Source: Dehalococcoidia bacterium
GTDB lineage: Bacteria; Chloroflexota; Dehalococcoidia; E44-bin15
Assembly (NCBI GenBank): GCA_035528575.1
Contig: DATKYK010000021.1
Coordinates: forward strand, 1-64,000
Reading direction: 5' to 3'
DNA length: 64,000 bases
Positions 1 through 64,000 of the stretch are shown one piece after another. The notes under the pieces were generated by a model. That model had not been told where the DNA came from, made no database searches, and saw only the letters and a program-made list of their open reading frames with translations. Numbering within the stretch: the first letter of the stretch is position 1; every line of letters starts with the position of its first letter. Position numbers and translations under genes: made by a program.

Positions 1-190
1 CACCGACCTCGCTGTTAATCGAGTCGCATAGTTTCCCGAAGGCCGTGTGGATGCCGCGCATGTCGGCCGTCACGGTGAAGTGAAAGCTGCTGGCACGTAC
101 TTCAGCGGGATCGATGGCCAATGGCAGGCTCATCAGAACCAACGCCATGGCAAAGACGATAATAGTGAACGGATAGATCCTGGCTTTCAC
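1..190 (-). CDS. Partial secreted protein, N-terminus only
   Basis: The frame opens with GTG at 190, preceded by an AGGGG ribosome site 7 bases upstream, and runs off the window edge. The 63 visible residues begin with a basic start (MKARIYP) and a hydrophobic core ending near AVRASS, a typical signal peptide. The mature part reads SFHFTVTADMRGIHTAFGKL, which resembles the opening strand of exported metallophosphoesterase-like proteins, but no catalytic motif is inside the window. Export is well supported; the family is a guess. Confidence 0.6.
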   Translation of the reverse strand, partial: MKARIYPFTIIVFAMALVLMSLPLAIDPAEVRASSFHFTVTADMRGIHTAFGKLCDSINSEVG

Positions 191-374
191 GACACGACCC
201 CTATATCAATGTGACTCATGATTTTAACCGCACCTTATACGAATATCCTCCTATCCCATACCCTTCAAAATACATAAAAATACAGCGCTGTCTTCTTTTT
301 AATTTACCGGTCATCTCTTTTCCCTCACTGGAAAAGACTCTCACTTGCCCCTCATCTGCCGTGGTGAAGCTGCC

Positions 375-1805
375 CTATTTTTGCCAGAGACACTTCGTGG
401 CTTCCACTAACGAAGCAACCGGGTCAACCACGAGCTCCCTCACCAAGGTCCTTAACACAGCATTCTCTGATATAAAATCGGCCACCGGAGGGCTGGTCTG
501 GTAGTACCACTCCACCAGTTGAGAGCCAAGGCTATTTTGTAGCAGCACCTCATCCCTGAACGCACGTAACACATCGATTTCCGCAGCGGTCGATGTGCCG
601 TAGGCAGCGGTGGCGATGAAGCAGCCCCCTCCAGCAGCAGGGAATGTGTCCTGCTCGGAGTTGTTGTCCTCGTTTGACTCATCAACAGCGTCATCCTTAT
701 CGGCACGAACCTCAATACTGTCGGATTTGTCTGAAAGCGTGAACGGGCCAGATTTCATCGGGTCCGTGCACTCACCTGCATCCAGTGCGCCAATGGCTTG
801 GTCTTGCTGCCAGGAGCCGTCGATGTAGACCCCAGCAACACTCGCACCTGCAGAGGCCGTGCCTTCGTTGCACACACTGAAGGTAACATTGTAGGTCGAA
901 CCTTCCTCGACCCATTCCTGTGACATGGAACGGACCACGAGGTCTGGGCTGGGTGTTGAGGTCGGCGTTGGCGTAGGAGTGGGAGTGGGAGTGGGAGTGG
1001 GAGTAGGTGTAGGTGTTGGGGTCGGGGTAGGGGTTGGTGTAGGAGTGGGTGTAGGTGTCGGCGTAGGCGTAGGAGTAGGCGTCGGTGTAGGAGTCGGGGT
1101 AGGGGTTGGTGTAGGAGTGGGAGTGGGTGTAGGTGTCGGCGTAGGCGTAGGAGTAGGCGTCGGTGTAGGAGTAGGGGTAGGGGTTGGTGTAGGAGTGGGT
1201 GTAGGTGTCGGCGTAGGCGTAGGGGTAGGCGTAGGTGTAGGGGTCGGGTCGCCGCTGACGACGACATTGTCCACCCGTGTGCTGTCAAAATCTTCATCGG
1301 TGTCCCCCCAGAAACGGATATCAATGCTGGTATCTTCCGCAGTGCTGCCAAGGGCTACATCCACAGACGTTGCCGGCCAAGTCTCAGTGTCGCTAGTAAG
1401 GTCGTGTGTATTGACGGTGGTCCAGCTGCCGGCAGCAGACAGCTTCCACTGCACAACTAGGTCGCCGTCGTCACTGCCATCGTTGTCGGTATCCTGGCCC
1501 CAGTCGTACTCCAGGTGGATGTTCACCAGGCCTGTTGTGTCGATGCCCGACTTCGTGGCATTCGCACCGCTGCGCAGCTGGAGGTACTTATCGCCCGCAA
1601 GACCAAGGGGCCTAATGGCACAGTCCAACCCACTCCCATCGCTATCAGTCCAACCCGGCACGGTGTTCACGAAAATAGTGCCGAAATCATCCTGGAAGAC
1701 GATGGTGGTCTGCGTAGCCTGTGTTATGCCGATGATCAGAAGCGGAGCGGCCACAAGTGCTACCAGCATTAAAGCTAACATCAAATACACTATCATTGCT
1801 TTCAT
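375..1805 (-). CDS. Secreted Pro-Thr-linker protein with CARDB-like and CFI-box C-terminal domains
   Basis: This 476-residue protein starts with a signal peptide or anchor (residues 1-30). A beta-rich domain follows (about 35-185, with [11 protein letters not shown] acidic loops), then a Pro-Thr linker of about 48 dipeptides, a CARDB-like adhesion domain ([33 protein letters not shown]) and a C-terminal helical module opening with [10 protein letters not shown]. That Cys-Phe-Ile box is a recognised C-terminal domain of exported proteins. A cell-surface role is inferred; no enzymatic motif is visible. The gene is monocistronic, and a dispersed repeat lies about 310 bp upstream. Confidence 0.8.
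960..1247 (-). repeat. Hexanucleotide tandem repeat encoding 48 Pro-Thr dipeptides
   Basis: A six-base repeat (GTNGGN on the plus strand) runs for 288 bp. Third positions vary while Pro-Thr is kept, which points to selection on the protein. Longer near-identical sub-blocks recur around 1016-1080 and 1098-1190, so copy number probably changes by slippage or unequal exchange. Confidence 0.9.
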
Positions 1806-2716
1806 TTCTTCACCCTACTTTTTGGTTTCAAATTGAAACGGTATTAACCCCCCGGGAGTATATATTTCGTGCGGGACTCTCAATTTGGTTTATAGCACTA
1901 TGTATACAGCCTGTCAACATATATTATCCTAATATAAATTAATCTTTCCAACATAGTCCTCCCAGAAATAGGCTGACCTGACGCCCTGGTCGGGGTTAAT
2001 ACTAGGTTGTGCGGCGACAAAAAAACCTCCAGCGATAGGCTTTGACACCCCGCTTGAAGGCTTATTTTTGGGCAAAACCATAAATCGCCATACTTCCTTA
2101 TCCGATATTCTTTTTTATGTGAATCCTCAGTCTTGCCCGTATGTGATTGTGGCTACTTGCAGGAAGCGCCTGGCGAAAGGCTCACATTTAGGGTAACATA
2201 ACATTCGCCATTTGTCTGTAGAAAAAGTCTGTATTTTTTGTGGGGAAAGTATGTATTTTTTATTGTGGGGAAACCCTTACAAAATTGTGGTTTTTTGTAG
2301 GGAGGGTTTGACACAGGTCAATACCACCGTGCGGGCTGTCAGGTACGCGGGTATGGGTTAGCTGGATTCAATATCGGGGCAGCAATATGCCAGCTCTTTA
2401 AGCTTTAGCGACAGCCTGGAGTTCTACAAGCTGCCGCTATCGTGACAAGCTAAATGGCCGTTAAAGTGAGTGGCTGGTGGTGGTCTTTCTTGTCCTTTTG
2501 TCTCGCCGTCTTTGGCGGCGTTTGCCAGCGATAGACTTGCGCTCCTTGCGTCTCTTGTCGGCGAGGTACTTGGATTCGTGCTTCATGTCGTATTGGGATC
2601 AGTGTTTTGCCATTATACCATGTCGCGGGGGCGTTAGCACCCAGATGGACCTCTCCTCACTTGAAATGGTTTAGCGATATATGCGCTCTGGCAGCTTTAG
2701 TGATAGCTTGAAGTTT
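1806..2716. other. Long intergenic region with repeats, no convincing gene
   Basis: About 900 bp without a supported gene. It holds a dispersed repeat copy (2117-2334) and two similar 30-bp tracts, AGCTTTAGCGACAGCCTGGA near 2400 and AGCTTTAGTGATAGCTTGAA near 2694. A very basic 41-codon minus-strand frame (2461-2586, Arg/Lys-rich) lacks a ribosome site and is not annotated. Confidence 0.6.
2117..2334 (+). repeat. Dispersed repeat, copy A
   Basis: About 220 bp closely similar to 27146-27366 in the same orientation. Both begin ATGTGAATCCTCAGTCTTGC and end in TTGACACAGGTCAATACC. Both lie upstream of a minus-strand gene for a large secreted protein. Copy A carries in-frame stops, so it is not coding. 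It may be a mobile or regulatory repeat. Confidence 0.7.
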
Positions 2717-2852
2717 TATAGAGACTGCTGAAATAGTCTCAATCAACCCCCTAATCCCCCAATCTTGGGGGACTTTTTTTAAAGCTGGGGGACACCCCCA
2801 GACCCCCGGCCCCGATAAAATCGGGGCACCTCTTTTTCAGCGGTCTCTTATA
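2717..2852. mobile_element. MITE-like element with about 20-bp terminal inverted repeats
   Basis: The left end (2717-2736) reads TATAGAGACTGCTGAAATAG. The reverse complement of the right end (2832-2852) begins TATAAGAGACCGCTGAAAAA, about 18 of 20 positions matching with one indel. The 136-bp interior has no ORF and contains G/C-run hairpins such as CCCCCAATCTTGGGGG. Size and structure fit a miniature inverted-repeat element. Confidence 0.5.
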
Positions 2853-2932
2853 GATTGATGTTGGGTTGAAGACTAACTGTGCCGGCCAGTAAAAAGCGCC
2901 TACCGGTTCTGAGGAGCTCAAGGAAGGGGTGG

Positions 2933-2957
2933 TGCCCCCAAGTGACGCGTGTTCGAA
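2933..2957. repeat. 25-bp direct repeat, left copy
   Basis: Identical over 25 bp to 4333-4357 and flanks the unknown gene 3002-4345. With its flank (GTGGTGCCCCCAAG) it matches 14 bp of plus-strand sequence at the 3' end of tRNA-Glu (from 6815), suggesting an att-like remnant. Confidence 0.6.
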
Positions 2958-3001
2958 AGTTGGCGAAGTGGTACAATTGTTTGAGACAGGTCCGGGCAAA
3001 C

Positions 3002-4345
3002 ATGACTACAAGGAAAATCTCAAATACCTCTGCGGCTTCAACAGATGAAGCTGAGGAAAAGCCACAAGCCCCTTTTGAATTTAAGACTAGCAAGGAAATA
3101 GTCTTTCTTAAAGAAGTAGTTGAACGTAGTCTTCCTCCTAATACAAGATTCTTAACTACTATTCCATATAAGAACCTGACTATTTTTGTAATAGCTACCG
3201 ATTCTAAGATGATAATGGTTGACGACGGGTTCTTGCCTCTGGGTGTAGTAATACTTAATGTAGGTAAACCGAAAGCCCTTTTACTTACACGAGAAGAATA
3301 CGAAGTACCGTATGAATTAGCAGGCGGTGAACGTTATGCAAGGTATGGTATATCCGATATCTACAGGATGTCGGAATTAAACGGATTAAGATTGATAGGA
3401 GTAGGACAACCATACAGAGGGCCAATGTTGACGGGCCACGGTGATGCTAACAGCAATATTCATTCTATTGAGGGTGTGCTGGTGGCGGAATTAGTCAATT
3501 ATCTGGCAGGGGTAATTGCGAAGAGGTATGGCCTTGTATTGCGTAAGCTGTTAGTAACAAGCTGTAATTCTAGAACCGGGGCGCCGGGAGAAGCGGATAT
3601 CCCCGTTTTTTATGCTCTGGAAGATGTGACGCCTTTCTCTAATCTGGATACAAGGACCAGTGCGAGGGGAAGCGGGCCGGTTGACCTTTTTGTAACCTGG
3701 GGTGATAGATGGATGGCCAAGTTACCGGGCCGAGAACCAGTTAGATATCAGCCAAAGGCTGAAGATGTTGCTGCTCATCCGCCGCTGACAAGAGAAGAAA
3801 TAGAGTTTTTATTACGAAAGGATGCCGAGGAAAGAGCTAAGGCGCAGGCTGAGGAGGTTCTGAAGTCCGCAGAAGAACCTCAAAAAGTGGAGAGGTCCAG
3901 GATTATCGCGGATTATTTGGCGCTGTTGAAAGCAAGCTTCGTATCTCTGGGCCAGAGGGCCGCGCGGAGGTCTCAGGAAATTGATCCCTCTGTGCCCCCG
4001 TATACAACCTTTGAAGTTCCAGAGTCGATTGATGATAGGCAGGATGTTGAGAGCACTATTTACGGGATAGATGGGGATATTGAAGGATTAATAGGTGCAT
4101 TATTTGAGGGTGATTTAAGCCAAGAGGAATTTAATAATTATATGTTAGAGAAGGCTGATGAATTGAGAGAGAAATGGTCTCCTGCTATAGAATCCGCAAA
4201 GAGTCATGTCAAAAGCAGACAGGATGCGATTAAGATTCTAGATTCCTTATTGGCAGATATGCCGGTAACCCATACTATTATTCCGTTCAGGAGCCTTTTA
4301 GAAGGTTGGAGGAAAGAATTGGAGTATTCTGCTGCCCCCAAGTGA
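3002..4345 (+). CDS. Hypothetical protein, probably C-terminally truncated
   Basis: ATG at 3002 (MTTRKISN) is chosen over the longer frame because upstream codons are made from repeat sequence; the ribosome site is weak. The 447-residue product has an alpha/beta N-terminal half (about 25-260) and a charged helical C-terminal half (about 290-447) with likely coiled coil around residues 290-320. No catalytic motif is recognised. The last codons (SAAPK-stop) come from the right 25-bp repeat, so the native end was probably lost. Base composition is more AT-rich than the later housekeeping genes, which fits acquired DNA. Confidence 0.65.
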   Translation: MTTRKISNTSAASTDEAEEKPQAPFEFKTSKEIVFLKEVVERSLPPNTRFLTTIPYKNLTIFVIATDSKMIMVDDGFLPLGVVILNVGKPKALLLTREEYEVPYELAGGERYARYGISDIYRMSELNGLRLIGVGQPYRGPMLTGHGDANSNIHSIEGVLVAELVNYLAGVIAKRYGLVLRKLLVTSCNSRTGAPGEADIPVFYALEDVTPFSNLDTRTSARGSGPVDLFVTWGDRWMAKLPGREPVRYQPKAEDVAAHPPLTREEIEFLLRKDAEERAKAQAEEVLKSAEEPQKVERSRIIADYLALLKASFVSLGQRAARRSQEIDPSVPPYTTFEVPESIDDRQDVESTIYGIDGDIEGLIGALFEGDLSQEEFNNYMLEKADELREKWSPAIESAKSHVKSRQDAIKILDSLLADMPVTHTIIPFRSLLEGWRKELEYSAAPK

Positions 4346-4357
4346 CGCGTGTTCGAA
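4333..4357. repeat. 25-bp direct repeat, right copy
   Basis: Same sequence and orientation as 2933-2957. It supplies the stop codon of the upstream gene and abuts the IS3 relic. Two copies 1.4 kb apart suggest an inserted or excisable segment. Confidence 0.6.
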
Positions 4358-4524
4358 TAGGTTAACATGCATTCCAAATCCGCCTGGCTTAAATGAACCT
4401 TGGCTTCCTGTAGCTTGTTGATGATCTGCTCCGGCGTAAACGCCCTTCTGGTCATATAAAACCCCCTTTCCAAATCGATCCAAGTCTAACATTTTACTTG
4501 GACCAATTTTTGGGGGGCAGGTCA
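4358..4524 (-). mobile_element. Relic of an IS3-family insertion sequence (orfA start and terminal repeat)
   Basis: A minus-strand frame from ATG 4455 reads MTRRAFTPEQIINKLQEAKV, the typical start of IS3-family OrfA (HTH domain). Homology stops after about 27 residues. Upstream lies an IS3-like inverted repeat, TGACCTGCCCCCCAAAAATT on the minus strand, ending at 4524. Everything downstream, including orfB, is gone, so the element is dead. Confidence 0.75.
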
Positions 4525-4618
4525 AGGTGAGGATATACATCCCGATGTAGTATCATTTGACGAACATGATTGAACAAAGAAGCTAACTTAATGTAGCCCA
4601 ATAATATTTTTTAACAAC

Positions 4619-4647
4619 TTGACTATTTCTTCGTTTAATGCGATAAT
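4619..4647 (+). promoter_or_regulatory. Sigma-70-type promoter for the small secreted protein
   Basis: TTGACT (4619-4624), a 17-base spacer and GATAAT (4642-4647) lie about 30 bp before the start codon at 4678. Confidence 0.5.
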
Positions 4648-4677
4648 AAGTCAAATAAAATAATTGGAGGTAAAGTA

Positions 4678-4899
4678 TTGCAGAGATTATTTAAAGTATT
4701 AGGATTAGCGGTAATAACAGCCATTCTGGTAGTTGCTCTGGCAGGTACCGTTTTAGCCGGTGATAATGGATATATGGAACCTGCTCCGGAATCTGGCGAT
4801 TGTAGTTCTAATGGCAGTGGCTTTGATGGCGACGTTGGGTCAGGGACTGGACCTGCCCCGAATGCAGGTCTTGGTATTCATGATGGCAGTGGTTTCTAA
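4678..4899 (+). CDS. Small secreted Gly/Ser/Asp-rich protein
   Basis: TTG start at 4678 with a GGAGG site 8 bases upstream. The 73-residue product has a clear signal peptide (VLGLAVITAILVVALAGTVLA) with a likely cleavage after LAGTVLA, leaving a short mature peptide rich in Gly, Ser, Asp and Pro (GSGFDGDVGSGTG) with one Cys. It has its own promoter and a strong terminator, so it is a real stand-alone gene. Function unknown. Confidence 0.7.
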   Translation: MQRLFKVLGLAVITAILVVALAGTVLAGDNGYMEPAPESGDCSSNGSGFDGDVGSGTGPAPNAGLGIHDGSGF

Positions 4900-4964
4900 T
4901 TCCCATAATAGGCTTATTGAGAGCTAGCTTCTGAATCATATCGACTGGATAACTTCGAAGCGAT

Positions 4965-4994
4965 AAAGGGGAAGCATAAATGCTTCCCCTTTTT
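4965..4994 (+). terminator. Rho-independent terminator
   Basis: A perfect 13-bp stem (AAAGGGGAAGCAT / ATGCTTCCCCTTT) with a 2-base loop is followed by a T run, 65 bp after the small secreted protein gene. Confidence 0.9.
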
Positions 4995-5014
4995 ATTTAT
5001 AGACTTAAACATTA

Positions 5015-5042
5015 GCCATATTGTCTGATCAAACAATATGGC
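5015..5042. terminator. Hairpin, possible second terminator
   Basis: A perfect 10-bp stem (GCCATATTGT / ACAATATGGC) with an 8-base loop and only a weak T tract. It lies between convergent genes and could end transcription of the minus-strand TIR operon. Confidence 0.4.
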
Positions 5043-5278
5043 TTCTCGTTACATTGCCACTCACATTGGCAGGGATTTATCCTTAAGAAGTCGCCGTAAT
5101 AGCTGCATGAACAAGCAATAGGTTTGTTTAGTAAAAAGTAACCAATAGATGACCGAAGATCCTGCCAAATATTCTTAATTCAATGTGTCCAGTTTCAAGG
5201 GTTCCCTTCACTTCATCTATACGGATTTAAGTCTACTTTGTAAATAGCATCAATAATCTCTGTCAGCTTTTGCTCAAA

Positions 5279-5713
5279 TTAGATTGCTGTGGGTTCAATG
5301 AAATCTACTCGTTTCAAATCTTTGAGAAGCTCCGGTACGCTACAGGTCTCTATCAAACTGGGGATAACTGTAAGACGCCCGTTTATTGCTTCGGTGAGTG
5401 CAACATTCATTTCCTTAGTGCACCAGTTCGAGCTACTGAATCCCTGACTCAGAAATATAAGGCAAGCATCGCTATGCTCGAATCCTTCTCCGATCTTGCC
5501 GGTGATAGAATCTCCCGCGTTAATCTTCCACTTATCAAACCATACTCTTATACCCTGTTGAGACAATCTCTCGGCAATTGTCTCTGCAATCTTCTCTGAC
5601 TTGGTCTTTTGTTTATAAGAAATGAAAACTTGATGCGCTCCACTTACCATTGGGGGCTGGCCGCTAATTTCCCTTACATTATTTGTGAGATGTTCCCATG
5701 CTTGCTGCTTCAT
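5279..5713 (-). CDS. TIR-domain protein, probable NADase-type effector
   Basis: This 144-residue protein is a single TIR domain after a 25-residue lead: HQVFISYKQK (strand A, box 1), IRVWFDKWKINAGDSI (BB region), SDACLIFLSQGFSSSNWCTKEM and a final strand. Glu101 in WCTKE aligns with the catalytic glutamate of NAD-cleaving TIR domains. The start codon follows directly on the stop of the upstream gene (TGA-ATG), so the pair is translationally coupled. Known bacterial TIR effectors act in anti-phage NAD depletion; that role here is inference, supported by the mobile-element surroundings. Confidence 0.8.
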   Translation of the reverse strand: MKQQAWEHLTNNVREISGQPPMVSGAHQVFISYKQKTKSEKIAETIAERLSQQGIRVWFDKWKINAGDSITGKIGEGFEHSDACLIFLSQGFSSSNWCTKEMNVALTEAINGRLTVIPSLIETCSVPELLKDLKRVDFIEPTAI

Positions 5714-6181
5714 TCAAGAAGTAATATTACTTGCAACGAGCTGCTGGGATCGAGATAACGAATCCCACTCTAAGTTAAATTGATCAGTATACTTTGGTTG
5801 GGTTTTGAAGAAGTACGTTGCGATAAGTTGATTAGGTATGTTTGTAGGTGGCATTGTGGTGTAGTTGCAGAAAATTCCCGTAATGATAGCCTGAACTTTA
5901 AGAGGAACACCACCAGTTACAGGGATCTCATATATAGGAATGTGCGCTGAAATTACTTTTTCTAGAGGCTCTATTTTTTCACGTATCTCAATTGATAATC
6001 CCTCCCAATCAATTGAAAATATATCAGATAGTTCACGAACCTCAGAAAAATCACCATTGGCATTTTGAAATTGTGCACAATATTCTATACTTAGCGGTGG
6101 CCTCTTCTCAATATCGTGCAGTGAACGGATATTATATCCGAACGTAAGGTCCGATATTATTCTGGGTAAATTCGTCTCCAT
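5714..6181 (-). CDS. Hypothetical partner of the TIR protein
   Basis: A 155-residue, mostly beta-strand-like protein with no recognised motif, first gene of the two-gene TIR operon. It has two cysteines and no membrane segment or signal peptide. Abutting genes with no spacer suggest that it senses the trigger or restrains the TIR effector. That role is inferred only from position. Confidence 0.6.
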   Translation of the reverse strand: METNLPRIISDLTFGYNIRSLHDIEKRPPLSIEYCAQFQNANGDFSEVRELSDIFSIDWEGLSIEIREKIEPLEKVISAHIPIYEIPVTGGVPLKVQAIITGIFCNYTTMPPTNIPNQLIATYFFKTQPKYTDQFNLEWDSLSRSQQLVASNITS

Positions 6182-6564
6182 ACCTTCCTCTAGATTATGG
6201 TTTCTGCGTTAATACTACATTGGTCTCGACTGATTGATCATGCTACCGTAGTTCTAACATCGCCTCGTGATTATACCACTTTTCAAATGAGCATAACTCA
6301 TTCCTGCTGATAATGACGTCCTACAATAGAGCCAACAAGAAGCTCATTGTAGCGCAACTACAGATTAATAGGGATCAGACTATTGGTTGTTAAGCAAGTG
6401 AATTAATCCCATAATGCTAACTCTCTAACAGGCCTTAAGTTAACTTGCATTAAAATTCTGCAGAAATGCATTTTAAGTACATTGCTAAGGGTAAAATATT
6501 ATTGAAAAAAATTGGGGTGTTATTTTAGGGTTTTTAGAATGCAGAATAGGAGATTGCTGTCAAA
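6182..6564. other. AT-rich intergenic region
   Basis: About 380 bp upstream of both the TIR operon and the recombinase relic. It presumably holds the TIR-operon promoter; I see no gene or clear repeat. Confidence 0.4.
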
Positions 6565-6810
6565 ATGACGGAAGAATTCGGGGGGATTGGGGAGCACCTT
6601 AAAGCCAGAAAGTCTAACTCTGTAAGTGGTACCATTTCTGGGGGTAGGTCAGAGGACGAGGAAGGTCGAAGAGGAATCCTCCAGAATGTGTTCGTTAAGT
6701 TTGTGGTGGATCGTCAGCGTATCGTTGATATCGAGGTAAAGCCTCCCTATAGCTGGCTGATGAGATGGAAACCTATGCAGGTAGCAGGGGAAAATCTGTC
6801 CGTGAAATGA
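6565..6810 (+). pseudogene. Possible serine-recombinase C-terminal relic beside tRNA-Glu
   Basis: An 81-codon frame whose second half (VFVKFVVDRQRIVDIEVKPP) resembles the last strand region of large serine recombinases. There is no catalytic domain, and an in-frame stop lies just upstream. It ends 5 bp from the CCA of tRNA-Glu, a usual place for an integrase gene. Similarity is short, so the assignment is tentative. Confidence 0.4.
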
Positions 6811-6818
6811 TAGTGTGG

Positions 6819-6891
6819 TGCCCCCAAGGGAACTCGAATCCCTGTTTCCAGCTTGAAAGGCTGACGTCCTAGGCCACTAGACGATGGGGGC
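6819..6891 (-). tRNA. tRNA-Glu (TTC)
   Basis: The cloverleaf folds with acceptor GCCCCCA/TGGGGGC, anticodon loop CTTTCAA (TTC) and T loop GATTCGAG. CCA is encoded (6816-6818). The 3' end faces the accessory region, consistent with use as an integration site. Confidence 0.95.
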
Positions 6892-6933
6892 TTTTTAATC
6901 CTCCATATTTTAGCACAGAGGTGGATAGCTTGC

Positions 6934-7946
6934 CTATGGGTAGACAGCAGATCGCTCAAGCGACATCTTTTCGTCTAAGCCAAGCATGAGGTTCATGCTC
7001 TGTACTGCCTGACCGGCCCCGCCCTTTACCAGGTTGTCGATGCAGCTAACGACGATGAGCCGCTCCGTTCTAGGATCAATGGTGGGGTAGATCAGACACA
7101 GGTTTGTGCCCAGGGTTTGCTTGGTCTGGGGCGGTATGTCAACCACCCTGACAAAGGGTTCGCCAAGGTAGAACTCCCGGTAAATCTCCTGTACATTCTG
7201 CTTTCCTGCCTTAAGCCTGGCATAGCAGGTGGTGAGGATGCCCCGGCTCATCGGTACGAGATGGGGCACGAAGGTCACCGAGAGGGCAAGCGCCGGGTTT
7301 AGTCCGCCAAGCTCCTGGGTAATCTCGGGCAGATGGCGATGCCCCTCGAGGGCATAGGCTGAGACATTCTCGTTCACCTCGGCGAAATGGGTTCCCATGC
7401 TCAGCGTTCTCCCTGCTCCGGAGACACCGGACTTGGCATCGATTACGATGTCCGGCTCGATCAGCCCCTCCCTAACCGCAGGGGCCAGGGCCAGTATTGC
7501 GCTGGTGGGGTAGCAGCCGGGGTTGGCTACCAGTCGGCTTGATGTTATCCGTTGGCGATTTAGCTCCACCAGTCCGTAGACCGCCTCGCCGAGAAGCTGC
7601 GGTGCGGGGTGGGCAAAGTCATACCATTTCTGGTAACCCTCGGCCTCCTTGAGCCTGAAGTCGGCGCTTATATCGATCACCTTGATGCCCCGCCCGAGCG
7701 CCTCCGCCACGGCCTCAGCGCTCATCCTATGCGGCAGTGCGGAGAAGACCAGAGTCACCTCCCCCAGCTCAGGCTCGATCACCATATCGATGTCGGCTAG
7801 GTGAGGCAATACCACACCAATCCTCTGCCCCACGGCGCTTCTCCCCGTAATCGAGGCTAGTTCAACACGGGGATGGTGGTGAAGGAGCCTTGCAAGCTCC
7901 ATGCCCACATAGCCTGTTACGTTGATAATGCCTACTTTCACCGTCA

Positions 7947-7947
<1 letters not shown>
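6934..7947 (-). CDS. argC: N-acetyl-gamma-glutamyl-phosphate reductase
   Basis: A cytosolic enzyme of arginine synthesis that reduces N-acetylglutamyl phosphate with NADPH. The 337-residue length is normal. The nucleotide-binding start GIINVTGYVGMELARLL, SADFRLK, the active-site segment VANPGCYPT (Cys145) and GHRHLPEI are all present. The start ATG overlaps the zincin stop (TAATG), so it is coupled to the upstream genes. The rest of the arginine pathway is not in the window. Confidence 0.95.
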
Positions 7948-8343
<396 letters not shown>

Positions 8344-8363
<20 letters not shown>

Positions 8364-8994
8364 GGGAACACCCTCCCCTTAGCACGCACTCATGACACCG
8401 GGGGCGCTGTGCCTGACATACCCTCCTGCCGTGAGCCAGCATGTTGAGATGAAATTGATAGATTGCCTCAGCAGGCACCAGTCCCTCCAGTAGCTCGTGC
8501 GCCCGCGCCGGCGACACCCCTCTGCCGATAAGCCCCAGGCGCCTGGATACCCGATAAACATGGGTATCCACGGGGAGCGCCGGCCTTCCCATCGAGAACA
8601 GCAGCACGCAGCTTGCCGTTTTGGGTCCTACCCCGGGCAGCGCTTGAAGCCATGCCCTGGCTTTGTGGAGCGGGAGCGTGCTAAGGAACCCCAGGTCCGG
8701 AGATCCGGAACCATCGAGGATTCCCTCGAGGATCGCCTTTATCCGCGGTGCCTTAATCCGGCTCAGCCCGCCGCATGAGATAGCCGCAGCGATCTCATCG
8801 CTCTGCGCCCCCGCTACCCTATCCCAACTTCCGAAGGCAGAAATGAGGCTACTGAAGGCCCGGTGTGAGTTAACATCCGAGGTGTTTTGCGAGAGGACAG
8901 CCATAACTAGCTCGGAGAGCGGATCGCTTCTCCGTTTCCACTGGGGAATGCCATACTCCTGCCCCAGCAGGTGGATGATCTCATCGATGGTCAT
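8344..8994 (-). CDS. nth: Endonuclease III-type DNA glycosylase
   Basis: Base-excision repair enzyme that removes oxidised pyrimidines. The 216-residue protein has the helix-hairpin-helix LPGVGPKTA with catalytic Lys125, Asp143 in PVDTHVYR, and the iron-sulfur loop C193-x6-C200-x2-C203-x5-C209. The start overlaps the stop of the phosphatase gene by 4 bp (ATGA), indicating one operon. Confidence 0.95.
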
Positions 8995-9602
8995 AGCGCC
9001 CTCAGGTGGCAGGTATCGTTTAGCAAGGTGACGGTCGCATTGCCCTCACTCATTTCAAAAAGGTTGATCGCCGCGGTATCCTGCTCTATCTGCCAGAAAT
9101 GGGAATTGTCAAGGCCAAGGAGATGGCAGAGGAGCACCTTGCAGACCACCCGGTGAGTCACCAGGACAACCGTCGCGTCCTTGTGCCGGGCTGCCAGGTC
9201 ATCGATGGTAGCGGCCGACCTCTTCCTGACATCCTCCAGGCTATCTCCCTGGGGAATCTCAAGTATCTGTGGGCTATAGCGCCAGAGCTTGAAGAGAGCG
9301 GGGTAGTTTTGCTTTACCTCATCGATGGAAAGCCCCTGCCAGACTCCGAAGTTCATATCAATAATACCCTCGAGCGGAACCACCGGGATGCCGAGCGGGT
9401 GGGCGATAATCTCGGCAGTGGCCATCGCTCGCCTCAGTGGGCTGGAGTAGATAGCTGCTACCTCCCACCGGGCGATCCGTGGCGCTGCTGCCTCCGCCTG
9501 CCTTATCCCGGTTTCATCCAGATCGATGTCTACCCACCCCCTGAACCTCTCTTTTTGGTTCCACTCGGTCTGCCCATGCCTGATTAGAATAAAACGAGCC
9601 AA
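8991..9602 (-). CDS. Histidine phosphatase (phosphoglycerate mutase-like) family protein
   Basis: A 203-residue protein with the RHGQTEWN motif (phospho-acceptor His9), SSPLRRAMATAE, the mid-protein Glu region (LEGIIDMNFGVWQG) and VTHRVV carrying the second histidine. The family includes cofactor-dependent phosphoglycerate mutases and alpha-ribazole or sugar phosphatases, and sequence alone does not settle the substrate. First member of the phosphatase-nth-zincin-argC chain; the upstream antiporter gene is 18 bp away. Confidence 0.9.
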   Translation of the reverse strand: MARFILIRHGQTEWNQKERFRGWVDIDLDETGIRQAEAAAPRIARWEVAAIYSSPLRRAMATAEIIAHPLGIPVVPLEGIIDMNFGVWQGLSIDEVKQNYPALFKLWRYSPQILEIPQGDSLEDVRKRSAATIDDLAARHKDATVVLVTHRVVCKVLLCHLLGLDNSHFWQIEQDTAAINLFEMSEGNATVTLLNDTCHLRAL

Positions 9603-9620
9603 ATCAGCCTCCTATTGGGT

Positions 9621-11297
9621 TTAGATTAGCCCCTCCTCCCTGAGGGCGCTAATAATATACTGAATCTCAGTTCCGGTTAGGCCGAAGCGATGCAGGGTGT
9701 GGCGCACCATCTCCAGACCAGCTTCAAACTCGGGGCGCACCAGCTCGGCAACGCCCATGGTGCGAAGCGTCTTCGCCTCATCATCGAAATGGACCCTGGC
9801 CACCACATCCAGCTTGGGGTTTATGCCCAGGGCGTTCCTCACCGTCAGCTCTGTAGCTATGGGGTCATGGAAGGTGATCACCAGCACCTTTGCTTTATCC
9901 AGAACAGCCCGGGAGAGTATCTCCGGGTTGCTCGCATCACCGTAGAGGTAGGGCACCTCCCTGGCGCGCAGGGCATCGATGGCCCGCGGGTCATTATCGA
10001 TCACCAGATAGGAAAAGCCCCTTCTCTCCAGAACCATGCCTAGATTTTGTCCCACCTGACCGTGCCCGCAGATAACCACGTGTCTGCTTAGATTAAGACC
10101 ACGGCTGAAGTGGGGATCTGCGCGACCGGCCAGAACCTTGGCGAACCTTTCCCCCTGGCTGAGTCTCCTGTAGAGAATCGATACCCCGCCCACGGCGAAA
10201 GGCGTTAGTAATATGGTAATGACCGCGCTGGTCAAGGTCAAGTCGTACAGGTATTTGGACATAACCCCCTCGCCCAGGGCGGCAGCGGCCAGCACGAAGC
10301 TGAACTCCCCGATCTGAAACATCCCGGCGCCGACATAGAGCATGGTCTTGGCAGTGTAGCCGAAGAGCCAGGGGATGAGGGAGCAGATGATGAACTTACC
10401 ACCGATGATTGCGATCACCACCACACTGACCGCCCCCAGATTATCCACCAGGAAGCGGGGGTCGATGAGCATGCCCAGGGAGACAAAGAAGAGGGTGGCA
10501 AAGATGTCGCGCAGGGGGATGACCTCGGCGAGGGCCTGATGAGCATAATCGGACTCACTTATTAGTAGCCCGGCGACGAAGGCGCCCAACGCCAGCGATA
10601 TCCCGAAGTAATCACTGGCAAAAGCCACCGCCAGGCACAGGCCGAATATGGCCAGCAGGAAAAGCTCCCTAGAGCGCAGCCCGGCCACCCGCCTCATAAC
10701 CCTGGGCAGGACCCACAGCCCCAGGACAAGCATTGTTCCCAGGAAAAGCACAGCCTTAAGCGCTGCTATGCCTAATGCGGCTGCCCAACCCGGCTCCCCG
10801 ATGACAGGCAGCACCACCATCATCGGCACAACTGCCAGGTCCTGCACCAGCAGGATGCCGATCATGACGCGACCGTGAGCGGTGTCCAGCTCGCCCCGCT
10901 CCATGAGGAGCTTGAGCACTATCATGGTGCTGGAAAGGGCGATGAAAAAGCCAAAAAATACAGCCTCCGTAATCGGCCAGTGAAGCAATAGGCCTACCAC
11001 TAACCCTAGAGCCGTGGTGGCCAGGATCTGAACCATGCCACCAATGATGGCAACCCGCCCCGTGCGCCTCAGCGTTTTCAGGGAGAACTCAAGACCCAGG
11101 GTGAAAAGCAGAAGGACAACCCCGATCTCCGCCAGGGTCCTAATCTGCTCAACTTCACCGACCAGACCAAAACCATAGGGACCGACAGCGATGCCACCGA
11201 TAAGATAGCCCAGGATGACCGGCAAGCCGAGGCGGCGGGCAATCATCCCCCCGATAAAGGCGACGACCAGAACTATGACTAGGGCGATAAGATCCAG
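9621..11297 (-). CDS. CPA2-family cation:proton antiporter with TrkA-N (RCK) domain
   Basis: KefB-like membrane antiporter: about twelve membrane helices (to residue 390) followed by a nucleotide-binding RCK domain (HVVICGHGQVGQNLG, LVIDNDP, GDASNPEIL). The first ATG at 11246 would start at MIARRLGLPVILGYLIGG and delete the expected first helix. Upstream in-frame codons encode DLIALVIVLVVAFIGG, and a GGGGGAGG site lies 6 bases before a CTG at 11297, so I extend to that unusual start. No ATG, GTG or TTG exists between it and the upstream stop. Potassium or sodium specificity is not decidable. Confidence 0.85.
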   Translation of the reverse strand: MDLIALVIVLVVAFIGGMIARRLGLPVILGYLIGGIAVGPYGFGLVGEVEQIRTLAEIGVVLLLFTLGLEFSLKTLRRTGRVAIIGGMVQILATTALGLVVGLLLHWPITEAVFFGFFIALSSTMIVLKLLMERGELDTAHGRVMIGILLVQDLAVVPMMVVLPVIGEPGWAAALGIAALKAVLFLGTMLVLGLWVLPRVMRRVAGLRSRELFLLAIFGLCLAVAFASDYFGISLALGAFVAGLLISESDYAHQALAEVIPLRDIFATLFFVSLGMLIDPRFLVDNLGAVSVVVIAIIGGKFIICSLIPWLFGYTAKTMLYVGAGMFQIGEFSFVLAAAALGEGVMSKYLYDLTLTSAVITILLTPFAVGGVSILYRRLSQGERFAKVLAGRADPHFSRGLNLSRHVVICGHGQVGQNLGMVLERRGFSYLVIDNDPRAIDALRAREVPYLYGDASNPEILSRAVLDKAKVLVITFHDPIATELTVRNALGINPKLDVVARVHFDDEAKTLRTMGVAELVRPEFEAGLEMVRHTLHRFGLTGTEIQYIISALREEGLI

Positions 11298-11878
11298 ATT
11301 TACCCTCCCCCTTCTTAAGGACAGAGTGATAAGCTATTCTAACACAGGATTTAATGGCAGGACAGTGTTGTGCGGTGTACAGGACATAGTGATACGTCGC
11401 CGCAAGCCTATTATTGATATAATTGCGATTGAAATGAGGTAGTCTCACCTTTTCCCAGTCACCTGACCTGAGATGGCGCACTGCTCCGATAGATCGGAGA
11501 GACACCCGTCAAAGGGGGGAGCGGCAGGTTGGGGCGGGTGCTCCAACCTGCCCATAAATAAATCCCCTGCCCCCGATCTAGGATGCAGTGTCGGCCGACC
11601 TGTCGGCCTCGGTGGACTCCCCTTTATATCTACTGCGTGGTAAAACCTATGGTGTAGCAGAGATGTTTTCTCCTCCACTTGTCCCCGAGGGGTTAGTTTA
11701 TCGCAAGGCATCACAGGGTGATGAAGTGAAGGGAAACTCACGACACCAGGCGTCACTCAATCATTGACAATAGACCTGCTCCCTCGGTAAACTAAGCCTG
11801 CTCACCATGAAAGCGGAGCTGACAGGTGCATTAGAATTGGCGGGAAAGCCGACTCTATATACAGATTGAGGTTATAAA
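11298..11878. other. Intergenic region between divergent genes, with hairpins
   Basis: About 580 bp separating the antiporter (minus) from tldD (plus). It contains a short dispersed repeat (11366-11412), a 10-bp-stem hairpin at 11523-11552 (GGCAGGTTGG / CCAACCTGCC) without a T run, and a small palindrome GGCCGACCTGTCGGCC near 11593. I see no gene. Confidence 0.5.
11366..11412. repeat. Short dispersed repeat, copy 1 (possible IS end)
   Basis: Starts TGTTGTGCGGTGTACAGGAC and is roughly three-quarters similar to 22261-22308. Both start in TGT and lie in non-coding DNA next to decayed or intergenic sequence, suggesting an insertion-sequence end. Weak evidence. Confidence 0.35.
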
Positions 11879-13282
11879 GTGGTAGCGAGCGATGAGATAC
11901 AAGGACAGATCGTAAGCGCCCTCGAGGGGCAGGATGCCGATTACATTGAGGTTCGCATCGAGGAGCGGGAGGCGAGCCGTATCCGTTACCGGGGGAGGGA
12001 GCTGGAGGATATTGGCCGCAGCACCAGCCTCGGCGGGAATGCACGTGCCCTGGTTAGCGGAGGGTGGGGCTTTGTCAGCTTCAACGAGATAGGCGGACTG
12101 CGGGATAAGGTGATGCTGGCGGTGAAGCAGGCGGGGTTGGTGGGGAAGGTGAGGGCACGGGAGTTCGAAAAAGGGGAGGAGAACAGGCTTAGCCCGGTGG
12201 AGCCGGTGGTGGACACGGTGGCACCCCGCATTAAAAGGGACCCCGCCACCGTCTCTTTGGCACGGAAGAATCGTCTCCTCGATGAGTATAACAAGTTAAT
12301 CTGGGCCACCCCCAAGATCCAGACCTCCGTGATCGCCTATGGGGATAGCAAGAAAACGGTGGTTTTCGCCAACTCAGAGGGCAGCTATATCGAGCAGACA
12401 AAGGTGGACCTCAGCTTGCGCCTGATGGTGATTGCCAGGGAGGATGGCGATATACAGCAGGTGGTGCTCAGCGTGGGCTCAAGCGGCGACTTCGGCGTTG
12501 TGGAGGTACTTCATCAGGAGGTAGGGGAGGTGGCACAGCGCGCCGTAGCGCTTCTCTCCGCGCCCCGGGTTAAGGGAGGGGAGTATACCGTGGTCTTGGA
12601 CCCGGTCATTGCCGGTGTTTTCGTCCATGAGGCCTTCGGCCACCTCTCCGAATCAGATTTCGTCTATGAAAACGACCGCATGAAGGATGTTATGGTCTTG
12701 GGGAGGAGGTTCGGGGGGGAGCACCTCAACATCGTCGATGGCGCTGCTGTACCCGGGCTTCGAGGTAGCTACAAATATGACGATGAGGGCGTGCCCGCCA
12801 CCAGGAGCCATCTAATTAAGGAAGGGGTGCTGGTGGGGAGGCTTCACTCGCGAGAGACCGCAGCCAAGATGGGAGAAAAGCCCACCGGGAACGCCAGAGC
12901 GCTGGATTATCGACATCCCCCGATTGTTCGCATGACCAATACCTTCATCGAGCCACAGGGCGTCTCCTTCGAGGAGATGATAGCCGATATCAAGGAGGGG
13001 GTCTATGTGAAGAACTGGTATGGTGGTATGACCTCGATGGAGATGTTCACCTTCTCCGCAGGCGAGGCGTACATGATCCGTAATGGTAGGGTTGAGGAGC
13101 TACTCCGACCTGTGGTGCTAAGCGGCAATGTGTTCACCACCCTTGGGAACATAGATGCCATAGGAAATGACCTGGAGATGAACCAGGGAGGTGGCTGTGG
13201 CAAGGGGGCGCAGTCCCCGCTCCCCGTCTCCAACGGCAGCCCCCACATAAGGATTCAGAAGTGCCTGGTGGGAGGAAGATGA
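11879..13282 (+). CDS. tldD: TldD, metalloprotease subunit of the TldD/TldE complex
   Basis: The 467-residue protein has HEAFGH (His250, Glu251, His255), the HExxxH zinc motif of the catalytic TldD subunit, and the Gly-rich C-terminal GNDLEMNQGGGCGKG segment. TldD/TldE act together on unfolded or modified peptides in the cytosol. The partner pmbA/tldE follows but is separated by an unrelated gene. Start is GTG 11879 with a TGAGG site. Confidence 0.93.
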   Translation: MVASDEIQGQIVSALEGQDADYIEVRIEEREASRIRYRGRELEDIGRSTSLGGNARALVSGGWGFVSFNEIGGLRDKVMLAVKQAGLVGKVRAREFEKGEENRLSPVEPVVDTVAPRIKRDPATVSLARKNRLLDEYNKLIWATPKIQTSVIAYGDSKKTVVFANSEGSYIEQTKVDLSLRLMVIAREDGDIQQVVLSVGSSGDFGVVEVLHQEVGEVAQRAVALLSAPRVKGGEYTVVLDPVIAGVFVHEAFGHLSESDFVYENDRMKDVMVLGRRFGGEHLNIVDGAAVPGLRGSYKYDDEGVPATRSHLIKEGVLVGRLHSRETAAKMGEKPTGNARALDYRHPPIVRMTNTFIEPQGVSFEEMIADIKEGVYVKNWYGGMTSMEMFTFSAGEAYMIRNGRVEELLRPVVLSGNVFTTLGNIDAIGNDLEMNQGGGCGKGAQSPLPVSNGSPHIRIQKCLVGGR

Positions 13283-13324
13283 GGATAGTAATTGGTAGGA
13301 CAAAGTGGTGTGAAGAGGTGGCCT

Positions 13325-13942
13325 ATGGCTAATAAATTCGAACAGCTAGCAGTATGGTATTTGCGGTTGAACGGCTATTTGACGACTCCCAATTTCGTGC
13401 TCCACCCTGACATTCGAGGGTCTGAGAGAACCGATGCGGATATCCTTGCCGTTAGGTTTCCACACTCAAAAGAAGTTGCAGGGAGGGAGATGGAAGTGGA
13501 CAGCAAACTAGTATGTCAACATGGAAAGATTGACTTCATTATAGCTGAAGTCAAGAGCGGAAAGTGTCGTCTGAACGGGCCTTGGACAAATAAACAGCAG
13601 GAGAACATGCACTATGTGTTGAGGTGGTTGGGTATGGTTCCTGAATCGGAAGTATCTGGGGTGGCCGACGATTTGTACAGGAAACAGGTGTGTGAAAGTG
13701 AGGGCTGGATTATAAGACTGGCCTGCTTCGGTAATCAAGAATCGCCGCATTTGCCAGAAAATGTTCTTCAGCTTACCCATGAGCATGTCGTTAAATTCAT
13801 GTCGGAACGATTCAAAGGACATGCTGATGTTAAGAGTGCTCACAAGCAATGGGATAGTTTTATAGAGAAATATTATAGGATGGCAGTCCGAGACAAGATG
13901 AGTACCCCCGAAATTTTAAAGTGTATCTCGGCACAAATGTAA
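13325..13942 (+). CDS. Hypothetical PD-(D/E)xK-like nuclease-fold protein inserted in the tldD-pmbA operon
   Basis: ATG 13325 (MANKFEQL) is preferred over the longer frame because a GAAGAGG site lies 6 bases upstream. The 205-residue protein has RTDADILAVRF and, after a spacer, DFIIAEVKSGK, the D...ExK layout of restriction-nuclease-fold enzymes. Lower GC and different codon use from tldD/pmbA suggest acquisition. It lies between two genes normally adjacent. DNA cleavage is inference; it could be an orphan restriction-like or housekeeping nuclease. Confidence 0.65.
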   Translation: MANKFEQLAVWYLRLNGYLTTPNFVLHPDIRGSERTDADILAVRFPHSKEVAGREMEVDSKLVCQHGKIDFIIAEVKSGKCRLNGPWTNKQQENMHYVLRWLGMVPESEVSGVADDLYRKQVCESEGWIIRLACFGNQESPHLPENVLQLTHEHVVKFMSERFKGHADVKSAHKQWDSFIEKYYRMAVRDKMSTPEILKCISAQM

Positions 13943-13968
13943 ACAGTAAATTTTTGGTGGAGTGGATT

Positions 13969-15273
13969 TTGGAAAACATCCTTAAACTAGCGAAGAAGGT
14001 GGCTGAGGAGGCCGAGGTCTTCGTCGTCTCTTCGAAGGAGACGCCGGTCGGCTTCGAAGCCAATCGCCTCAAGATGCTGGAGACCGCGGAATCGACTTCC
14101 GTCTGTCTGCGAATCGTCAAGGACGGAAAGATCGGTTTTGCCGCCACCACCAGGCTGGATGACCCTCAAGCGCTGGTGAACATGGCGGTGGAGACCGCCC
14201 GGTTCGGCGCCGAGGCGAAGTTCGCCCTTCCCCCGGCGCAGTCCTACCCCCAAATCGAGGTCTACGACGGCGATGTGGAATCTGTAGCTATAGAGGATAT
14301 GGTCGAAATGGGCAACTTGCTGCTTGACATAATACTTGGCCATACCCCGGATTTGGTCTGCGAGGCCGGGGTGACCAGGAGCGTGGCCACGGTCAGTATC
14401 CTGAACTCACGCGGTGGCGAGGCCAGCTACCGCAGGAGCTACTTCGCCATCGGCATCGAAGGGACGCTTATTCGGGATACGGATATGCTATTCGTCGGTG
14501 AGAGCGACAGCTCCTGCCACCCGATAAGGGAATTTCAGGAGATAGCTAACGCTACGATGGAGCAACTGGAGCTGGCGGGGCGATCTGCCTCGATAGCAAC
14601 AGGGGAATTTCCGGTGATTTTTACCCCTAAAGGGGTAGCAAGCGCTTTGCTTACCCCACTGGCGCTTGCGGTTAACGGTAAGATGGTGCTGGAGGGGGCC
14701 TCACCACTGGGAGGAAAACAGGGAGAGCTGATCTTCGATGAAAGGTTCTCTTTATATGACGATGCCACCCTGAACTATCGCCCAGCCAGCCGCCCTTGCG
14801 ATGATGAAGGGGTGCCCAGCCGGAGGACAGCACTCATCGAAAGGGGAGTGGTAGCAAACTTCCTTTATGACCTGCAGACTGCGGCCATCGCCGGTGCCAG
14901 GAGTACCGGCAGCGGTAGCAGGGCTGGGGGGGGCATGCCCACACCATCGGTGAGTGCCCTGGTAATTGAGGCTGGGGATACCCCATTTAAAGATATGGTT
15001 CAAGATATGAAAGAGGGGCTGGTTATCGAGCATCTCATTGGGGCGGGGCAGGGGAACGTTCTGGGGGGCGAGTTCAGTGGCAACGTCCTCCTGGGATACA
15101 AGGTGGAGAACGGGGAGATGGTGGGGCGGGTGAAGGATACCATGGTATCGGGAAATATCTACGAAGCCTTGAAGGGGCTCGTTTCTATCGGTAGCGAAGC
15201 GAGATGGGTGGGTGGTGCGCTCAGCGCCCCGCCCCTCTATATACCCGGCCTGGCAGTGGCCAGCAAGGGATAA
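13969..15273 (+). CDS. pmbA: PmbA/TldE, non-catalytic partner of TldD
   Basis: TTG 13969 is chosen because GGTGGAG lies 6 bases upstream; an earlier GTG at 13921 would overlap the preceding gene. The 434-residue protein shows the PmbA pattern: no HExxxH helix, RRTALIERGVVANFLYDLQTA, and the C-terminal GNVLGGEFSGNVLLGYKVENGE segment. It forms the heteromer with TldD. The C-terminal GGALSAPPLYIPGLAVA matches the family end. Confidence 0.92.
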   Translation: MENILKLAKKVAEEAEVFVVSSKETPVGFEANRLKMLETAESTSVCLRIVKDGKIGFAATTRLDDPQALVNMAVETARFGAEAKFALPPAQSYPQIEVYDGDVESVAIEDMVEMGNLLLDIILGHTPDLVCEAGVTRSVATVSILNSRGGEASYRRSYFAIGIEGTLIRDTDMLFVGESDSSCHPIREFQEIANATMEQLELAGRSASIATGEFPVIFTPKGVASALLTPLALAVNGKMVLEGASPLGGKQGELIFDERFSLYDDATLNYRPASRPCDDEGVPSRRTALIERGVVANFLYDLQTAAIAGARSTGSGSRAGGGMPTPSVSALVIEAGDTPFKDMVQDMKEGLVIEHLIGAGQGNVLGGEFSGNVLLGYKVENGEMVGRVKDTMVSGNIYEALKGLVSIGSEARWVGGALSAPPLYIPGLAVASKG

Positions 15274-15286
15274 CGAGGAGGTATCC

Positions 15287-16216
15287 TTGTCTCTGGATTT
15301 ATTTGCAAAGACCCTTGCCGAGATAGGCGATGAGAGCAAACCCCTGGTTTCCTCAAAGCTAGCCAAACTGTCAACGGTATCTCAGCAGGAGATGCTACTG
15401 TTTCTCGAGGTATGGGGTAAGATGGGTTTTGAGAAGCGGAGGCGGATCGCAGGTCAGCTTGTGGAGCTTGCCGAGGATGACCCTTTTCTTAACTTCGATG
15501 ACATCTTCTATGCCTGTCTTCGCGACCCCGACGAGATAGTTCGGGTGAGAGCCATCGAAGGACTGTGGGAGTATGAGAATCACTCCCTTATCGTACCCTT
15601 TATTACCATGCTTAGGGAGGATGGCGGGGAATCGGTTCGTGCTGCTGCCGCCCAGGCACTGGGCAAGTTTGCGATGCTTGCCGAGCTGGGGAAATTGCGC
15701 CCGGATGATGGGGCTAAGGTGGAGGAGGCACTGGTAGCAGTAATAGAAGACCATGGGGAAAAGCTTGAGGTGAGGCGTCGGGCCGTAGAGGCAATAGCAC
15801 CCCTCAACCGGCCTAAAGTAACTAGGATCATTCGGGATGCCTACCAGGGCGGTGATGAAAGAATGCAGGTCAGCGCTATTAATGCTATGGGAACGAACAG
15901 CGATCCCGCCTGGCTCCCCACCCTGCTGAAGGAGATGGAAAACCCTGATTCTGAGATGCGCTTTGAAGCGGCGGGTGCCTGTGGGGATCTGGGGGACGAG
16001 GAGGCGGTGCCTCAACTGATGCGGCTCATACATGACCCTGATAACCAGGTACAACTTGCCGCCATAGCTGCGCTGGGGAAAATCGGCGGCAGCGAGGCAG
16101 AGGCGACACTCCGCGAGTGCCTGAATCACCCCGATGAGCACATCCGCGGTGCTGCAGACGATACCCTGGAGGAGTTGGAAGTCGGTAAGGATCCCTTCTC
16201 CTTCAGAATTATGTAG
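15287..16216 (+). CDS. HEAT-repeat protein
   Basis: TTG 15287 with an ideal GAGGAGGT site gives 309 residues. The sequence is a run of helical pairs of HEAT/PBS-lyase type (DEIVRVRAIEGLWEYEN, SVRAAAAQALGKFA, EMRFEAAGACGDLGDEEAV, QVQLAAIAALGKIGG). Such proteins are usually scaffolds; no catalytic motif is seen. It follows pmbA by 13 bp and overlaps no other gene, so it probably belongs to the tldD operon. Confidence 0.85.
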   Translation: MSLDLFAKTLAEIGDESKPLVSSKLAKLSTVSQQEMLLFLEVWGKMGFEKRRRIAGQLVELAEDDPFLNFDDIFYACLRDPDEIVRVRAIEGLWEYENHSLIVPFITMLREDGGESVRAAAAQALGKFAMLAELGKLRPDDGAKVEEALVAVIEDHGEKLEVRRRAVEAIAPLNRPKVTRIIRDAYQGGDERMQVSAINAMGTNSDPAWLPTLLKEMENPDSEMRFEAAGACGDLGDEEAVPQLMRLIHDPDNQVQLAAIAALGKIGGSEAEATLRECLNHPDEHIRGAADDTLEELEVGKDPFSFRIM

Positions 16217-16228
16217 TTGGAGTTTGGC

Positions 16229-16789
16229 ATGCTAAAGGGTCGCAAGGTGGTGCTCAGGGAGAAGAGGCTGGAGGATGCCAATAGTGACTATACATGGCGG
16301 AGCGATGATGAGCTCGCCCGTCTCGATGCGGCCCCGACCCTTAGGATACCCTTCACCCATTTCTTAGCTAGCTACGCCGACGAGCTGGCCCACCCGGGCC
16401 GGCGTCGCCGCCGCTTCGCTATTGAAACCCTGGACGGTAGGCATATCGGCAACTGTATGTACTACAATATCGACGAGGGTAAGGGGGGGGCGGAATTGGG
16501 GATCATGATAGGCGACCGCGAATACTGGGATCAGGGTCATGGCAACGACGTGGTCATTACCCTCCTCGATCATATTTTCAGCACTACGAGGCTCGAGCGT
16601 GTCTACTTGAACACCCTGGAATGGAATATCAGGGCACAGCGCTGCTTTGAGAAATGTGGCTTTGTTCGCAGTAATCGGCGGAGGAGGTACCACAATAACT
16701 TTGTTACTATGGAGATATATCGTAGCTCCTGGCAGCATCATGCCTCGCTCAGGGTCGATCAAACCGTAAAAGAGAAGCAGGAAGGATAG
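16229..16789 (+). CDS. GNAT-family acetyltransferase (RimJ/RimL-like)
   Basis: ATG 16229 is favoured by a GGAG site 6 bases upstream; a TTG at 16217 touches the previous stop. The 186-residue protein has VVLREKRLEDA, AELGIMIGDREYWDQGHGNDVV (acetyl-CoA-binding loop) and LNTLEWNIRAQRCFEKCGF, the RimL-type signature. It transfers acetyl groups to an amine, but the target cannot be told. Last gene of the rightward operon; it converges on the SDR gene. Confidence 0.88.
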   Translation: MLKGRKVVLREKRLEDANSDYTWRSDDELARLDAAPTLRIPFTHFLASYADELAHPGRRRRRFAIETLDGRHIGNCMYYNIDEGKGGAELGIMIGDREYWDQGHGNDVVITLLDHIFSTTRLERVYLNTLEWNIRAQRCFEKCGFVRSNRRRRYHNNFVTMEIYRSSWQHHASLRVDQTVKEKQEG

Positions 16790-16821
16790 CCCTCCCTGCT
16801 TCCTCGGGATTTGCAAACCTC

Positions 16822-17745
16822 TTATGTCTTAGCTGGTGATGGGTTCTCCAGTCCCGCAGCCACAGAGTTGGGCACGAGCTCACAAAGCTCGTCCACGGTC
16901 CATATCCCCTTCTTGTAGATAGACCGGATACACTGAGGCTCAGAGAAGAGGTGCACCTCTCCTCCCTTGACCGAGAAGGTGCGGCCATTTATATTCGCCG
17001 CCTCATCGGTGCAGAGGAATACAACGAAGGGGGAGACGAACTCCGGCGGCGTAAATATCGTCTTCATGAAGTTATCCAGGTCGGTACCACTTATTCCCAT
17101 AGTCTTGCCCCACGCCGACTTCAGCTCTGGCGTCAGTGTCATCCTTGTGCCGGCCATGGGACGAATGGCATTGCAGGTGATGCCGTATCTTCCCAGGTCC
17201 CGGGCCAATGTCCGTGTGAGGCCAACAATCCCCTCTTTGGCAGCGCTGTAGTTGGCCTGTCCCATATTGCCCAGCCCTGCATCGGAGGAGGTATTTACAA
17301 TTCGCCCGCTTCGCTGCTTGCGGAATACCGCACTGGCCTGCCTGGCGCAATTGAAGTGACCATAGAGGTGAACCTTTATTACGGAGTCCCATTCCCCTTC
17401 CGACATGTTAAAAACCATGCGGTCCCGCAGCACGCCGGCATTATTGATCAGGATGTCCAGCCGGCCGAAATTGTCGAGGGCGCACTTAACCATCCTCTCT
17501 GCACCTTCGAAGCTAACCACATTCTCATAGTTGGATACCGCATCGCCTCCCATCCCCTTGATCTCGGAAGCCACCTCATCGGCGGGTGTCTTGTCCGCCC
17601 CGCTGCCATCCAACGCGCCACCGAGATCGTTTATTACCACCTTAGCTCCCTCAGCGGCGAGGGCCAGGGCATGGCATCGCCCCAGTCCCCGACCGGCGCC
17701 GGTTACCAGAGCAACCTTTCCCTTCAGTCTATCTCCCATTATCAA
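16822..17745 (-). CDS. SDR-family dehydrogenase, probable (R)-3-hydroxyacyl-CoA type
   Basis: 307 residues, longer than FabG, with TGAGRGLGRCHALALAAEGAKVVINDLGG, NNAGVLRD and the catalytic Ser/YSAAK set. The extended cofactor loop (ALDGSGADKTPADEV) is like that of MFE-2-type hydroxyacyl-CoA dehydrogenases. The ATGA overlap with the MaoC gene upstream suggests successive hydration and oxidation of acyl-CoAs. It is a paralogue of the SDR at 21269-22177. Confidence 0.85.
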   Translation of the reverse strand: MIMGDRLKGKVALVTGAGRGLGRCHALALAAEGAKVVINDLGGALDGSGADKTPADEVASEIKGMGGDAVSNYENVVSFEGAERMVKCALDNFGRLDILINNAGVLRDRMVFNMSEGEWDSVIKVHLYGHFNCARQASAVFRKQRSGRIVNTSSDAGLGNMGQANYSAAKEGIVGLTRTLARDLGRYGITCNAIRPMAGTRMTLTPELKSAWGKTMGISGTDLDNFMKTIFTPPEFVSPFVVFLCTDEAANINGRTFSVKGGEVHLFSEPQCIRSIYKKGIWTVDELCELVPNSVAAGLENPSPAKT

Positions 17746-18218
17746 CTTCCTCGCTTCTTAGAGGGGAGAACCACCACGGCACTGCCCGGGGTGGTCTTCT
17801 CACCTTTCGCGTTCTCTACCCAGATGTTGCACTCCACGATATTCTCACCATCCTCCACCCGCTTGCCGGTAACAGTGCCTTTACACCACCACGTATCCCC
17901 CTCATGGGGCTCGGTCATGGTCTTCATTTTCCGCGGGTAGTCCATGGCCCGGTACTGGCAGGAGAGCTTCTTAAGGGTGCCTTCGTCCCCTATCCAATCG
18001 GTCATTAAATGTCCTAACCAGGCACGCTTCAGTGCGCCGTGGACGATGGGACTACCGACCATCATAGAGGTAGCAAAGCTATCCTCGTAATGGAGGGGGT
18101 TGAAATCCCCCGAGGCACCGGCCCACTTAACCAGCATCTGGCTCGTAGCAACCTTGGCGAGCGGGGTTACCTCACTGCCTGCCTCAACATCTTCATAATA
18201 GAGCTGTTTTTTTGCCAT
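17742..18218 (-). CDS. MaoC-like hydratase, catalytic subunit
   Basis: A 158-residue hot-dog-fold protein with GDFNPLHYEDSFATSMMVGSPIVHG, the hydratase-2 motif carrying the catalytic Asp and His. With the upstream MaoC-N-type protein it probably forms an (R)-specific enoyl-CoA hydratase heterodimer, and its product would feed the SDR gene that overlaps its end. Confidence 0.88.
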   Translation of the reverse strand: MAKKQLYYEDVEAGSEVTPLAKVATSQMLVKWAGASGDFNPLHYEDSFATSMMVGSPIVHGALKRAWLGHLMTDWIGDEGTLKKLSCQYRAMDYPRKMKTMTEPHEGDTWWCKGTVTGKRVEDGENIVECNIWVENAKGEKTTPGSAVVVLPSKKRGS

Positions 18219-18231
18219 TGTTTCCTCCTAT

Positions 18232-18717
18232 TTAGCTGCAAATTAATGTGGCCCTTGACTTGGCCACCTTATCGCCATTCTGGTTCAGATAGGTCTGCTC
18301 CATCGTAAGGAATAGCATCTTCCCCGACTTCCCTGTCCTCTCACGAGCGTCGACGAATTGTCCATAGACAACAAGGGTATCGCCGGCACGTATCGGAATG
18401 TAGAAATCGAGCTCCACGCCACCATCAAGGATACGCATCATGCCACTCTCAAACACAGCGCCCAATACCTTGGACATAACCGCACCAGTCTCCAGTCCAC
18501 CTCCTTGGGTTGGCCAGCCGAAAAATCCGGGGGGCGATATAATATCCCCGTAGCTGCTTTTTTTGGCATACTCTACATTTCGATATAGGGGATTTGGGTC
18601 GTCGATCGCATCGGCGTATCGTGCTATTGCCCCGGCCTCCACCTTCAGAACGGCAGGTGGCGATACCTGCCCTAACAAGGACGTAATCTTCTCGGAAATC
18701 AACGGGCCTTCGGTCAA
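18232..18717 (-). CDS. MaoC-like N-terminal hot-dog domain protein (hydratase partner)
   Basis: TTG start at 18717 with GGAGGG upstream. The 161-residue protein matches the N-terminal FAS1-like dehydratase domain (AIARYADAIDDPNPLYRNVEYAKKS, PPGFFGWPTQGGG, DFYIPIRAGDTLVVYG) that pairs with a catalytic MaoC partner. Thirteen bp separate it from that gene. It likely binds the acyl-pantetheine arm rather than supplying catalysis. Confidence 0.82.
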   Translation of the reverse strand: MTEGPLISEKITSLLGQVSPPAVLKVEAGAIARYADAIDDPNPLYRNVEYAKKSSYGDIISPPGFFGWPTQGGGLETGAVMSKVLGAVFESGMMRILDGGVELDFYIPIRAGDTLVVYGQFVDARERTGKSGKMLFLTMEQTYLNQNGDKVAKSRATLICS

Positions 18718-18750
18718 TTCACTTCCCTCCTTCTATATTTAGTTGCATAT

Positions 18751-18830
18751 AATAAAGCCAGGCGGGGCGACTATAACGCCATGCCCGGCTCTCCTGCTTT
18801 ATTAAAGGGGCTTGTGGGATTAACCCCTTT
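18751..18830 (-). terminator. Two adjacent hairpins after uvrD
   Basis: A long imperfect stem (AATAAAGCCAGG with CCTGCTTTATT, 18751-18803) and a 7-bp stem AAAGGGG/CCCCTTT (18804-18830) lie between the uvrD stop and the MaoC start. The minus-strand T tract is short, so termination is plausible but not certain. Confidence 0.4.
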
Positions 18831-18970
18831 CATTTCTGAACTCCCAAGCATTTATCCCAGAGCAAAATAACAGCAAACTACGAACGCCAACCAGGAAAAG
18901 TCTACATCAGCACGGTTACTATTGTCAAGCCTCCGTGCGTTCCCCTGACACTGACATAATTGCTATCACG

Positions 18971-21145
18971 TTAAACCTTCTCCAAGGGGGCATAGCTTAA
19001 TAGCAGCCGCTTCAGCCCGGCATCACCCTTAAATGCCACGGTGACCTCCTGATCTTCCCCGGCGGGGTTGCAGTTCACCACGATCCCGTCGCCGAACTTG
19101 GTATGGCGTACGTGGTCACCGGCACCAAGGGGAGGCTTGGGAGAAGACGCAGGGGAGGGCGTAGCAGTAGGCTGCACCTTGCTTTCTCCGGCATCACCCG
19201 GTGGCATCGCCAGATGGGGGGGGATGTCTGAGAGGAAGCGTGAGGGGATATTTACCGATGTGCTCCCCATGGAGCTGCGGCGGAAGGCGCGCACCAGATA
19301 GAGCCTTTGCTTGGCCCGAGTGACCCCCACATAGCATAAGCGGCGCTCCTCCTCCATCTGATCCCGGTCATCGTAGGATTTTCGATGGGGAAGTAGTCCT
19401 TCCTCCATGCCCACGATGAAAACCACCGGAAACTCCAGGCCCTTTGCGGCATGCAGGGTAATCAGCGTCACCGCATCTACCTTCTCATCATAGCTATCGA
19501 CGTCGGAGACCAAAGCCGCACTCTCAAGAAAGGAGGAGAGGCTATCCTCGGGTGCCAGATGGCGGTAGTCGTTTGCTACGGTGCGCAGCTCCAGGATATT
19601 CTCCCATCTGTCCTCACCATCTTCCCACTCCAGTATATATTCTTTATATCCGGAGCGCTCCAGCATAAGGTCGTAAAGCTCGACGATGTTAAGCTCTCCA
19701 CTTGCCGAGATCAGCTGGTTAAGAATTGTGAGGAAGTCGGTGAGCACCCGGCTGGTCCTGGGGTTAAAGTGGGTTTTTTCCTCCGCATCAGCGATCATCT
19801 GAAGGGCGGTATAGACCGGTAGCGAGCGACCTTTAGCCCACCGCTCCAGCTCCTCGATAGTGCGGGAGCCAATCCCCCTTGGCGGCACATTAATGACCCG
19901 CGCCAGGCTAACGCTATCATAGGGGTTGTGGATCAGCCTTAGGTAGGCGATGACATCCTTAATCTCGCGCCGCTCATAGAAGCGGGTTCCGCCCACCAGT
20001 TTATAGGGCATTCCATAGCGGATAAAGGACTCCTCAATAGCCCGCGACTGGGCATTGGTGCGATACATCACTGCGCAGTCGCCGGGCTTGAATAAACCCT
20101 GGCCAAGCAGGCTATCCACCTCACCCACCACGAACTGGGCCTCCTCCTGCTCATTATATGCCTCGGCGACGGTGAGCGGCACGCCGACCTCATTCTCTGT
20201 CCACAGTCCCTTCTCCTTTCGCTGGCGATTGGCGGATATCACACCCTCCGCCACCTCGAGGATGGTCTTGGTGGAGCGGTAGTTCTGCTCCAGATATACT
20301 ACCTTGGCATCTGGGTAATCGCTCTCGAAGCTGAGGATGTTTCTCATGTCGGCAAAACGCCAGGAGTATATCGATTGGTCCGGATCTCCCACCACACAAA
20401 TATTGCGGTATTTCCCTGCCATTTGCCTGGCCAGCATATACTGGACGATATTGGTATCCTGGAATTCGTCGACCAGGACGTGATGGTAGCGCTGCTGATA
20501 TTTGGAGAGCACCTCGGGGCATTGGCGAAAGAGGATGACCGCCTTCATCAGGAGGTCATCGAAGTCCAGCGCCTTGCTCTCGTCAAGGAGTTCCTGGTAG
20601 TGCTGGTAAACCCGCCCCACCACTTCATCGAAATAGCTATGCTTTACATAATCCTGTGGCGCTATGAGGCGGCTCTTGGCTGAGGATATGGCAGAGAGGA
20701 ATGGTCTCGGGGGAGAGCGCTTGGGGTCGATGTCCAGGTCCTGGAGGCTTCGCTTGATGAGTCTGATCTGATCGTCATCATCGTAGATGACAAACCTCGG
20801 CTCCAGCCCGATGTGCGTTCCTTCCTGCCTCAGGATGCGAGCGCAGATAGCATGAAAGGTGCCCAGGGTAAGGTCCTCCACCGTGCTACCCAGGAGGTGA
20901 TAGATACGCTCCTTCATCTCCCTGGCCGCTTTATTGGTGAAGGTAACTGCCAGGATATGATGGGGTTTGATTCCCCAGACCTTGACCAGGTAGGCGATCC
21001 GATGGGCAATAACCCTGGTCTTGCCACTGCCGGGGCCAGCGAGAATGAGTAGGGGCCCCTCGGTAGATTCTACCGCTTCCCGCTGCGCCGGGTTTAGGCC
21101 TTCAAGAACATCCACGCTTAGATTATAGCATTGCAGGTCGGTCAT
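18971..21145 (-). CDS. pcrA: UvrD/PcrA-type superfamily 1 DNA helicase
   Basis: ATP-driven 3'-5' helicase for repair and replication. It has LNPAQREAVE, Walker A AGPGSGKT, DEFQDTN, GDPDQSIYSWRFAD, YRSTKTI, TLHAAKGLEFPVVF and VTRAKQRL, all SF1A motifs in order, and a C-terminal tail with the KFGDGIV RNA-polymerase-interacting-like segment seen in PcrA. The start is uncertain: ATG 21145 (MTDLQCYN) or GTG 21115 (VDVLEGLNPAQ, closest to relatives). About 724 residues. Confidence 0.93.
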   Translation of the reverse strand: MTDLQCYNLSVDVLEGLNPAQREAVESTEGPLLILAGPGSGKTRVIAHRIAYLVKVWGIKPHHILAVTFTNKAAREMKERIYHLLGSTVEDLTLGTFHAICARILRQEGTHIGLEPRFVIYDDDDQIRLIKRSLQDLDIDPKRSPPRPFLSAISSAKSRLIAPQDYVKHSYFDEVVGRVYQHYQELLDESKALDFDDLLMKAVILFRQCPEVLSKYQQRYHHVLVDEFQDTNIVQYMLARQMAGKYRNICVVGDPDQSIYSWRFADMRNILSFESDYPDAKVVYLEQNYRSTKTILEVAEGVISANRQRKEKGLWTENEVGVPLTVAEAYNEQEEAQFVVGEVDSLLGQGLFKPGDCAVMYRTNAQSRAIEESFIRYGMPYKLVGGTRFYERREIKDVIAYLRLIHNPYDSVSLARVINVPPRGIGSRTIEELERWAKGRSLPVYTALQMIADAEEKTHFNPRTSRVLTDFLTILNQLISASGELNIVELYDLMLERSGYKEYILEWEDGEDRWENILELRTVANDYRHLAPEDSLSSFLESAALVSDVDSYDEKVDAVTLITLHAAKGLEFPVVFIVGMEEGLLPHRKSYDDRDQMEEERRLCYVGVTRAKQRLYLVRAFRRSSMGSTSVNIPSRFLSDIPPHLAMPPGDAGESKVQPTATPSPASSPKPPLGAGDHVRHTKFGDGIVVNCNPAGEDQEVTVAFKGDAGLKRLLLSYAPLEKV

Positions 21146-21268
21146 AAAAAGGGCACAGCCTTCCTCTCCACATACGTGAAGTATGAACAATGGAGATAAA
21201 AGGCAATCTCTGTGGCTTCGGGATTACTGGCCACCCCGCTCTACTGTCGGTGGACCCTTTGCTGTTTT

Positions 21269-22177
21269 TTACATAGGGAACGGAGGCATGGAGAGGTCTC
21301 CAAGCTCGCGTATCCTCTTATCCAGATCCTTAACCGTCCACCTTCTGCCTATATCGATTGCGTTTCCCGGGGTCCAGGGTATAAACACCTGGAGTTTGCC
21401 CCCAAACATGGTGAAAACACGGCCGGTTATATCTTGCGCCGCATCACTGGCGAGATAGGCCACGAGAGGGGAGAGGTTCTCCGGTGCGAACGTATCGAAA
21501 GAGCCATCCTCTGGTGGCTTCTCCCCCATCATTTGGGCCGTCATGGGTGCCCCCAACGTCATTCTGCTCCTGGCCATGGGGGCAACGGCATTGGAGGTAA
21601 CGTTGTATTTGCCCATCTCCCTGCCCCATACCATAGTCAGGGATGCAATGCCGCCTTTGGCCGCCCCATAATTACCCTGACTTGCATTCCCGCCGAGGCC
21701 GGCGTGGGAGACGGTGTTTATTATTCGCCCGTTTATCGGGTTCCCTGCCTTGCTCTGCTCATAGAAATAGAGACAGGCCCATCTACCGCAGTTGAATGTT
21801 CCCTTGAGGTGGACGGCGATAACGCTGTCCCACTCCTCTTCGGCCATCTTGAAGACCATCCTGTCCCTGAGGAAACCGGCGTTGTTGACCAGGATGTCCA
21901 GCTTGCCGAAGGAGTTGATGGCGGTATCTATAATCTCTTTGGCTGCTTGGTAGTCAGTTACGCTATTGTAGTTAACTACCGCTTCCCCGCCTGCATCCTT
22001 AATCTCCTTTACTACCTGGCCTGCCGGGCTCTTGGATTCTCCGGTGCCATCCGCCTCGCCTCCGAGGTCGTTAACTACTACCTTCGCACCTTCCGCGGCG
22101 AGTGCCAGGGCATGTGACCTTCCCAAACCTCTTCCTGCACCTGTTACAACTGCAACCTTGCCATCCAGTATGCCCAT
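21269..22177 (-). CDS. SDR-family dehydrogenase, second hydroxyacyl-CoA type paralogue
   Basis: 302 residues, strongly similar to 16822-17745: TGAGRGLGRSHALALAAEGAKVVVNDLGGEADG, NNAGFLRDRMVFKMAEEEWD, a Ser then YGAAK catalytic set. The same C-terminal extension ends in a Trp-Thr-Val-Lys-Asp-Leu stretch. It is likely an NAD(P)-dependent 3-hydroxyacyl-CoA dehydrogenase. It stands alone between uvrD and a decayed acyl-CoA dehydrogenase end. Confidence 0.85.
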   Translation of the reverse strand: MGILDGKVAVVTGAGRGLGRSHALALAAEGAKVVVNDLGGEADGTGESKSPAGQVVKEIKDAGGEAVVNYNSVTDYQAAKEIIDTAINSFGKLDILVNNAGFLRDRMVFKMAEEEWDSVIAVHLKGTFNCGRWACLYFYEQSKAGNPINGRIINTVSHAGLGGNASQGNYGAAKGGIASLTMVWGREMGKYNVTSNAVAPMARSRMTLGAPMTAQMMGEKPPEDGSFDTFAPENLSPLVAYLASDAAQDITGRVFTMFGGKLQVFIPWTPGNAIDIGRRWTVKDLDKRIRELGDLSMPPFPM

Positions 22178-22260
22178 CTTCTTTGATTAACCTCCTTCTT
22201 TTTATATATCGACCTATTTACATTTACTATAACATATCTATTGTCGACTGGTCAAAGCCC

Positions 22261-22308
22261 TGTTGTGCGGTGTCCAGTACATTCACGACACGTCACCGTT
22301 CGCCTATT
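22261..22308. repeat. Short dispersed repeat, copy 2
   Basis: Starts TGTTGTGCGGTGTCCAGTAC, similar to 11366-11412, and directly precedes the acyl-CoA dehydrogenase fragment. An insertion ending here would explain the truncation. Confidence 0.35.
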
Positions 22309-22313
22309 GTGGT

Positions 22314-22481
22314 TGTCATAACATGGTCTATGCTGCCGATGTGAGTATTATGGTGGCTAATAGGGCGATGGAGATGATGGGCTCCTACGGCTATACCAGG
22401 GATGCCGACGTGGAAAAACACTGGCGGGATAATAAGATGATGCAACAGTGGCTGGGAGGGGCACAGGTGGGTCGCCTGTAG
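22314..22481 (+). pseudogene. Acyl-CoA dehydrogenase, C-terminal fragment
   Basis: The last 50 or so codons (ANRAMEMMGSYGYTRDADVE, then EKHWRDNKMMQQWLGGAQVG and RL-stop) match the C-terminus of acyl-CoA dehydrogenases. No N-terminal or FAD domain is present. The preceding sequence is the dispersed repeat, so this is a remnant after deletion or insertion. Confidence 0.85.
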
Positions 22482-22500
22482 CCTGGAGACGCTCTAACCC

Positions 22501-23427
22501 TCATCCGGACTGGGGTTGGTAAATAGAGAAGGGCTGCCCGGTAGTGATGACTGTTTTTTCACTATCTATAGCCTGGCGGAGGTGTTTGGGTAGGGAGAAG
22601 AGGCCCTGGTGGGAGAGGCTATCGTAGGAGCGAAGAGGTTTGTTGAGCCGGGATGAGATCAAACCGTCTATCTCTGCAGGATCCGGGAGGGATAACTTCT
22701 GTGAGGCTAGGGCGAAGCCCCAGGTGCCACCATAGCTGGCGATGAACGTATCATAGGGAAAAACGAGGGGAAACGCAGCCTTCAGGGTATTGATAACCGC
22801 GGTGAAACATCGGTGATTCCCCCAGGAACTGGAGCCCGCCTGGAGGGAGATGATGCCATCTGGGACCAACGTTTCTCGAACAAGTTCATAGAACTCCTTG
22901 GTGTGAAGTAGATAGGCTGGCCCCTCCTCTATGGGCTCGGGTAGATCCAGGATGACCACATCGAATTTCTCACCGCGGTCGACGCATTCTTGGAGATACT
23001 TTCCCGCATCGACGAAGCGTAGTTCCAGGCGGCTATCCTCAAAGGAGCTCTGGTGCCAGGAGGGGAGAAAGCGGCGACAGATATCGATGACCTCCTCGTC
23101 AATATCCACCATGACCACTGCCTTCACTGAGGAATGGGCCAACACCTCCCTGAGTGTCGCCCCCTCGCCACCGCCGGCGATGAATACCCTTTGGGGATGG
23201 GGGTGAGCGATCATCGGGGGGTGAACCAGGGCTTCATGGTAGATAAACTCGTCCCATTCGCTGGACTGAATCTTACCATCCAGTATTAAACACCGGCCAA
23301 GGCTGCCAGAATCGATGATCTGGGCAGATTGGAACTTTGTTCTCTCTGAATAGATAACCCTTTGGATGCGATATGATTGCACCATCTCGGGGGTAATATG
23401 GTCATGAAACCACTCATTATTATTCAT
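22501..23427 (-). CDS. speE: Spermidine synthase (polyamine aminopropyltransferase)
   Basis: Transfers aminopropyl from decarboxylated SAM to putrescine. The 308-residue protein has GRCLILDGKIQSSEWDEFIYHEALVHPPM, GGGEGATLREVLAH (cofactor loop), DIDEEVIDICRRF and ILDLPEPIEEGPAYLLHTKEFY with the catalytic acidic residue. The start overlaps the speD stop (ATGA), so both enzymes are coupled. Confidence 0.95.
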   Translation of the reverse strand: MNNNEWFHDHITPEMVQSYRIQRVIYSERTKFQSAQIIDSGSLGRCLILDGKIQSSEWDEFIYHEALVHPPMIAHPHPQRVFIAGGGEGATLREVLAHSSVKAVVMVDIDEEVIDICRRFLPSWHQSSFEDSRLELRFVDAGKYLQECVDRGEKFDVVILDLPEPIEEGPAYLLHTKEFYELVRETLVPDGIISLQAGSSSWGNHRCFTAVINTLKAAFPLVFPYDTFIASYGGTWGFALASQKLSLPDPAEIDGLISSRLNKPLRSYDSLSHQGLFSLPKHLRQAIDSEKTVITTGQPFSIYQPQSG

Positions 23428-23792
23428 GACTCACCCGGGGGTTCAAAATTCCCTCTGTTTAGTTCTAGAATAGAGTGGTCTCTTGCCTGAAGCTCTCTTA
23501 CCAGAAGATCAACTGCCTTTTGTGGATGAATGGAGTTGCCGCAGGTGAAGATGTCTATTGCGGCATAGCCATACTCGGGCCAGGTATGAACCGAAAAGTG
23601 GGATTCAGCAATGATCACCACGCCGCTAACCCCACCATAGGGGGAGAATGAGTGAAAGGATTCGCTCAGTATGGTCGCACCGGATACCCTGCAGGCGGAG
23701 AGGAGGGTATCTTTCAGGAAGTCGCGATCGCTCAAGCGATCGCGGTCGCAATCATTGAGTTCAAGTATCAGGTGCTTCCCTATTGCTGCCAA
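23424..23792 (-). CDS. speD: S-adenosylmethionine decarboxylase proenzyme
   Basis: A 122-residue prokaryotic SpeD that makes decarboxylated SAM for speE. Self-cleavage at Glu63-Ser64 in IIAESHFSVHTWPEYGYAAI yields the pyruvoyl group from Ser64; His69 and the Cys of DIFTCGN are conserved. Small class 1b size, first gene of the speDE pair. Confidence 0.95.
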   Translation of the reverse strand: MAAIGKHLILELNDCDRDRLSDRDFLKDTLLSACRVSGATILSESFHSFSPYGGVSGVVIIAESHFSVHTWPEYGYAAIDIFTCGNSIHPQKAVDLLVRELQARDHSILELNRGNFEPPGES

Positions 23793-23936
23793 TCACTCGT
23801 CTCCTTTAACATCAACAAAAATATTTTAATCCAACATGGTACAATTTATCAATAGGTGGCTGATATGAAAGGGAGACAGGTTGAGTTAGAAAAGGCGCCC
23901 TTTTTACATTGGGCGATTTATTGGTAGCAGGCTGGC

Positions 23937-24677
23937 ATGAACAGGGAAATTGCTAAACTGGAGAGGAAGCTCTTAGAGGGCGAAAAGAGCGAAAGGGGAG
24001 AGGAAATAGGCCTCGCTCAGGGGGCGCTTCTCGCCTCGGGGGTGGAGACGGTGAAGGAGTTGAGCTGCTATCTTGAAAAGATTGACCGGCTTTGCCAGAG
24101 AATCGCTGAGGCGCTCTTAGACCTTCCCCCAAAGGGCAGCGATAGTGAAAAGGCAAGAGTAATCTTCAACTGGCTGTGGCGAGAAAAGACCCATCGCTAT
24201 GAGTATGGGGGCAATTTCAGGCTAACTCATGTGCTCGATGCCCAGCATGGTGGGGAAGAAAAAGTGGGCAATTGTCTGGGGCTCACCGTCCTTTACAACG
24301 TGCTGGCCCAGAGGTTCGGTCTCGGGGTGAAAGCGGCTTACCTGGAGGATGCCTTTGGACTGGGACCCCACCTTTTTACCGTGCTCTATGCCGGGGAGAT
24401 CACCATTGATATCGAGAACATCTTTCCTGATGGCTTCGACTACCGGGGACATCCAGGTACAAAGCAGAGGGAGGAATGGGGAGACCGGGAGCTTATCGCC
24501 GATATTTATCATAGCGTGGGCAATGATTTATTCGCCTCGGGAAAGTTGGAACGCTCCATCGAGAGCTACGATAGGGCGCTCATGTTGCATCCCGGGTGTA
24601 GTAGTGCACACCTTAATAAAGGGATAGCTCTGGTCGAGCTGGGGAGGGTTGAGGAGGCTACGGAGTGGTTCGGGTAA
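23937..24677 (+). CDS. SirB1-like transglutaminase-fold protein with C-terminal TPR
   Basis: 246 residues. The central part (about 65-175) has KVGNCLGLTVLYNVLAQRFG, LGPHLFTVLYAGEITIDIEN: the Cys-His-Asp order of the SirB1/transglutaminase-like family. A TPR pair follows (YHSVGNDLFASGKLERSIES, YDRALMLHPGCSSAHLNKGI). This layout is common in bacteria but poorly understood. It may scaffold or process a protein partner. No signal peptide is seen. It converges with the DoxX gene (6-bp gap). Confidence 0.82.
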   Translation: MNREIAKLERKLLEGEKSERGEEIGLAQGALLASGVETVKELSCYLEKIDRLCQRIAEALLDLPPKGSDSEKARVIFNWLWREKTHRYEYGGNFRLTHVLDAQHGGEEKVGNCLGLTVLYNVLAQRFGLGVKAAYLEDAFGLGPHLFTVLYAGEITIDIENIFPDGFDYRGHPGTKQREEWGDRELIADIYHSVGNDLFASGKLERSIESYDRALMLHPGCSSAHLNKGIALVELGRVEEATEWFG

Positions 24678-24683
24678 AGGCGA

Positions 24684-25226
24684 CTATTCGTCCTCCTGCT
24701 CATCCAGCTCAGCCGCTTTTCGGGAGAACCAGGAGCCCAGTGCCAGGAATTCCCCGCGGTGATAAAATATCTGTACCGCCAGCGCTAGAAGCACGACATC
24801 AAGAGCCAGGCTGTAGGCTGTAAGCAGCGGCACCGCCGGGCCAAAGCAAGGGCAGATATCAATGTCCAGCCCCCGGGCGAGAGCCGTGATCTTGGCAATG
24901 GCGAAGCTCAGTATCAGCAGCCCGCTGACCGCGGAGCTAACCCTGAGAAGTAGACCCACCACCAGAAAAATACCCAGGACGATCTCCAGAGGGGGCAGAA
25001 CATAGCCATAGGCTGTGGCCAGTTGGTGAGGCAGCATATTGTACTGGTTGATTTCCCATATCAGGGTTTCGATATAGCCTAGCTTAACCGCGCCGGCGAA
25101 GATAAACACCCCCCCCAGGGCTATTCGCGAGGCCAGTGCCAGATAGCGGTGGAGCAGGAATGGCTCGGCGAGTCTCCAGTAGGGGCTCAGGGCTTGCCAT
25201 GCCCTGTTGATAGTTACATTTTTCAT
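24684..25226 (-). CDS. DoxX/MauE-like membrane protein
   Basis: 180 residues with four hydrophobic helices. The first carries SRIALGGVFIFAGAVKLGYI, the DoxX/MauE start, and DICPCFG lies between helices 3 and 4, the Cys pair typical of MauE-type proteins linked to disulfide or quinone redox. Inner-membrane location is clear; the electron partner is unknown. It lies directly upstream of the split tRNA-Phe. Confidence 0.8.
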   Translation of the reverse strand: MKNVTINRAWQALSPYWRLAEPFLLHRYLALASRIALGGVFIFAGAVKLGYIETLIWEINQYNMLPHQLATAYGYVLPPLEIVLGIFLVVGLLLRVSSAVSGLLILSFAIAKITALARGLDIDICPCFGPAVPLLTAYSLALDVVLLALAVQIFYHRGEFLALGSWFSRKAAELDEQEDE

Positions 25227-25315
25227 ACTCCATATTATATTGTGCTTCGCCTCTTGCTGTCCATCTTCACCATTATCCTTGACAGTACTACGGGGGCAAA
25301 CTAAAATAGGACTGC

Positions 25316-25354
25316 GCCGAGGTAGCTCAGGTGGTAGAGCAGCGGACTGAAAAT
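25316..25354 (+). repeat. Truncated 5' half of tRNA-Phe (attL of element 1)
   Basis: 39 bases (40 with the preceding C) are identical to the 5' half of the intact tRNA-Phe at 33217. Similarity stops in the anticodon loop (CTGAAAAT). This is the chromosomal half left after insertion and cannot fold as a tRNA. Confidence 0.9.
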
Positions 25355-25708
25355 TCTGGGTTAGTTGTGCCGAAGCGTGGTGTCAGATATAAAATAGAAC
25401 TATTGTGTTAATTGTCTAAACCCCGTTTTATAGCTAGAGTGCTTTTTAGTACCAACCAGTTCTTTTCAGTTTAACGCCAAATTAACGCCAACTTTTTAGC
25501 TTCGGTTCCAACGTTAGCCTATGGTATAAAAAAGAGGGGCCAACCATTTAAGGTAGTCCCTCGTTATATACTTGGATATAACTTGCAGTTTACATTTCTG
25601 TAATTTCCCGCCCTAAGCCCCTCAGTCGTAGCAGGTACACCATGATTCATACCCTAAGTGACACTATTCTTTCAATATACACCTTAACAAAATAGTATAA
25701 ATCAAGTC
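25355..25708. other. Left end of element 1 with putative integrase arm sites
   Basis: Contains two TTAACGCCAA-type repeats at 25471-25497 that recur at 33175-33199 beside the other attachment half. No gene is supported in these 350 bp. Confidence 0.6.
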
Positions 25709-27100
25709 TCATGGAGTATTTGTCCCGATAGTGAAGTTACTTATTACCCAGACGTTGTTATCCGGCCCACCTGTAGTGGACGGATCGAAAGCAATCAGAC
25801 GCCATTCATAAGTTTCACCTTCACTCAGAGGGTTTCCTGTTCCATCAAAGTTATAAGCTACAGAGGTACTTTCCTTTGCCAGATACACAGACCACATGTC
25901 GTTACCTTCGCTATCGATAACCCAGATCCTATAATATCCTTGACAACCACACAATGGAGGTTGCCATGAAAAGGTTGGTGTCGGCGTATCTAAGATCTCC
26001 CCATTTGCAGGCGATATCGGCATAGGGAAATCTACAAGAGTATCCCGCACAGAAGCGGTAGTAGTCTGCGATGTACCATCACTGTAACTCAGACTGAAGG
26101 TGTAGACATCACCGGGGGTAGGTATTGTTTCACCAAGGAATGCTCCGCCATACCACGGATAATATTCTGTGGGTCCTTCACTATAGAGGTCAATAGTGCC
26201 AATATATGGGCCGGTCACACTCGCTGTGGTGATAGTTACTCCTTCAGGGATTAAATCCCATACATAGAAATCTAGCCCATAACCCTGGTCTTGTATATGA
26301 ATCGTACGAATCAATGGCTTTTCTTGCTTACATTCACACCTTTTAGCTATCCATAAACCGCTATCATTAGTGTAACCCATGTAGCTATAGGTTCCTTTTA
26401 TCTTATTTGGATATACGGTGGCTGACGCCGAAAAGTTAATAGCTTCTCCGTAGTACAATCCCTGCCCCAAAATGTTCAAATTATTGCCATAGAGACTACC
26501 ATGTACCGATATGGAATATTCATAGTTCCAGAGCAGATAGTAAATGTATGACCCTATTTGGTGGATGTAGAAGCAGTATGGCTCACTTTCCTCTCCACCT
26601 TGAGAGGTCATATACAGATACCAAATGCCTGAGATATCCTGAAAGTGCTGTTTGCCTATTACCCTGATAATGTCTCTACCTTCAAAGGTAATGCTGTTGA
26701 CTTCTCCAGCTATTGTTACCTCTACTTGTTCACCAGGGGTGAGTATGCTCTGAACTTCAGACCTATCAAACTTGACCATCAGGTCTGGGACTCCATCCTT
26801 GTCATAGTCGCCAATATCGGTGGGTTTTGATTCTGCGCACACTATTCCATTGAATCTCACAGTCGAGACGTCGATCTCTTCAACATCGTACCCCGTTAGC
26901 AGCTCGATATAGACAGTAACCCATTTGCCATTGCTTCCTAGATTGAGTGTGTCCGGATCAAAGTCTATTGTTGCTGGTATGATCTGATTTATCTCAGTTT
27001 CTGGTAGGCTGTCCGCCCGGGTTGACTGGGGTGCTATCACCACCATAATGGAGCCCAATACCAAAACAATGGCTAAAGAAATAAAAACTAGATTTCTCAT
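25709..27100 (-). CDS. Secreted multidomain protein with FN3-like C-terminus (element cargo)
   Basis: 463 residues with a signal peptide ending near STRADS. First comes a domain of the type ATIDFDPDTLNLGSNGKWVT with a Ca-binding-like loop (DYDKDGVPDLMVKFD), then a middle beta region (about 145-330) and a C-terminal fibronectin III-like domain (PISPANGEILDTPTPTFSWQ). Such proteins are exported and probably surface-bound; no enzyme motif is visible. It lies inside element 1, so it travels as cargo. A dispersed repeat sits 46 bp upstream. Confidence 0.75.
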   Translation of the reverse strand: MRNLVFISLAIVLVLGSIMVVIAPQSTRADSLPETEINQIIPATIDFDPDTLNLGSNGKWVTVYIELLTGYDVEEIDVSTVRFNGIVCAESKPTDIGDYDKDGVPDLMVKFDRSEVQSILTPGEQVEVTIAGEVNSITFEGRDIIRVIGKQHFQDISGIWYLYMTSQGGEESEPYCFYIHQIGSYIYYLLWNYEYSISVHGSLYGNNLNILGQGLYYGEAINFSASATVYPNKIKGTYSYMGYTNDSGLWIAKRCECKQEKPLIRTIHIQDQGYGLDFYVWDLIPEGVTITTASVTGPYIGTIDLYSEGPTEYYPWYGGAFLGETIPTPGDVYTFSLSYSDGTSQTTTASVRDTLVDFPMPISPANGEILDTPTPTFSWQPPLCGCQGYYRIWVIDSEGNDMWSVYLAKESTSVAYNFDGTGNPLSEGETYEWRLIAFDPSTTGGPDNNVWVISNFTIGTNTP

Positions 27101-27145
27101 GGCTTTACCTCCTAGTATGGTTCTAGCTAGTTTATATCCAATTCT

Positions 27146-27366
27146 ATGTGAATCCTCAGTCTTGCCCGTATGTGATTGTGGCTATCTGCAGGAAGCGCGC
27201 CTGGCGAAAGGCTCATATCGATAATAACATAAGATGCGCCATTTGTCTGTCGGGAAAGTATGTATTTATTGTGGGGAAAGTCTGTATTTTTTGTTGTGGG
27301 GAAAACCCTTACAAAAATGGGAAATATTGTAGGGAGGCCTTGACACAGGTCAATACCGTAGTGCGG
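27146..27366 (+). repeat. Dispersed repeat, copy B
   Basis: About 220 bp closely similar to 2117-2334, same orientation. Here a 93-codon frame (27148-27429) happens to stay open, but copy A has stops and indels in the matching frame, so coding is unlikely. Internal short repeats of the form GTATGTATTTATTGTGGGGA occur in both copies. Confidence 0.7.
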
Positions 27367-27444
27367 AATGGCGAGCTTAAGGATGCGGGATGGCAGGATA
27401 CTCCAGGGGTGATAGCCTGTCAATATTGAGGAGAACTTAATGTT

Positions 27445-27675
27445 TTATAAGCCGCCGTTGGCCAATTGATAACCTATGGCGTCATTCACGTAAATAACGA
27501 TGGTGTCCCTTCCTTCCCAGTCAGGATGTTTAGCCTTATAGTCAGCAATTGCCGCTTCCCGTTGTGCCTCGGTAGGCTCCGGCTGCCCCTCGTATAGCAC
27601 CCATCGTATAGGCTGCTGCTTACCAGCTCCGGTGTGCTTTTCTAGCTTCTCGATTCTGCTGACGATGTTACTCAC
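27445..27675 (-). CDS. Small hypothetical protein of element 1
   Basis: 76 residues starting MSNIVSRIEKLEKHTG, a short amphipathic helix, then a mixed domain with PEPTEAQREAAIADYKAKHP. The start overlaps the previous stop by 4 bp. Phage-like small acidic protein; function unknown. Confidence 0.6.
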   Translation of the reverse strand: MSNIVSRIEKLEKHTGAGKQQPIRWVLYEGQPEPTEAQREAAIADYKAKHPDWEGRDTIVIYVNDAIGYQLANGGL

Positions 27676-27983
27676 CGTGAACCTCCCAAAACTTTATTCT
27701 CCAGGTTGTTTAACCTTGCCTCCAGGTCGGCTACCTCTACAGCCTTTAGGCCAATAGATATTAGATAGCCGGCAGTCCTAGAGCGCATAAAAACGTCACC
27801 CTCTTTAGTCTCCAGGACTTCTTTTATCAGGCCCGCCAGGACAGTCAGCAAGGCGTTTGCCGTTCTAATTTCCTCTAGTGAACTCACCCGTATAACTTTG
27901 AACCCTACAGCCTCACCAGCTCGCCTCGAACGCTGCCATTGTCTCTGATATTCCTTTTGTCTCAGAGGGTCTTTATATGGCAT
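27672..27983 (-). CDS. Small hypothetical protein of element 1
   Basis: 103 residues. The basic start (MPYKDPLRQKEYQRQWQRSR) resembles DNA-binding tails of phage small proteins. A hydrophobic helix follows, then a heptad-like C-terminus (ADLEARLNNLENKVLG). It overlaps both neighbours by 1-4 bp, so it is co-transcribed. No family recognised. Confidence 0.6.
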   Translation of the reverse strand: MPYKDPLRQKEYQRQWQRSRRAGEAVGFKVIRVSSLEEIRTANALLTVLAGLIKEVLETKEGDVFMRSRTAGYLISIGLKAVEVADLEARLNNLENKVLGGSR

Positions 27984-28753
27984 TATTCGTGTAACCTCAC
28001 AGCGCCTAAGTTAAGGCAATTATTCTTATGCCTGGAGAGGGTAGAACGTGAGACATTAAACTCAGTTTCTATATCTCTCAGGCTCCGGCTATTCTGTAGA
28101 GCCTTATTTATTTCCGCTACCTTCTCATGGTTACACACCCGGCAGTTTAGCTCTACTTCAGATGTCTCAGGCTCATTGTCGAGTAGTAAGCTATCATCCG
28201 TTGGCTGTGAATAGGCCGTCATGTATCCTTTACGGAAATTAGCCAGAATACCAATACACGCCTCAAAGTAACGGAGAGCTTCGCTAGCCTTGCCAAAGGA
28301 ACGTTCACCGGGTGCCGTCATTTCCAGTGTAGGACACTTGAAGTCCTGGGGTAGTAGCTGTATAGGAATACCCCGCATGTCACCTTGAAACGGCCCTGAA
28401 TCGTTATAGAGATAACATTCGCCAGGGTCCCGCTCCCAGGAAGCCATTCCCATTTTAGCCAGTTCCTTTACCGGCTCTATTAACGCCAGCAATTGCGGAA
28501 GTATGTTATCACGGGACGTTAGGAATCTGTCTATCGCTTCCCCCTGTTTTTTAGCCTTGACCTTGACCGCCTCGGCTCGGTCTCTTAGGGCTTGGCGCTG
28601 CTCTGCGATTTTCCTTAGCTCTTGAACCTCAACCTGAGCCGCTATCTCAGCCCGCACCCTGGCAAGCTGTCGGGTCAATTCGGAAACGTCCTCTCCGGCC
28701 TCAATCTTAGCTACGATTTGCTTTTGTATTGCCTTAATTGTGTCTGTTGTCAT
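27983..28753 (-). CDS. Phage-like protein with C-terminal Cys-rich helix-turn-helix
   Basis: 256 residues. The N-terminal 75 are a charged coiled coil (KQIVAKIEAGEDVSELTRQL). The middle is uncharacterised. The C-terminus has NCRVCNHEKVAEINKALQNS followed by LRDIETEFNVSRSTLSRHKN, a zinc-knuckle plus HTH layout common in phage and plasmid DNA-binding proteins. A role in element replication or packaging is plausible but unproven. Confidence 0.65.
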   Translation of the reverse strand: MTTDTIKAIQKQIVAKIEAGEDVSELTRQLARVRAEIAAQVEVQELRKIAEQRQALRDRAEAVKVKAKKQGEAIDRFLTSRDNILPQLLALIEPVKELAKMGMASWERDPGECYLYNDSGPFQGDMRGIPIQLLPQDFKCPTLEMTAPGERSFGKASEALRYFEACIGILANFRKGYMTAYSQPTDDSLLLDNEPETSEVELNCRVCNHEKVAEINKALQNSRSLRDIETEFNVSRSTLSRHKNNCLNLGAVRLHE

Positions 28754-28883
28754 GTTATCACCTCTCTTTTAGTTTTGGTGGCCCCTAGTAGGGGAGAAAT
28801 AACCCAGGAGGCCGGATACTGGAGTATGGAAACCTCCAGCACCCTATTTCTTGAGCTGCGACCCCCTACCAGTAGGCCATACC

Positions 28884-29105
28884 TCATTGAAGCCACTCCT
28901 GTTTATCCGGGGGAGCTTCGCCGGTCACAAATATCTCGACCTGCTCCGGAGTAAAGTCGGGCCTTGCCTTGCGAATTGACTCCCGTAATGCCTCCCTGTC
29001 AGCCGGGTTAGACATATTCAGGTTGCGCAACCCTGCCAGGAAGTACTCTTTTTCCTTACCTGAAAGCCCCTCTAGAATCTTGCTATTGATCTCGTCAATT
29101 TTCAT
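28884..29105 (-). CDS. Small hypothetical protein of element 1
   Basis: 73 residues, acidic and helical (MKIDEINSKILEGLSGKEKE), with a GAGGTAAAGA-type site before ATG 29105. No recognised domain. Position between the HTH protein and the origin-like region suggests an element-maintenance role. Confidence 0.55.
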   Translation of the reverse strand: MKIDEINSKILEGLSGKEKEYFLAGLRNLNMSNPADREALRESIRKARPDFTPEQVEIFVTGEAPPDKQEWLQ

Positions 29106-29188
29106 GTTCTTTACCTCCTATTTATACCTATCATAGAACTATTAAACCGCTGCTTTCACTCGTAACTTTACCGTCCCTCAAAGCTAAC

Positions 29189-29345
29189 TTGGCGTTACAG
29201 TTGGCGTTATTTCCTAAGAAACGGACACTTTGTCCGCCCTGTCCGCACACATTGTCCGTTAGCATAACTGTTATATAACACCCTGTTACGGTGTTACGTA
29301 ACATAACAGGGGGGGATATATAATATCCCCTGTTACGGTACACTG
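29189..29345. other. Origin-like region: direct repeats and nested hairpins
   Basis: Directly after the ATPase gene. It holds two TTGGCGTTA motifs (29189-29209), four GTCCG or CGGAC repeats (29222-29260), a hairpin CCCTGTTA/TAACAGGG with inner GTTACGTAAC (29281-29311), a second hairpin GGGGATAT/ATATCCCC (29312-29330) and further CTGTTA copies. The density suggests an iteron-type origin or operator; termination after the ATPase gene is an alternative. Confidence 0.45.
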
Positions 29346-30566
29346 TTATGCCTCTTGTTTTAAGCCCCATGATTCCCCTACCTTAATGAGATAACCCTTT
29401 TTGCTTAGGCGATTGGTTATAGTTCTAACGCTCGCTTCGTTCGCCTCTAAGGCTTCGGCGATTTCCTTCACTGTTAGCGCACCGCCTCGTAGCAAGTCCT
29501 TAATTCTCAGCGATAGCGGTAATTCACCGGATAGCCCGGTATCTCTCAAGTCAGCTTTCACCACTGTTATGCTGTTATCGGTAAACGTGAATCTATAACC
29601 TAGTGGCGGGTGTAGCCTCGATAGATTAGCCTTAGTGTGTTTTAGGCTGATAATGGCTTCGTCCTCTCCGGTCTCCTGCTCTGCCCTACACTCCCAAACC
29701 GACCTTGCCAGATTCGTAAAGAATACCGAGCCGAATATCGTTCGTCTTTTGGTGAGCTGGTCTTTTGAAGTGTGAGCTAAAGTCAAGCTAGTTACCCCTA
29801 GCTGACGTAGAGCTGCATGGTATTTTATAGCAGGCTCCGGGTCGTTAAGATTACCCCTGGCTGCCGGACCCAAACTATCAACTATAATCAGGCTGATATT
29901 CTTATCGTGTATGATTCGTTGAAGCTGCTCTATTGAATCGCTGAGAGTGCCAGTCATGCGTCTATAGAGTATTGGCATAGCACCCTTGCCAAAACCCTTC
30001 TCAAGAGCACTCCAGCGCCTTCTAAAACTGCCAGCATCGTCTTCATAGTCCAGATATAGGCACAAAGTAGACTCAGTTCGTGTAATAAGCCCCAGGTCAT
30101 TATCGTGGTAGGGAAGTTGGACTATATAGCCAATTACCAGGGCGGCTAGACTTTTTAGTGAGCCATAATCCCCAAAGATAACAGCTGGGTGATTCATGTA
30201 TAGAATAGGCTCTAGTAGGTAGTCTGGCGTCAGATTATCATTTTCACTCGGCCAGATTTCAATTGCCGGCTCACCTCTGCGGGCAATCTCTAAAGTCTTA
30301 CCAGTAATGAAGGTCAGAATGTCAGTCCAGGGTATGTCTGCGGAGTTCTTTTCTAACCTCTTGACCAGGCTAGTCATTGTGGGTGTAGCCATGAGGTTGA
30401 CCCGTGTGGTGTGTAGCAATGATTCACTTGACCCATTTCCTGAATAGAATGACAATTCGGCATAACCATCGTCTGTATAGCGCTCTGCTAATACCCGCAG
30501 ACCTAGCTCTGACCAGGCATAGTTGATAAAGCCAATACCTTCGGTTACAGATGGGTTAGGCTTCAT
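29346..30566 (-). CDS. RepA-like AAA/RecA-fold ATPase with C-terminal winged helix
   Basis: 406 residues. After an N-terminal region (to about 110), the P-loop FGDYGSLKS, acidic strand LYLDYEDD, Walker B LIIVDSLG and LTLAHTSKDQ match plasmid RepA/phage helicase-loader ATPases. The last 60 residues (LTVKEIAEALEANEASVRTI, TNRLSKKGYLIKVGESW) form a winged helix. It probably unwinds or primes the excised element. Overlaps the next gene upstream by 4 bp. Confidence 0.8.
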   Translation of the reverse strand: MKPNPSVTEGIGFINYAWSELGLRVLAERYTDDGYAELSFYSGNGSSESLLHTTRVNLMATPTMTSLVKRLEKNSADIPWTDILTFITGKTLEIARRGEPAIEIWPSENDNLTPDYLLEPILYMNHPAVIFGDYGSLKSLAALVIGYIVQLPYHDNDLGLITRTESTLCLYLDYEDDAGSFRRRWSALEKGFGKGAMPILYRRMTGTLSDSIEQLQRIIHDKNISLIIVDSLGPAARGNLNDPEPAIKYHAALRQLGVTSLTLAHTSKDQLTKRRTIFGSVFFTNLARSVWECRAEQETGEDEAIISLKHTKANLSRLHPPLGYRFTFTDNSITVVKADLRDTGLSGELPLSLRIKDLLRGGALTVKEIAEALEANEASVRTITNRLSKKGYLIKVGESWGLKQEA

Positions 30567-30907
30567 AGTTTCACACCCTCAGCCAGCTTAGGCTTTTGCC
30601 GTACTCTAAACTCGTTGCCAGTATTGCCCCAGCGCTTGATTACCTCAGCTCCGAGCTTGGCTACCCTTTCCCGTAACCAATGGTCACCCTGCAGCCCCCA
30701 CAAGAGCGGACGCAAGGCATATAGTTCGTCCGTTAGCTCGCCATCCTCTAGACTGGGAATATCTAAATGGTAAAACCTTGCATATTGCTGGTCACTAGAG
30801 AGGGGATCAGGGATCAAAACGTCTCTAGTCACTCTCATTCCTCTTTTGAGATTTACCCGATAGCAATGCCTCGACAGATCGGCGGCTAACGCACATTCTC
30901 TTTTCAC
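30563..30907 (-). CDS. Hypothetical protein of element 1
   Basis: 114 residues without a recognised motif, overlapping the ATPase start (ATGA) and the upstream HTH gene by 83 bp. Because of that large overlap the true start may be the internal ATG at 30838 (MRVTRDVLIPDP). Probably co-translated with the ATPase. Confidence 0.5.
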   Translation of the reverse strand: MKRECALAADLSRHCYRVNLKRGMRVTRDVLIPDPLSSDQQYARFYHLDIPSLEDGELTDELYALRPLLWGLQGDHWLRERVAKLGAEVIKRWGNTGNEFRVRQKPKLAEGVKL

Positions 30908-31028
30908 CGATAAAAATTACTTCTACGGGTAGCTTATTCTGCCGGGCCAAACGAAACGCCAAATTCCTAGAGCATCCGGTAGCCTCGGCAAATTCCGGGA
31001 TTGTCATAGTCAAACACTCAGTCTCCAT
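30825..31028 (-). CDS. Excisionase-like helix-turn-helix protein
   Basis: ATG 31028 is chosen because GGAGGGGGAAG precedes it; the longer frame overlaps the XRE gene. The 67-residue product has TMTIPEFAEATGCSRNLAFRLARQNKLPV followed by a wing (EVIFIGEKRMCVSRRSVEALL), the MerR/Xis-type HTH_17 fold. Candidate directionality factor for the element 1 integrase. Confidence 0.7.
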   Translation of the reverse strand: METECLTMTIPEFAEATGCSRNLAFRLARQNKLPVEVIFIGEKRMCVSRRSVEALLSGKSQKRNESD

Positions 31029-31251
31029 CTTCCCCCTCCGTAGTCTCCAAGCTTGCCTTGAGTTGGGGCCATAATGTAGTCTCACTCACGCCCAGGGCAG
31101 TTGCTAGTCGGCTGCGCACTCCCGCCGTTGGGTAGTGATTTAGCCGCTCAACTATAATAATAGTGGCCCGTGAGCAATGCGCCGCTTCTGCTAACCCCAC
31201 TTGGCTGAATCCGAGTCGCCTTCGTAACATTCGCAAGTTATTTTTTCTCAT
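31018..31251 (-). CDS. XRE-family transcriptional regulator
   Basis: 77 residues, almost entirely a Cro/C1-type HTH: LRMLRRRLGFSQVGLAEAAH, CSRATIIIVERLNHYPTAGV, RSRLATALGVSETTL. It is divergent from the 245-residue gene and the integrase, with 60 bp between, so it probably controls both directions from that region. Its stop overlaps the start of the Xis-like gene. Confidence 0.8.
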   Translation of the reverse strand: MRKNNLRMLRRRLGFSQVGLAEAAHCSRATIIIVERLNHYPTAGVRSRLATALGVSETTLWPQLKASLETTEGEDGD

Positions 31252-31310
31252 TTGTCCCTCTATGTATTGACATTATAAGACAAGCATGATATTATAAATT
31301 TATACGGATT

Positions 31311-32048
31311 ATGAATAGAAAAATATTAGCGGAAATAAACAAGGAAAAAGAAGCCGTCTTAGCCAAACTTGGCAAAGAGTATGAAATGAACATCCCCAGC
31401 AGGGGCCGGGAGGTCATAGATAGCAGTGTAGGCCCTCCAAGCGAAGATGTTGACGGTGATCCTGATTACAGGGACGAGTACCTAGAACGGTACGAAGAAG
31501 TCGCCGGGTTTTACTGCAGGGCATTTAGAGAGGGGCAGGCTAGGGACAATGGCAGGCATCATACGGCGACTGGTGAAAAAAGGGGGCAATATCAGAAGCC
31601 CTTTGAGCGCCGATTGCGCTTGGTGGAGTTTGTAACTGCTAGGTGGGCACGAACTAAGAATAACCACTTTAATTGGATACAGATAGCATCTGAATGGAAT
31701 AAGTTCTTTCCAATAGAGCAAATAAATCCTGAAGTCTTAAGGGTCGAATATAGCCGAGCTATTCGCGAGAATGACCTGATGAGTCATCTATTGGCTATGC
31801 TCTGTCTGAAGGATAGGCAGACAGGTGAAAAACCCTGGGGTAAAGATGAGTTCAAACAATTCTTTCTAGAAACGGCTCTCGACTCCACTAGGAAAGGTGA
31901 GCCTTTATTAAGCCTGATGTATAAACACCGCGTTTTAGGCGGAATGAGTAAGCAAGTCCCAATGAACAAAAAGCGTGTGGATATCGCGCTCTTATTGGCT
32001 AAGAAGTTCCGTGAAATGGACAAAACCGTAAAAGGAGGCACAAAATGA
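31311..32048 (+). CDS. Hypothetical protein upstream of the integrase
   Basis: 245 residues, charged, no recognised family. The N-terminus is a short coiled coil (KILAEINKEKEAVLAKLGKE). The middle has FVTARWARTKNNHFNWIQIA-SEWN, which looks like a DNA-binding three-helix unit. It overlaps the integrase start by 4 bp (ATGA), so it is coupled and may act in recombination control. Confidence 0.6.
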   Translation: MNRKILAEINKEKEAVLAKLGKEYEMNIPSRGREVIDSSVGPPSEDVDGDPDYRDEYLERYEEVAGFYCRAFREGQARDNGRHHTATGEKRGQYQKPFERRLRLVEFVTARWARTKNNHFNWIQIASEWNKFFPIEQINPEVLRVEYSRAIRENDLMSHLLAMLCLKDRQTGEKPWGKDEFKQFFLETALDSTRKGEPLLSLMYKHRVLGGMSKQVPMNKKRVDIALLLAKKFREMDKTVKGGTK

Positions 32049-33216
32049 GAGGATCAATTCGTTCTAAGAGCAAAAACAGCTGGCAGATCCAAATCTATAC
32101 AGGCCAGGGGTCAGATGGTAAGCCCCTGCGCCACTTCGAGACGGTACGAGGTCGAAAGAGTGATGCGCAGCGCCGCTTAACCGAGCTGCTTTCAAGCCTC
32201 GACAAAGGGGCATATGTCCCCACGGGACGCCTTACAGTGGCAGAGCACCTTAACCAATGGCTTGACGGCTACGTTAAGTCTAACTGTCATGTGCGCACGC
32301 TTGACGGCTACCAGTCAATTATAGAGACTCACTTAATACCGGCTTTAGGCCATATTCAATTAAAGCAACTTCACCCTCAGACAATACAGGCATACTACGG
32401 CAAGGCTATCGAAAAGCTATCGCCCAGGACTGTAGCGAAGCATCACCGGCTATTAAGCCAGGTCCTGAAGTATGCCGTCAGACAGGGTTATCTGGGCCGT
32501 AACCCTTGCGAACTTGTGGACTCACCATCTTGGAAAGGTAAGGCCATGCGCACGCTAACACCCGGTGAAGTCGAAGTCCTTTTCGAGACGGCAGAGGGTA
32601 ATTACTATTATCCGGTGATCTATACCGCCGTGAGCACGGGGCTCCGCCAGGCTGAACTGTTGGGCTTGAGATGGAGAGACATTGATCTCGACATGTGTTC
32701 AATATCGGTTAGCCAGGTGCTATATAAGAGGCGGGGCGTATGTGAGTTAAAAGAGCCTAAGACAGCTCACAGCCGGCGACGTGTAGCCATGACACCCAAA
32801 CTAGCCCTATTCCTAAGAGAATATCGAAACGAGAGGGAAGCGATCTACCGTGAACTAGGAAAAGAACTTACTCTAGATGACCTTGTTTTCACCAGTATTG
32901 AGGGGAAGCCGTTAGATCCGTGTGTGCTAACACACAACTTTACCAGAATGGCCAGACGAGCAGGCCTGGAAGGGGTAAGATTCCATGATCTCCGGCATAC
33001 TTTCGCCAGCCTCATGCTACTGCGTGGGGCCAAGCCCAAAGTTATCAGTGAAGCCCTGGGACATGCCAGTGTAGCCTTTACAATGGATACCTATAGCCAT
33101 ATAATTGAGGGTATGCAAGAGGAGGCGATGGGCCTACTGAACGAGGTGTTGCCCGTTGGGGTGTCTCAAAAAAATAACGCCAATTTAACGCCAACTTTTG
33201 ATAGTCTAGCTATAAC

Positions 33217-33226
<10 letters not shown>
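32045..33226 (+). CDS. int: Tyrosine recombinase, integrase of element 1
   Basis: 393 residues in the lambda-Int layout: AP2-like arm-binding start (SWQIQIYTGQGSDGKPLRHF), SAM-like core-binding domain (about 65-150) and catalytic domain with Arg in STGLRQAELLGLRW, HDLRHTFAS, LGHASVAFTMDTYSH (nucleophile Tyr). The stop codon TAG lies inside the tRNA-Phe 5' half, so the gene ends within the attachment site. Integrates at the anticodon loop of tRNA-Phe. Confidence 0.93.
33175..33199 (+). promoter_or_regulatory. Putative integrase arm-type sites at the right end of element 1
   Basis: TAACGCCAATTTAACGCCAA mirrors 25471-25497 at the left end, with matching orientation and spacing. It lies within the last codons of the integrase gene. 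Confidence 0.55.
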
Positions 33227-33289
<63 letters not shown>

Positions 33290-33312
33290 CTTTTGTTTGC
33301 TTAACAATTTGC

Positions 33313-33507
33313 TTAACTTTTCGCATTGGTTTCCCCTTTCTTAAACTTCGGTTTCCTCTTCCTCTTATAGTCCAAGCTTAGTACTACCCAATCATGACCT
33401 AGTTTCTTGCCCTTTATTTCACCTCTTTCTAGCAGCCGTCGACAATGGCTGTCTGAAATTCCCATCTTGTTGGAAGCTTCTTTAACGCTATACACTCTTG
33501 ACCTCAT
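33313..33507 (-). CDS. Excisionase-like HTH protein of element 2
   Basis: 64 residues: MRSRVYSVKEASNKMGISDS, then HCRRLLERGEIKGKKLGHDW and VVLSLDY, an HTH_17/MerR-like fold with a basic Lys/Arg tail. It lies 24 bp inside the left attachment site, next to two TTTGCTTAAC repeats (33296-33317). Likely directionality factor. Confidence 0.7.
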   Translation of the reverse strand: MRSRVYSVKEASNKMGISDSHCRRLLERGEIKGKKLGHDWVVLSLDYKRKRKPKFKKGETNAKS

Positions 33508-33668
33508 TAGGCGTTATACACGATAACGCTTACAATGTTAATATTCTGACTGCAAAACCCCCCATCATATGTAAAAGAATTTCAAATAAAGCAGTTAATG
33601 TATTCCGCAAGCGTATCGGTTGATAATGCGACTACGGCTCTGTTGATCATAAAAGGAAGCCAAAAGCA

Positions 33669-33797
33669 TTGACAATCACTATATATTGTGGTACTATTAC
33701 CGAGTACACACAATATAGTGTGACTTCTTGCTCTAAAGAGGATGAGGTACTGGAAGAAGTGCTTTTGGAGATCGCTACGAGGAGGTCGAAGGAGTAA
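33669..33797 (+). CDS. Small ORF of 42 residues upstream of the membrane protein
   Basis: TTG start with AAGGAAG about 9 bases upstream; the product begins MTITIYCGTITEYTQYSVTS and ends in an acidic helix (EDEVLEEVLLEIATRRSKE). It stops 3 bp before the next ATG and contains that gene's ribosome site, which suggests coupling. The same DNA could instead be a promoter (TTGACA, 17 bases, TACTAT), so coding is uncertain. Confidence 0.4.
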   Translation: MTITIYCGTITEYTQYSVTSCSKEDEVLEEVLLEIATRRSKE

Positions 33798-33800
33798 ACT

Positions 33801-34073
33801 ATGCGGGTTTTAGGTCGCACTCTACTTGTCATCCTGATGGTCATCGGTGTTCTTCTGGTTGCGGCAGGTACAGCAAGCATTGTAGGAGCTGATAGTTGGA
33901 CTGGCCAGATAGATTGGACTGGCCCAATAGATGATATTAACATTGTCCCTGGAGTTTTCAAGGAAGCTGGGGATGGGGGAGTGGCTCTGGGAGTAGTACT
34001 ATTGGCAGCCAGTATTATAACAAACCTAAGACCCACTGACTTTTTAGGTGTGGAGATAGGGTTTAGTGACTGA
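33801..34073 (+). CDS. Small membrane protein of element 2
   Basis: 90 residues with an N-terminal helix (LLVILMVIGVLLVAAGTA) and a second one (GGVALGVVLLAASIITNL). The loop is duplicated: DSWTGQIDWTGPIDD. A GAAGGAG site precedes ATG 33801. No family is recognised. It could be a holin-like or immunity-type membrane protein, but nothing proves it. Confidence 0.6.
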   Translation: MRVLGRTLLVILMVIGVLLVAAGTASIVGADSWTGQIDWTGPIDDINIVPGVFKEAGDGGVALGVVLLAASIITNLRPTDFLGVEIGFSD

Positions 34074-34450
34074 CAGGAAACTCACTATTAAGTCACCAAA
34101 GAACCGAGGATCAGTAAAGAGCACTGATGGTAGGAAGGCTGCAGGACTTGCCCGTAGGTTCTTTGCCTGTGGGGACTAGCTCGACATCCGGCCAACCTGC
34201 ATTCTTATATTAGTAGCACAACCACACATTCCAATGCTGTAACTACTTCATGAACGCACAACACTTCCGTATGTAATCTACCGCATTATTGCCACGCAAA
34301 ATCCCTTCATCCCTTCTACGTGAATTAAGGGTACTTTGTTCAGTCTAGTTCTGTTAGCTGTTAACGCAGTAACAAACTGACGAACTGTTAAACACCTAGC
34401 GAACCGTTGACTATCCTGCTGCCAACCGATAAGCGGGTTAGCTGGCATTA
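34074..34450. other. Intergenic region, nothing recognised
   Basis: About 375 bp between the membrane protein gene and the convergent methyltransferase gene. Open frames here lack ribosome sites and family resemblance. Confidence 0.4.
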
Positions 34451-35056
34451 TTATTCTTTCTTTATACACAGACAACTTTGGAAAAGCCCCACATACATCT
34501 TTCTTTTGTCAACCACACGAAATCCAGATTCTTCTAAACCCTCAATAAATTCTGGTGGCTCAAATCTAGACTCCTTGGAATGATGAATCTTGAAATAGCG
34601 CTCTATACCATCCAAGCCCTTCTTATTTGGTTCCTGAACTAAGAGAACACCGCCAGATTTAAGTACTCTGTTTATCTCTTTAAGAGCAGTACGCCATTCT
34701 GGTACATGATGAAGAACATCAAATATAAACACAGCATCAAATTTCCCAGAAGGAAGTTTAATATCCGTCACGTCTCCAACAAATATATTTGCCGATAGGC
34801 CTCTTTGCTTAGCAAGTTCAACCTCTTCTGGCATAATATCGAATGCGAAAAGCTCTTTGGGTTGAAGCTCCTGCATTATTAGCTCTGAGCTATAACCAGA
34901 ACCACAACCAACATCTAATATCACTTTATTGGTTAAATCAATATGATTCTTTCTGAGGTATTCCTTAAAAGCCCTAAACTCATAATGTCTTTGGAAGAAT
35001 CCCCTCAATGAAGTATTCACAAGCCTTAATTCTTTTTTGTCTATCGCTTCGTCCAA
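34451..35056 (-). CDS. Class I SAM-dependent methyltransferase
   Basis: 201 residues with motif I VILDVGCGSGYSSELIMQEL, FAFDIMPEEVELAKQRG, and DAVFIFDVLHHVPEWRTALKEINRVLKSGG, the UbiE/methyltransferase-11 layout. The target is unknown. It is the only enzyme carried by element 2 apart from the integrase, so it could modify a product of the small-protein array or DNA/lipid of the host. Confidence 0.85.
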   Translation of the reverse strand: MDEAIDKKELRLVNTSLRGFFQRHYEFRAFKEYLRKNHIDLTNKVILDVGCGSGYSSELIMQELQPKELFAFDIMPEEVELAKQRGLSANIFVGDVTDIKLPSGKFDAVFIFDVLHHVPEWRTALKEINRVLKSGGVLLVQEPNKKGLDGIERYFKIHHSKESRFEPPEFIEGLEESGFRVVDKRKMYVGLFQSCLCIKKE

Positions 35057-35541
35057 AGTAATCTCCTAATTCTAATAACGTTTAGCGGCGAAATTCCCCA
35101 ACTTAAACTTTGTATTATCTACCGTAGTTATGACGGGTCCTCGATTATACATCTAGCCAGAGTGAAATGGAATAGCACTGTCTCTTTACAAGAAACCTTA
35201 AATTCGTATTAGCCGGAGTTAAGCCCAGCCAGGCGGATTGGGAGACCGCTTGTCATAAGAGGTATAAGAGTATTATTGTTCACACAGAGTATTTGAAGGA
35301 AATAACTGAGAGGACACGATAGCTTGTTCTGAGATGCCCCTAGCGATACCGGGATAGGTATGGTTCGCCGCTGGGAGTGGAGAACCCTGGCGGCGGAAGG
35401 ATTTTTACATGTTCGGGAAAGCCCCGACGAGCGTAGCAGGCTTGACAAAAAGCCTTTCTTGTGGTAGAGTTTCCACAGGCTGTCGTGCTGGCACCGGTCG
35501 ACGGCGGGAAATAGCAACAGTAACATACGGGTGGGGACGAC
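35057..35541. other. Non-coding region with terminator-like hairpin upstream of the array
   Basis: Contains a diverged copy of the array terminator near 35370-35408 (GCCGC...GCGGC stem, then ATTTTT). A hairpin-rich stretch with AAGCCTTTCTTG/CACAGGCT follows. Cys-rich and Pro-rich frames on the minus strand are not supported. Confidence 0.45.
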
Positions 35542-35609
35542 GAGGATTCACACCGGCAACAGAATATAGGCATAGTAGGTGTGGCTTTATCGTTTGCCCC
35601 AAGAGAAGG

Positions 35610-35652
35610 ACCTTCGCTCGGGGTGGAGAACCTTGGCTGCGAAGGTTTTTTA
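35610..35652 (+). terminator. Terminator within R1
   Basis: An 8-bp stem ACCTTCGC/GCGAAGGT with a 21-base loop and a run of six T. It stands before the mini-ORF, so it could end upstream transcription or act as an attenuator for the array. Confidence 0.65.
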
Positions 35653-35717
35653 ATTAGATAAGGCTCCACAAAGACTCAGTTTGTCATTTTCTATACATCG
35701 TATCGAGAAGCAGTTAA

Positions 35718-35822
35718 ATGAGAGAAAATCGGGGGAATAAGGATATAAGTAGTTCACTGGGAGAGCTGAATGGCTTAATCGCAGGGCGGGGGATTGTGAT
35801 GATCTTAGACCAAAGAGCGTGA
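35718..35822 (+). CDS. Array mini-ORF a1 (34 residues)
   Basis: Starts MRENRGNKDISSSLGELNGL and ends IAGRGIVMILDQRA; it stops 8 bp before small-protein gene 1. The same frame is kept in a3 (36887), and its core NGxIxGxGIV also recurs in a2 (36389). The ribosome site is weak. Conservation of frame supports coding, but these are recent repeats, so the evidence is moderate. Confidence 0.45.
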   Translation: MRENRGNKDISSSLGELNGLIAGRGIVMILDQRA

Positions 35823-35830
35823 GATAAAAA

Positions 35831-36025
35831 ATGACAAGTTTTATTCAAGCTATTGTAGATACGCTCTTAATCCTCGGCCAGATATCATTGGACCTAATTG
35901 GTATGCTGGAAGGCAACCTGACGGCTCTGATCAATGGATTAATAGCTTGGATATGGATACTAGCCGGAATGATTTATGATGCCGAAGCCTTGCTGGAGAA
36001 GGGTATAACGCTGATAATTAGCTAA
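35831..36025 (+). CDS. Array small hydrophobic protein 1
   Basis: 64 residues: an amphipathic, almost Arg-free helical protein. Shared core with the other three: LDLIGMLEGNLTALIN, then AGMIYDAEALLEKGITLIIS. No signal peptide, no Cys. Net acidic. Not a family I recognise; size and amphipathicity recall membrane-active peptides, but that is inference. Followed by the repeat TAAGTGCACAATTGCGGATA. Confidence 0.65.
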   Translation: MTSFIQAIVDTLLILGQISLDLIGMLEGNLTALINGLIAWIWILAGMIYDAEALLEKGITLIIS

Positions 36026-36133
36026 GTGCACAATTGCGGATAGATTTCAAAGCGCCTGGTCCTAAGCTGGGGATTGACAGGGGTTGATAGTCGTGCACAG
36101 ATGTCGTACAGATACCAGAGGGGGTGAGCCCGG

Positions 36134-36328
36134 GTGAATTCTCTGTTTAACGAAACGGTGGCAAGTTACTACCTTCGCAAGCAGATGTTATTGGACCTGA
36201 TTAGTCTGCTGGAAGGCAACCTGACGGCTCTGCTCAATGAAACGATAGATTGGGTATCGATACTAGCTGGGGTGCTTTACGATGTCGAAGCCTTGCTGGA
36301 GAAGGTCATAACGATGCTGATTAGCTAA
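36134..36328 (+). CDS. Array small hydrophobic protein 2
   Basis: 64 residues, GTG start with AGAGGGGG upstream. Core: LDLISLLEGNLTALLNETID, WVSILAGVLYDVEALLEKVI, ending TMLIS. Paralogue of 35831-36025 with differing N-terminal 16 residues. The mini-ORF that should precede it is broken by stops (around 36070-36100). Confidence 0.65.
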   Translation: MNSLFNETVASYYLRKQMLLDLISLLEGNLTALLNETIDWVSILAGVLYDVEALLEKVITMLIS

Positions 36329-36388
36329 GGGCACAATTGCGGATAGATTTCAAGGATTCACACCGACAACAGAATACAGGCATAGTAG

Positions 36389-36496
36389 ATGAATGGCTCT
36401 ATCGCAGGGCTGGGGATTGTGACTATCGTGCACAAATGTAGTACAGATATAAAAATGAATCCTGAGTTCGTAGACGAGGGGGGTGAGTCCAGGTGA
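36389..36496 (+). CDS. Array mini-ORF a2 (35 residues)
   Basis: Starts MNGSIAGLGIVTIVHKCSTD, keeping the NGSIxGLGIV core of a1 and a3 but with a different tail. Its stop overlaps the GTG start of small protein 3 (GTGA), which would couple the two. Confidence 0.4.
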   Translation: MNGSIAGLGIVTIVHKCSTDIKMNPEFVDEGGESR

Positions 36497-36687
36497 GTTC
36501 TTATTTGTCAGCAACGGTGGACATTTACTTAATTTGCAAGCAGCTGTTCTTGGACATAGCTGGTATGCTGCAAGGCAACCTGACGGCTCTGCTCTATGCA
36601 ACGATAGATTATGTAGCGTTAGAAGCCGGAGTAATTTACGATGGTGAAGCCTTGCTGGAGAAGCTCATAACGCTGCTGATTAGCTAA
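36493..36687 (+). CDS. Array small hydrophobic protein 3
   Basis: 64 residues, GTG start with GAGGGGGG upstream. Core: LDIAGMLQGNLTALLYATID, YVALEAGVIYDGEALLEKLI, ending TLLIS. Same length and C-terminus as proteins 1 and 2; N-terminus again differs. It contains one Cys (ICKQ). Confidence 0.65.
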   Translation: MSSYLSATVDIYLICKQLFLDIAGMLQGNLTALLYATIDYVALEAGVIYDGEALLEKLITLLIS

Positions 36688-36778
36688 GGGCACAATTGCA
36701 GATAGATTTCGAGGATTCACACCGACAATAGAATATAGGCATAGTAGGTGGGGCTTTATCGTCTGCCCCAAGAGAAGG

Positions 36779-36820
36779 ACCTTCGCTCGGGGTGGAGAAC
36801 CTTGGCTGCGAAGGTTTTTT
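36779..36820 (+). terminator. Terminator within R2
   Basis: Same 8-bp stem ACCTTCGC/GCGAAGGT and T run as in R1, located after small-protein gene 3 and before mini-ORF a3. Confidence 0.65.
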
Positions 36821-36886
36821 AGTTAGATAAGGCTCCACAAAGGCCCATTTTGTAATTTTCTCTACATTGTATCGAGAAGCCGTAAA

Positions 36887-36988
36887 ATGAGAGAAAATCG
36901 GAGGGATAAGGATATAAGTGATTCCCTGGGAGAGCTAAATGGCTCAATCGTAGGGCTGGGGATTGTGATAATCTTAGACGAAAGATGA
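36887..36988 (+). CDS. Array mini-ORF a3 (33 residues)
   Basis: Starts MRENRRDKDISDSLGELNGS and ends IVGLGIVIILDER, 11 bp before small-protein gene 4. Differences from a1 are substitutions only, with no frame break over the whole length. Confidence 0.45.
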   Translation: MRENRRDKDISDSLGELNGSIVGLGIVIILDER

Positions 36989-36999
36989 TGAGATAATAA

Positions 37000-37239
37000 A
37001 TGGTTTCTTTATATATGGGTTTTTTAACTTTTATGGGTTTTATTGCTGCTGGCGCTGCTCATGAAATAGTCGGCGTGCTCTACATCGTCAAGCAGATATT
37101 ATTGGACCTAGCTGGTCTATTGGAAGGCAACGTGACGGCTGTGCTCAATACCACGATAGATTGGGTATCGGCACTAGCCGATGTTCTTTATGATGTCGAA
37201 GCCTTGCTAGAGAAGGTCATAACGATGCTGATTAGCTAA
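37000..37239 (+). CDS. Array small hydrophobic protein 4 (extended)
   Basis: 79 residues: an extra hydrophobic N-terminal segment (LYMGFLTFMGFIAAGAAHEI) precedes the common core LDLAGLLEGNVTAVLNTTID, WVSALADVLYDVEALLEKVI, TMLIS. The 3' flank matches that of copy 1 (AAAGCGTCTGGTCCTAA), so copies 1 and 4 share more ancestry outside the gene. Confidence 0.65.
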   Translation: MVSLYMGFLTFMGFIAAGAAHEIVGVLYIVKQILLDLAGLLEGNVTAVLNTTIDWVSALADVLYDVEALLEKVITMLIS

Positions 37240-37404
37240 GGGCACAATTGCGGATAGATTTCAAAGCGTCTGGTCCTAATCAAATATGAATGCAAATTAA
37301 GGGTAACCCACAACCGACCTATGTGTACACGAGGAAATTGGCAGCTATCTCGGATGCTTAGACAGCCCCCCTTTTACACAACCCCCTATTTTCACTACTG
37401 ACTT

Positions 37405-38436
37405 TCACCCCAATCGTGGCTTATAAAACTTCAGGCTATCCTCAAATGTAACCGACCTGGTATATCTTTGTACCATCTCCAATGATTCCCATCTGCCCGG
37501 GTCTTTGATGGTCATAGTATCTACCCCTGCCTTGCGCAATAGGCAAGCAAATGTCCTGCGGAAGGTGTGAGGGTTGCAGGGCCAGCCTGTTTCCTTTTCT
37601 AACCTACGCAGCATAGAGGTAATACCCCACTTATTCATGCCCCAGATATTGCCATCGGGTTGATACTGGGCAAGCCATTCCCTAAGATACTCTTCTGATA
37701 GCTCACCAAAAGGAGCATAGGCTTCCTTCCCCCCTTTGCCCAGCACCTTGATAACCCTGGATTGCCAGTCAATATCGCCTTTATTGATGTTGGTAAGCTC
37801 AGATAATCTCAGGCCCGACTCGGTGAAGAGGGTAATTATTGCCTTGTCCCTAATGTGGTTAGCTTTGTCGATTAGCGGCTCAATTTCTTTTCTGGTTAGA
37901 CTGGGCGATATCAGCTTGGGAACCATAGGGGCTTCCACCCAGATTACGGGGTTATCCTTGCTCTTAAGGTCATAACCTGACTTTGGTCTATAGAGCCAGT
38001 TATAGAATACCCTTATCGCTCGGAAGTAAGCGTGTTTTCTGCCTGGAGAACAATCCAATGAGTTGAGAAAAGTGTTTATTCTACTGGGAGTCGGGGTTAG
38101 TCCCAAAACAGGAATCGCTCTGGTTAAGTATGGCTTGTAAAAGTCATCTGTTGTCCTCGGCGATATTCCATTTCTTCTAGATTCTAAAAAGAGGTCAATT
38201 GCCTTTTGAGCGTTGGCAACACCTCTCCCTTTGTTGGTGGTATAATAGTAATCCGTGAGTGCTTGGAGTAGTCTACTGGAAGGTGGTCGCTTGCCATTCT
38301 TAACCTGGGAGATATAGGATTTGCTTAAATTGCTTAACTCTGCTATCTGTGAAACAGACAATTTGTTAAGCAGTTTAGCTGTGTCTAAGCGGACTGAAAA
38401 TCCGCGTGTCGGCGGTTCAACTCCGCCCCTCGGCAC
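37405..38436 (-). CDS. Tyrosine recombinase, integrase of element 2
   Basis: The N-terminal part (about residues 26-65) is an XRE-like HTH (LSVSQIAELSNLSKSYISQV). Then come a SAM-like core-binding domain (about 75-160) and the catalytic domain: Arg in ESGLRLSEL, Lys in LGKGGKE, HTFRRTFA, Trp in PGRWESLEMVQ (replacing the usual His) and RYT with the nucleophile Tyr. The frame stays open antisense through the tRNA 3' half to GTG 38436 (MPRGGVEPPTRGFSVR). That start depends on att sequence; TTG 38361 is an alternative. Confidence 0.88.
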   Translation of the reverse strand: MPRGGVEPPTRGFSVRLDTAKLLNKLSVSQIAELSNLSKSYISQVKNGKRPPSSRLLQALTDYYYTTNKGRGVANAQKAIDLFLESRRNGISPRTTDDFYKPYLTRAIPVLGLTPTPSRINTFLNSLDCSPGRKHAYFRAIRVFYNWLYRPKSGYDLKSKDNPVIWVEAPMVPKLISPSLTRKEIEPLIDKANHIRDKAIITLFTESGLRLSELTNINKGDIDWQSRVIKVLGKGGKEAYAPFGELSEEYLREWLAQYQPDGNIWGMNKWGITSMLRRLEKETGWPCNPHTFRRTFACLLRKAGVDTMTIKDPGRWESLEMVQRYTRSVTFEDSLKFYKPRLG

Positions 38437-38440
38437 TTTT
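38388..38440 (+). repeat. Duplicated 3' half of tRNA-Phe (attR of element 2)
   Basis: 53 bp identical to 33242-33294, from the anticodon arm through the acceptor stem and TTTT. It lacks the 5' half and is not a functional tRNA. This is the original chromosomal 3' end. Confidence 0.9.
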
Positions 38441-38654
38441 AACTGAAACCTTCCGTGAACATTTCCTATCTGAGCTAGCTTGAGATAGAGGAACGCCCTT
38501 CCATATGCCGCACCTCGGCCTCCTGAACTCTCAGTAATTTAAAGAGTGACTGCAATGCTAGTATAAAAAGCAGAAAATGACACTCAGGAACAAAGCGCTT
38601 ATACACTATTGATAAAAGTCGGGCGTCGTGTTAGCAATTATCTGAGGGGGAGAT

Positions 38655-40844
38655 ATGACCATAGAAACTAAACGGATAGTATGCGGCTTTTGTGCCAGTC
38701 ACTGCCGCTATAAAGTCAGGGTCGAGGACGGCCGATTTCTGGGCGCTGACCTGCAGAAGAGGACAGATTCGCCTACCGCCGAGCGGTGGAGGAAGATAGT
38801 TGCAGCCTGCCCCCGCGCGCTCGCTGCTCCCGAATTTCTTTATCACCCCGACAGGCTCAACTACCCGCTGAAGCGGGCTGGCAAGCGTGGAGAAGGCAAG
38901 TGGCAACAGATTGGCTGGGAGCAGGCACTGGATGAAATAGCAGAAAAATTGGCAGAGATAAAAGATAATTGCGGCCCTGAGGCGCTTGCTATTGCTACCA
39001 GCGGCGAGCAGAACTCCGCAGATGAATACCGGGTGCGTTTCCAGTCCCTTTTTGGCACACCGAACCTGCTCGGCCCGCCCAGTTGTGGTGCCGGCATGAC
39101 GCTGAGCCACCTCCTCACCGGGTGGATGGTCTACCTGCCCTATATCCACCCGGAAACCCGCTGCGTTATGCTGCTGGGGGCAAATCCCCAAGCGGCAGCC
39201 CCGCAATTGTGGAACGGCATCCGTGCGTTACAGAAACTCGGGCTCAAGCTAATCGTGGTGGACCCCAGGGGTACGGAGCCCGCGGTAGAAGCTGCTCTGT
39301 GGCTGCAGCCCCGGCCGGGCACCGATGCTGCCCTGCTGCTGGGCATGATAAACACGATTATAAGCGAGGGGCTTCACGATAAGGATTTTGTGGACAGGTG
39401 GTGCTATGGATTCGAAAAGCTTGTGGAACGGGTGAGGGATTACCCGCTCCAGAGGGTTGCAGGTATCACCGGGGTGCCATTAGAGAAGATCGGGGAAGCT
39501 GCCCGGATGTATGCCACCAACAAACCAGGCTTAATCTTCCACGTTAATGGGTTGGAGGAGCAAGCTAATGCGACTCAAGCCCTACACAGCAGGTACATCC
39601 TGGCGGCGATAACCGGAAACATAGACATACCGGGTAGCGATGCGTTGCTGGAGCCCCATCCCCGCGTCAGGCTGGTGGCCGATGTGGAAATGCTGGATAA
39701 GATGAGCGGTGAGCAGAAGAGCAAGATGATCGGTGGGGAAAGGTTTAAACTCTACTCCTGGCCTGTCTTCGAGAGGCTCAGGGAGATTGTGGAGAAAACC
39801 AGAGAGCGATCGCTATCAAGCTTCTGGATCTCAGGCTACGCTCATGCCCCTTCGGTGTTTCGCGCCATGATCGACGGGAAACCCTATCCGGTCAAGGCGA
39901 TGGTAACGATAGCCAAGAACCCGCTCCTCACCTTTCCCAACGCAAAGCTGATCTATCAAGCGCTAATGAAGCTAGAGCTTCATGTGGCTATGGATGTGTT
40001 CATGACGTCCACCTGTCGCATTGCCGACTATGTGCTCCCTGCGGCCTGCGGTTTGGAGAAACCCATAATCCATGGGGGCGATTACTTCCTCCACCTGCAG
40101 GCGGGTGAAGCCGCTGTCGCACCGCTTTATGAGCGAAAGCCGGAGTACTATCTATGGCGTGAGCTGGGGATAAGGTTGGGGCAGGAGGAATACTGGCCGT
40201 GGATGACCCTGGAAGAGGCCTATGACTATCGCCTTGAACCAATGGGTGTTACCTTCAGGGAGTTCATGGATAGCAAGGGCTACGATAACCCCACGCTTCG
40301 ATACAGGAAATACGAAGAGAGGGGTTTCGGCACGCCTACAGGCAAGCTCGAGCTATACTCCACCATCCTTGAGGAGATGGGGTATGACCCACTGCCCAGC
40401 TACACCGAGCCGCCGCGGAGCCCGGTAAGCGACCGGAAGCTGGCAAGGGAGTTCCCCCTAACTCTACTCTCAGGTGGCCGGAACCGCCGCTATTACCATT
40501 CACAGGGTCGCCAGCTTGAGTCCATTCGAAAACGGTCTCCAGAGCCGATAGCCCAGATTAACCCGGAAGCAGGTATCCAGTGGGATATTAAAGATGGCGA
40601 CTGGATGTGGATCGAGACGCCGGTGGGAAGGGCCAAATTCAGATGTAAGTATTTCAGGGGGCTCGAACCTGGTGTAGTACAGGCAGAGCATGGCTGGTGG
40701 CTCCCTGAAGACCCTTCCCCCGATAGCCTGTGGCGATCGAACATAAACGCGGTGCTGGACGATGATCCCGACCTCTGTGACCCGGTAAGCGGAAACTTTG
40801 TGCTCAGGGGACAGCTGTGCAGGGTGTACAAGGCTGAGGGTTAG
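38655..40844 (+). CDS. Molybdopterin-dependent oxidoreductase, DMSO-reductase family
   Basis: 729 residues. The N-terminal [4Fe-4S] site is Cys10-x2-Cys13-x3-Cys17-x34-Cys52. The body has GVPLEKIGEAARMYA and the C-terminal cofactor domain (LLSGGRNRRYYHSQGRQLES, GDWMWIETPVGRAKF). Cys144 in PPSCGAGM sits where the metal-ligand residue is expected. No Tat signal, so cytosolic. No electron-transfer subunits are adjacent, as in single-subunit enzymes such as acetylene hydratase. Substrate unknown. Confidence 0.88.
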   Translation: MTIETKRIVCGFCASHCRYKVRVEDGRFLGADLQKRTDSPTAERWRKIVAACPRALAAPEFLYHPDRLNYPLKRAGKRGEGKWQQIGWEQALDEIAEKLAEIKDNCGPEALAIATSGEQNSADEYRVRFQSLFGTPNLLGPPSCGAGMTLSHLLTGWMVYLPYIHPETRCVMLLGANPQAAAPQLWNGIRALQKLGLKLIVVDPRGTEPAVEAALWLQPRPGTDAALLLGMINTIISEGLHDKDFVDRWCYGFEKLVERVRDYPLQRVAGITGVPLEKIGEAARMYATNKPGLIFHVNGLEEQANATQALHSRYILAAITGNIDIPGSDALLEPHPRVRLVADVEMLDKMSGEQKSKMIGGERFKLYSWPVFERLREIVEKTRERSLSSFWISGYAHAPSVFRAMIDGKPYPVKAMVTIAKNPLLTFPNAKLIYQALMKLELHVAMDVFMTSTCRIADYVLPAACGLEKPIIHGGDYFLHLQAGEAAVAPLYERKPEYYLWRELGIRLGQEEYWPWMTLEEAYDYRLEPMGVTFREFMDSKGYDNPTLRYRKYEERGFGTPTGKLELYSTILEEMGYDPLPSYTEPPRSPVSDRKLAREFPLTLLSGGRNRRYYHSQGRQLESIRKRSPEPIAQINPEAGIQWDIKDGDWMWIETPVGRAKFRCKYFRGLEPGVVQAEHGWWLPEDPSPDSLWRSNINAVLDDDPDLCDPVSGNFVLRGQLCRVYKAEG

Positions 40845-40976
40845 AGGGGAGCGTGATGGCCGTAGATGAGTGTTGCACACTCATCCAGGAAGCTCGAATA
40901 TCGATCGGAGGCAATTTAACCATAAGCCGGAAGGAGCTGAAACCATTTGTCCACAAACAAGGAGGAGCTTAAACAA

Positions 40977-41093
40977 ATGATAATTGAATTTCTGAAAAAG
41001 CATTATGGGGGCACCATGGCCGCTATCGCGGTGTATTTCGAAAATCTCGTGAAAGGAGTTCTCGGTGACCAGCCCAGAACGGAAAAATCCTGA
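40977..41093 (+). CDS. Small ORF of 38 residues between the Mo enzyme and DUF3795 gene
   Basis: Begins MIIEFLKKHYGGTMAAIAVY with AAGGAGGAG 9 bases upstream. It contains the ribosome site of the next gene and overlaps its start by 29 bp, so it may serve as a coupling leader peptide. No family recognised. Confidence 0.45.
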   Translation: MIIEFLKKHYGGTMAAIAVYFENLVKGVLGDQPRTEKS

Positions 41094-41556
41094 GAAACTC
41101 GCCCCGCCCTGCGGTCTCTACTGCGGTGCCTGCTCGATCCTTGCTGCTATTAGGAAGAACGATCCTCAACTCCTGGAACTGATCGCCGGGGGGGTCGCCA
41201 AATATCTAGGGCATCCGGTAGAGGTAAAGGATCTTACCTGTGATGGTTGTCTCTCAGACGTAAGAGCTATCATGTGCCGCGAATGTAACCTGCGGGCATG
41301 CGCCTTCGAGAAAGGGTTGACCCACTGCGCGCAGTGCGATGATTTTCCCTGTCAGCAGATCATCGATTTTAATAACGATGGCTTCCGGCACCACAGTGAG
41401 GTTCTGGACAACATCGGGCGCCAGCGGGAGATCGGTCTTGATGCCTGGGTTAAGGAGCAGGAGGAGAGGTGGCGCTGCCCCGGATGTGGCTGCGTTGTCG
41501 ACTGGTATGCTGGTAAGTGCCCCAACTGCGATGCTACCCTGAAGGGGCACTTCTAG
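41065..41556 (+). CDS. DUF3795 cysteine-rich protein with C-terminal zinc ribbon
   Basis: GTG start with GAAAGGAG upstream. The 163-residue protein has the DUF3795 pattern (PCGLYCGACSI, TCDGCLSD, MCRECNLRACAFEKGLTHCA, QCDDFPCQ) and a C-terminal ribbon CPGCGC...CPNCDA. Such proteins probably bind zinc or iron-sulfur. Proximity to the Mo enzyme suggests an accessory role, but this is inference. Confidence 0.85.
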   Translation: MTSPERKNPEKLAPPCGLYCGACSILAAIRKNDPQLLELIAGGVAKYLGHPVEVKDLTCDGCLSDVRAIMCRECNLRACAFEKGLTHCAQCDDFPCQQIIDFNNDGFRHHSEVLDNIGRQREIGLDAWVKEQEERWRCPGCGCVVDWYAGKCPNCDATLKGHF

Positions 41557-41709
41557 TTGACATAGGCCTTTTCACCCTCGTATTAGCGCCAACTGGTGTC
41601 CGGTCGGCCTGGCTCTCGACTAGCTGGTTTGGCAACACCAAATACAACGTCCTTGACCGAGAAGCTGACAATATGCTATTCTACACGAGTGCAGGGGATG
41701 GGATGCGCT

Positions 41710-41748
41710 AACTGAAAATCCGCATGTCAGCAGTTCGACTTCTCGGCA
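41710..41748 (+). repeat. Decayed tRNA-Phe 3' fragment
   Basis: ACTGAAAATCCGCATGTCAG and the following bases match the tRNA-Phe 3' half (anticodon arm, variable loop, T arm, CTCGGCA) with several substitutions and a short deletion. It probably marks an older attachment site. Confidence 0.65.
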
Positions 41749-41791
41749 AGAGAAGCAGCGAGCTGATGATTAGGAAGTTAGAGGACGAAAA

Positions 41792-41877
41792 GCCGGAGTG
41801 GCGGAACAGGTAGACGCGACGGTCTCAAAAACCGTTGGGGGGCGACTCCCGTGTCGGTTCGATCCCGACCTTCGGCA
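41792..41877 (+). tRNA. tRNA-Leu (CAA)
   Basis: 86 bases, class II with long variable arm. Acceptor GCCGGAG/CTTCGGC with one G-U pair, anticodon loop CTCAAAA (CAA), T loop GTTCGAT. CCA not encoded. Confidence 0.95.
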
Positions 41878-41926
41878 CTTTTCTGCGCGTTGAGGCGATA
41901 GATCCGGGACCTGGCAGGTCGAAAAA

Positions 41927-41997
41927 TGCCGAGTTGTGTAGCGGTAGCACGGGGGACTTTGGATCCCTAAGCCCAGGTTCGAATCCTGGCTCGGCAG
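41927..41997 (+). tRNA. tRNA-Gln (TTG)
   Basis: Acceptor TGCCGAG/CTCGGCA with discriminator G, anticodon loop CTTTGGA (TTG), T loop GTTCGAA. Second of three tRNAs in a cluster. Confidence 0.95.
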
Positions 41998-42101
41998 CTT
42001 TTTCGAGCTTCAGTGAGGGCATCGCGGCAGGTCAGAGGAGTATCCAGTAGGCTTAGGGCTTTTCGCCCCTTTTGGGAGTTAAAAGGCAGCGGAACGAAGA
42101 T

Positions 42102-42173
42102 TCCCCGATAGCTCAATGGTAGAGCGAGCGGCTGTTAACCGCTAGGTTCGAGGTTCGAGTCCTCGTCGGGGAG
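42102..42173 (+). tRNA. tRNA-Asn (GTT)
   Basis: Acceptor TCCCCGA/TCGGGGA, anticodon loop CTGTTAA (GTT), T loop GTTCGAG, discriminator G; CCA is encoded to 42176. Confidence 0.95.
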
Positions 42174-42453
42174 CCAAGTTGTCTAATAGATAGAACTCCT
42201 CGTTCAATAGTTCCGTCTTTTTAACGGGCGTAGGAATTAGTTAATAGTCACCTGCTCTGGCTCGAGCTCTTATCCTCACAGTAAAACATTTTTAAAATGC
42301 CTTTCGCTCTATAAAATTGCCTCAAAATGGAAGAGTCTTGAGTTACTTGTATATAGCATGAAAAATAGGGCGTATTTTTCCTGTACACGAGATCATACTA
42401 AAAGGCGCGGTTAATCTTCGGGACGCCAGGCGATCTTATCCAAGGTGAAAGAA

Positions 42454-43071
42454 ATGGAAGAGAAGATTAGTTACCATAAAAAATCCAGAGAGGTCAACGC
42501 CTCTCAAGTCGAGGAGAAGGTAAAAGAACCTTATGTTATGCGGGTTTACCTAGCTGGGCCGGATGTATTCCTCCCCGACGCCTTAGAAATCGGTGAGGCA
42601 AAGAAACGCATCTGCGCTCAGTATGGATTCGAGGGAATATACCCGCTGGATGCTCATTTTGATGTATTGTTTAATCTGAACTCTTCCGTTGACATGGGTC
42701 ACGCGACCTTCGACCTAATGGTGGAACTGATGGATAGTTGCGACCTTGTGATCGCGAATCTGACTCCATTCCGAGGACCGAGCACGGATATCGGCACCGC
42801 GGTTGAAATTGGTTACATGTATGGGTGTGGCAAGCCTGTGTTCGGATACACCAATGTGGTCAAGGACTACGCTGAGCGCGTTGAGCCCGATGGCTTCTTC
42901 GTAGAGTCTTTCGGGTTGTTCGACAATTTGATGGTCGAGGGTCCTGTTTGCCGAAGCGGCACGGTCGTAGTTCGGGTGAATGTTCCACCTGATAGGATAT
43001 ACACATCTCTAGAAGGTTTCACTGGGTGTGTGCGACAGGCGGCTGAGGTGCTGCTAAGTAATCAGACCTGA
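42454..43071 (+). CDS. Nucleoside 2-deoxyribosyltransferase-like protein
   Basis: ATG 42454 follows AAGGTG by 6 bases; a GTG at 42445 is within that site. The 205-residue protein has a 30-residue charged lead, then VYLAGPDVFLPDALEIGEAK, CDLVIANLTPFRGPSTDIGT and AVEIGYMYGCGKPVFGYTN, the NDT-family signature with the catalytic Glu in the last helix. It salvages or cleaves nucleosides in the cytosol. Single gene after the tRNA cluster. Confidence 0.88.
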   Translation: MEEKISYHKKSREVNASQVEEKVKEPYVMRVYLAGPDVFLPDALEIGEAKKRICAQYGFEGIYPLDAHFDVLFNLNSSVDMGHATFDLMVELMDSCDLVIANLTPFRGPSTDIGTAVEIGYMYGCGKPVFGYTNVVKDYAERVEPDGFFVESFGLFDNLMVEGPVCRSGTVVVRVNVPPDRIYTSLEGFTGCVRQAAEVLLSNQT

Positions 43072-43362
43072 TTAGACGGTGGGGATAAGAATGCGGAGCT
43101 AACATGGAAGGAGCCTACCGACCCATTGGCTGTTGTATAGAGGGCGTGCACTGGCAGTGACTTTAGTAGGTATATAAATAACAGAATTGGCTTGGGCGCA
43201 GTTAAAAAGTGGAAATCCAGATTTGAATTTTAAAAGCGGTGTTTGCAGTCTTCCCGTGTTATCACGGTTCTAACTAAAGGAGAATGGAGTATATTTATGA
43301 TAGAAACTAACGCAAATAACTCGCTACGCTTTCGACTTTGGAATTGGAAAGGAGCATGACTA

Positions 43363-44007
43363 ATGGACATAAATATACGACCAGCCCGCCCTGAAGATGC
43401 GAAGTTGATCGCGTGGTGCATGCTCATGGCAGGCAGGTCACACATGGAGATAGGCATTTGGGATCTTATCATATCTCAGCCGGAGGACAGGTGTCTGCAC
43501 TTCCTCGAGATGTTGACCTTACAGGAGCCACGGCATATGTGCTATTATACGGAATTTCTTGTGGCAGAAGTTGATGGCCACCCGGCAGCTGCACTTGAAG
43601 GCTTCGATCCTGTTAAAAACGGGGAAGCGACTGTCGCTATGCCCATGGCAGCGGTCATCGAGAAGATGGGATTGACAGAGCAAGATATGGCCCCCGGCCA
43701 GCGGAACCTCGCGGCGTTTATGACCTGCCATCCCGACTTCGCAGATGGTGCTTGGATTATCGAACACGTGGCGACCCTCCCGGAGTACCGCCGCATGGAG
43801 GCTGTCAGCAAGCTACTCGAGGCGATCCTAGACAAGGGGCGCGATCAGGGCTTTCGCCTGGCACAGGTAGGCTTCTATATCGGCAACACGCCGGCGGAGC
43901 GCGCTTACAAGAAAGCGGGCTTCAAGTATGCTGATGAAAAACGGCACCCTGATTTTGAGGCTTTGATAGGGTGCCCGGGCATGGTCCGCTTGCTGCGCGA
44001 TCTTTGA
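43363..44007 (+). CDS. GNAT-family acetyltransferase
   Basis: 214 residues. NIRPARPEDAKLIAWCMLMA opens the fold; the acetyl-CoA loop is LPEYRRMEAVSKLLEAILDK and the last motif is IGNTPAERAYKKAGFKYADE. GGAAAGGAG precedes ATG 43363. Substrate unknown. Monocistronic; about 290 bp of featureless DNA lie on each side. Confidence 0.85.
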   Translation: MDINIRPARPEDAKLIAWCMLMAGRSHMEIGIWDLIISQPEDRCLHFLEMLTLQEPRHMCYYTEFLVAEVDGHPAAALEGFDPVKNGEATVAMPMAAVIEKMGLTEQDMAPGQRNLAAFMTCHPDFADGAWIIEHVATLPEYRRMEAVSKLLEAILDKGRDQGFRLAQVGFYIGNTPAERAYKKAGFKYADEKRHPDFEALIGCPGMVRLLRDL

Positions 44008-44303
44008 GTGTAAATAGTAGTTCGCTGCTCAGAGTAGGATCGAAGCGGTGTTCGTTGGCTTGATCTGTATCACGAATCTATCAGCAACCGATGTTACTCA
44101 AGATACGGGCATTATGTTCGATAAGAATTCGTGATATTTTTATTCTATAAGAAGCGTAAACGGGTTGCTTTTTACCCATTGTCCTTGAGAGGGAGAAATC
44201 CAGGGTCATAAAAGCTCTGATTCCCCCCTGCTAAGGGAAGCAATTTCTCGGATAGAAGGAACTTCCTTAATCTAATTAGCGCAGGTTATCGGACACTAGT
44301 GCT

Positions 44304-45245
44304 TCAGAAGCGTATTGCCTGGATAGATTCAAGGTCGCTCATATTGAGAACCTGCGCTTTCTTGGCGATCCTTTTAATCAGCTTGGTGAGGACTATCCCG
44401 GGGCCAACCTCTATGAAAGTGGAGACACCGACTTCTGCCATGTATTCCACTGAGGCCTGCCACTTAACACAGTGGCATAGCTGCTGAAGTAGCTCCTCTT
44501 TAACTTCGTCGATGGTGGTTACCGGCTTAGCCGTGCTGTTAGCCACGATGGGAACCTGGGGTGGGGAAAAGTTAATTCGTGAGATGGCCTGTGCCATACC
44601 TTCAACGGCAGGCTGCATAAGGGGGGTGTGAAAAGCGCCGCTCACTTCAAGAGGCACCACACCGATGGCCCCTCTCGATTGGGCCAGGTCCATGGAGCAT
44701 GCTATTGCCTCGCTATTACCACTGACCACGATCTGCCCGGGGCAGTTGATATTGGCAATCTGGGCACCGCTCTCCAGGCATATCTCCTCCACCGATACCT
44801 CATCCATACCGATAATAGCCGCCATGCATCCGGGTTTGCTCTTGCCTGCTTCCTGCATCAGGCGACCTCGTTCCCTGACCAGGCAAACGGCATCGACAAA
44901 TGAAAGGACGTTTGCTGCTACCAGTGCGGTGTACTCACCGATGCTGTGTCCGGCGACAAAGTCAGGCTTTATACTACCGTTGATCTCCGATGTGGCTTTT
45001 AAATAGGCGACGCTGACTGTCAGTATTGCTGGCTGGGCATGGATGGTTTCACGCAGCTCCTGCTCGGGACCCTCAAAACAAAGCCGGGACAGGGGAAACT
45101 GGAGAGCTTGATCCGCCTCCTCGAAGACCTGCCGCGCCTCATGTGAACTGTGGAGAAGCTCCAAGCCCATGCCGACTGCCTGTGAGCCCTGTCCGGGAAA
45201 GACATAGGCGATCTTGGGTGTCGGTTTCGTATCCAGTTCAGCCAC
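44304..45245 (-). CDS. fabD: Malonyl-CoA:ACP transacylase
   Basis: Loads malonyl onto ACP. 313 residues with FPGQGSQAVGMG, GHSIGEYTAL (Ser101 nucleophile), RGRLMQEAGKSKPGCMAAI and SGAFHTPLM with catalytic His. It is the last gene of the lipid locus, 16 bp after the PPTase gene, so the cluster carries its own extender-loading step. Confidence 0.95.
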   Translation of the reverse strand: MAELDTKPTPKIAYVFPGQGSQAVGMGLELLHSSHEARQVFEEADQALQFPLSRLCFEGPEQELRETIHAQPAILTVSVAYLKATSEINGSIKPDFVAGHSIGEYTALVAANVLSFVDAVCLVRERGRLMQEAGKSKPGCMAAIIGMDEVSVEEICLESGAQIANINCPGQIVVSGNSEAIACSMDLAQSRGAIGVVPLEVSGAFHTPLMQPAVEGMAQAISRINFSPPQVPIVANSTAKPVTTIDEVKEELLQQLCHCVKWQASVEYMAEVGVSTFIEVGPGIVLTKLIKRIAKKAQVLNMSDLESIQAIRF

Positions 45246-45261
45246 GACCTAACTCAATTAT

Positions 45262-45855
45262 TCAGCAGTAGCTGAAATCCTCCTCAATTGCCCACTCAAC
45301 TTCGCTGTTGTCTTTGAGGACGGAAACAATATGGTTCTTATGATACAGTTGTTCGACTCGATACAAGTGCCCTCCATAGTCCAATACAATATGATTCTCA
45401 TCGGGAACCGAGACCACCCGACAGGCCTTTAGCCCACCGATACCGATTCCGATAGCTTTTAAAGTCGCCTCTTTCGCAGTCCAGTAGCGAAAGAAGGTAT
45501 ACCAGGACTCTTCTTTGCCCAGGTCCCATTCTTGGTCGCTCGCCACCAGGCTGAATATTGACTCTTGCCGGGGTTTTATTTCCTCTATGTCGATCCCCAC
45601 CCTTTCTTTACTCATAACCGCTGCCACGTACTTTGGTTTATGGGCGAGTGACCAGTAGTTGCCATCAAAAGGGCACGGAACGTCATTTTGGTCTTTACGT
45701 AGCTCTCCAAGGGTAACTCCGCCCTTTTCCGCGCTCAGCCTTAATGCCTCCCTGGCGATTCTGCTTAGCCTGGATACCCTTTCTCTTCCTGATAGCTTGT
45801 GTCCGGCTTGGGCAACTGGCAAGATTACTGGAAACAAAGTCATCGGTCTGCTCAA
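45262..45855 (-). CDS. 4'-phosphopantetheinyl transferase, Sfp type
   Basis: 197 residues with [28 protein letters not shown] and [20 protein letters not shown], the Mg- and CoA-binding motifs. It installs the phosphopantetheine arm on carrier proteins, most likely the ACP at 53856. TTG 45855 overlaps the fabI stop (TTGA); ATG 45843 is the alternative start. A dedicated PPTase suggests that the locus is not ordinary primary lipid synthesis. Confidence 0.9.
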
Positions 45856-46652
45856 TCCCTAATCGCCTTATCAATAAGATCTTTGTCGAAGTAGTTGGTC
45901 GACATTCCGCAGTCCACGATTATGCTCTGGGCATTTATGCCGCTGGATCGATCGCTCAGTAGGAATACCACCGCATTGGCAACTTCTTTGGTCTCGATAG
46001 CTTTCTTGCGTAGACTCAATTGTTCGGCGTAAAGGTAATAGTCAAGGTATCCTGGTATCCCTGCGGATGAAGAGGTTTTCAATAAGCCGGCCTTGACTGA
46101 GTTGAACCTGACTTGGGAAAACGAGCTGAAGGATTTGGCCAGAAAGCACAAGGTAGAGTCCAGGGCAGCCTTTACAGGCGCCATCCAGCCATAGGGTTCG
46201 GCTGCTATTTTGGTGGCTGAGATCGATATGGTGACTATGGATGCCTTTTCATCCAGGAGGTCTTTAAATGCGTTGGCAATACTGATCAACGAGAAACAGG
46301 ATATGTCGATGGATTGCAGGAAGTCTTTCTTCCTTGTTTGGTGAAATGGCTTGAGTCCCTCTTCGTAGTTGGCAAAAGCAATGGCATGAACGATGCCATG
46401 AATCTTGGGATACTTCTTGGAGACCTCTTTAGCTAGTTTCGTGATTTCGTCTTCCCGCTCGACATCACATATGTAAACTTCTGCGCCCGGGAAGAGCTTG
46501 GAAACGCTTTCTTCGTGTGCCGCAGACTGAACTGAATGGATGACCTTCGCCCCTGCCTCAGAGAGAACCTGGCTAACGAAGAAGGCCACGCTCTTTTTAT
46601 TGGCCACACCGAAAACTAGGAAGGTTTTACCTGAGATGTCCAAGAAGTCCAT
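45852..46652 (-). CDS. fabI: Enoyl-ACP reductase, FabI-like
   Basis: 266 residues of the SDR-derived FabI family: [53 protein letters not shown] with the catalytic Tyr and Lys. Slightly divergent from housekeeping FabI ([11 protein letters not shown] replaces the usual Tyr-rich segment), so it may act on special chains. It saturates the enoyl intermediate. ATGA-type overlap with the PPTase. Confidence 0.85.
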
Positions 46653-46674
46653 AGTATCTCCTCTATCTTTGTAT

Positions 46675-47100
46675 TTAGATTTCGGCTTTAACTAGGCTAA
46701 CCGCAAACTCCACCGTTACGGCCGTCTTCCCGGCAACCGATGCACTGCCTTTCATGAAGGAGGCGTTGCTCACTGTCTCCACGACCTCCGCTTGTAGCTC
46801 CAGCAGATCGCCCGGCCTGACGATGTTCTTGAATTTTGCGTTGCTGATACGGGTCAGCACGGGGGTGCCGCCGCCAACACCGCCTAGGATGTTTGATAGT
46901 AGAATCCCAGCGGCTTGGAAGATGGATTCACAGATGAGTACCCCGGGCATGATCGGATTCCCAGGGAAGTGCCCCTGGAAAAACGACTCGTCCGAGCTCA
47001 TTTCCCTGGTCGCCTTGATCTTGTTCTCCGTTAACTCTGTGATCTTGTCGACGAACAGAAACGGTGGGCGGTGGGGTATGGCCTTTAGTATCTCTTCCAT
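46675..47100 (-). CDS. fabZ: 3-hydroxyacyl-ACP dehydratase, FabZ
   Basis: 141 residues, hot-dog fold, with [11 protein letters not shown] and [20 protein letters not shown]: His44 and Glu58 are the catalytic pair. Dehydrates hydroxyacyl-ACP without isomerisation. The start is 2 bp past the fabG stop. Confidence 0.94.
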
Positions 47101-47101
47101 T

Positions 47102-47836
47102 TTACAAACCTCCCGTTACTTCTAGTACAGAACCGTTGACATAAGACGCTTCCTTAGACGCCAGGAAAAGAACACAGGCAGCGACCTCCTCGGTCTTCCC
47201 GAATCTCTTTAAAGGCACCTGGGCTACATAAGAATCGCGTAATTCATCAGGAAGGTCTTGAATTAACTCGGTTGCGATAAATCCCGGAGAGACGCAATTG
47301 ACTGTAATGCCCCTGCGGGCGACCTCCTTCGACAGTGATTTGGTCAGCGCAACCAGGCCTGCCTTTGAGGCGGCATAGTTTGCCTGACCTTCAAATCCAT
47401 ATTTGCCGGAAGGTGAGGTTATACTGATAATCCGTCCATATCGTTTGCGCATTAGGCTCATCACCGCAAACTTACACATGTAAAAGATTCCGCTGAGATT
47501 GACATTCAGCACATCATGCCACTCCGATTGCTTCATCATGGCCAGTACAGCATCCTTCCGAATACCTGCATTATTTACCAGCACCTCGAAGCCTTCATAT
47601 TTTTTATCCATATATTCGAAAAACTTTTCAACCTCTTCATATTTAGACACGTCAATTATTTGGACATCAATATTCTCAGCGAACTCCTTGTTGTCTTGCT
47701 TGAATTGTTCCGTAGCAGCTTCGTTTGAGGCAATGATAACCCGAGCACCAGCTCTCAGGAAACTCTCGACGATGCTTTTGCCTATCCCCCTTGTTCCTCC
47801 GGTTACAATAGCGGTCTGTCCCTTGAAATCGTACAT
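47102..47836 (-). CDS. fabG: 3-oxoacyl-ACP reductase, FabG
   Basis: 244 residues with TGGTRGIGKSIVESFLRAGA (NADPH), NNAGIRKDAVLAMMKQSEWH, a Ser then NYAASKAGL catalytic set, and the C-terminal GSVLEVTGGL. Reduces the beta-keto group made by the KAS enzymes of this locus. Confidence 0.93.
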   Translation of the reverse strand: MYDFKGQTAIVTGGTRGIGKSIVESFLRAGARVIIASNEAATEQFKQDNKEFAENIDVQIIDVSKYEEVEKFFEYMDKKYEGFEVLVNNAGIRKDAVLAMMKQSEWHDVLNVNLSGIFYMCKFAVMSLMRKRYGRIISITSPSGKYGFEGQANYAASKAGLVALTKSLSKEVARRGITVNCVSPGFIATELIQDLPDELRDSYVAQVPLKRFGKTEEVAACVLFLASKEASYVNGSVLEVTGGL

Positions 47837-47859
47837 CTGTCACCTCCTGCAAAATTAAA

Positions 47860-49272
47860 TCACGACCGTAGATACTTGTCAACATTGTTCGAGGCAATCA
47901 CCCCGTAGTTAGCAGCGCCCAACCAGCCGGACATAATAATCCCCACCGACCCGGTATGGAAAAGTCCGGGTATTTCCTCGTGAAGCTCCATGCTGACCCT
48001 CAACCCTTCGAATTTAGTGCCGAAAGAGGCGCCACGTTCGTGAAGGGTATACCGCTGAAATGTTTTTGGAGTGGCGGCTTCAACATAGTCGATTTTCCCC
48101 CGCGCTCCGGGGATATATTTCTCCAGAGTATCGAGCGTCGATTCGATTAATTCCTGTTTGGAGGTATGATATTCTTCCTCAGAAAGGCTGGCCCAGTCTT
48201 CGTAGTTTGCATTGGTAGAAGAGACAATAGAGTACATGTCTGAGCCGGGGCGAGTTTCCGGGTAGTATATGGAGAAGGTACGGCTGGTGATATCCCTGCT
48301 GCAAAGCATGGTGGAATCGAATTTCTCCGCTACCGAAGTAAAAAGCAAATCCCCTATATAGTCGATAGCTTCACCCTTTTTGATGCCCATGTAGACCTGG
48401 CAACTGCTGTTATTCAGGCGTACCTTTCTTGCTTCCTCAATGAAACTTTCAGAAAAGTGCTCGTCACCCACGTATTTATGAATAGTTGATTTAAGATTGC
48501 CGTTGGAGATAGCAGCCTTACACTTGATCATCTTGCCATTGGCGATTACTCCCGATACCCTTTGATCTTCGATGACAATTTTTTCCACCAGGGCCCTGGT
48601 CCGAATATCGACCCCATTTCTGGTAAGCTCATCCCGCATTTTGCCGATAAATTTATCGGTTCCGCCTCTAACAGTGTAAACGCCTTTACTCATAAAATTT
48701 GAAAACACGATTCCATAGCTTATCGCCGGGTCATCCAGGGTTGATCCGTTTGCATAGGTGATCGGTTCCATTAACATGCGGACAACGTCGTCATGGCCGG
48801 GGAAGAACTTCTCAAAAAGCTCTCTGGTTGTCATCGTTTGGTCGTCATAGAAGTTCATATCCCTGGATGTATTGAAAAAGCCTTCGATATTCTCTTGGGG
48901 TATTCTGAATCGCTCCAGCAGGATGCGGGTGAAATCCTCCCTCTCGAAGGTTGTTGTGAGGGAGAACTGGGGGTTGTCAAACCTGATTCCCTTTAGTTGA
49001 ACGATCATGTCAGCGATTTCAGGGCTCCAGTATTTGCGACAGGTCTTAATCATGCCGACCGGGAATCCGTGCAGGGAAACGTCGAATATGTGCCCCCCCT
49101 TCCTCTTGAACCAGGCAGCCAGTCCACCGAGCTGATGGTGCTGCTCCAGCAGTAAAACTGAATAGCCGTTTTTAGCCAGCATGTTTGCATTGGTCAGCCC
49201 GGCTAGACCGCTGCCAATGACGATGGCATCATATTCCGGCTTGGTATCCCTCAACCGATCTATCGTTGGCAA
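47860..49272 (-). CDS. CrtI/CrtISO-like FAD-dependent oxidoreductase
   Basis: 470 residues. FAD motif [40 protein letters not shown], and the C-terminal [20 protein letters not shown] place it in the phytoene desaturase/carotene isomerase family. There is no prenyl-synthase or phytoene synthase nearby, and neighbours are all acyl-ACP enzymes, so the substrate is probably an acyl chain. It is paired with a homologue 12 bp upstream. Confidence 0.85.
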
Positions 49273-49284
49273 TCTTTAGCCTGA

Positions 49285-50670
49285 TTATCCCTTCTGTAGT
49301 ATATGGAGATTTGCCATGGAGATGCCGCTGAGCATTGCTCCAACGATCCCCAGAAACCCCTGGTCTGTCCCGCAAATAAACAGGTTCTCCAGATGTGTTC
49401 TTCCTGTCTTGATCTTGTTTGGAGTCCCATATACCGCACCGTTCAAGTGACCCGTGAATCTGTGAATCGTCTTTGGAGTGAAGACATCTGTGTAAATGAT
49501 TGAGTCACGGAAATCTGGTACGAATTTTACCACCTCTTTAAGAGATGTTTCAAGCCAGGCAGCTTTCTGGGCTTTATATTCTTCCTGCTCTAACTTGTTC
49601 CAGAGATCGAAGTTGGCCATGTTGGTTACCCTGATCATGGCTTCAGGCAGTGGGCTTTCGAAGTAAAAATTGTTAGGGCAGCAAATAACACCGCTTGAAA
49701 CATCGACCAAATCGTCCGGTTTCCTATAACTGAATCTATCCGAGTTATTGAAAAAGATGATAGTTGTATCGTAGCCCACTTCCGCAAGTTCTCTATCAAG
49801 GACCATGATGAACTCTACGAATGAAAGTCGCCCCACATCATTCTTGAAGCTTTTAGCGTTATAATTTGATAGAAGCCTCATGGTTTCAACGTAACCGGCC
49901 GATGATATTATACTATCTGCCGTCAGCACTTCAGCGTTATCGAGCAGTACCGATTCAACCCTGCCGTTGGCAACCTGAATGCTTTTTACACCGCACTTCA
50001 GCCTTAATTCGCCACCGTTATCTTTATATTTTTTAACCAGTACATCGAGGATCTGCCGGACCCCGGCCTGGGGTCGGGCAAAACCTTCACAGAGGATGCT
50101 CCTAAACATAATAACGAATTGCCCGAATTCCATGTCATTTTCCTGGGCATTGCCGTAGTACATGAGCGGGCAAAAGATCATGTCAACGAGGAGTGGGTCG
50201 GAGATAATTGTACTCACGGCTTCTCGAGCCGATACTGGTTTTGCATCCAGGGCCAATGCGTCATATTCAGAAATGGTTTTAAGCAGCTTGTGGAAGTTGT
50301 CGGCTTGCGCTGGGAAATTCTCCACCACCTCTTGGATAAAAAATTCCAGGTTGTTATTGAATCTGAGGGTTTTCTCTGGGAACCTGACCGCTGACGTCCG
50401 TTGCTGGCAGAGGGCAAAATCTTCAGCTTTTAGCTTGAGCTGCCGCAGCAGCTTTGGCAGTGGCGTTGATTTGGTACCGCGGGGGACATAATTGGTCATT
50501 GCATGAAGGCCAACATCGAACTTATGCCCGTCCCGGCTGTAGAATGAGTTTAATCCCCCGACATGATGGTGTTTCTCCAGGATACAGACCTTTTTGTCGT
50601 AGTAGGCCAACCTGATGCCGGCGGCGAGGCCGGACATCCCTGCCCCTATGATAATAACGTCGTAACTCAT
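49285..50670 (-). CDS. CrtI/CrtISO-like FAD-dependent oxidoreductase, second paralogue
   Basis: 461 residues. FAD motif YDVIIIGAGMSGLAAGIRLA, LEKHHHVGGLNSFYSRDGHK and C-terminal NLFICGTDQGFLGIVGAMLS. Diverged from the gene at 47860, suggesting two steps or a heteromer. A decayed copy of its first codons lies at 53571-53620, evidence of segmental duplication. Confidence 0.85.
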   Translation of the reverse strand: MSYDVIIIGAGMSGLAAGIRLAYYDKKVCILEKHHHVGGLNSFYSRDGHKFDVGLHAMTNYVPRGTKSTPLPKLLRQLKLKAEDFALCQQRTSAVRFPEKTLRFNNNLEFFIQEVVENFPAQADNFHKLLKTISEYDALALDAKPVSAREAVSTIISDPLLVDMIFCPLMYYGNAQENDMEFGQFVIMFRSILCEGFARPQAGVRQILDVLVKKYKDNGGELRLKCGVKSIQVANGRVESVLLDNAEVLTADSIISSAGYVETMRLLSNYNAKSFKNDVGRLSFVEFIMVLDRELAEVGYDTTIIFFNNSDRFSYRKPDDLVDVSSGVICCPNNFYFESPLPEAMIRVTNMANFDLWNKLEQEEYKAQKAAWLETSLKEVVKFVPDFRDSIIYTDVFTPKTIHRFTGHLNGAVYGTPNKIKTGRTHLENLFICGTDQGFLGIVGAMLSGISMANLHILQKG

Positions 50671-50830
50671 ATCCGGGCTCTATACAAAGGCTTCTCTCCT
50701 GTTTGGCAAGGGGAGAGATTTTTGCGAACCTTCAAATCCGTTGGTGAAATGAGGTAGAATGATATACCCTGGTCTGCCGGCACCTATTTGCTAAATACCT
50801 TCCCTTGCGGTTCCGTCTAAGTGCTTATTA

Positions 50831-52078
50831 CTATTGCGCAAATCTTTTAACGATAAGGGCGGAATTGATGCCCAACATTCCGAAGGAGTTATTTAAGATA
50901 TAGTCGACCTTATCCACCTTTTTGGGTTCGTTGATTACCAGGTTCTTAAAGGCACACTCAGGGTCCAGGTTGTCCACATTGATCGTCTGGTGAACGACGT
51001 GGTCTTCAAATGAGGGTAAATTACCCACCAGTTCTAAGGCGCCAGCAGCGCCCATGCTATGGCCAATGTAACTCTTGGTGTTGTTTATGTAGGTATTTGA
51101 ATTATCCCCGAAGACTTGTCTGATTGCCTGGCATTCTGCCTTGTCACCTTGAGGGGTAGACGTGGCATGGGTATTTATGATATCGATGTCGCTTGCTGAT
51201 ATGCCGGCTTTCTTGAGAGCAAGGTTCATGCACTCAGCTTGCCTTTGCGGGTTGGGAAGAACGTAATCGGATGCATCCGAGTTGATGGCGTAACCGACGA
51301 TCTCGCCGTAAATCCTTGCGCCTCTTTTGAGTGCGTCACTCAATTTCTCCAGAATGCACATACAGCCGCCTTCGGAAACGACAACACCGTTTCGGTCCCT
51401 GTCGAAGGGACGGGATGCCTTCGTGGGGTCCGGGTGGCTCGCTAACGCACGTTCATTTTTGAAGCTGAGATAAATACCAAAACCGTGGATGACCTCTGAG
51501 ACCCCACCCGCCAGGGCCAAGTCTACTTCACCCAGCAGCAGCATCTGTGCGCCGTGTATAAGTCCGAGGCTGCCGGCGGCGCAAGCACCTCCCAGTGTGT
51601 AGTGCGGGCCGGTAACCCCCATATTCAGGGTGATTTCGCCCGCTGGCGCACTGGCCACAGTTTTTGGGTTCTGATGGTGGGACCAGAGGTCTAGATTGTA
51701 GCCGAACTGCTTGAGGTTATAGATTTCATTCTCGGTTTGCACGTTACCGTGCTCGGTAATCCCGACATAGACACCAATTCTCGATTTATCAACGGAGTCA
51801 AGATCCAATTTCGCGTCAGCGACTGCTTCGTGAGAGCAGTAAACTGCAAAAGACCCTGCTCGCGTTCCCCGGCGTAGTTCCCTTTTCCCTTGATACTTCA
51901 GTGGGTCAAAATCGCACGCGCCAGCTATGACCTCGCCCATGTAGTGGGTCTCGACTTTCCCAATTCCGGATTTGCCAGCGAGCAAGTTCTGCCGAAATTC
52001 TGAAAGATTGTTTCCGTTTGGTGCCGATAGACCAATCCCGGTGATTACGATCCGTGTTTCATTATTCATCTTGGCCAC
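50831..52078 (-). CDS. Beta-ketoacyl-ACP synthase II-like, copy B
   Basis: 415 residues with the intact KAS triad: Cys166 in TLGGACAAGS, His in NTHATSTPQGD and His in KSYIGHSMGAAGALE. It elongates acyl-ACP with malonyl-ACP. Highly similar to copy A (54150-55403). Both differ from housekeeping FabF around the active Cys (GACAAG). A KAS III is 24 bp upstream. Confidence 0.9.
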   Translation of the reverse strand: MAKMNNETRIVITGIGLSAPNGNNLSEFRQNLLAGKSGIGKVETHYMGEVIAGACDFDPLKYQGKRELRRGTRAGSFAVYCSHEAVADAKLDLDSVDKSRIGVYVGITEHGNVQTENEIYNLKQFGYNLDLWSHHQNPKTVASAPAGEITLNMGVTGPHYTLGGACAAGSLGLIHGAQMLLLGEVDLALAGGVSEVIHGFGIYLSFKNERALASHPDPTKASRPFDRDRNGVVVSEGGCMCILEKLSDALKRGARIYGEIVGYAINSDASDYVLPNPQRQAECMNLALKKAGISASDIDIINTHATSTPQGDKAECQAIRQVFGDNSNTYINNTKSYIGHSMGAAGALELVGNLPSFEDHVVHQTINVDNLDPECAFKNLVINEPKKVDKVDYILNNSFGMLGINSALIVKRFAQ

Positions 52079-52102
52079 TACTTCAATTATAGGATTCTCA
52101 TA

Positions 52103-53152
52103 TTACCATAGCACACCGAGCATAATACCAGCTATGCCACTACCGCCTGCCATTAGCAGAACATTATCACCTGTATTAAGACGACCCTCCTCAATTCCTA
52201 CGGCTAGCGAAATAGGAAGTGAACAAGAAGCGATGTTTCCCAGGTACTCTACAGTGGAAAAGCCCTTGGATTCATCCAGCCCCACGGTGCGAAACAGCAG
52301 ATGTTGATGGACAGTGCTAACCTGGTGGCAGAAAACCTTGTCTATATCCAACTCTCTCCAGCCCAACTCTCGTTGGAAGGCCTGCCATGTTTCGCGCGCT
52401 AATATTTGGCCGTTTTTCAGAATTCCTGCATAGTCCGTACTCATATAGGGGTGGCTATGCGGGTCGTAGAAATAAGTATCAGGTTCTACGCGGCAGAGGT
52501 CGTTGTGTTCTGAAGCAGTACGAATCACTCCCCCCAAGAGTTTGTGGCCGGATTTCGACAGGGAAGAACTAGTTAGCACCACTGCCACCGCTCCAGATCC
52601 CAGGGTTAGAGAGGCAAACGAGACCTTGAGCTTATCCCTGGTGATGTCCGGGTCATTTAGGACTTCGTCGATTGTTCTTTCAATACATCGCTTACCACCC
52701 TCCGCGCCAACCACAATTCCTGCTCTTACCTGGCCCAGTTCGATCATATTTGCCAGAGTTACCATGCCGTTGGTGAAACCCAGGCAGGCATTTGAGATGT
52801 CGAAGACAAGAGCTGTGGCAGGGAGGCCCAAAGAATTATGGACTATCAAAGCTGTCGCCGGCTCGAGAAAATCACGACATACGGAAGTATGAAGTAGACA
52901 TTCGATGTCCCCTTTATCGATTCCCGACTTGGCTATAGCCTTTTCTGCTGCTCTTGCACTGGCCTGGCTTGGCGTCGTCTCATCGTCCCAGAATCGCCGC
53001 TCATGAATTCCGGTCATCATTTCGAAGCGTCCGTAAGAGAGATTCAGTTTCTCGTATATGGGGGCTACTCTTTCTTCCAAGCTCAGTGACGTGACGATTG
53101 TCCCCGGGATCTCGTAACCAAAAGCCGCGATGCGGACGTTCTTGTACAGCAT
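52103..53152 (-). CDS. OleA/FabH-like beta-ketoacyl synthase III, copy B
   Basis: 349 residues with Cys123 in FDISNACLGFTNG, His in VFCHQVSTVHQ and Asn in EYLGNIASCSLPI. The lead FGYEIPGTIVTSLSLEERVA and MTGIHERRFWDDETTPSQAS match OleA-type thiolases that join acyl chains, more than acetyl-specific FabH. It could prime the pathway with an unusual starter. Confidence 0.88.
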   Translation of the reverse strand: MLYKNVRIAAFGYEIPGTIVTSLSLEERVAPIYEKLNLSYGRFEMMTGIHERRFWDDETTPSQASARAAEKAIAKSGIDKGDIECLLHTSVCRDFLEPATALIVHNSLGLPATALVFDISNACLGFTNGMVTLANMIELGQVRAGIVVGAEGGKRCIERTIDEVLNDPDITRDKLKVSFASLTLGSGAVAVVLTSSSLSKSGHKLLGGVIRTASEHNDLCRVEPDTYFYDPHSHPYMSTDYAGILKNGQILARETWQAFQRELGWRELDIDKVFCHQVSTVHQHLLFRTVGLDESKGFSTVEYLGNIASCSLPISLAVGIEEGRLNTGDNVLLMAGGSGIAGIMLGVLW

Positions 53153-53164
53153 TGAGCAACTCCC

Positions 53165-53359
53165 CTACATACCCGCTACCGTGTCTGGAGCATGTCCCGA
53201 GTCAAATGCTGCGGCGCTCACCTTTGCCTTATCTCGATAGCAACGTTGGAGCCTATCCGGTACACATTCGTCGACTGACTTTTCCTCAAGCGAGATTAGC
53301 TTGCCTGAGGCAAACCCAACTAATAGATCAAAGATAGACCTTGTCCTCTTTAATAGCAT
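53165..53359 (-). CDS. Hypothetical protein, short paralogue of 56618-57094
   Basis: ATG 53359 with GGTGGAG upstream gives 64 residues (MLLKRTRSIFDLLVGFASGK). The segment ISLEEKSVDECVPDRL matches ISLQVKAVDRYVPDSM of the longer protein. The upstream DNA (ACTGCAATTAGTC) is shared too. It appears truncated after the duplication and may be non-functional. Confidence 0.45.
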   Translation of the reverse strand: MLLKRTRSIFDLLVGFASGKLISLEEKSVDECVPDRLQRCYRDKAKVSAAAFDSGHAPDTVAGM

Positions 53360-53389
53360 CTCCACCGCTCTCGTACGAGCATACTGCAA

Positions 53390-53855
53390 TTAGTCGTGAT
53401 TATATTATAGTAATGCGTGCATTGCCATGCTATTGACTATCGCACTTTTTGTCGAATTTGTCAACGGCGTTTAAATTAACTAATCTCTAATTTTCCTACG
53501 TTTATTTTCCCAAACACTTACCTTAGGAGTATGCTACGAGGAAGTAGGTTGCCCGGTTGTCCCCCCCTTCCGCGGGGATCTAGATATTCCAGTGCCTATG
53601 ATGGGAACATCGTAACTTGTAGCAAGGCTCTATAGAGAGGTTTCTCCCCAGTATGGCAAGGGGAGAAAATTGGTTGAACCTTCGATTTTTCCGCCGACAT
53701 GAGGTAGAACAATATATTCTGGTTTGCCGGCATCTAGTGGCTAGTACTTGGCTAAAGAAGTAAACGTCTCATCACCTTGATCGAGAATGCGACTTCCCAA
53801 TCCTGGCACCCCCCTGTGGTACTCAAGAAATGATGCGGATTTCTGCAAGGAAGTA
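53390..53855. other. Duplication scar with relic of the FAD oxidoreductase start
   Basis: Minus-strand sequence from 53620 to 53571 reads SYDVPIIGTGIS, a decayed copy of SYDVIIIGAGMS at the start of the gene ending at 50670, with ATG changed to ACA. The adjoining 53620-53760 matches 50671-50800. The rest shows no gene. Confidence 0.7.
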
Positions 53856-54107
53856 CTAGATATCTTTCATGAGTGGCTCCAGGTATTTCACGGAGCTATC
53901 CAACGTTGATAATTCCATATAGTCGTCTTCGGGCACGGTGATACCATATCGTTTTCGCAACTCCATGATGACGTCTAGGAAATCCATAGAGTCCATTTCG
54001 ATCTGGTCTCGTATGCGGATATCACCCTTGAGATTGCTCAGGTCTTCATCGGGTACAATTTCGTGAATGACCTCTAAAATCATGGCTCTAATCTCTTCTG
54101 CTTTCAT
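53856..54107 (-). CDS. Acyl carrier protein
   Basis: ATG 54107 (MKAEEIRAMI) follows GGAAGGGG; the longer frame is unlikely. 83 residues, acidic, with EMDSMDFLDVIMEL: Ser40 is the phosphopantetheine site. Sequence differs from AcpP (DSMD rather than DSLD), consistent with a dedicated carrier. It is the only ACP in the locus. Confidence 0.92.
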   Translation of the reverse strand: MKAEEIRAMILEVIHEIVPDEDLSNLKGDIRIRDQIEMDSMDFLDVIMELRKRYGITVPEDDYMELSTLDSSVKYLEPLMKDI

Positions 54108-54149
54108 AAAACCCCTTCCTTTCATTGCGGCCAAATAGCCGCTTCAATT

Positions 54150-55403
54150 TTATCCTTGAAATCTTTTGACAATAAGAACTGAATTGATGCCCAGCATTCC
54201 GAAAGAGTTGTTCAGGATATAGTCTACCTTATCGACCTTTCTGGGTTCGTTGATTACGAGGTTCTTAAAAGCGCACTCAGGGTCCAGATTGTCCACATTG
54301 ATCGTCGGGTGAACGATGTGGTCTTCAAAGGAGGGCAGATTACCCGCCAGTTCTAAGGCGCCGGCAGCGCCCATAGTATGGCCGATATAGCTTTTGGTGT
54401 TGTTTATATACGAATTTGAGTCATTACCAAAGACTTCTCTTAATGCCCGGCATTCTGCCTTGTCCCCTTCAGGGGTAGCCGTGGCATGGGTATTTATGAT
54501 ATCGATGTCGCTTGCTGATATGCCAGCTCTTTTGAGGGCAAGGTTCATGCACACAACCTGCGTTTCTGCATTTGGTAGGATGAAATCGAATGCGTCTGAG
54601 TTGGTAGCATGTCCCACGATTTCGCCGTAGATCCTGGCTCCTCTTTCAAGTGCATTACTGAGTCTTTCCAAAACACATATACATCCGCCCTCGGAAACAA
54701 CGATACCATTTCTGTCTCGGTCAAAAGGTCGTGATGCCTTTTGAGGGTCGGGATGGCTCGCCAGTGCCCCCTCATTCTTAAAAGCGGCAAAAACACCGAA
54801 TGTACCAGGCGTCTCCGAGACCCCACCCGCCAGGGCCAAATCTACTTCATCCAGCAGCAACATCTGTGAACCCTGTATTATTCCAAGGTTGCCAGCGGCG
54901 CAAGCGGCTCCCAATGTGTAGTGCGGGCCGGTTATCCCCATGTTCAGGGTAACTTCGCCGGCCGGGCTGTTGGCTACTGTTCTGGGGTTATGGTGGTGGG
55001 ACCAGAAATCTACATTATAGTCGTATTGCTTTATGTTATAGATCTCATTTTCGGTTTCCACGTTACCGTGCTCGGTGATCCCCAGGTAGATACCGATTCT
55101 CGATTTATCAATAGAAGAAAGATCCAGTTTCGCATCGGCGATCGCCTCATGAGCGCAGTAGATTGCAATAGACCCTGCCCGCGTTCCACGACGAAGCTCC
55201 TTTTTCTTTTGATAGAGGAGCGGGTCAAAGTCACAAACACCGGCTATGACTTCGCCCATGTAGTGGGTCTCGATTTTCCCTACCCCCGATTTCCCGGCGA
55301 GCAGGTTCTGACGGAATTCTGAAAGATTGTTCCCGTTTGGTGCGGTTAGACCGACCCCGGTGATTACGATCCGTGTATCATAAGGCATCTTTTCAACTGC
55401 CAT
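54150..55403 (-). CDS. Beta-ketoacyl-ACP synthase II-like, copy A
   Basis: 417 residues, intact triad: Cys168 in TLGAACAAGN, His in NTHATATPEGD, His in KSYIGHTMGAAGALE. Near-parallel sequence to copy B but with changes in the substrate-facing region (ETPGTFGVFAAFKNEGALAS). Both copies keep Cys, so this is not a chain-length-factor pair. Lies between ACP and KAS III A. Confidence 0.9.
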   Translation of the reverse strand: MAVEKMPYDTRIVITGVGLTAPNGNNLSEFRQNLLAGKSGVGKIETHYMGEVIAGVCDFDPLLYQKKKELRRGTRAGSIAIYCAHEAIADAKLDLSSIDKSRIGIYLGITEHGNVETENEIYNIKQYDYNVDFWSHHHNPRTVANSPAGEVTLNMGITGPHYTLGAACAAGNLGIIQGSQMLLLDEVDLALAGGVSETPGTFGVFAAFKNEGALASHPDPQKASRPFDRDRNGIVVSEGGCICVLERLSNALERGARIYGEIVGHATNSDAFDFILPNAETQVVCMNLALKRAGISASDIDIINTHATATPEGDKAECRALREVFGNDSNSYINNTKSYIGHTMGAAGALELAGNLPSFEDHIVHPTINVDNLDPECAFKNLVINEPRKVDKVDYILNNSFGMLGINSVLIVKRFQG

Positions 55404-55421
55404 TACTTTAGGATTCTCATG

Positions 55422-56471
55422 CTACCAATTCACACCGAGCATAACAGAAGATAAGCCGCTGCCGATTCCCAGCATGGTAACTTTGTCACCGGCATTGAGA
55501 TGGCCATCGTCGATTGCTATGGCTAGCGTAATGGGGAGGGAAACGGGCCCAACGTTTCCCAGGTATTCAACACTGGAAAAGCCCTTGGATTTATCCAGAC
55601 GCAGGGTCTCGAACAACAGTTGTTGATGAACACTAGTAACCTGATGGCAGAAGATCTTGTCTACATCGGAGTTGTGCCACCGCAACTCCTTTTCCAGGGC
55701 CTTCCATGCATCGCTGGCAAGTAGCAGGCCATTTTTCAGAATTCCTTCAGAGTCGGTGCTCATGCTGGGATGGGCATGCGGGTCGAAGAAATAGGTGTCA
55801 TTCTCTATGCGACAAAGCTCATTGTGTTGGGAGGCAGTACGTACTATCCCGCCTAGAAATTTATGGCCGGATTTCGTGAGGGAGGAGTGAGTCAGCACCG
55901 CTGCTGCCGCTCCGGATCCCAGGGTCAGCGAGGCGAGGGAGCGTTTGAGCGTGGCCCGACTCATGTCCGGGTCGTTCAAGATTTCATCTATTGTAATATC
56001 ACTGATGTGCCCGCTGCTCTCGCTGCCAACCACGATCCCTGCTTTTACCTGGCCCAGTTCGATCATATTGGCCAGAATTACCATGCCGTTGACGAAGCCC
56101 AAACAGGCATTTGAGACATCGAAGAGGGTCGCCGTGGTAGGAAGTCCCAGAGAATCATGGACCAAGAAGGCGGTTGCCGGCTCCAGGAAATCGCGGCTCA
56201 GGGAAGTGTGAAGTAGGCATTCAATCTGCCCTTTATCGATTCCCGAATAGGCGATGGCCTTCTCCGCTGCCCTGGCGCTTCCCCAACTCGGGGGCGTTCC
56301 GTTGTTCCAGACTCGCCGCTCGCGAATGCCGGTCATCGTTTCAAGGCGACCGTAGGCAAGGTTTAGTTTATCGTATACTGGGGCTAATCTTTCCTCCAGA
56401 CTCAACGATGTAACGACGTTCTCTGGGAGTTCGTACCCCAAAGTCTCAATGAAGACATTATTGTACAGCAT
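55422..56471 (-). CDS. OleA/FabH-like beta-ketoacyl synthase III, copy A
   Basis: 349 residues, paralogue of copy B: Cys123 in FDVSNACLGFVNG, His in FCHQVTSVHQ, Asn in EYLGNVGPVSLPI, end LGIGSGLSSVMLGVNW. The lead TGIRERRVW is OleA-like. The 18-bp gap to KAS II A and the same order in copy B show that the pair duplicated together. Confidence 0.88.
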   Translation of the reverse strand: MLYNNVFIETLGYELPENVVTSLSLEERLAPVYDKLNLAYGRLETMTGIRERRVWNNGTPPSWGSARAAEKAIAYSGIDKGQIECLLHTSLSRDFLEPATAFLVHDSLGLPTTATLFDVSNACLGFVNGMVILANMIELGQVKAGIVVGSESSGHISDITIDEILNDPDMSRATLKRSLASLTLGSGAAAAVLTHSSLTKSGHKFLGGIVRTASQHNELCRIENDTYFFDPHAHPSMSTDSEGILKNGLLLASDAWKALEKELRWHNSDVDKIFCHQVTSVHQQLLFETLRLDKSKGFSSVEYLGNVGPVSLPITLAIAIDDGHLNAGDKVTMLGIGSGLSSVMLGVNW

Positions 56472-56617
56472 TACAATAAATCCTGATCAGACTCGCTACT
56501 ATGATGATATGCGTAGCATTTAGCAATACGCATTCTATGTCTACACTTCTCACTTCGACATGTTAGCAGCGGTTGGCATAGCACAATGGTTGTAGCCTCT
56601 AGGTGGAAATGGTTGGA

Positions 56618-57094
56618 TTACTCTTTGCGGGATCTACTTTGCCCTCTTGAAAGTAACGTCGGGATATGGAACTTGGTCTTGACCTTTGACCAGTCTTCCA
56701 CGGACTCCGGCGGAATTATCCTGTCCGGGACATACTTGTAGATGCCGGCAATGACAGCGGATATCTTTCTCGAACTCGATGCGGTATCTGGAACATACCT
56801 ATCTGCTGCGGTAATCAGAGAAGAGCGTACCTTTGGAGGAAGTGCATCCAGCCCACCGATGACCCCATCTATCACCTCAGGGGGGACATGCTTATCCAGT
56901 GTATTCATGAAAAGGAGCAGCATACTATCCGGTACATATCTATCTACCGCCTTTACCTGAAGCGAGATGACCCTCTTTGAGACAAAGCGAACCGGCGGTT
57001 CAAAGCGATATAGTTTCTTGGTCAGCGAAATCGTTCTCTTTGAGATAAATAGAACTGGCGGTGCATAGGGGGACCTTTTCCAGTTTGACAGCAT
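56618..57094 (-). CDS. Hypothetical protein at the head of the lipid locus
   Basis: 158 residues, basic, with repeats of the type ISLTKKLYRFEPPVRFVSKR, VDRYVPDSM, ADRYVPDTA, IYKYVPDRI. The recurring YVPD motif suggests a helical repeat. GGAGGGAAAGAC precedes ATG 57094. No membrane segment. First gene of the operon; function unknown. Confidence 0.6.
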   Translation of the reverse strand: MLSNWKRSPYAPPVLFISKRTISLTKKLYRFEPPVRFVSKRVISLQVKAVDRYVPDSMLLLFMNTLDKHVPPEVIDGVIGGLDALPPKVRSSLITAADRYVPDTASSSRKISAVIAGIYKYVPDRIIPPESVEDWSKVKTKFHIPTLLSRGQSRSRKE

Positions 57095-57309
57095 GTCTTT
57101 CCCTCCGGCACAAATCTACTGCAATTAGTCATGATATTGCAGTCCCTGCATCGTATAATTATCACATCTCAAGGTATGTTTGTCAAGGGCAGACTACTTA
57201 ACTCTGCTTTACTTTACCTACATCCATTCATTGCTCCCAACCGCTCACGGTAGGTTGCCGTGAACGACCCGGTTAGTGCCGTTATTGAAACCTGAGGTGT
57301 AAACTCTTT

Positions 57310-57453
57310 TTAAATTATACCCAGCGCCCACACGATGGCAAGAATTATTAGGATTGTTGGCCCAAATAGCACAGCGAGCAGAATTGGTACCACAATACCC
57401 AACTGCACGCAGGTTGCCAGTGCCTCTAGGAAGTCTTTTATGAAGCTTTTCAT
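57310..57453 (-). CDS. Small single-pass or hairpin membrane protein (47 residues)
   Basis: Begins MKSFIKDFLEALATCVQLGI; the rest is almost wholly hydrophobic (VVPILLAVLFGPTILIILAI). AAGGGGTGA lies 7 bases before ATG 57453. Located between the lipid locus and the transporter. No homologue recognised, so it is a candidate small-protein gene. Confidence 0.5.
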   Translation of the reverse strand: MKSFIKDFLEALATCVQLGIVVPILLAVLFGPTILIILAIVWALGII

Positions 57454-57948
57454 TGAATCACCCCTTGCTATTACTCAGATTTCTATGCTCAGTGGTGCCG
57501 TTTGCAATCGGCATATTTGATTATGCGTATGATACCACAATGAGCTTCATATATGCTAGAGTCTAGAGGTTGGCTGCCAACGTCAGTCATTCTTACCCAC
57601 ATTTCCATGGGGGCTGTGCTATCGAATCATCGAAGTTTTAGTGACATAACTGGCAAAGCTATATCAGTGGGGTGGGAAGAGATACGTTGCCAGACAATCT
57701 CACGGTTTGGGCCTTGCATCTGTACCTCATATAGGGGAAGGATGAACTGAAGCAGTGAATGGTGAGCCAGCCATGGTGATTGGCATGCAGTAAGCTTTGC
57801 ACACAGGTGTATGCGGGCGACTATAGATAGTTACTTCATATTTAGCTTCCCTGAATCTCTACGATGGGACTTGCAGGCAGGTCTATAACCGCAAATGGTG
57901 TAAAGTAGAAATTTGGGCTACGAAGTCTCTATTACTTCAATTGTCCAC
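57454..57948. other. Intergenic region, nothing recognised
   Basis: About 500 bp between the small membrane ORF and the transporter stop. Short open frames lack ribosome sites. No clear hairpin with T run. Confidence 0.4.
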
Positions 57949-59229
57949 CTAGTGGTATTCTCCGAGTTTGGGCCTGTAGTTCCATAGTACAAGCATAAGC
58001 GCTGCTGCCGCTATGGCACCTCCCAACCACAGGTAGAAGGCAGTATTCCACCCGTAGTTTTCCACTAAGTAGCCCGAAAGCACCCCTGTCACGGCGGCAC
58101 CAATATAGCCAACGCCATCAATAAAGCCAGCCGCTGAGGCAGCCGCCTTCCTGGTGCCGAAATCCATAGGACATGCAGCGCACATGGCAACGTGAGGTCC
58201 GTAGGTAAAGAAGCCGATAGCCATCAGTACCAGAAGCCCTACAACCCAATGTGCGCCCGTGGTTTGAATGAATACCCAGGTGAAGAAGGCTAGGAAGAGG
58301 AGCATAATGGCAGCAGCGGGTGCCCTGCGTTCTTTGAAAACCCTGTCCGACAGCCAACCGGTAAGGACGGCTCCCGCTATGCCAGCGAGAGGCATGAGCC
58401 CAGTCTTGAAGGCGGCAGTCGATATAGTTGCGCCCTCTTCTTCGAATAGGTAAGAGGGTGCCCAATCCATGAAACCGTACCTGATGATGTTCAGGAAAAA
58501 CAGGCCAAAGGCCACGATCCATATAGGGCGACTAGTTAGTACTGTGCGCAAAGTATGTGAGAAGCCGAGATAATGGTCTTCACAGGCCTCTTCTCTCTCA
58601 ATACCCTCTTCTTCCTCCTCCAGGCTGGGTAGGCCAACGACCTCAGGGGCATTGCGTCCCCTGACGTACCAGTGGATGCCTGCCACGACGAGGATGATTG
58701 CTGGCAGCCAGAAAACCCCTTGCCAACCAAAGTTGGCAGCCATCAGGCCAGCAAGGAGTATGGAGACCGCAGCTCCCACCTGATAGCTTGTGCCCATTAT
58801 CCCACTGACTCTACCTCTTATCCGGCGTGGGAACCAGTTAGCGACTGTCTTTACGCTGGGTGACCAGCCCATGGACTGTACATATCCGTTGAGTGCCCAT
58901 ATAACGACCATCGCGGTGAGGATTGTAGAAAAACCGAAAAGCAGATTGAATACTGCGCTCAGTATCAGCCCCGTTGCAATCATTACCCTGCCACCGAGCT
59001 TATCCCCTAACTGGCCGTTCACAAATTGCCCAAAGGCATAGGCGGCAAACAGGGCAGTCAGTATCCAGCCTAATGTTGTCTTGGTGTATCCCAAATCATC
59101 CTGAATGAGGGGGATGGCGACACCCATGTTGACCCGCCCCACGTAGAACATAGCGTAGCTTATCCAGAGCGATATCAGGATTCGCTTTCGCCAGTAGCGA
59201 TATACGTCTTCTGTCGCGGTCTGCTTCAC
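57949..59229 (-). CDS. MFS transporter, organophosphate:phosphate antiporter-like
   Basis: 426 residues, twelve predicted helices. YVGRVNMGVAIPLIQDDLGY, FGQFVNGQLGDKLGGR, GYVQSMGWSPSVKTVANWFP and RRIRGRVSGIMGTSYQVGAA match the GlpT/UhpT-type (OPA) branch. Likely imports a phosphorylated alcohol such as glycerol 3-phosphate; that is inference. It is 30 bp downstream of a nucleotidyltransferase gene and probably in one operon. Confidence 0.82.
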   Translation of the reverse strand: MKQTATEDVYRYWRKRILISLWISYAMFYVGRVNMGVAIPLIQDDLGYTKTTLGWILTALFAAYAFGQFVNGQLGDKLGGRVMIATGLILSAVFNLLFGFSTILTAMVVIWALNGYVQSMGWSPSVKTVANWFPRRIRGRVSGIMGTSYQVGAAVSILLAGLMAANFGWQGVFWLPAIILVVAGIHWYVRGRNAPEVVGLPSLEEEEEGIEREEACEDHYLGFSHTLRTVLTSRPIWIVAFGLFFLNIIRYGFMDWAPSYLFEEEGATISTAAFKTGLMPLAGIAGAVLTGWLSDRVFKERRAPAAAIMLLFLAFFTWVFIQTTGAHWVVGLLVLMAIGFFTYGPHVAMCAACPMDFGTRKAAASAAGFIDGVGYIGAAVTGVLSGYLVENYGWNTAFYLWLGGAIAAAALMLVLWNYRPKLGEYH

Positions 59230-59259
59230 GGCACCTCCAAGCTCCCTTACTTTGCCGCT

Positions 59260-60009
59260 TTATTGGATAAATACTTTTCGGGCTCGTTCCAGGTCTTGCG
59301 GCGTATCGATTTCCATCCAGTCGCCCTCGATGTCAATGCTTTGCGCCGGCTGTCCGTTATCGATAAGCTCCTGTATCATGTCGGTTATGTATGCCTTTTC
59401 CAGGGAGGCTGCATGCTGAAACGGAACAGCGGGGCACTCTTCTGCCACCCGATGATATGCTGTCTTCATAGCTTCGGCTCCTGACCTGGTGAACTTGGCG
59501 AGGCCTATAAATTCCCCGTGAGCCTCATCTGGACGGACCACTTCCTTGCCTATTTTTACCACCTTGCCATTTTCCACCTTGACCAGCTCAGCCTCGGAAA
59601 TGGGGTGCAGGTCACGTCCGTCATACGCATGAAGCCAGTCGACGTCCACTGTCAGGGCAATATCTGCCTCACATTCCATTAGTTTCGCCACAATCTCACT
59701 GCTATAGACGATATCTGAGTAGGAGAAGATAAAGTCGTCGTCCATTTCACGCTCGGCGTAGAATAAAGACCTGAGGATATTGTTTTCTCTAAAGTTGGGG
59801 TTCTCGTAATATGTTACGTTAGGATAATTGACTAGATGGCTGCAATAGCCCCTAACAACTGCAATCCTCTCAATCCCGTTTGCTCTCAGCGCCTCGAGCG
59901 CTCTCTCAAGGATGGTTTTACCGCCAACCGCTAACAGGCATTTTGGCATTTCGTTGGTAACGGGTATCAGGCGGCTACTGGGGCCAGCAGCAACAATAAT
60001 AGCTTTCAT
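59260..60009 (-). CDS. LicC-like nucleotidyltransferase (phospho-alcohol cytidylyltransferase type)
   Basis: 249 residues with KAIIVAAGPSSRLIPVTNEM-PKCLL (Arg13, Lys23 intact), SYSDIVYSS, VDVDWLHAYDGRD, AHGEFIGLAKF and MEIDTPQDLERA. This pattern is close to phosphocholine and 2-aminoethylphosphonate cytidylyltransferases. It would activate a head-group alcohol phosphate as its CDP or CMP derivative; exact substrate undetermined. Confidence 0.85.
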   Translation of the reverse strand: MKAIIVAAGPSSRLIPVTNEMPKCLLAVGGKTILERALEALRANGIERIAVVRGYCSHLVNYPNVTYYENPNFRENNILRSLFYAEREMDDDFIFSYSDIVYSSEIVAKLMECEADIALTVDVDWLHAYDGRDLHPISEAELVKVENGKVVKIGKEVVRPDEAHGEFIGLAKFTRSGAEAMKTAYHRVAEECPAVPFQHAASLEKAYITDMIQELIDNGQPAQSIDIEGDWMEIDTPQDLERARKVFIQ

Positions 60010-60243
60010 AATTTCACCTCTTTATTTCCATGAAAGTGGAGTATCTGGCATTTAAACGGTTACATTGTGACCCGGGCATTCTATTCGACATACGGCCACC
60101 TGAATGGGAAGTAGGCAGGCGCGGCGGTTAAAGTAGATAACTCGGATCTATGGCTTATTGGCGAAAAAGATCGATCGCCAAACGATATGCGCCTATTTTC
60201 ATCCTGTGATGATTTTGTTGGCAACCGGCATCTTGTATTTCGA

Positions 60244-61296
60244 TTAATCTATTTGTAATATTGATTGCACGTGTCCACTCACCCGATCGAAATCCTCGAC
60301 GGTGTCGATCTCCGCCCAACCGCCTTGGATATCAATGTGGCACACAGGATATCCCTGGTCTATAAGCTCTTGGATCAGGTCGGTGAAATAGGCTTTATCT
60401 ACCGAGGGTGAGCTGTGAAAGGCTCTACCGCTGTAACTCTGAATAGCCCACTCGTGGATCCGCTTTAGGGCTCCAGCACCGTCTTTTTTGAATTTAGCCA
60501 GCCCGATGAACTCACCGTGGGCTTCACCTGCTGCTATGACATTCCTACCAATCTGTCTTATCCGGTCGCCTTCAACTCTGACCAGCTCAGCCTGGGCAAC
60601 CGGGTGCTGGTGGCGCTGATAGTAGTGCTGCTCCCAGTCGGTGTCGACCACGAGCGAGATATCAGACTGATCTCGGAGAAGCAGTTCAAGCACTTGCTTG
60701 GCATACAGAATATCCGAGTAGCAGAATATAAACTCACCTTCCATCTCATCCTCCGCATGGAACAGGGAACTCAAGATGCCGGTATTATGGTAGTCTCTGT
60801 TTTCATAGTATCGTACCTCGGGGTACCTGATTTTGTCTCCCTGGTATCCACGTACCACCACAATGTCGTATATACCACATGCCCTGAGGTTTTCCAGCTC
60901 CCTGCTGAGGAGGGTCCTGTCCCCTATCTGTAGAAGGCAGTTTGGCATATCCTTGGTAAGTGGAAGCAGCATATTACTTTCACCGGCGGCTACGATGATC
61001 GCCTTGACCTTCGGGTATTTCCCCAGTGAGCGCAGGTCGAAGCCCTGCTGAGAAAGGTCGTCCAGAAAAACCTCCCAGATTTCCTGCCCATGCCTTTGGA
61101 GGATAGCTTCTGCCATTCTGTCAGCTAGCTTATCATCGAGGTGTTTCAAGATTTGGCGATGCAGTTCTCTGCCAGTCAAGCCAGTTCCCATCTCGTCCGC
61201 CAGTCCATGGGTTACGTGGCGAAAACGCTTATGTCCAGCTAGGCCTTGGGCAGTCTTAAAAAAAGACCCACAGATTTCACAGCGTATCATGAGCAC
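60244..61296 (-). CDS. C2H2 zinc finger fused to a degenerate nucleotidyltransferase
   Basis: About 350 residues. Residues 6-27 (CEICGSFFKTAQGLAGHKRF-RH) form a C-x2-C-x12-H-x4-H finger; 30-95 is a helical linker; 97-350 parallels the 59260 protein. The signature reads AAGESNMLLPLTKDMPNCLL: Arg becomes Met109 and catalytic Lys becomes Asn119, while AHGEFIGLAKF and EIDTVEDF remain. A ligand-sensing DNA-binding protein is plausible. GTG 61296 or ATG 61290; the former would be leaderless. Confidence 0.8.
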   Translation of the reverse strand: MLMIRCEICGSFFKTAQGLAGHKRFRHVTHGLADEMGTGLTGRELHRQILKHLDDKLADRMAEAILQRHGQEIWEVFLDDLSQQGFDLRSLGKYPKVKAIIVAAGESNMLLPLTKDMPNCLLQIGDRTLLSRELENLRACGIYDIVVVRGYQGDKIRYPEVRYYENRDYHNTGILSSLFHAEDEMEGEFIFCYSDILYAKQVLELLLRDQSDISLVVDTDWEQHYYQRHQHPVAQAELVRVEGDRIRQIGRNVIAAGEAHGEFIGLAKFKKDGAGALKRIHEWAIQSYSGRAFHSSPSVDKAYFTDLIQELIDQGYPVCHIDIQGGWAEIDTVEDFDRVSGHVQSILQID

Positions 61297-61329
61297 TCAG
61301 TATTATACTGAGATACTGGTTTTTGTCAA
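61296..61329 (-). promoter_or_regulatory. Promoter with overlapping palindrome before the zinc-finger gene
   Basis: On the minus strand: TTGACA (61329-61324), 16-base spacer, TATAAT (61307-61302). A perfect 8-bp inverted repeat CTCAGTAT-A-ATACTGAG (61312-61296) covers the -10 box. The predicted start of transcription falls at or next to the GTG codon. Confidence 0.65.
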
Positions 61330-61814
61330 CATACATTATCTTCACAAAGATTTATCTTTCTTACATAATGCTATGTAATTGGCAGGCGCACCTCTCATTA
61401 TTTGGTGCCACTCCATCGGAATTGAATTGGGAAAACGCTACAATACCGCAGGTAGATCGCTGAACTGCTAAAGTGGTAAGAGAATCCATTGGTGGTAGTG
61501 GAATCAGCTGTTTGAGGTCCTTGACAAATTGCTATAAATCGTGTATCAAAGAAGCACCAGAGATCATTCTGCAATTCATGGAAATATAATCATGATTATT
61601 TACTATGTTTCCGTCAAGAAGTAGGCCCATGGAGCAAGCATTGCTATATCCGGCTGAGGAATGACACCCATAGTGTCATTGGGAAAGCGCATTTATTTCA
61701 GCTAACCCATCGCGACCGATGGGGAACCGGAGGTCAGCGGTGTAACAAGTCTTTTGTGGAGTTCTATAGCGAGCCCGGAAGAAATCCGCTCAATCCAAGG
61801 AAGAAGGAATCACG
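61330..61814. other. Intergenic region, nothing recognised
   Basis: About 485 bp upstream of the small membrane protein. No supported gene or strong hairpin. An AAGGAAGAAGG ribosome site ends it. Confidence 0.4.
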
Positions 61815-62048
61815 ATGAAGTTATACACCCGCTTGATAATGGTGCCTGTTGTCCCTGCTTTCTTCTATTTGACCATCCCTCAGACGGCTGATGCTTACGA
61901 TCTCGAAAGTGGCGGTTCCAGCCTTCACTTGATCGCAGCCCTCTTCGTCGGGGGGCTTTTTGCAGCAAACCATTTCCGGGGCAGGATCAAGACCTTATAC
62001 AGGAACCTGGTCTCCCGAGGCGAAAAACGTGAAAGAGCCGAAGACTAG
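61815..62048 (+). CDS. Small membrane-anchored protein
   Basis: 77 residues: an N-terminal signal or anchor (MVPVVPAFFYLTIPQTADAY), a second hydrophobic helix (LHLIAALFVGGLFAANHF) and a basic cytosolic tail (RGRIKTLYRNLVSRGEKRER). Strong AGGAAGAAGGA site. No family recognised. A short hairpin ATCCCGAA/TTTCGGGAT follows at about 62057. Confidence 0.65.
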   Translation: MKLYTRLIMVPVVPAFFYLTIPQTADAYDLESGGSSLHLIAALFVGGLFAANHFRGRIKTLYRNLVSRGEKRERAED

Positions 62049-62172
62049 ATGAAGTATCCCGAACTCGTTTCGGGATCCAAGCGGGTTCCTTTTCTTTGGA
62101 GAACCAGAACCGCAAGAACGCGCCCATTCTTAGAGATGCCCAGGCTGTGGTGATAGATGCCGCTGTTTGGTG

Positions 62173-62679
62173 CTATCTATTTGTGTAGATACTCCATGTA
62201 TAGACAACATACTTTCTAAATGTATACAACCCGACAGCGAACGTAACAAGAAGAAGTGGTAGTGCGTACTGCCAACCGATTATGTATGCCATAATTGTTG
62301 GATACACAAAGGCAGCAAGAATGTTTGTATCAAAATGAGGTACTGTAGGCCTTCCTTTTTTCCTTGAGATAAGCCATATTACAGGGGCTGTAAGAGCCAG
62401 TCCTATCACCCCTACTACAAAAAGCGACAACCCCTCGCCTTTTATGAAAAGTGCAACTCCTGTCAGAATAAGAAGAAAGATATCAGCCAAACCGTCAAAG
62501 GTTGCCCCGTATGAAGCTGTTTTCTTGCTTCTCCTTGCAAAATAACCGTCCAGCAAATCGGTTATCGCTGCCGCAGCGAAAAGATAGAATGCAGCAAGCG
62601 TCTCATTTGCGAATATGAGCCAGATAACTATTGGAGCAGCAATAATTCTTGAGGCTGTTAGGATGTCTGCTATTCTCAT
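62173..62679 (-). CDS. CDP-alcohol phosphatidyltransferase family protein
   Basis: 168 residues, about five membrane helices. The signature D-x2-DG-x2-AR-x8-G-x3-D-x3-D is complete (DLLDGYFARRSKKTASYGAT then FDGLAD). It joins a CDP-activated group to an alcohol to make phospholipids. Small PgsA-like size. It is near two nucleotidyltransferase-family genes and the acyl locus, so it may finish an unusual lipid. Confidence 0.9.
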   Translation of the reverse strand: MRIADILTASRIIAAPIVIWLIFANETLAAFYLFAAAAITDLLDGYFARRSKKTASYGATFDGLADIFLLILTGVALFIKGEGLSLFVVGVIGLALTAPVIWLISRKKGRPTVPHFDTNILAAFVYPTIMAYIIGWQYALPLLLVTFAVGLYTFRKYVVYTWSIYTNR

Positions 62680-63003
62680 TGCTCTGATTAGCCACCTTTT
62701 TTGGAGTTTGAGCCATCTTTTTCAATCGATTCCTTTGTTCCTTTATGCTAGAAAGAAGACCTGTTTGCTATTGGAATATGTTAGTTAGAAGTGCAATGTC
62801 TCACAGGCGTGAATTCTGTTTACTATCCGTTAACCGGATTCATTACTTGCATTTGACGTGTTATGATGGATAGCACGAGCTTGATTAAGATCCGAATTTA
62901 GTATATTAAATGGTACAAATCAATGTACCAGCACTGTGTAGGGGTTGTCAATTAATCAGTCGAATTTTCTGGATGGAAAGGTAGTGAAGAAGAGGAGGGT
63001 AAT
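62680..63003. other. Intergenic region, nothing recognised
   Basis: About 320 AT-rich bases between divergent genes, presumably with promoters for both. An AGAGGAGGG site precedes the methyltransferase gene. Confidence 0.4.
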
Positions 63004-63894
63004 ATGAAAGAAGGGAAACCGAGTGCAACCGCAGAAGCAAACGCTGCCTTTAGGGCTGCTGAGTCAATGAGACCAGTGGATGAAAGGGTTTGCTATGACC
63101 CTTTTGCAAAGGATTTTCTTGGAACCAAATTCAGTATTATGCGCAAGAGTCGACTACTAACAAAAGTTGCTCTCTGGTATGCTGAACGGGTAATTCCCGG
63201 CGCACCCAGTGGTGTTGTAGCCCGAACCCGATATATCGACGATTACTTGGAGTCGTGTATAGATGACGGGATTGAGCAGTTGGTTATCCTGGGGGCTGGC
63301 TACGATTCCAGAGCCTATAGGGTCGATAAACTAAAAGGAAGGGTCAAGGTCTTTGAAGTGGATCATCCTGATACAATGAGAGCGAAAGTGGAGAAGGTCA
63401 AGAAGATATTCGGGTTCCTTCCGGATGATGTGGTATACGTCCCCATCGATTTAAATAAAAGGAAGCTCAATGAAGGGCTTTTTGAAAGCGGCTACGATGA
63501 GAACCTTAAGACCCTGTTCATCTGGGAAGGCACAACCCCGTACCTATCAGCGGAGGCGGTAGACGAGACTTTAGCCTTTGTATCAAATAACTCCGGCGGA
63601 GGCAGTTCCATTATATTCGACTATGCCTTTCAGTCAGCTCTTGACGGGACTTTGTGCCATGAGGAGGCAAAGAAATGGCGGGCGGCTTTTGAACGAAGAG
63701 GTGAGCCTCCTACATTCGGGATAGAAGGAGAAGCTATTGAAGAATTCCTCTTCAAGAGAGGGTTTTATCAAGTGAAAAATGTCACTACAGAATTTCTTGA
63801 GAGTTCCTATTTCAAAGGAGCAAATCAGGGGAGAAGGGTGACACGCTTAGGCGGAATTGTTCATGCAACGGTTAAGCCCCAAGAACAAACCTAA
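63004..63894 (+). CDS. SAM-dependent methyltransferase, TIGR00027/leucine carboxyl methyltransferase-like
   Basis: 296 residues with EANAAFRAAESMRPVDERVC, RTRYIDDYLESCIDDGIEQL, VILGAGYDSRAYRVD (SAM loop), FEVDHPDTMRAKVEKV and TLFIWEGTTPYLS, diagnostic for this class. Methyl acceptor unknown; members methylate carboxyl or hydroxyl groups. AGAGGAGGG 8 bases before ATG. Only 106 non-coding bases remain after it. Confidence 0.9.
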   Translation: MKEGKPSATAEANAAFRAAESMRPVDERVCYDPFAKDFLGTKFSIMRKSRLLTKVALWYAERVIPGAPSGVVARTRYIDDYLESCIDDGIEQLVILGAGYDSRAYRVDKLKGRVKVFEVDHPDTMRAKVEKVKKIFGFLPDDVVYVPIDLNKRKLNEGLFESGYDENLKTLFIWEGTTPYLSAEAVDETLAFVSNNSGGGSSIIFDYAFQSALDGTLCHEEAKKWRAAFERRGEPPTFGIEGEAIEEFLFKRGFYQVKNVTTEFLESSYFKGANQGRRVTRLGGIVHATVKPQEQT

Positions 63895-64000
63895 CGGATG
63901 CCCCCAGTTTAATTGAGAGGTAGAGGAAGCTCTGCACCGATTGACCACCTAGCGACTATATGTCTATTGTACTTCAATCCGTAGATCGTCATCGAAGATG

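Follow-up and report, generated by a model that had tools for sequence, protein, structure and literature searches.

The window (the whole stretch of DNA analyzed, 64,000 nucleotides of a Dehalococcoidia bacterium) contains a tandem-repeat array, spanning 35831-37239, with four genes (A to D) for small proteins, referred to here as miniproteins. The array and the features around it are as follows:

33217-33290, plus strand: tRNA-Phe (GAA), target of two integrative elements
33242-33294: 53-bp attL-type repeat formed by the 3' part of tRNA-Phe, with an identical copy at 38388-38440
33313-33507, minus strand: probable excisionase next to attL, an HTH_17 protein (PF12728, 1.2e-4, under the curated cut-off)
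33801-34073, plus strand: 90-aa predicted membrane protein, cargo, with a homologue in the C32 sister element
34451-35056, minus strand: SAM-dependent methyltransferase, cargo (PF08241, 2.4e-24)
35278-35716, plus strand: block sharing about 80% identity with intergenic DNA in the C17 CFI-box cluster (sequence comparison)
35442-35470, plus strand: sigma-70-type promoter TTGACA-17-TAGAGT, conserved in leader copies of the same subtype
35512-35656, plus strand: leader RNA before gene A, with an intrinsic-terminator-like hairpin
35831-36025, plus strand: gene A, ORF of 64 aa
36134-36328, plus strand: gene B, ORF of 64 aa, GTG start, Shine-Dalgarno GGGGGTGAG
36353-36402, plus strand: part of a leader, joined onto the tail of gene B (sequence comparison)
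36493-36687, plus strand: gene C, ORF of 64 aa, GTG start, Shine-Dalgarno GGGGGTGAG
36681-36825, plus strand: second leader copy, before gene D, without the promoter and the P1 5' strand, terminator hairpin kept
37000-37239, plus strand: gene D, ORF of 79 aa, lengthened near the N-terminus by an in-frame insertion of 45 nt
37405-38436, minus strand: HTH and tyrosine recombinase, the integrase of the element (PF00589, 1.2e-25)
38388-38440: attR-type repeat, 53 bp

Genes A to D are located inside a 272-nt repeat present in four copies (67-82% identity), and the array also has a 293-nt repeat in two copies (90% identity), in agreement with the original prediction of four tandem paralogous small-protein genes in repeated DNA. 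The matching 3' flanks that it described were also found, as a 25-nt sequence (GGGCACAATTGCGGATAGATTTCAA) following the stop codon in 4/4 genes, where chance would give no matches. The terminators that it had assigned to these flanks were misplaced, the terminator-like hairpins being in the leaders before A and D. The product of gene D is longer than the others (79 versus 64 aa) because of its single in-frame insertion, and the Shine-Dalgarno sequences of genes A and D are weakened or degraded.

The array had been thought to lie on an integrative element, whose borders are now mapped. The 53-bp att repeats, the integrase and the excisionase-like HTH protein indicate that the array is carried by a 5.2-kb tRNA-Phe integrative element (33242-38440). 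Relatives of its integrase, with 53-63% identity, are present in many genomes of the class, and homologues of the excisionase-like HTH protein occupy the same place in related elements. The 5' part of the tRNA-Phe gene (33216-33255) is repeated exactly at 25315-25354 (40 bp). Since the 3' and the 5' parts of this gene are each repeated, two elements flank it, and their att repeats overlap at the anticodon region. The second element, which adjoins this gene at its 5' side, extends over 25315-33255, with its integrase at 32045-33226.

Sister elements, intact or decayed and with their own direct repeats, were found on contigs C9, C32 and C40 of the source genome and in other genomes. Those at L067:5882-9588 (C9) and L068:5256-7718 (C32) are stacked or decayed, with direct repeats of 53 to 62 bp, and the decayed C32 element carries a homologue of the 90-aa membrane protein (74% over 81 aa) with a leader RNA in front of it. 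A reading of the cargo of other elements that have related integrases revealed no miniprotein gene. The cargo differs among sister elements, which shows the array to be cargo and not a core part of the element. The methyltransferase gene of the element (34451-35056, minus strand) also gave a PADLOC mad2 match (1.1e-20), which covers part of the model only. The element resembles the small tRNA elements of Islander-type or tycheposon-like organization in its tRNA target, its direct-repeat att sites, the position of integrase and excisionase-like HTH at opposite ends and its exchangeable cargo, but it has only 5.2 kb and an HTH fused to the N-terminus of the integrase. To our knowledge, cargo of the miniprotein kind is not known on small tRNA-targeting elements.

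The miniproteins had been described as belonging to no recognizable family, and the profile searches upheld this. Pfam gave no match for A, B and C and a chance-level match only for D. No miniprotein relative was found in PHROGs, NCBIfam (which gave nothing of note), PADLOC or PDB sequences, or among genome contigs, viral contigs, phages and plasmids. Single-protein and profile searches of 197 relatives, including 13 other genomes of the same family, also detected no relative; there is no other species of the source genus among the relatives listed. No family member was found in 393 genomes of the class or 400 of the phylum (the sets overlap), and the handful of matches, with E of 0.03-0.09 per genome in about 200 genomes, were at chance level. 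One family of the class has genomes of 1.4-1.9 Mb, several of them closed, and three of these gave 19 to 30 reductive-dehalogenase matches each, which marks the class as probably Dehalococcoidia; the source genome gave no such match. These searches indicate that the miniproteins form a new, previously undescribed family, confined to one genome among those searched. The original prediction had proposed looking for the reading frame in other genomes; the source genome keeps it in a fifth copy, whereas no other genome searched has it.

The fifth copy (E, 64 aa) is dispersed, on contig C28 (L009:8834-9028), and is the only further copy in the whole genome (2.3 Mb, 45 contigs). It has the same 64-aa frame, a good Shine-Dalgarno/ribosome-binding site and no flanking repeats. 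Except for a few bases at the ribosome-binding site, copy E and the array have no common DNA beyond the ORF at the sensitivity used, which places the homology boundaries at or inside the reading frame. The existence of this copy elsewhere in the genome suggests that the miniproteins are really made. A decayed integrase fragment (PF00589, 1e-11) lies upstream of copy E; another such remnant next to this copy was not supported. No complete leader is present upstream of copy E. A weak leader-like match was observed upstream on the opposite strand (L009:8646-8744, minus strand, 12.9 bits, E=0.006).

The ratio dN/dS, which the original prediction had proposed as a check, was near 1 overall across the five copies (0.5 to 2; codon analysis), an unfavorable value that hides a purified C-terminus. 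In codons 45-64 of the five copies dN/dS was 0.06-0.75; in codons 1-44 it was about 1 or more and the purifying signal was absent. Compared with the consensus, codons 45-64 showed 17 synonymous and 14 non-synonymous changes, where neutral change would give 27% synonymous (p=0.0017), and the synonymous excess was also evident when the remaining codons of the ORF served as reference (p=7e-6). The p-values of these and the following tests on the copies are approximate, because they come from five sequences and a star-like consensus. Codons 1-18 were strongly divergent with a ratio near 1, and codons 34-44 among A to D had few synonymous and many non-synonymous changes. No ORF region besides codons 45-64 departed significantly from neutrality and dN/dS above 1 was not individually significant anywhere, so that change in the N-terminal half could reflect relaxed constraint and not a drive to diversify.

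Neutral simulations, matched to the number and kind of changes seen in the five copies, left every one of the five frames open in 0.85% of trials (p=0.0085) and gave five proline-free copies in 0.3% (p=0.003), with open frames and absence of proline together in 0/4000. A Lys+Arg total as low as that observed was obtained in 0.9% (p=0.009). The open frames and the constraint on the C-terminus indicate that the five ORFs are real coding genes.

The identity between A and D was 96% in the leader and 87% in the rest of the 5'UTR, against 57% in codons 1-18 and 77% in codons 19-64. The divergence of the ORF was thus about threefold higher than that of the 5' non-coding flank (p=0.0005). Because the ORFs diverge more than this flank, and in line with the dN/dS of codons 1-44, we infer that the peptide family diversifies, as originally proposed. 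Synonymous sites likewise diverge more than the flank, and therefore recombination exchanging older ORF alleles is as possible as positive selection.

The five miniproteins have no proline, a net charge of -4 to -6, a single Arg in total and GRAVY values of 0.72 to 1.48. Their best 19-residue hydrophobicity mean (1.5-2.0) is marginal for a transmembrane helix, and, by inspection only, no copy shows a basic n-region or a signal peptide. Over the full length, hydrophobicity has a period of 100 degrees in 5/5 copies (permutation p <=0.0008 in four and 0.016 in one), and in simulations this helical periodicity was kept no better than under neutral change from the consensus (fraction at or above the observed value, 0.30). 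AlphaFold2, run on the five-sequence alignment, gave a single helix over residues 2-63 (mean pLDDT 85, pTM 0.45). The miniproteins are predicted to be helical; the single-helix model is weak evidence, and the thin alignment informs neither oligomeric state nor topology.

The block at 35278-35716, upstream of gene A, has at its start the degraded final codons of a CFI-box gene. The C17 module contains, in this order, the last codons of the CFI-box gene, a first hairpin of terminator-like form, the promoter TTGACA-TAGATT and a leader ending in a second hairpin and a T-run, and the CFI-box model NF041770 was matched in the C17 cluster, including the downstream genes. On this comparison, the array took over a promoter-leader module from the intergenic DNA of a CFI-box cluster. 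The order leader-A-B-C-leader-D suggests one transcription unit with terminator-like hairpins before A and D. The miniprotein genes thus share a promoter-leader module with the CFI-box-CTERM proteins (NF041770) of the source genome, although the CFI-box domain model does not match the miniproteins themselves. Exported clusters with a CFI-box (NF041770) C-terminus and a stereotyped signal peptide were observed at L027:7297-14897 and L028:301-1536, and CFI-box clusters include beta-helix-like, leucine-rich-repeat and other exported proteins.

A covariance model of the leader, built from 11 copies, gave about 20 matches in the source genome, four and one in two sister-genus genomes, and no match across 57 further genomes. 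Leader copies are located at 35512-35656 and 36681-36825 (plus strand), at 2015-2155 and 27059-27184 (minus strand), and also in L027, L028, L029, L030, L068 and L085-L105. Most genes behind the leader start with the signal-peptide-like MKAKIVY...VVVPAGPAMA; for two sister-genus copies the next gene resembles, by sequence, an acyl-CoA carboxylase subunit. In 23 copies the leader structure had 90% standard pairs and 25 cells changed on both sides; these and the covariation score exceeded all 500 shuffles, in an alignment fitted to the structure and therefore favoring the covariation result. The covariation is located in the basal helix, and no Rfam family matches the leader. We regard it as a candidate cis-regulatory RNA. 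A mutually exclusive antiterminator pairing was not above shuffled sequence in most copies, and riboswitch action is therefore not claimed. Downstream of one leader copy, in C18, a c-di-GMP-II riboswitch match below threshold was observed (L029:522-606; 41 bits, gathering 53.5).

The reading that we favor, tentatively and with a probability of about 0.38, is that of a new family of amphipathic, membrane- or surface-active helical miniproteins with a constrained C-terminal and a variable N-terminal half, made together in the manner of phenol-soluble modulins (PSMs). Each miniprotein would be one continuous proline-free, acidic and strongly hydrophobic amphipathic helix, and A to D would be read as a unit from one promoter. 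The last 20 residues (AGVLYDVEALLEKVITMLIS), which are under selection, would probably form a fixed contact, through which the miniproteins would either self-assemble or dock to a partner or a membrane. Residues 1-44 would be free or pushed to change, as long as this part remains helical with little Pro, Lys and Arg. The miniproteins may be exported and may act at a membrane or cell surface, by binding to it or assembling there, several variants together. The leader counts in favor of this explanation, since it otherwise mostly precedes genes for exported proteins; the lack of an exporter or transporter gene in the element counts against it. Our confidence in the membrane or surface reading is low, partly because the distribution of the family is narrow.

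The staphylococcal PSMs are encoded by a PSM-alpha operon of four genes and a PSM-beta pair, and they have no signal peptide. They are amphipathic alpha-helical peptides of 20-25 or 43-45 aa (PMC12607899). The miniproteins are likewise small paralogues, predicted to be amphipathic and alpha-helical, encoded by tandem genes and probably produced together. Unlike PSMs, they have 64-79 aa, are borne on an integrative element in another phylum and have no known exporter, and no Pfam or NCBIfam match to any described PSM family was found.

An immunity or anti-phage role had also been proposed. The miniproteins could be membrane-associated agents of intracellular immunity or interference, guarding the element or the host from related elements or phages and diversified by an arms race. 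Such a role would fit cargo of a compact element type that is frequent and stacked in the class and in this genome, as well as the position of copy E near a decayed integrase fragment and a diversification focused on the ORF. We consider it unlikely: none of the five miniproteins has a PADLOC match, the adjoining cargo is not a recognized defense system, no effector lies alongside, and sister elements with related integrases carry other cargo and no family member.

The derivation of the block upstream of gene A from a CFI-box-cluster intergenic module, with NF041770 in the genes downstream of that module, points to another role, in which envelope accessory, structural or chaperone-like miniproteins would partner the CFI-box exported proteins having the same promoter-leader. 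The module, on the other hand, may have been captured merely as a promoter, copy E has no complete upstream leader, and the miniproteins are neither fused nor adjacent to an intact CFI-box gene, which makes this partnership quite improbable.

We hold it equally doubtful that the array is a decaying repeat family of little present function, once coding, amplified by unequal recombination and now drifting. The whole-ORF dN/dS close to 1, the restriction to one genome, the degraded Shine-Dalgarno sequences of A and D and the leader fragments fused onto gene tails are what such drift would leave. Selection on the C-terminus, the open frames, the absence of proline and the low Lys/Arg content argue against it, as do the in-frame insertion of gene D and an ORF more divergent than its flank, where a pseudogene would be expected to diverge about equally.

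In the Ldr/Rdl arrays, long direct repeats stand in tandem, and every repeat has a long 5'UTR and a small ORF for a hydrophobic peptide. These type I toxin-antitoxin arrays are reviewed in PMC8309996. The miniprotein array has the same three features, and its products could be type I toxin-like hydrophobic peptides, controlled by a 5' leader that is long and structured and perhaps also by an antisense RNA. An antisense promoter is, however, not conserved per repeat: a single weak minus-strand promoter-like match is present, in gene B only, and is not kept in C. The miniproteins are also acidic and about twice as long as Ldr-type toxins, and the leader is of a genome-wide class common to unrelated, ordinary exported proteins. 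This explanation is very unlikely. A similarly slim chance is given to a mobile variable-miniprotein system, in which paralogous single-helix proteins with a constant C-terminal part and an N-terminal part under diversifying selection would be expressed together from a captured promoter and a regulatory leader RNA, would be spread by a minimal tRNA-targeting element and would serve cell-cell or element-element recognition or antagonism. A retroelement template-repeat reading was weakened because, in a DNA search of the source genome, the diverged copy E was the sole further match to the ORF part.

The miniproteins are a coding and, as predicted, structured family without a database relative, of a type overlooked by gene callers and profile libraries, with the conserved and the variable half clearly separated. 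The leader, present in about 20 copies in one genome and mostly ahead of exported-protein genes, is a new regulatory RNA candidate. If active, the miniproteins would provide Dehalococcoidia with surface-active peptides from a source that is small and mobile.
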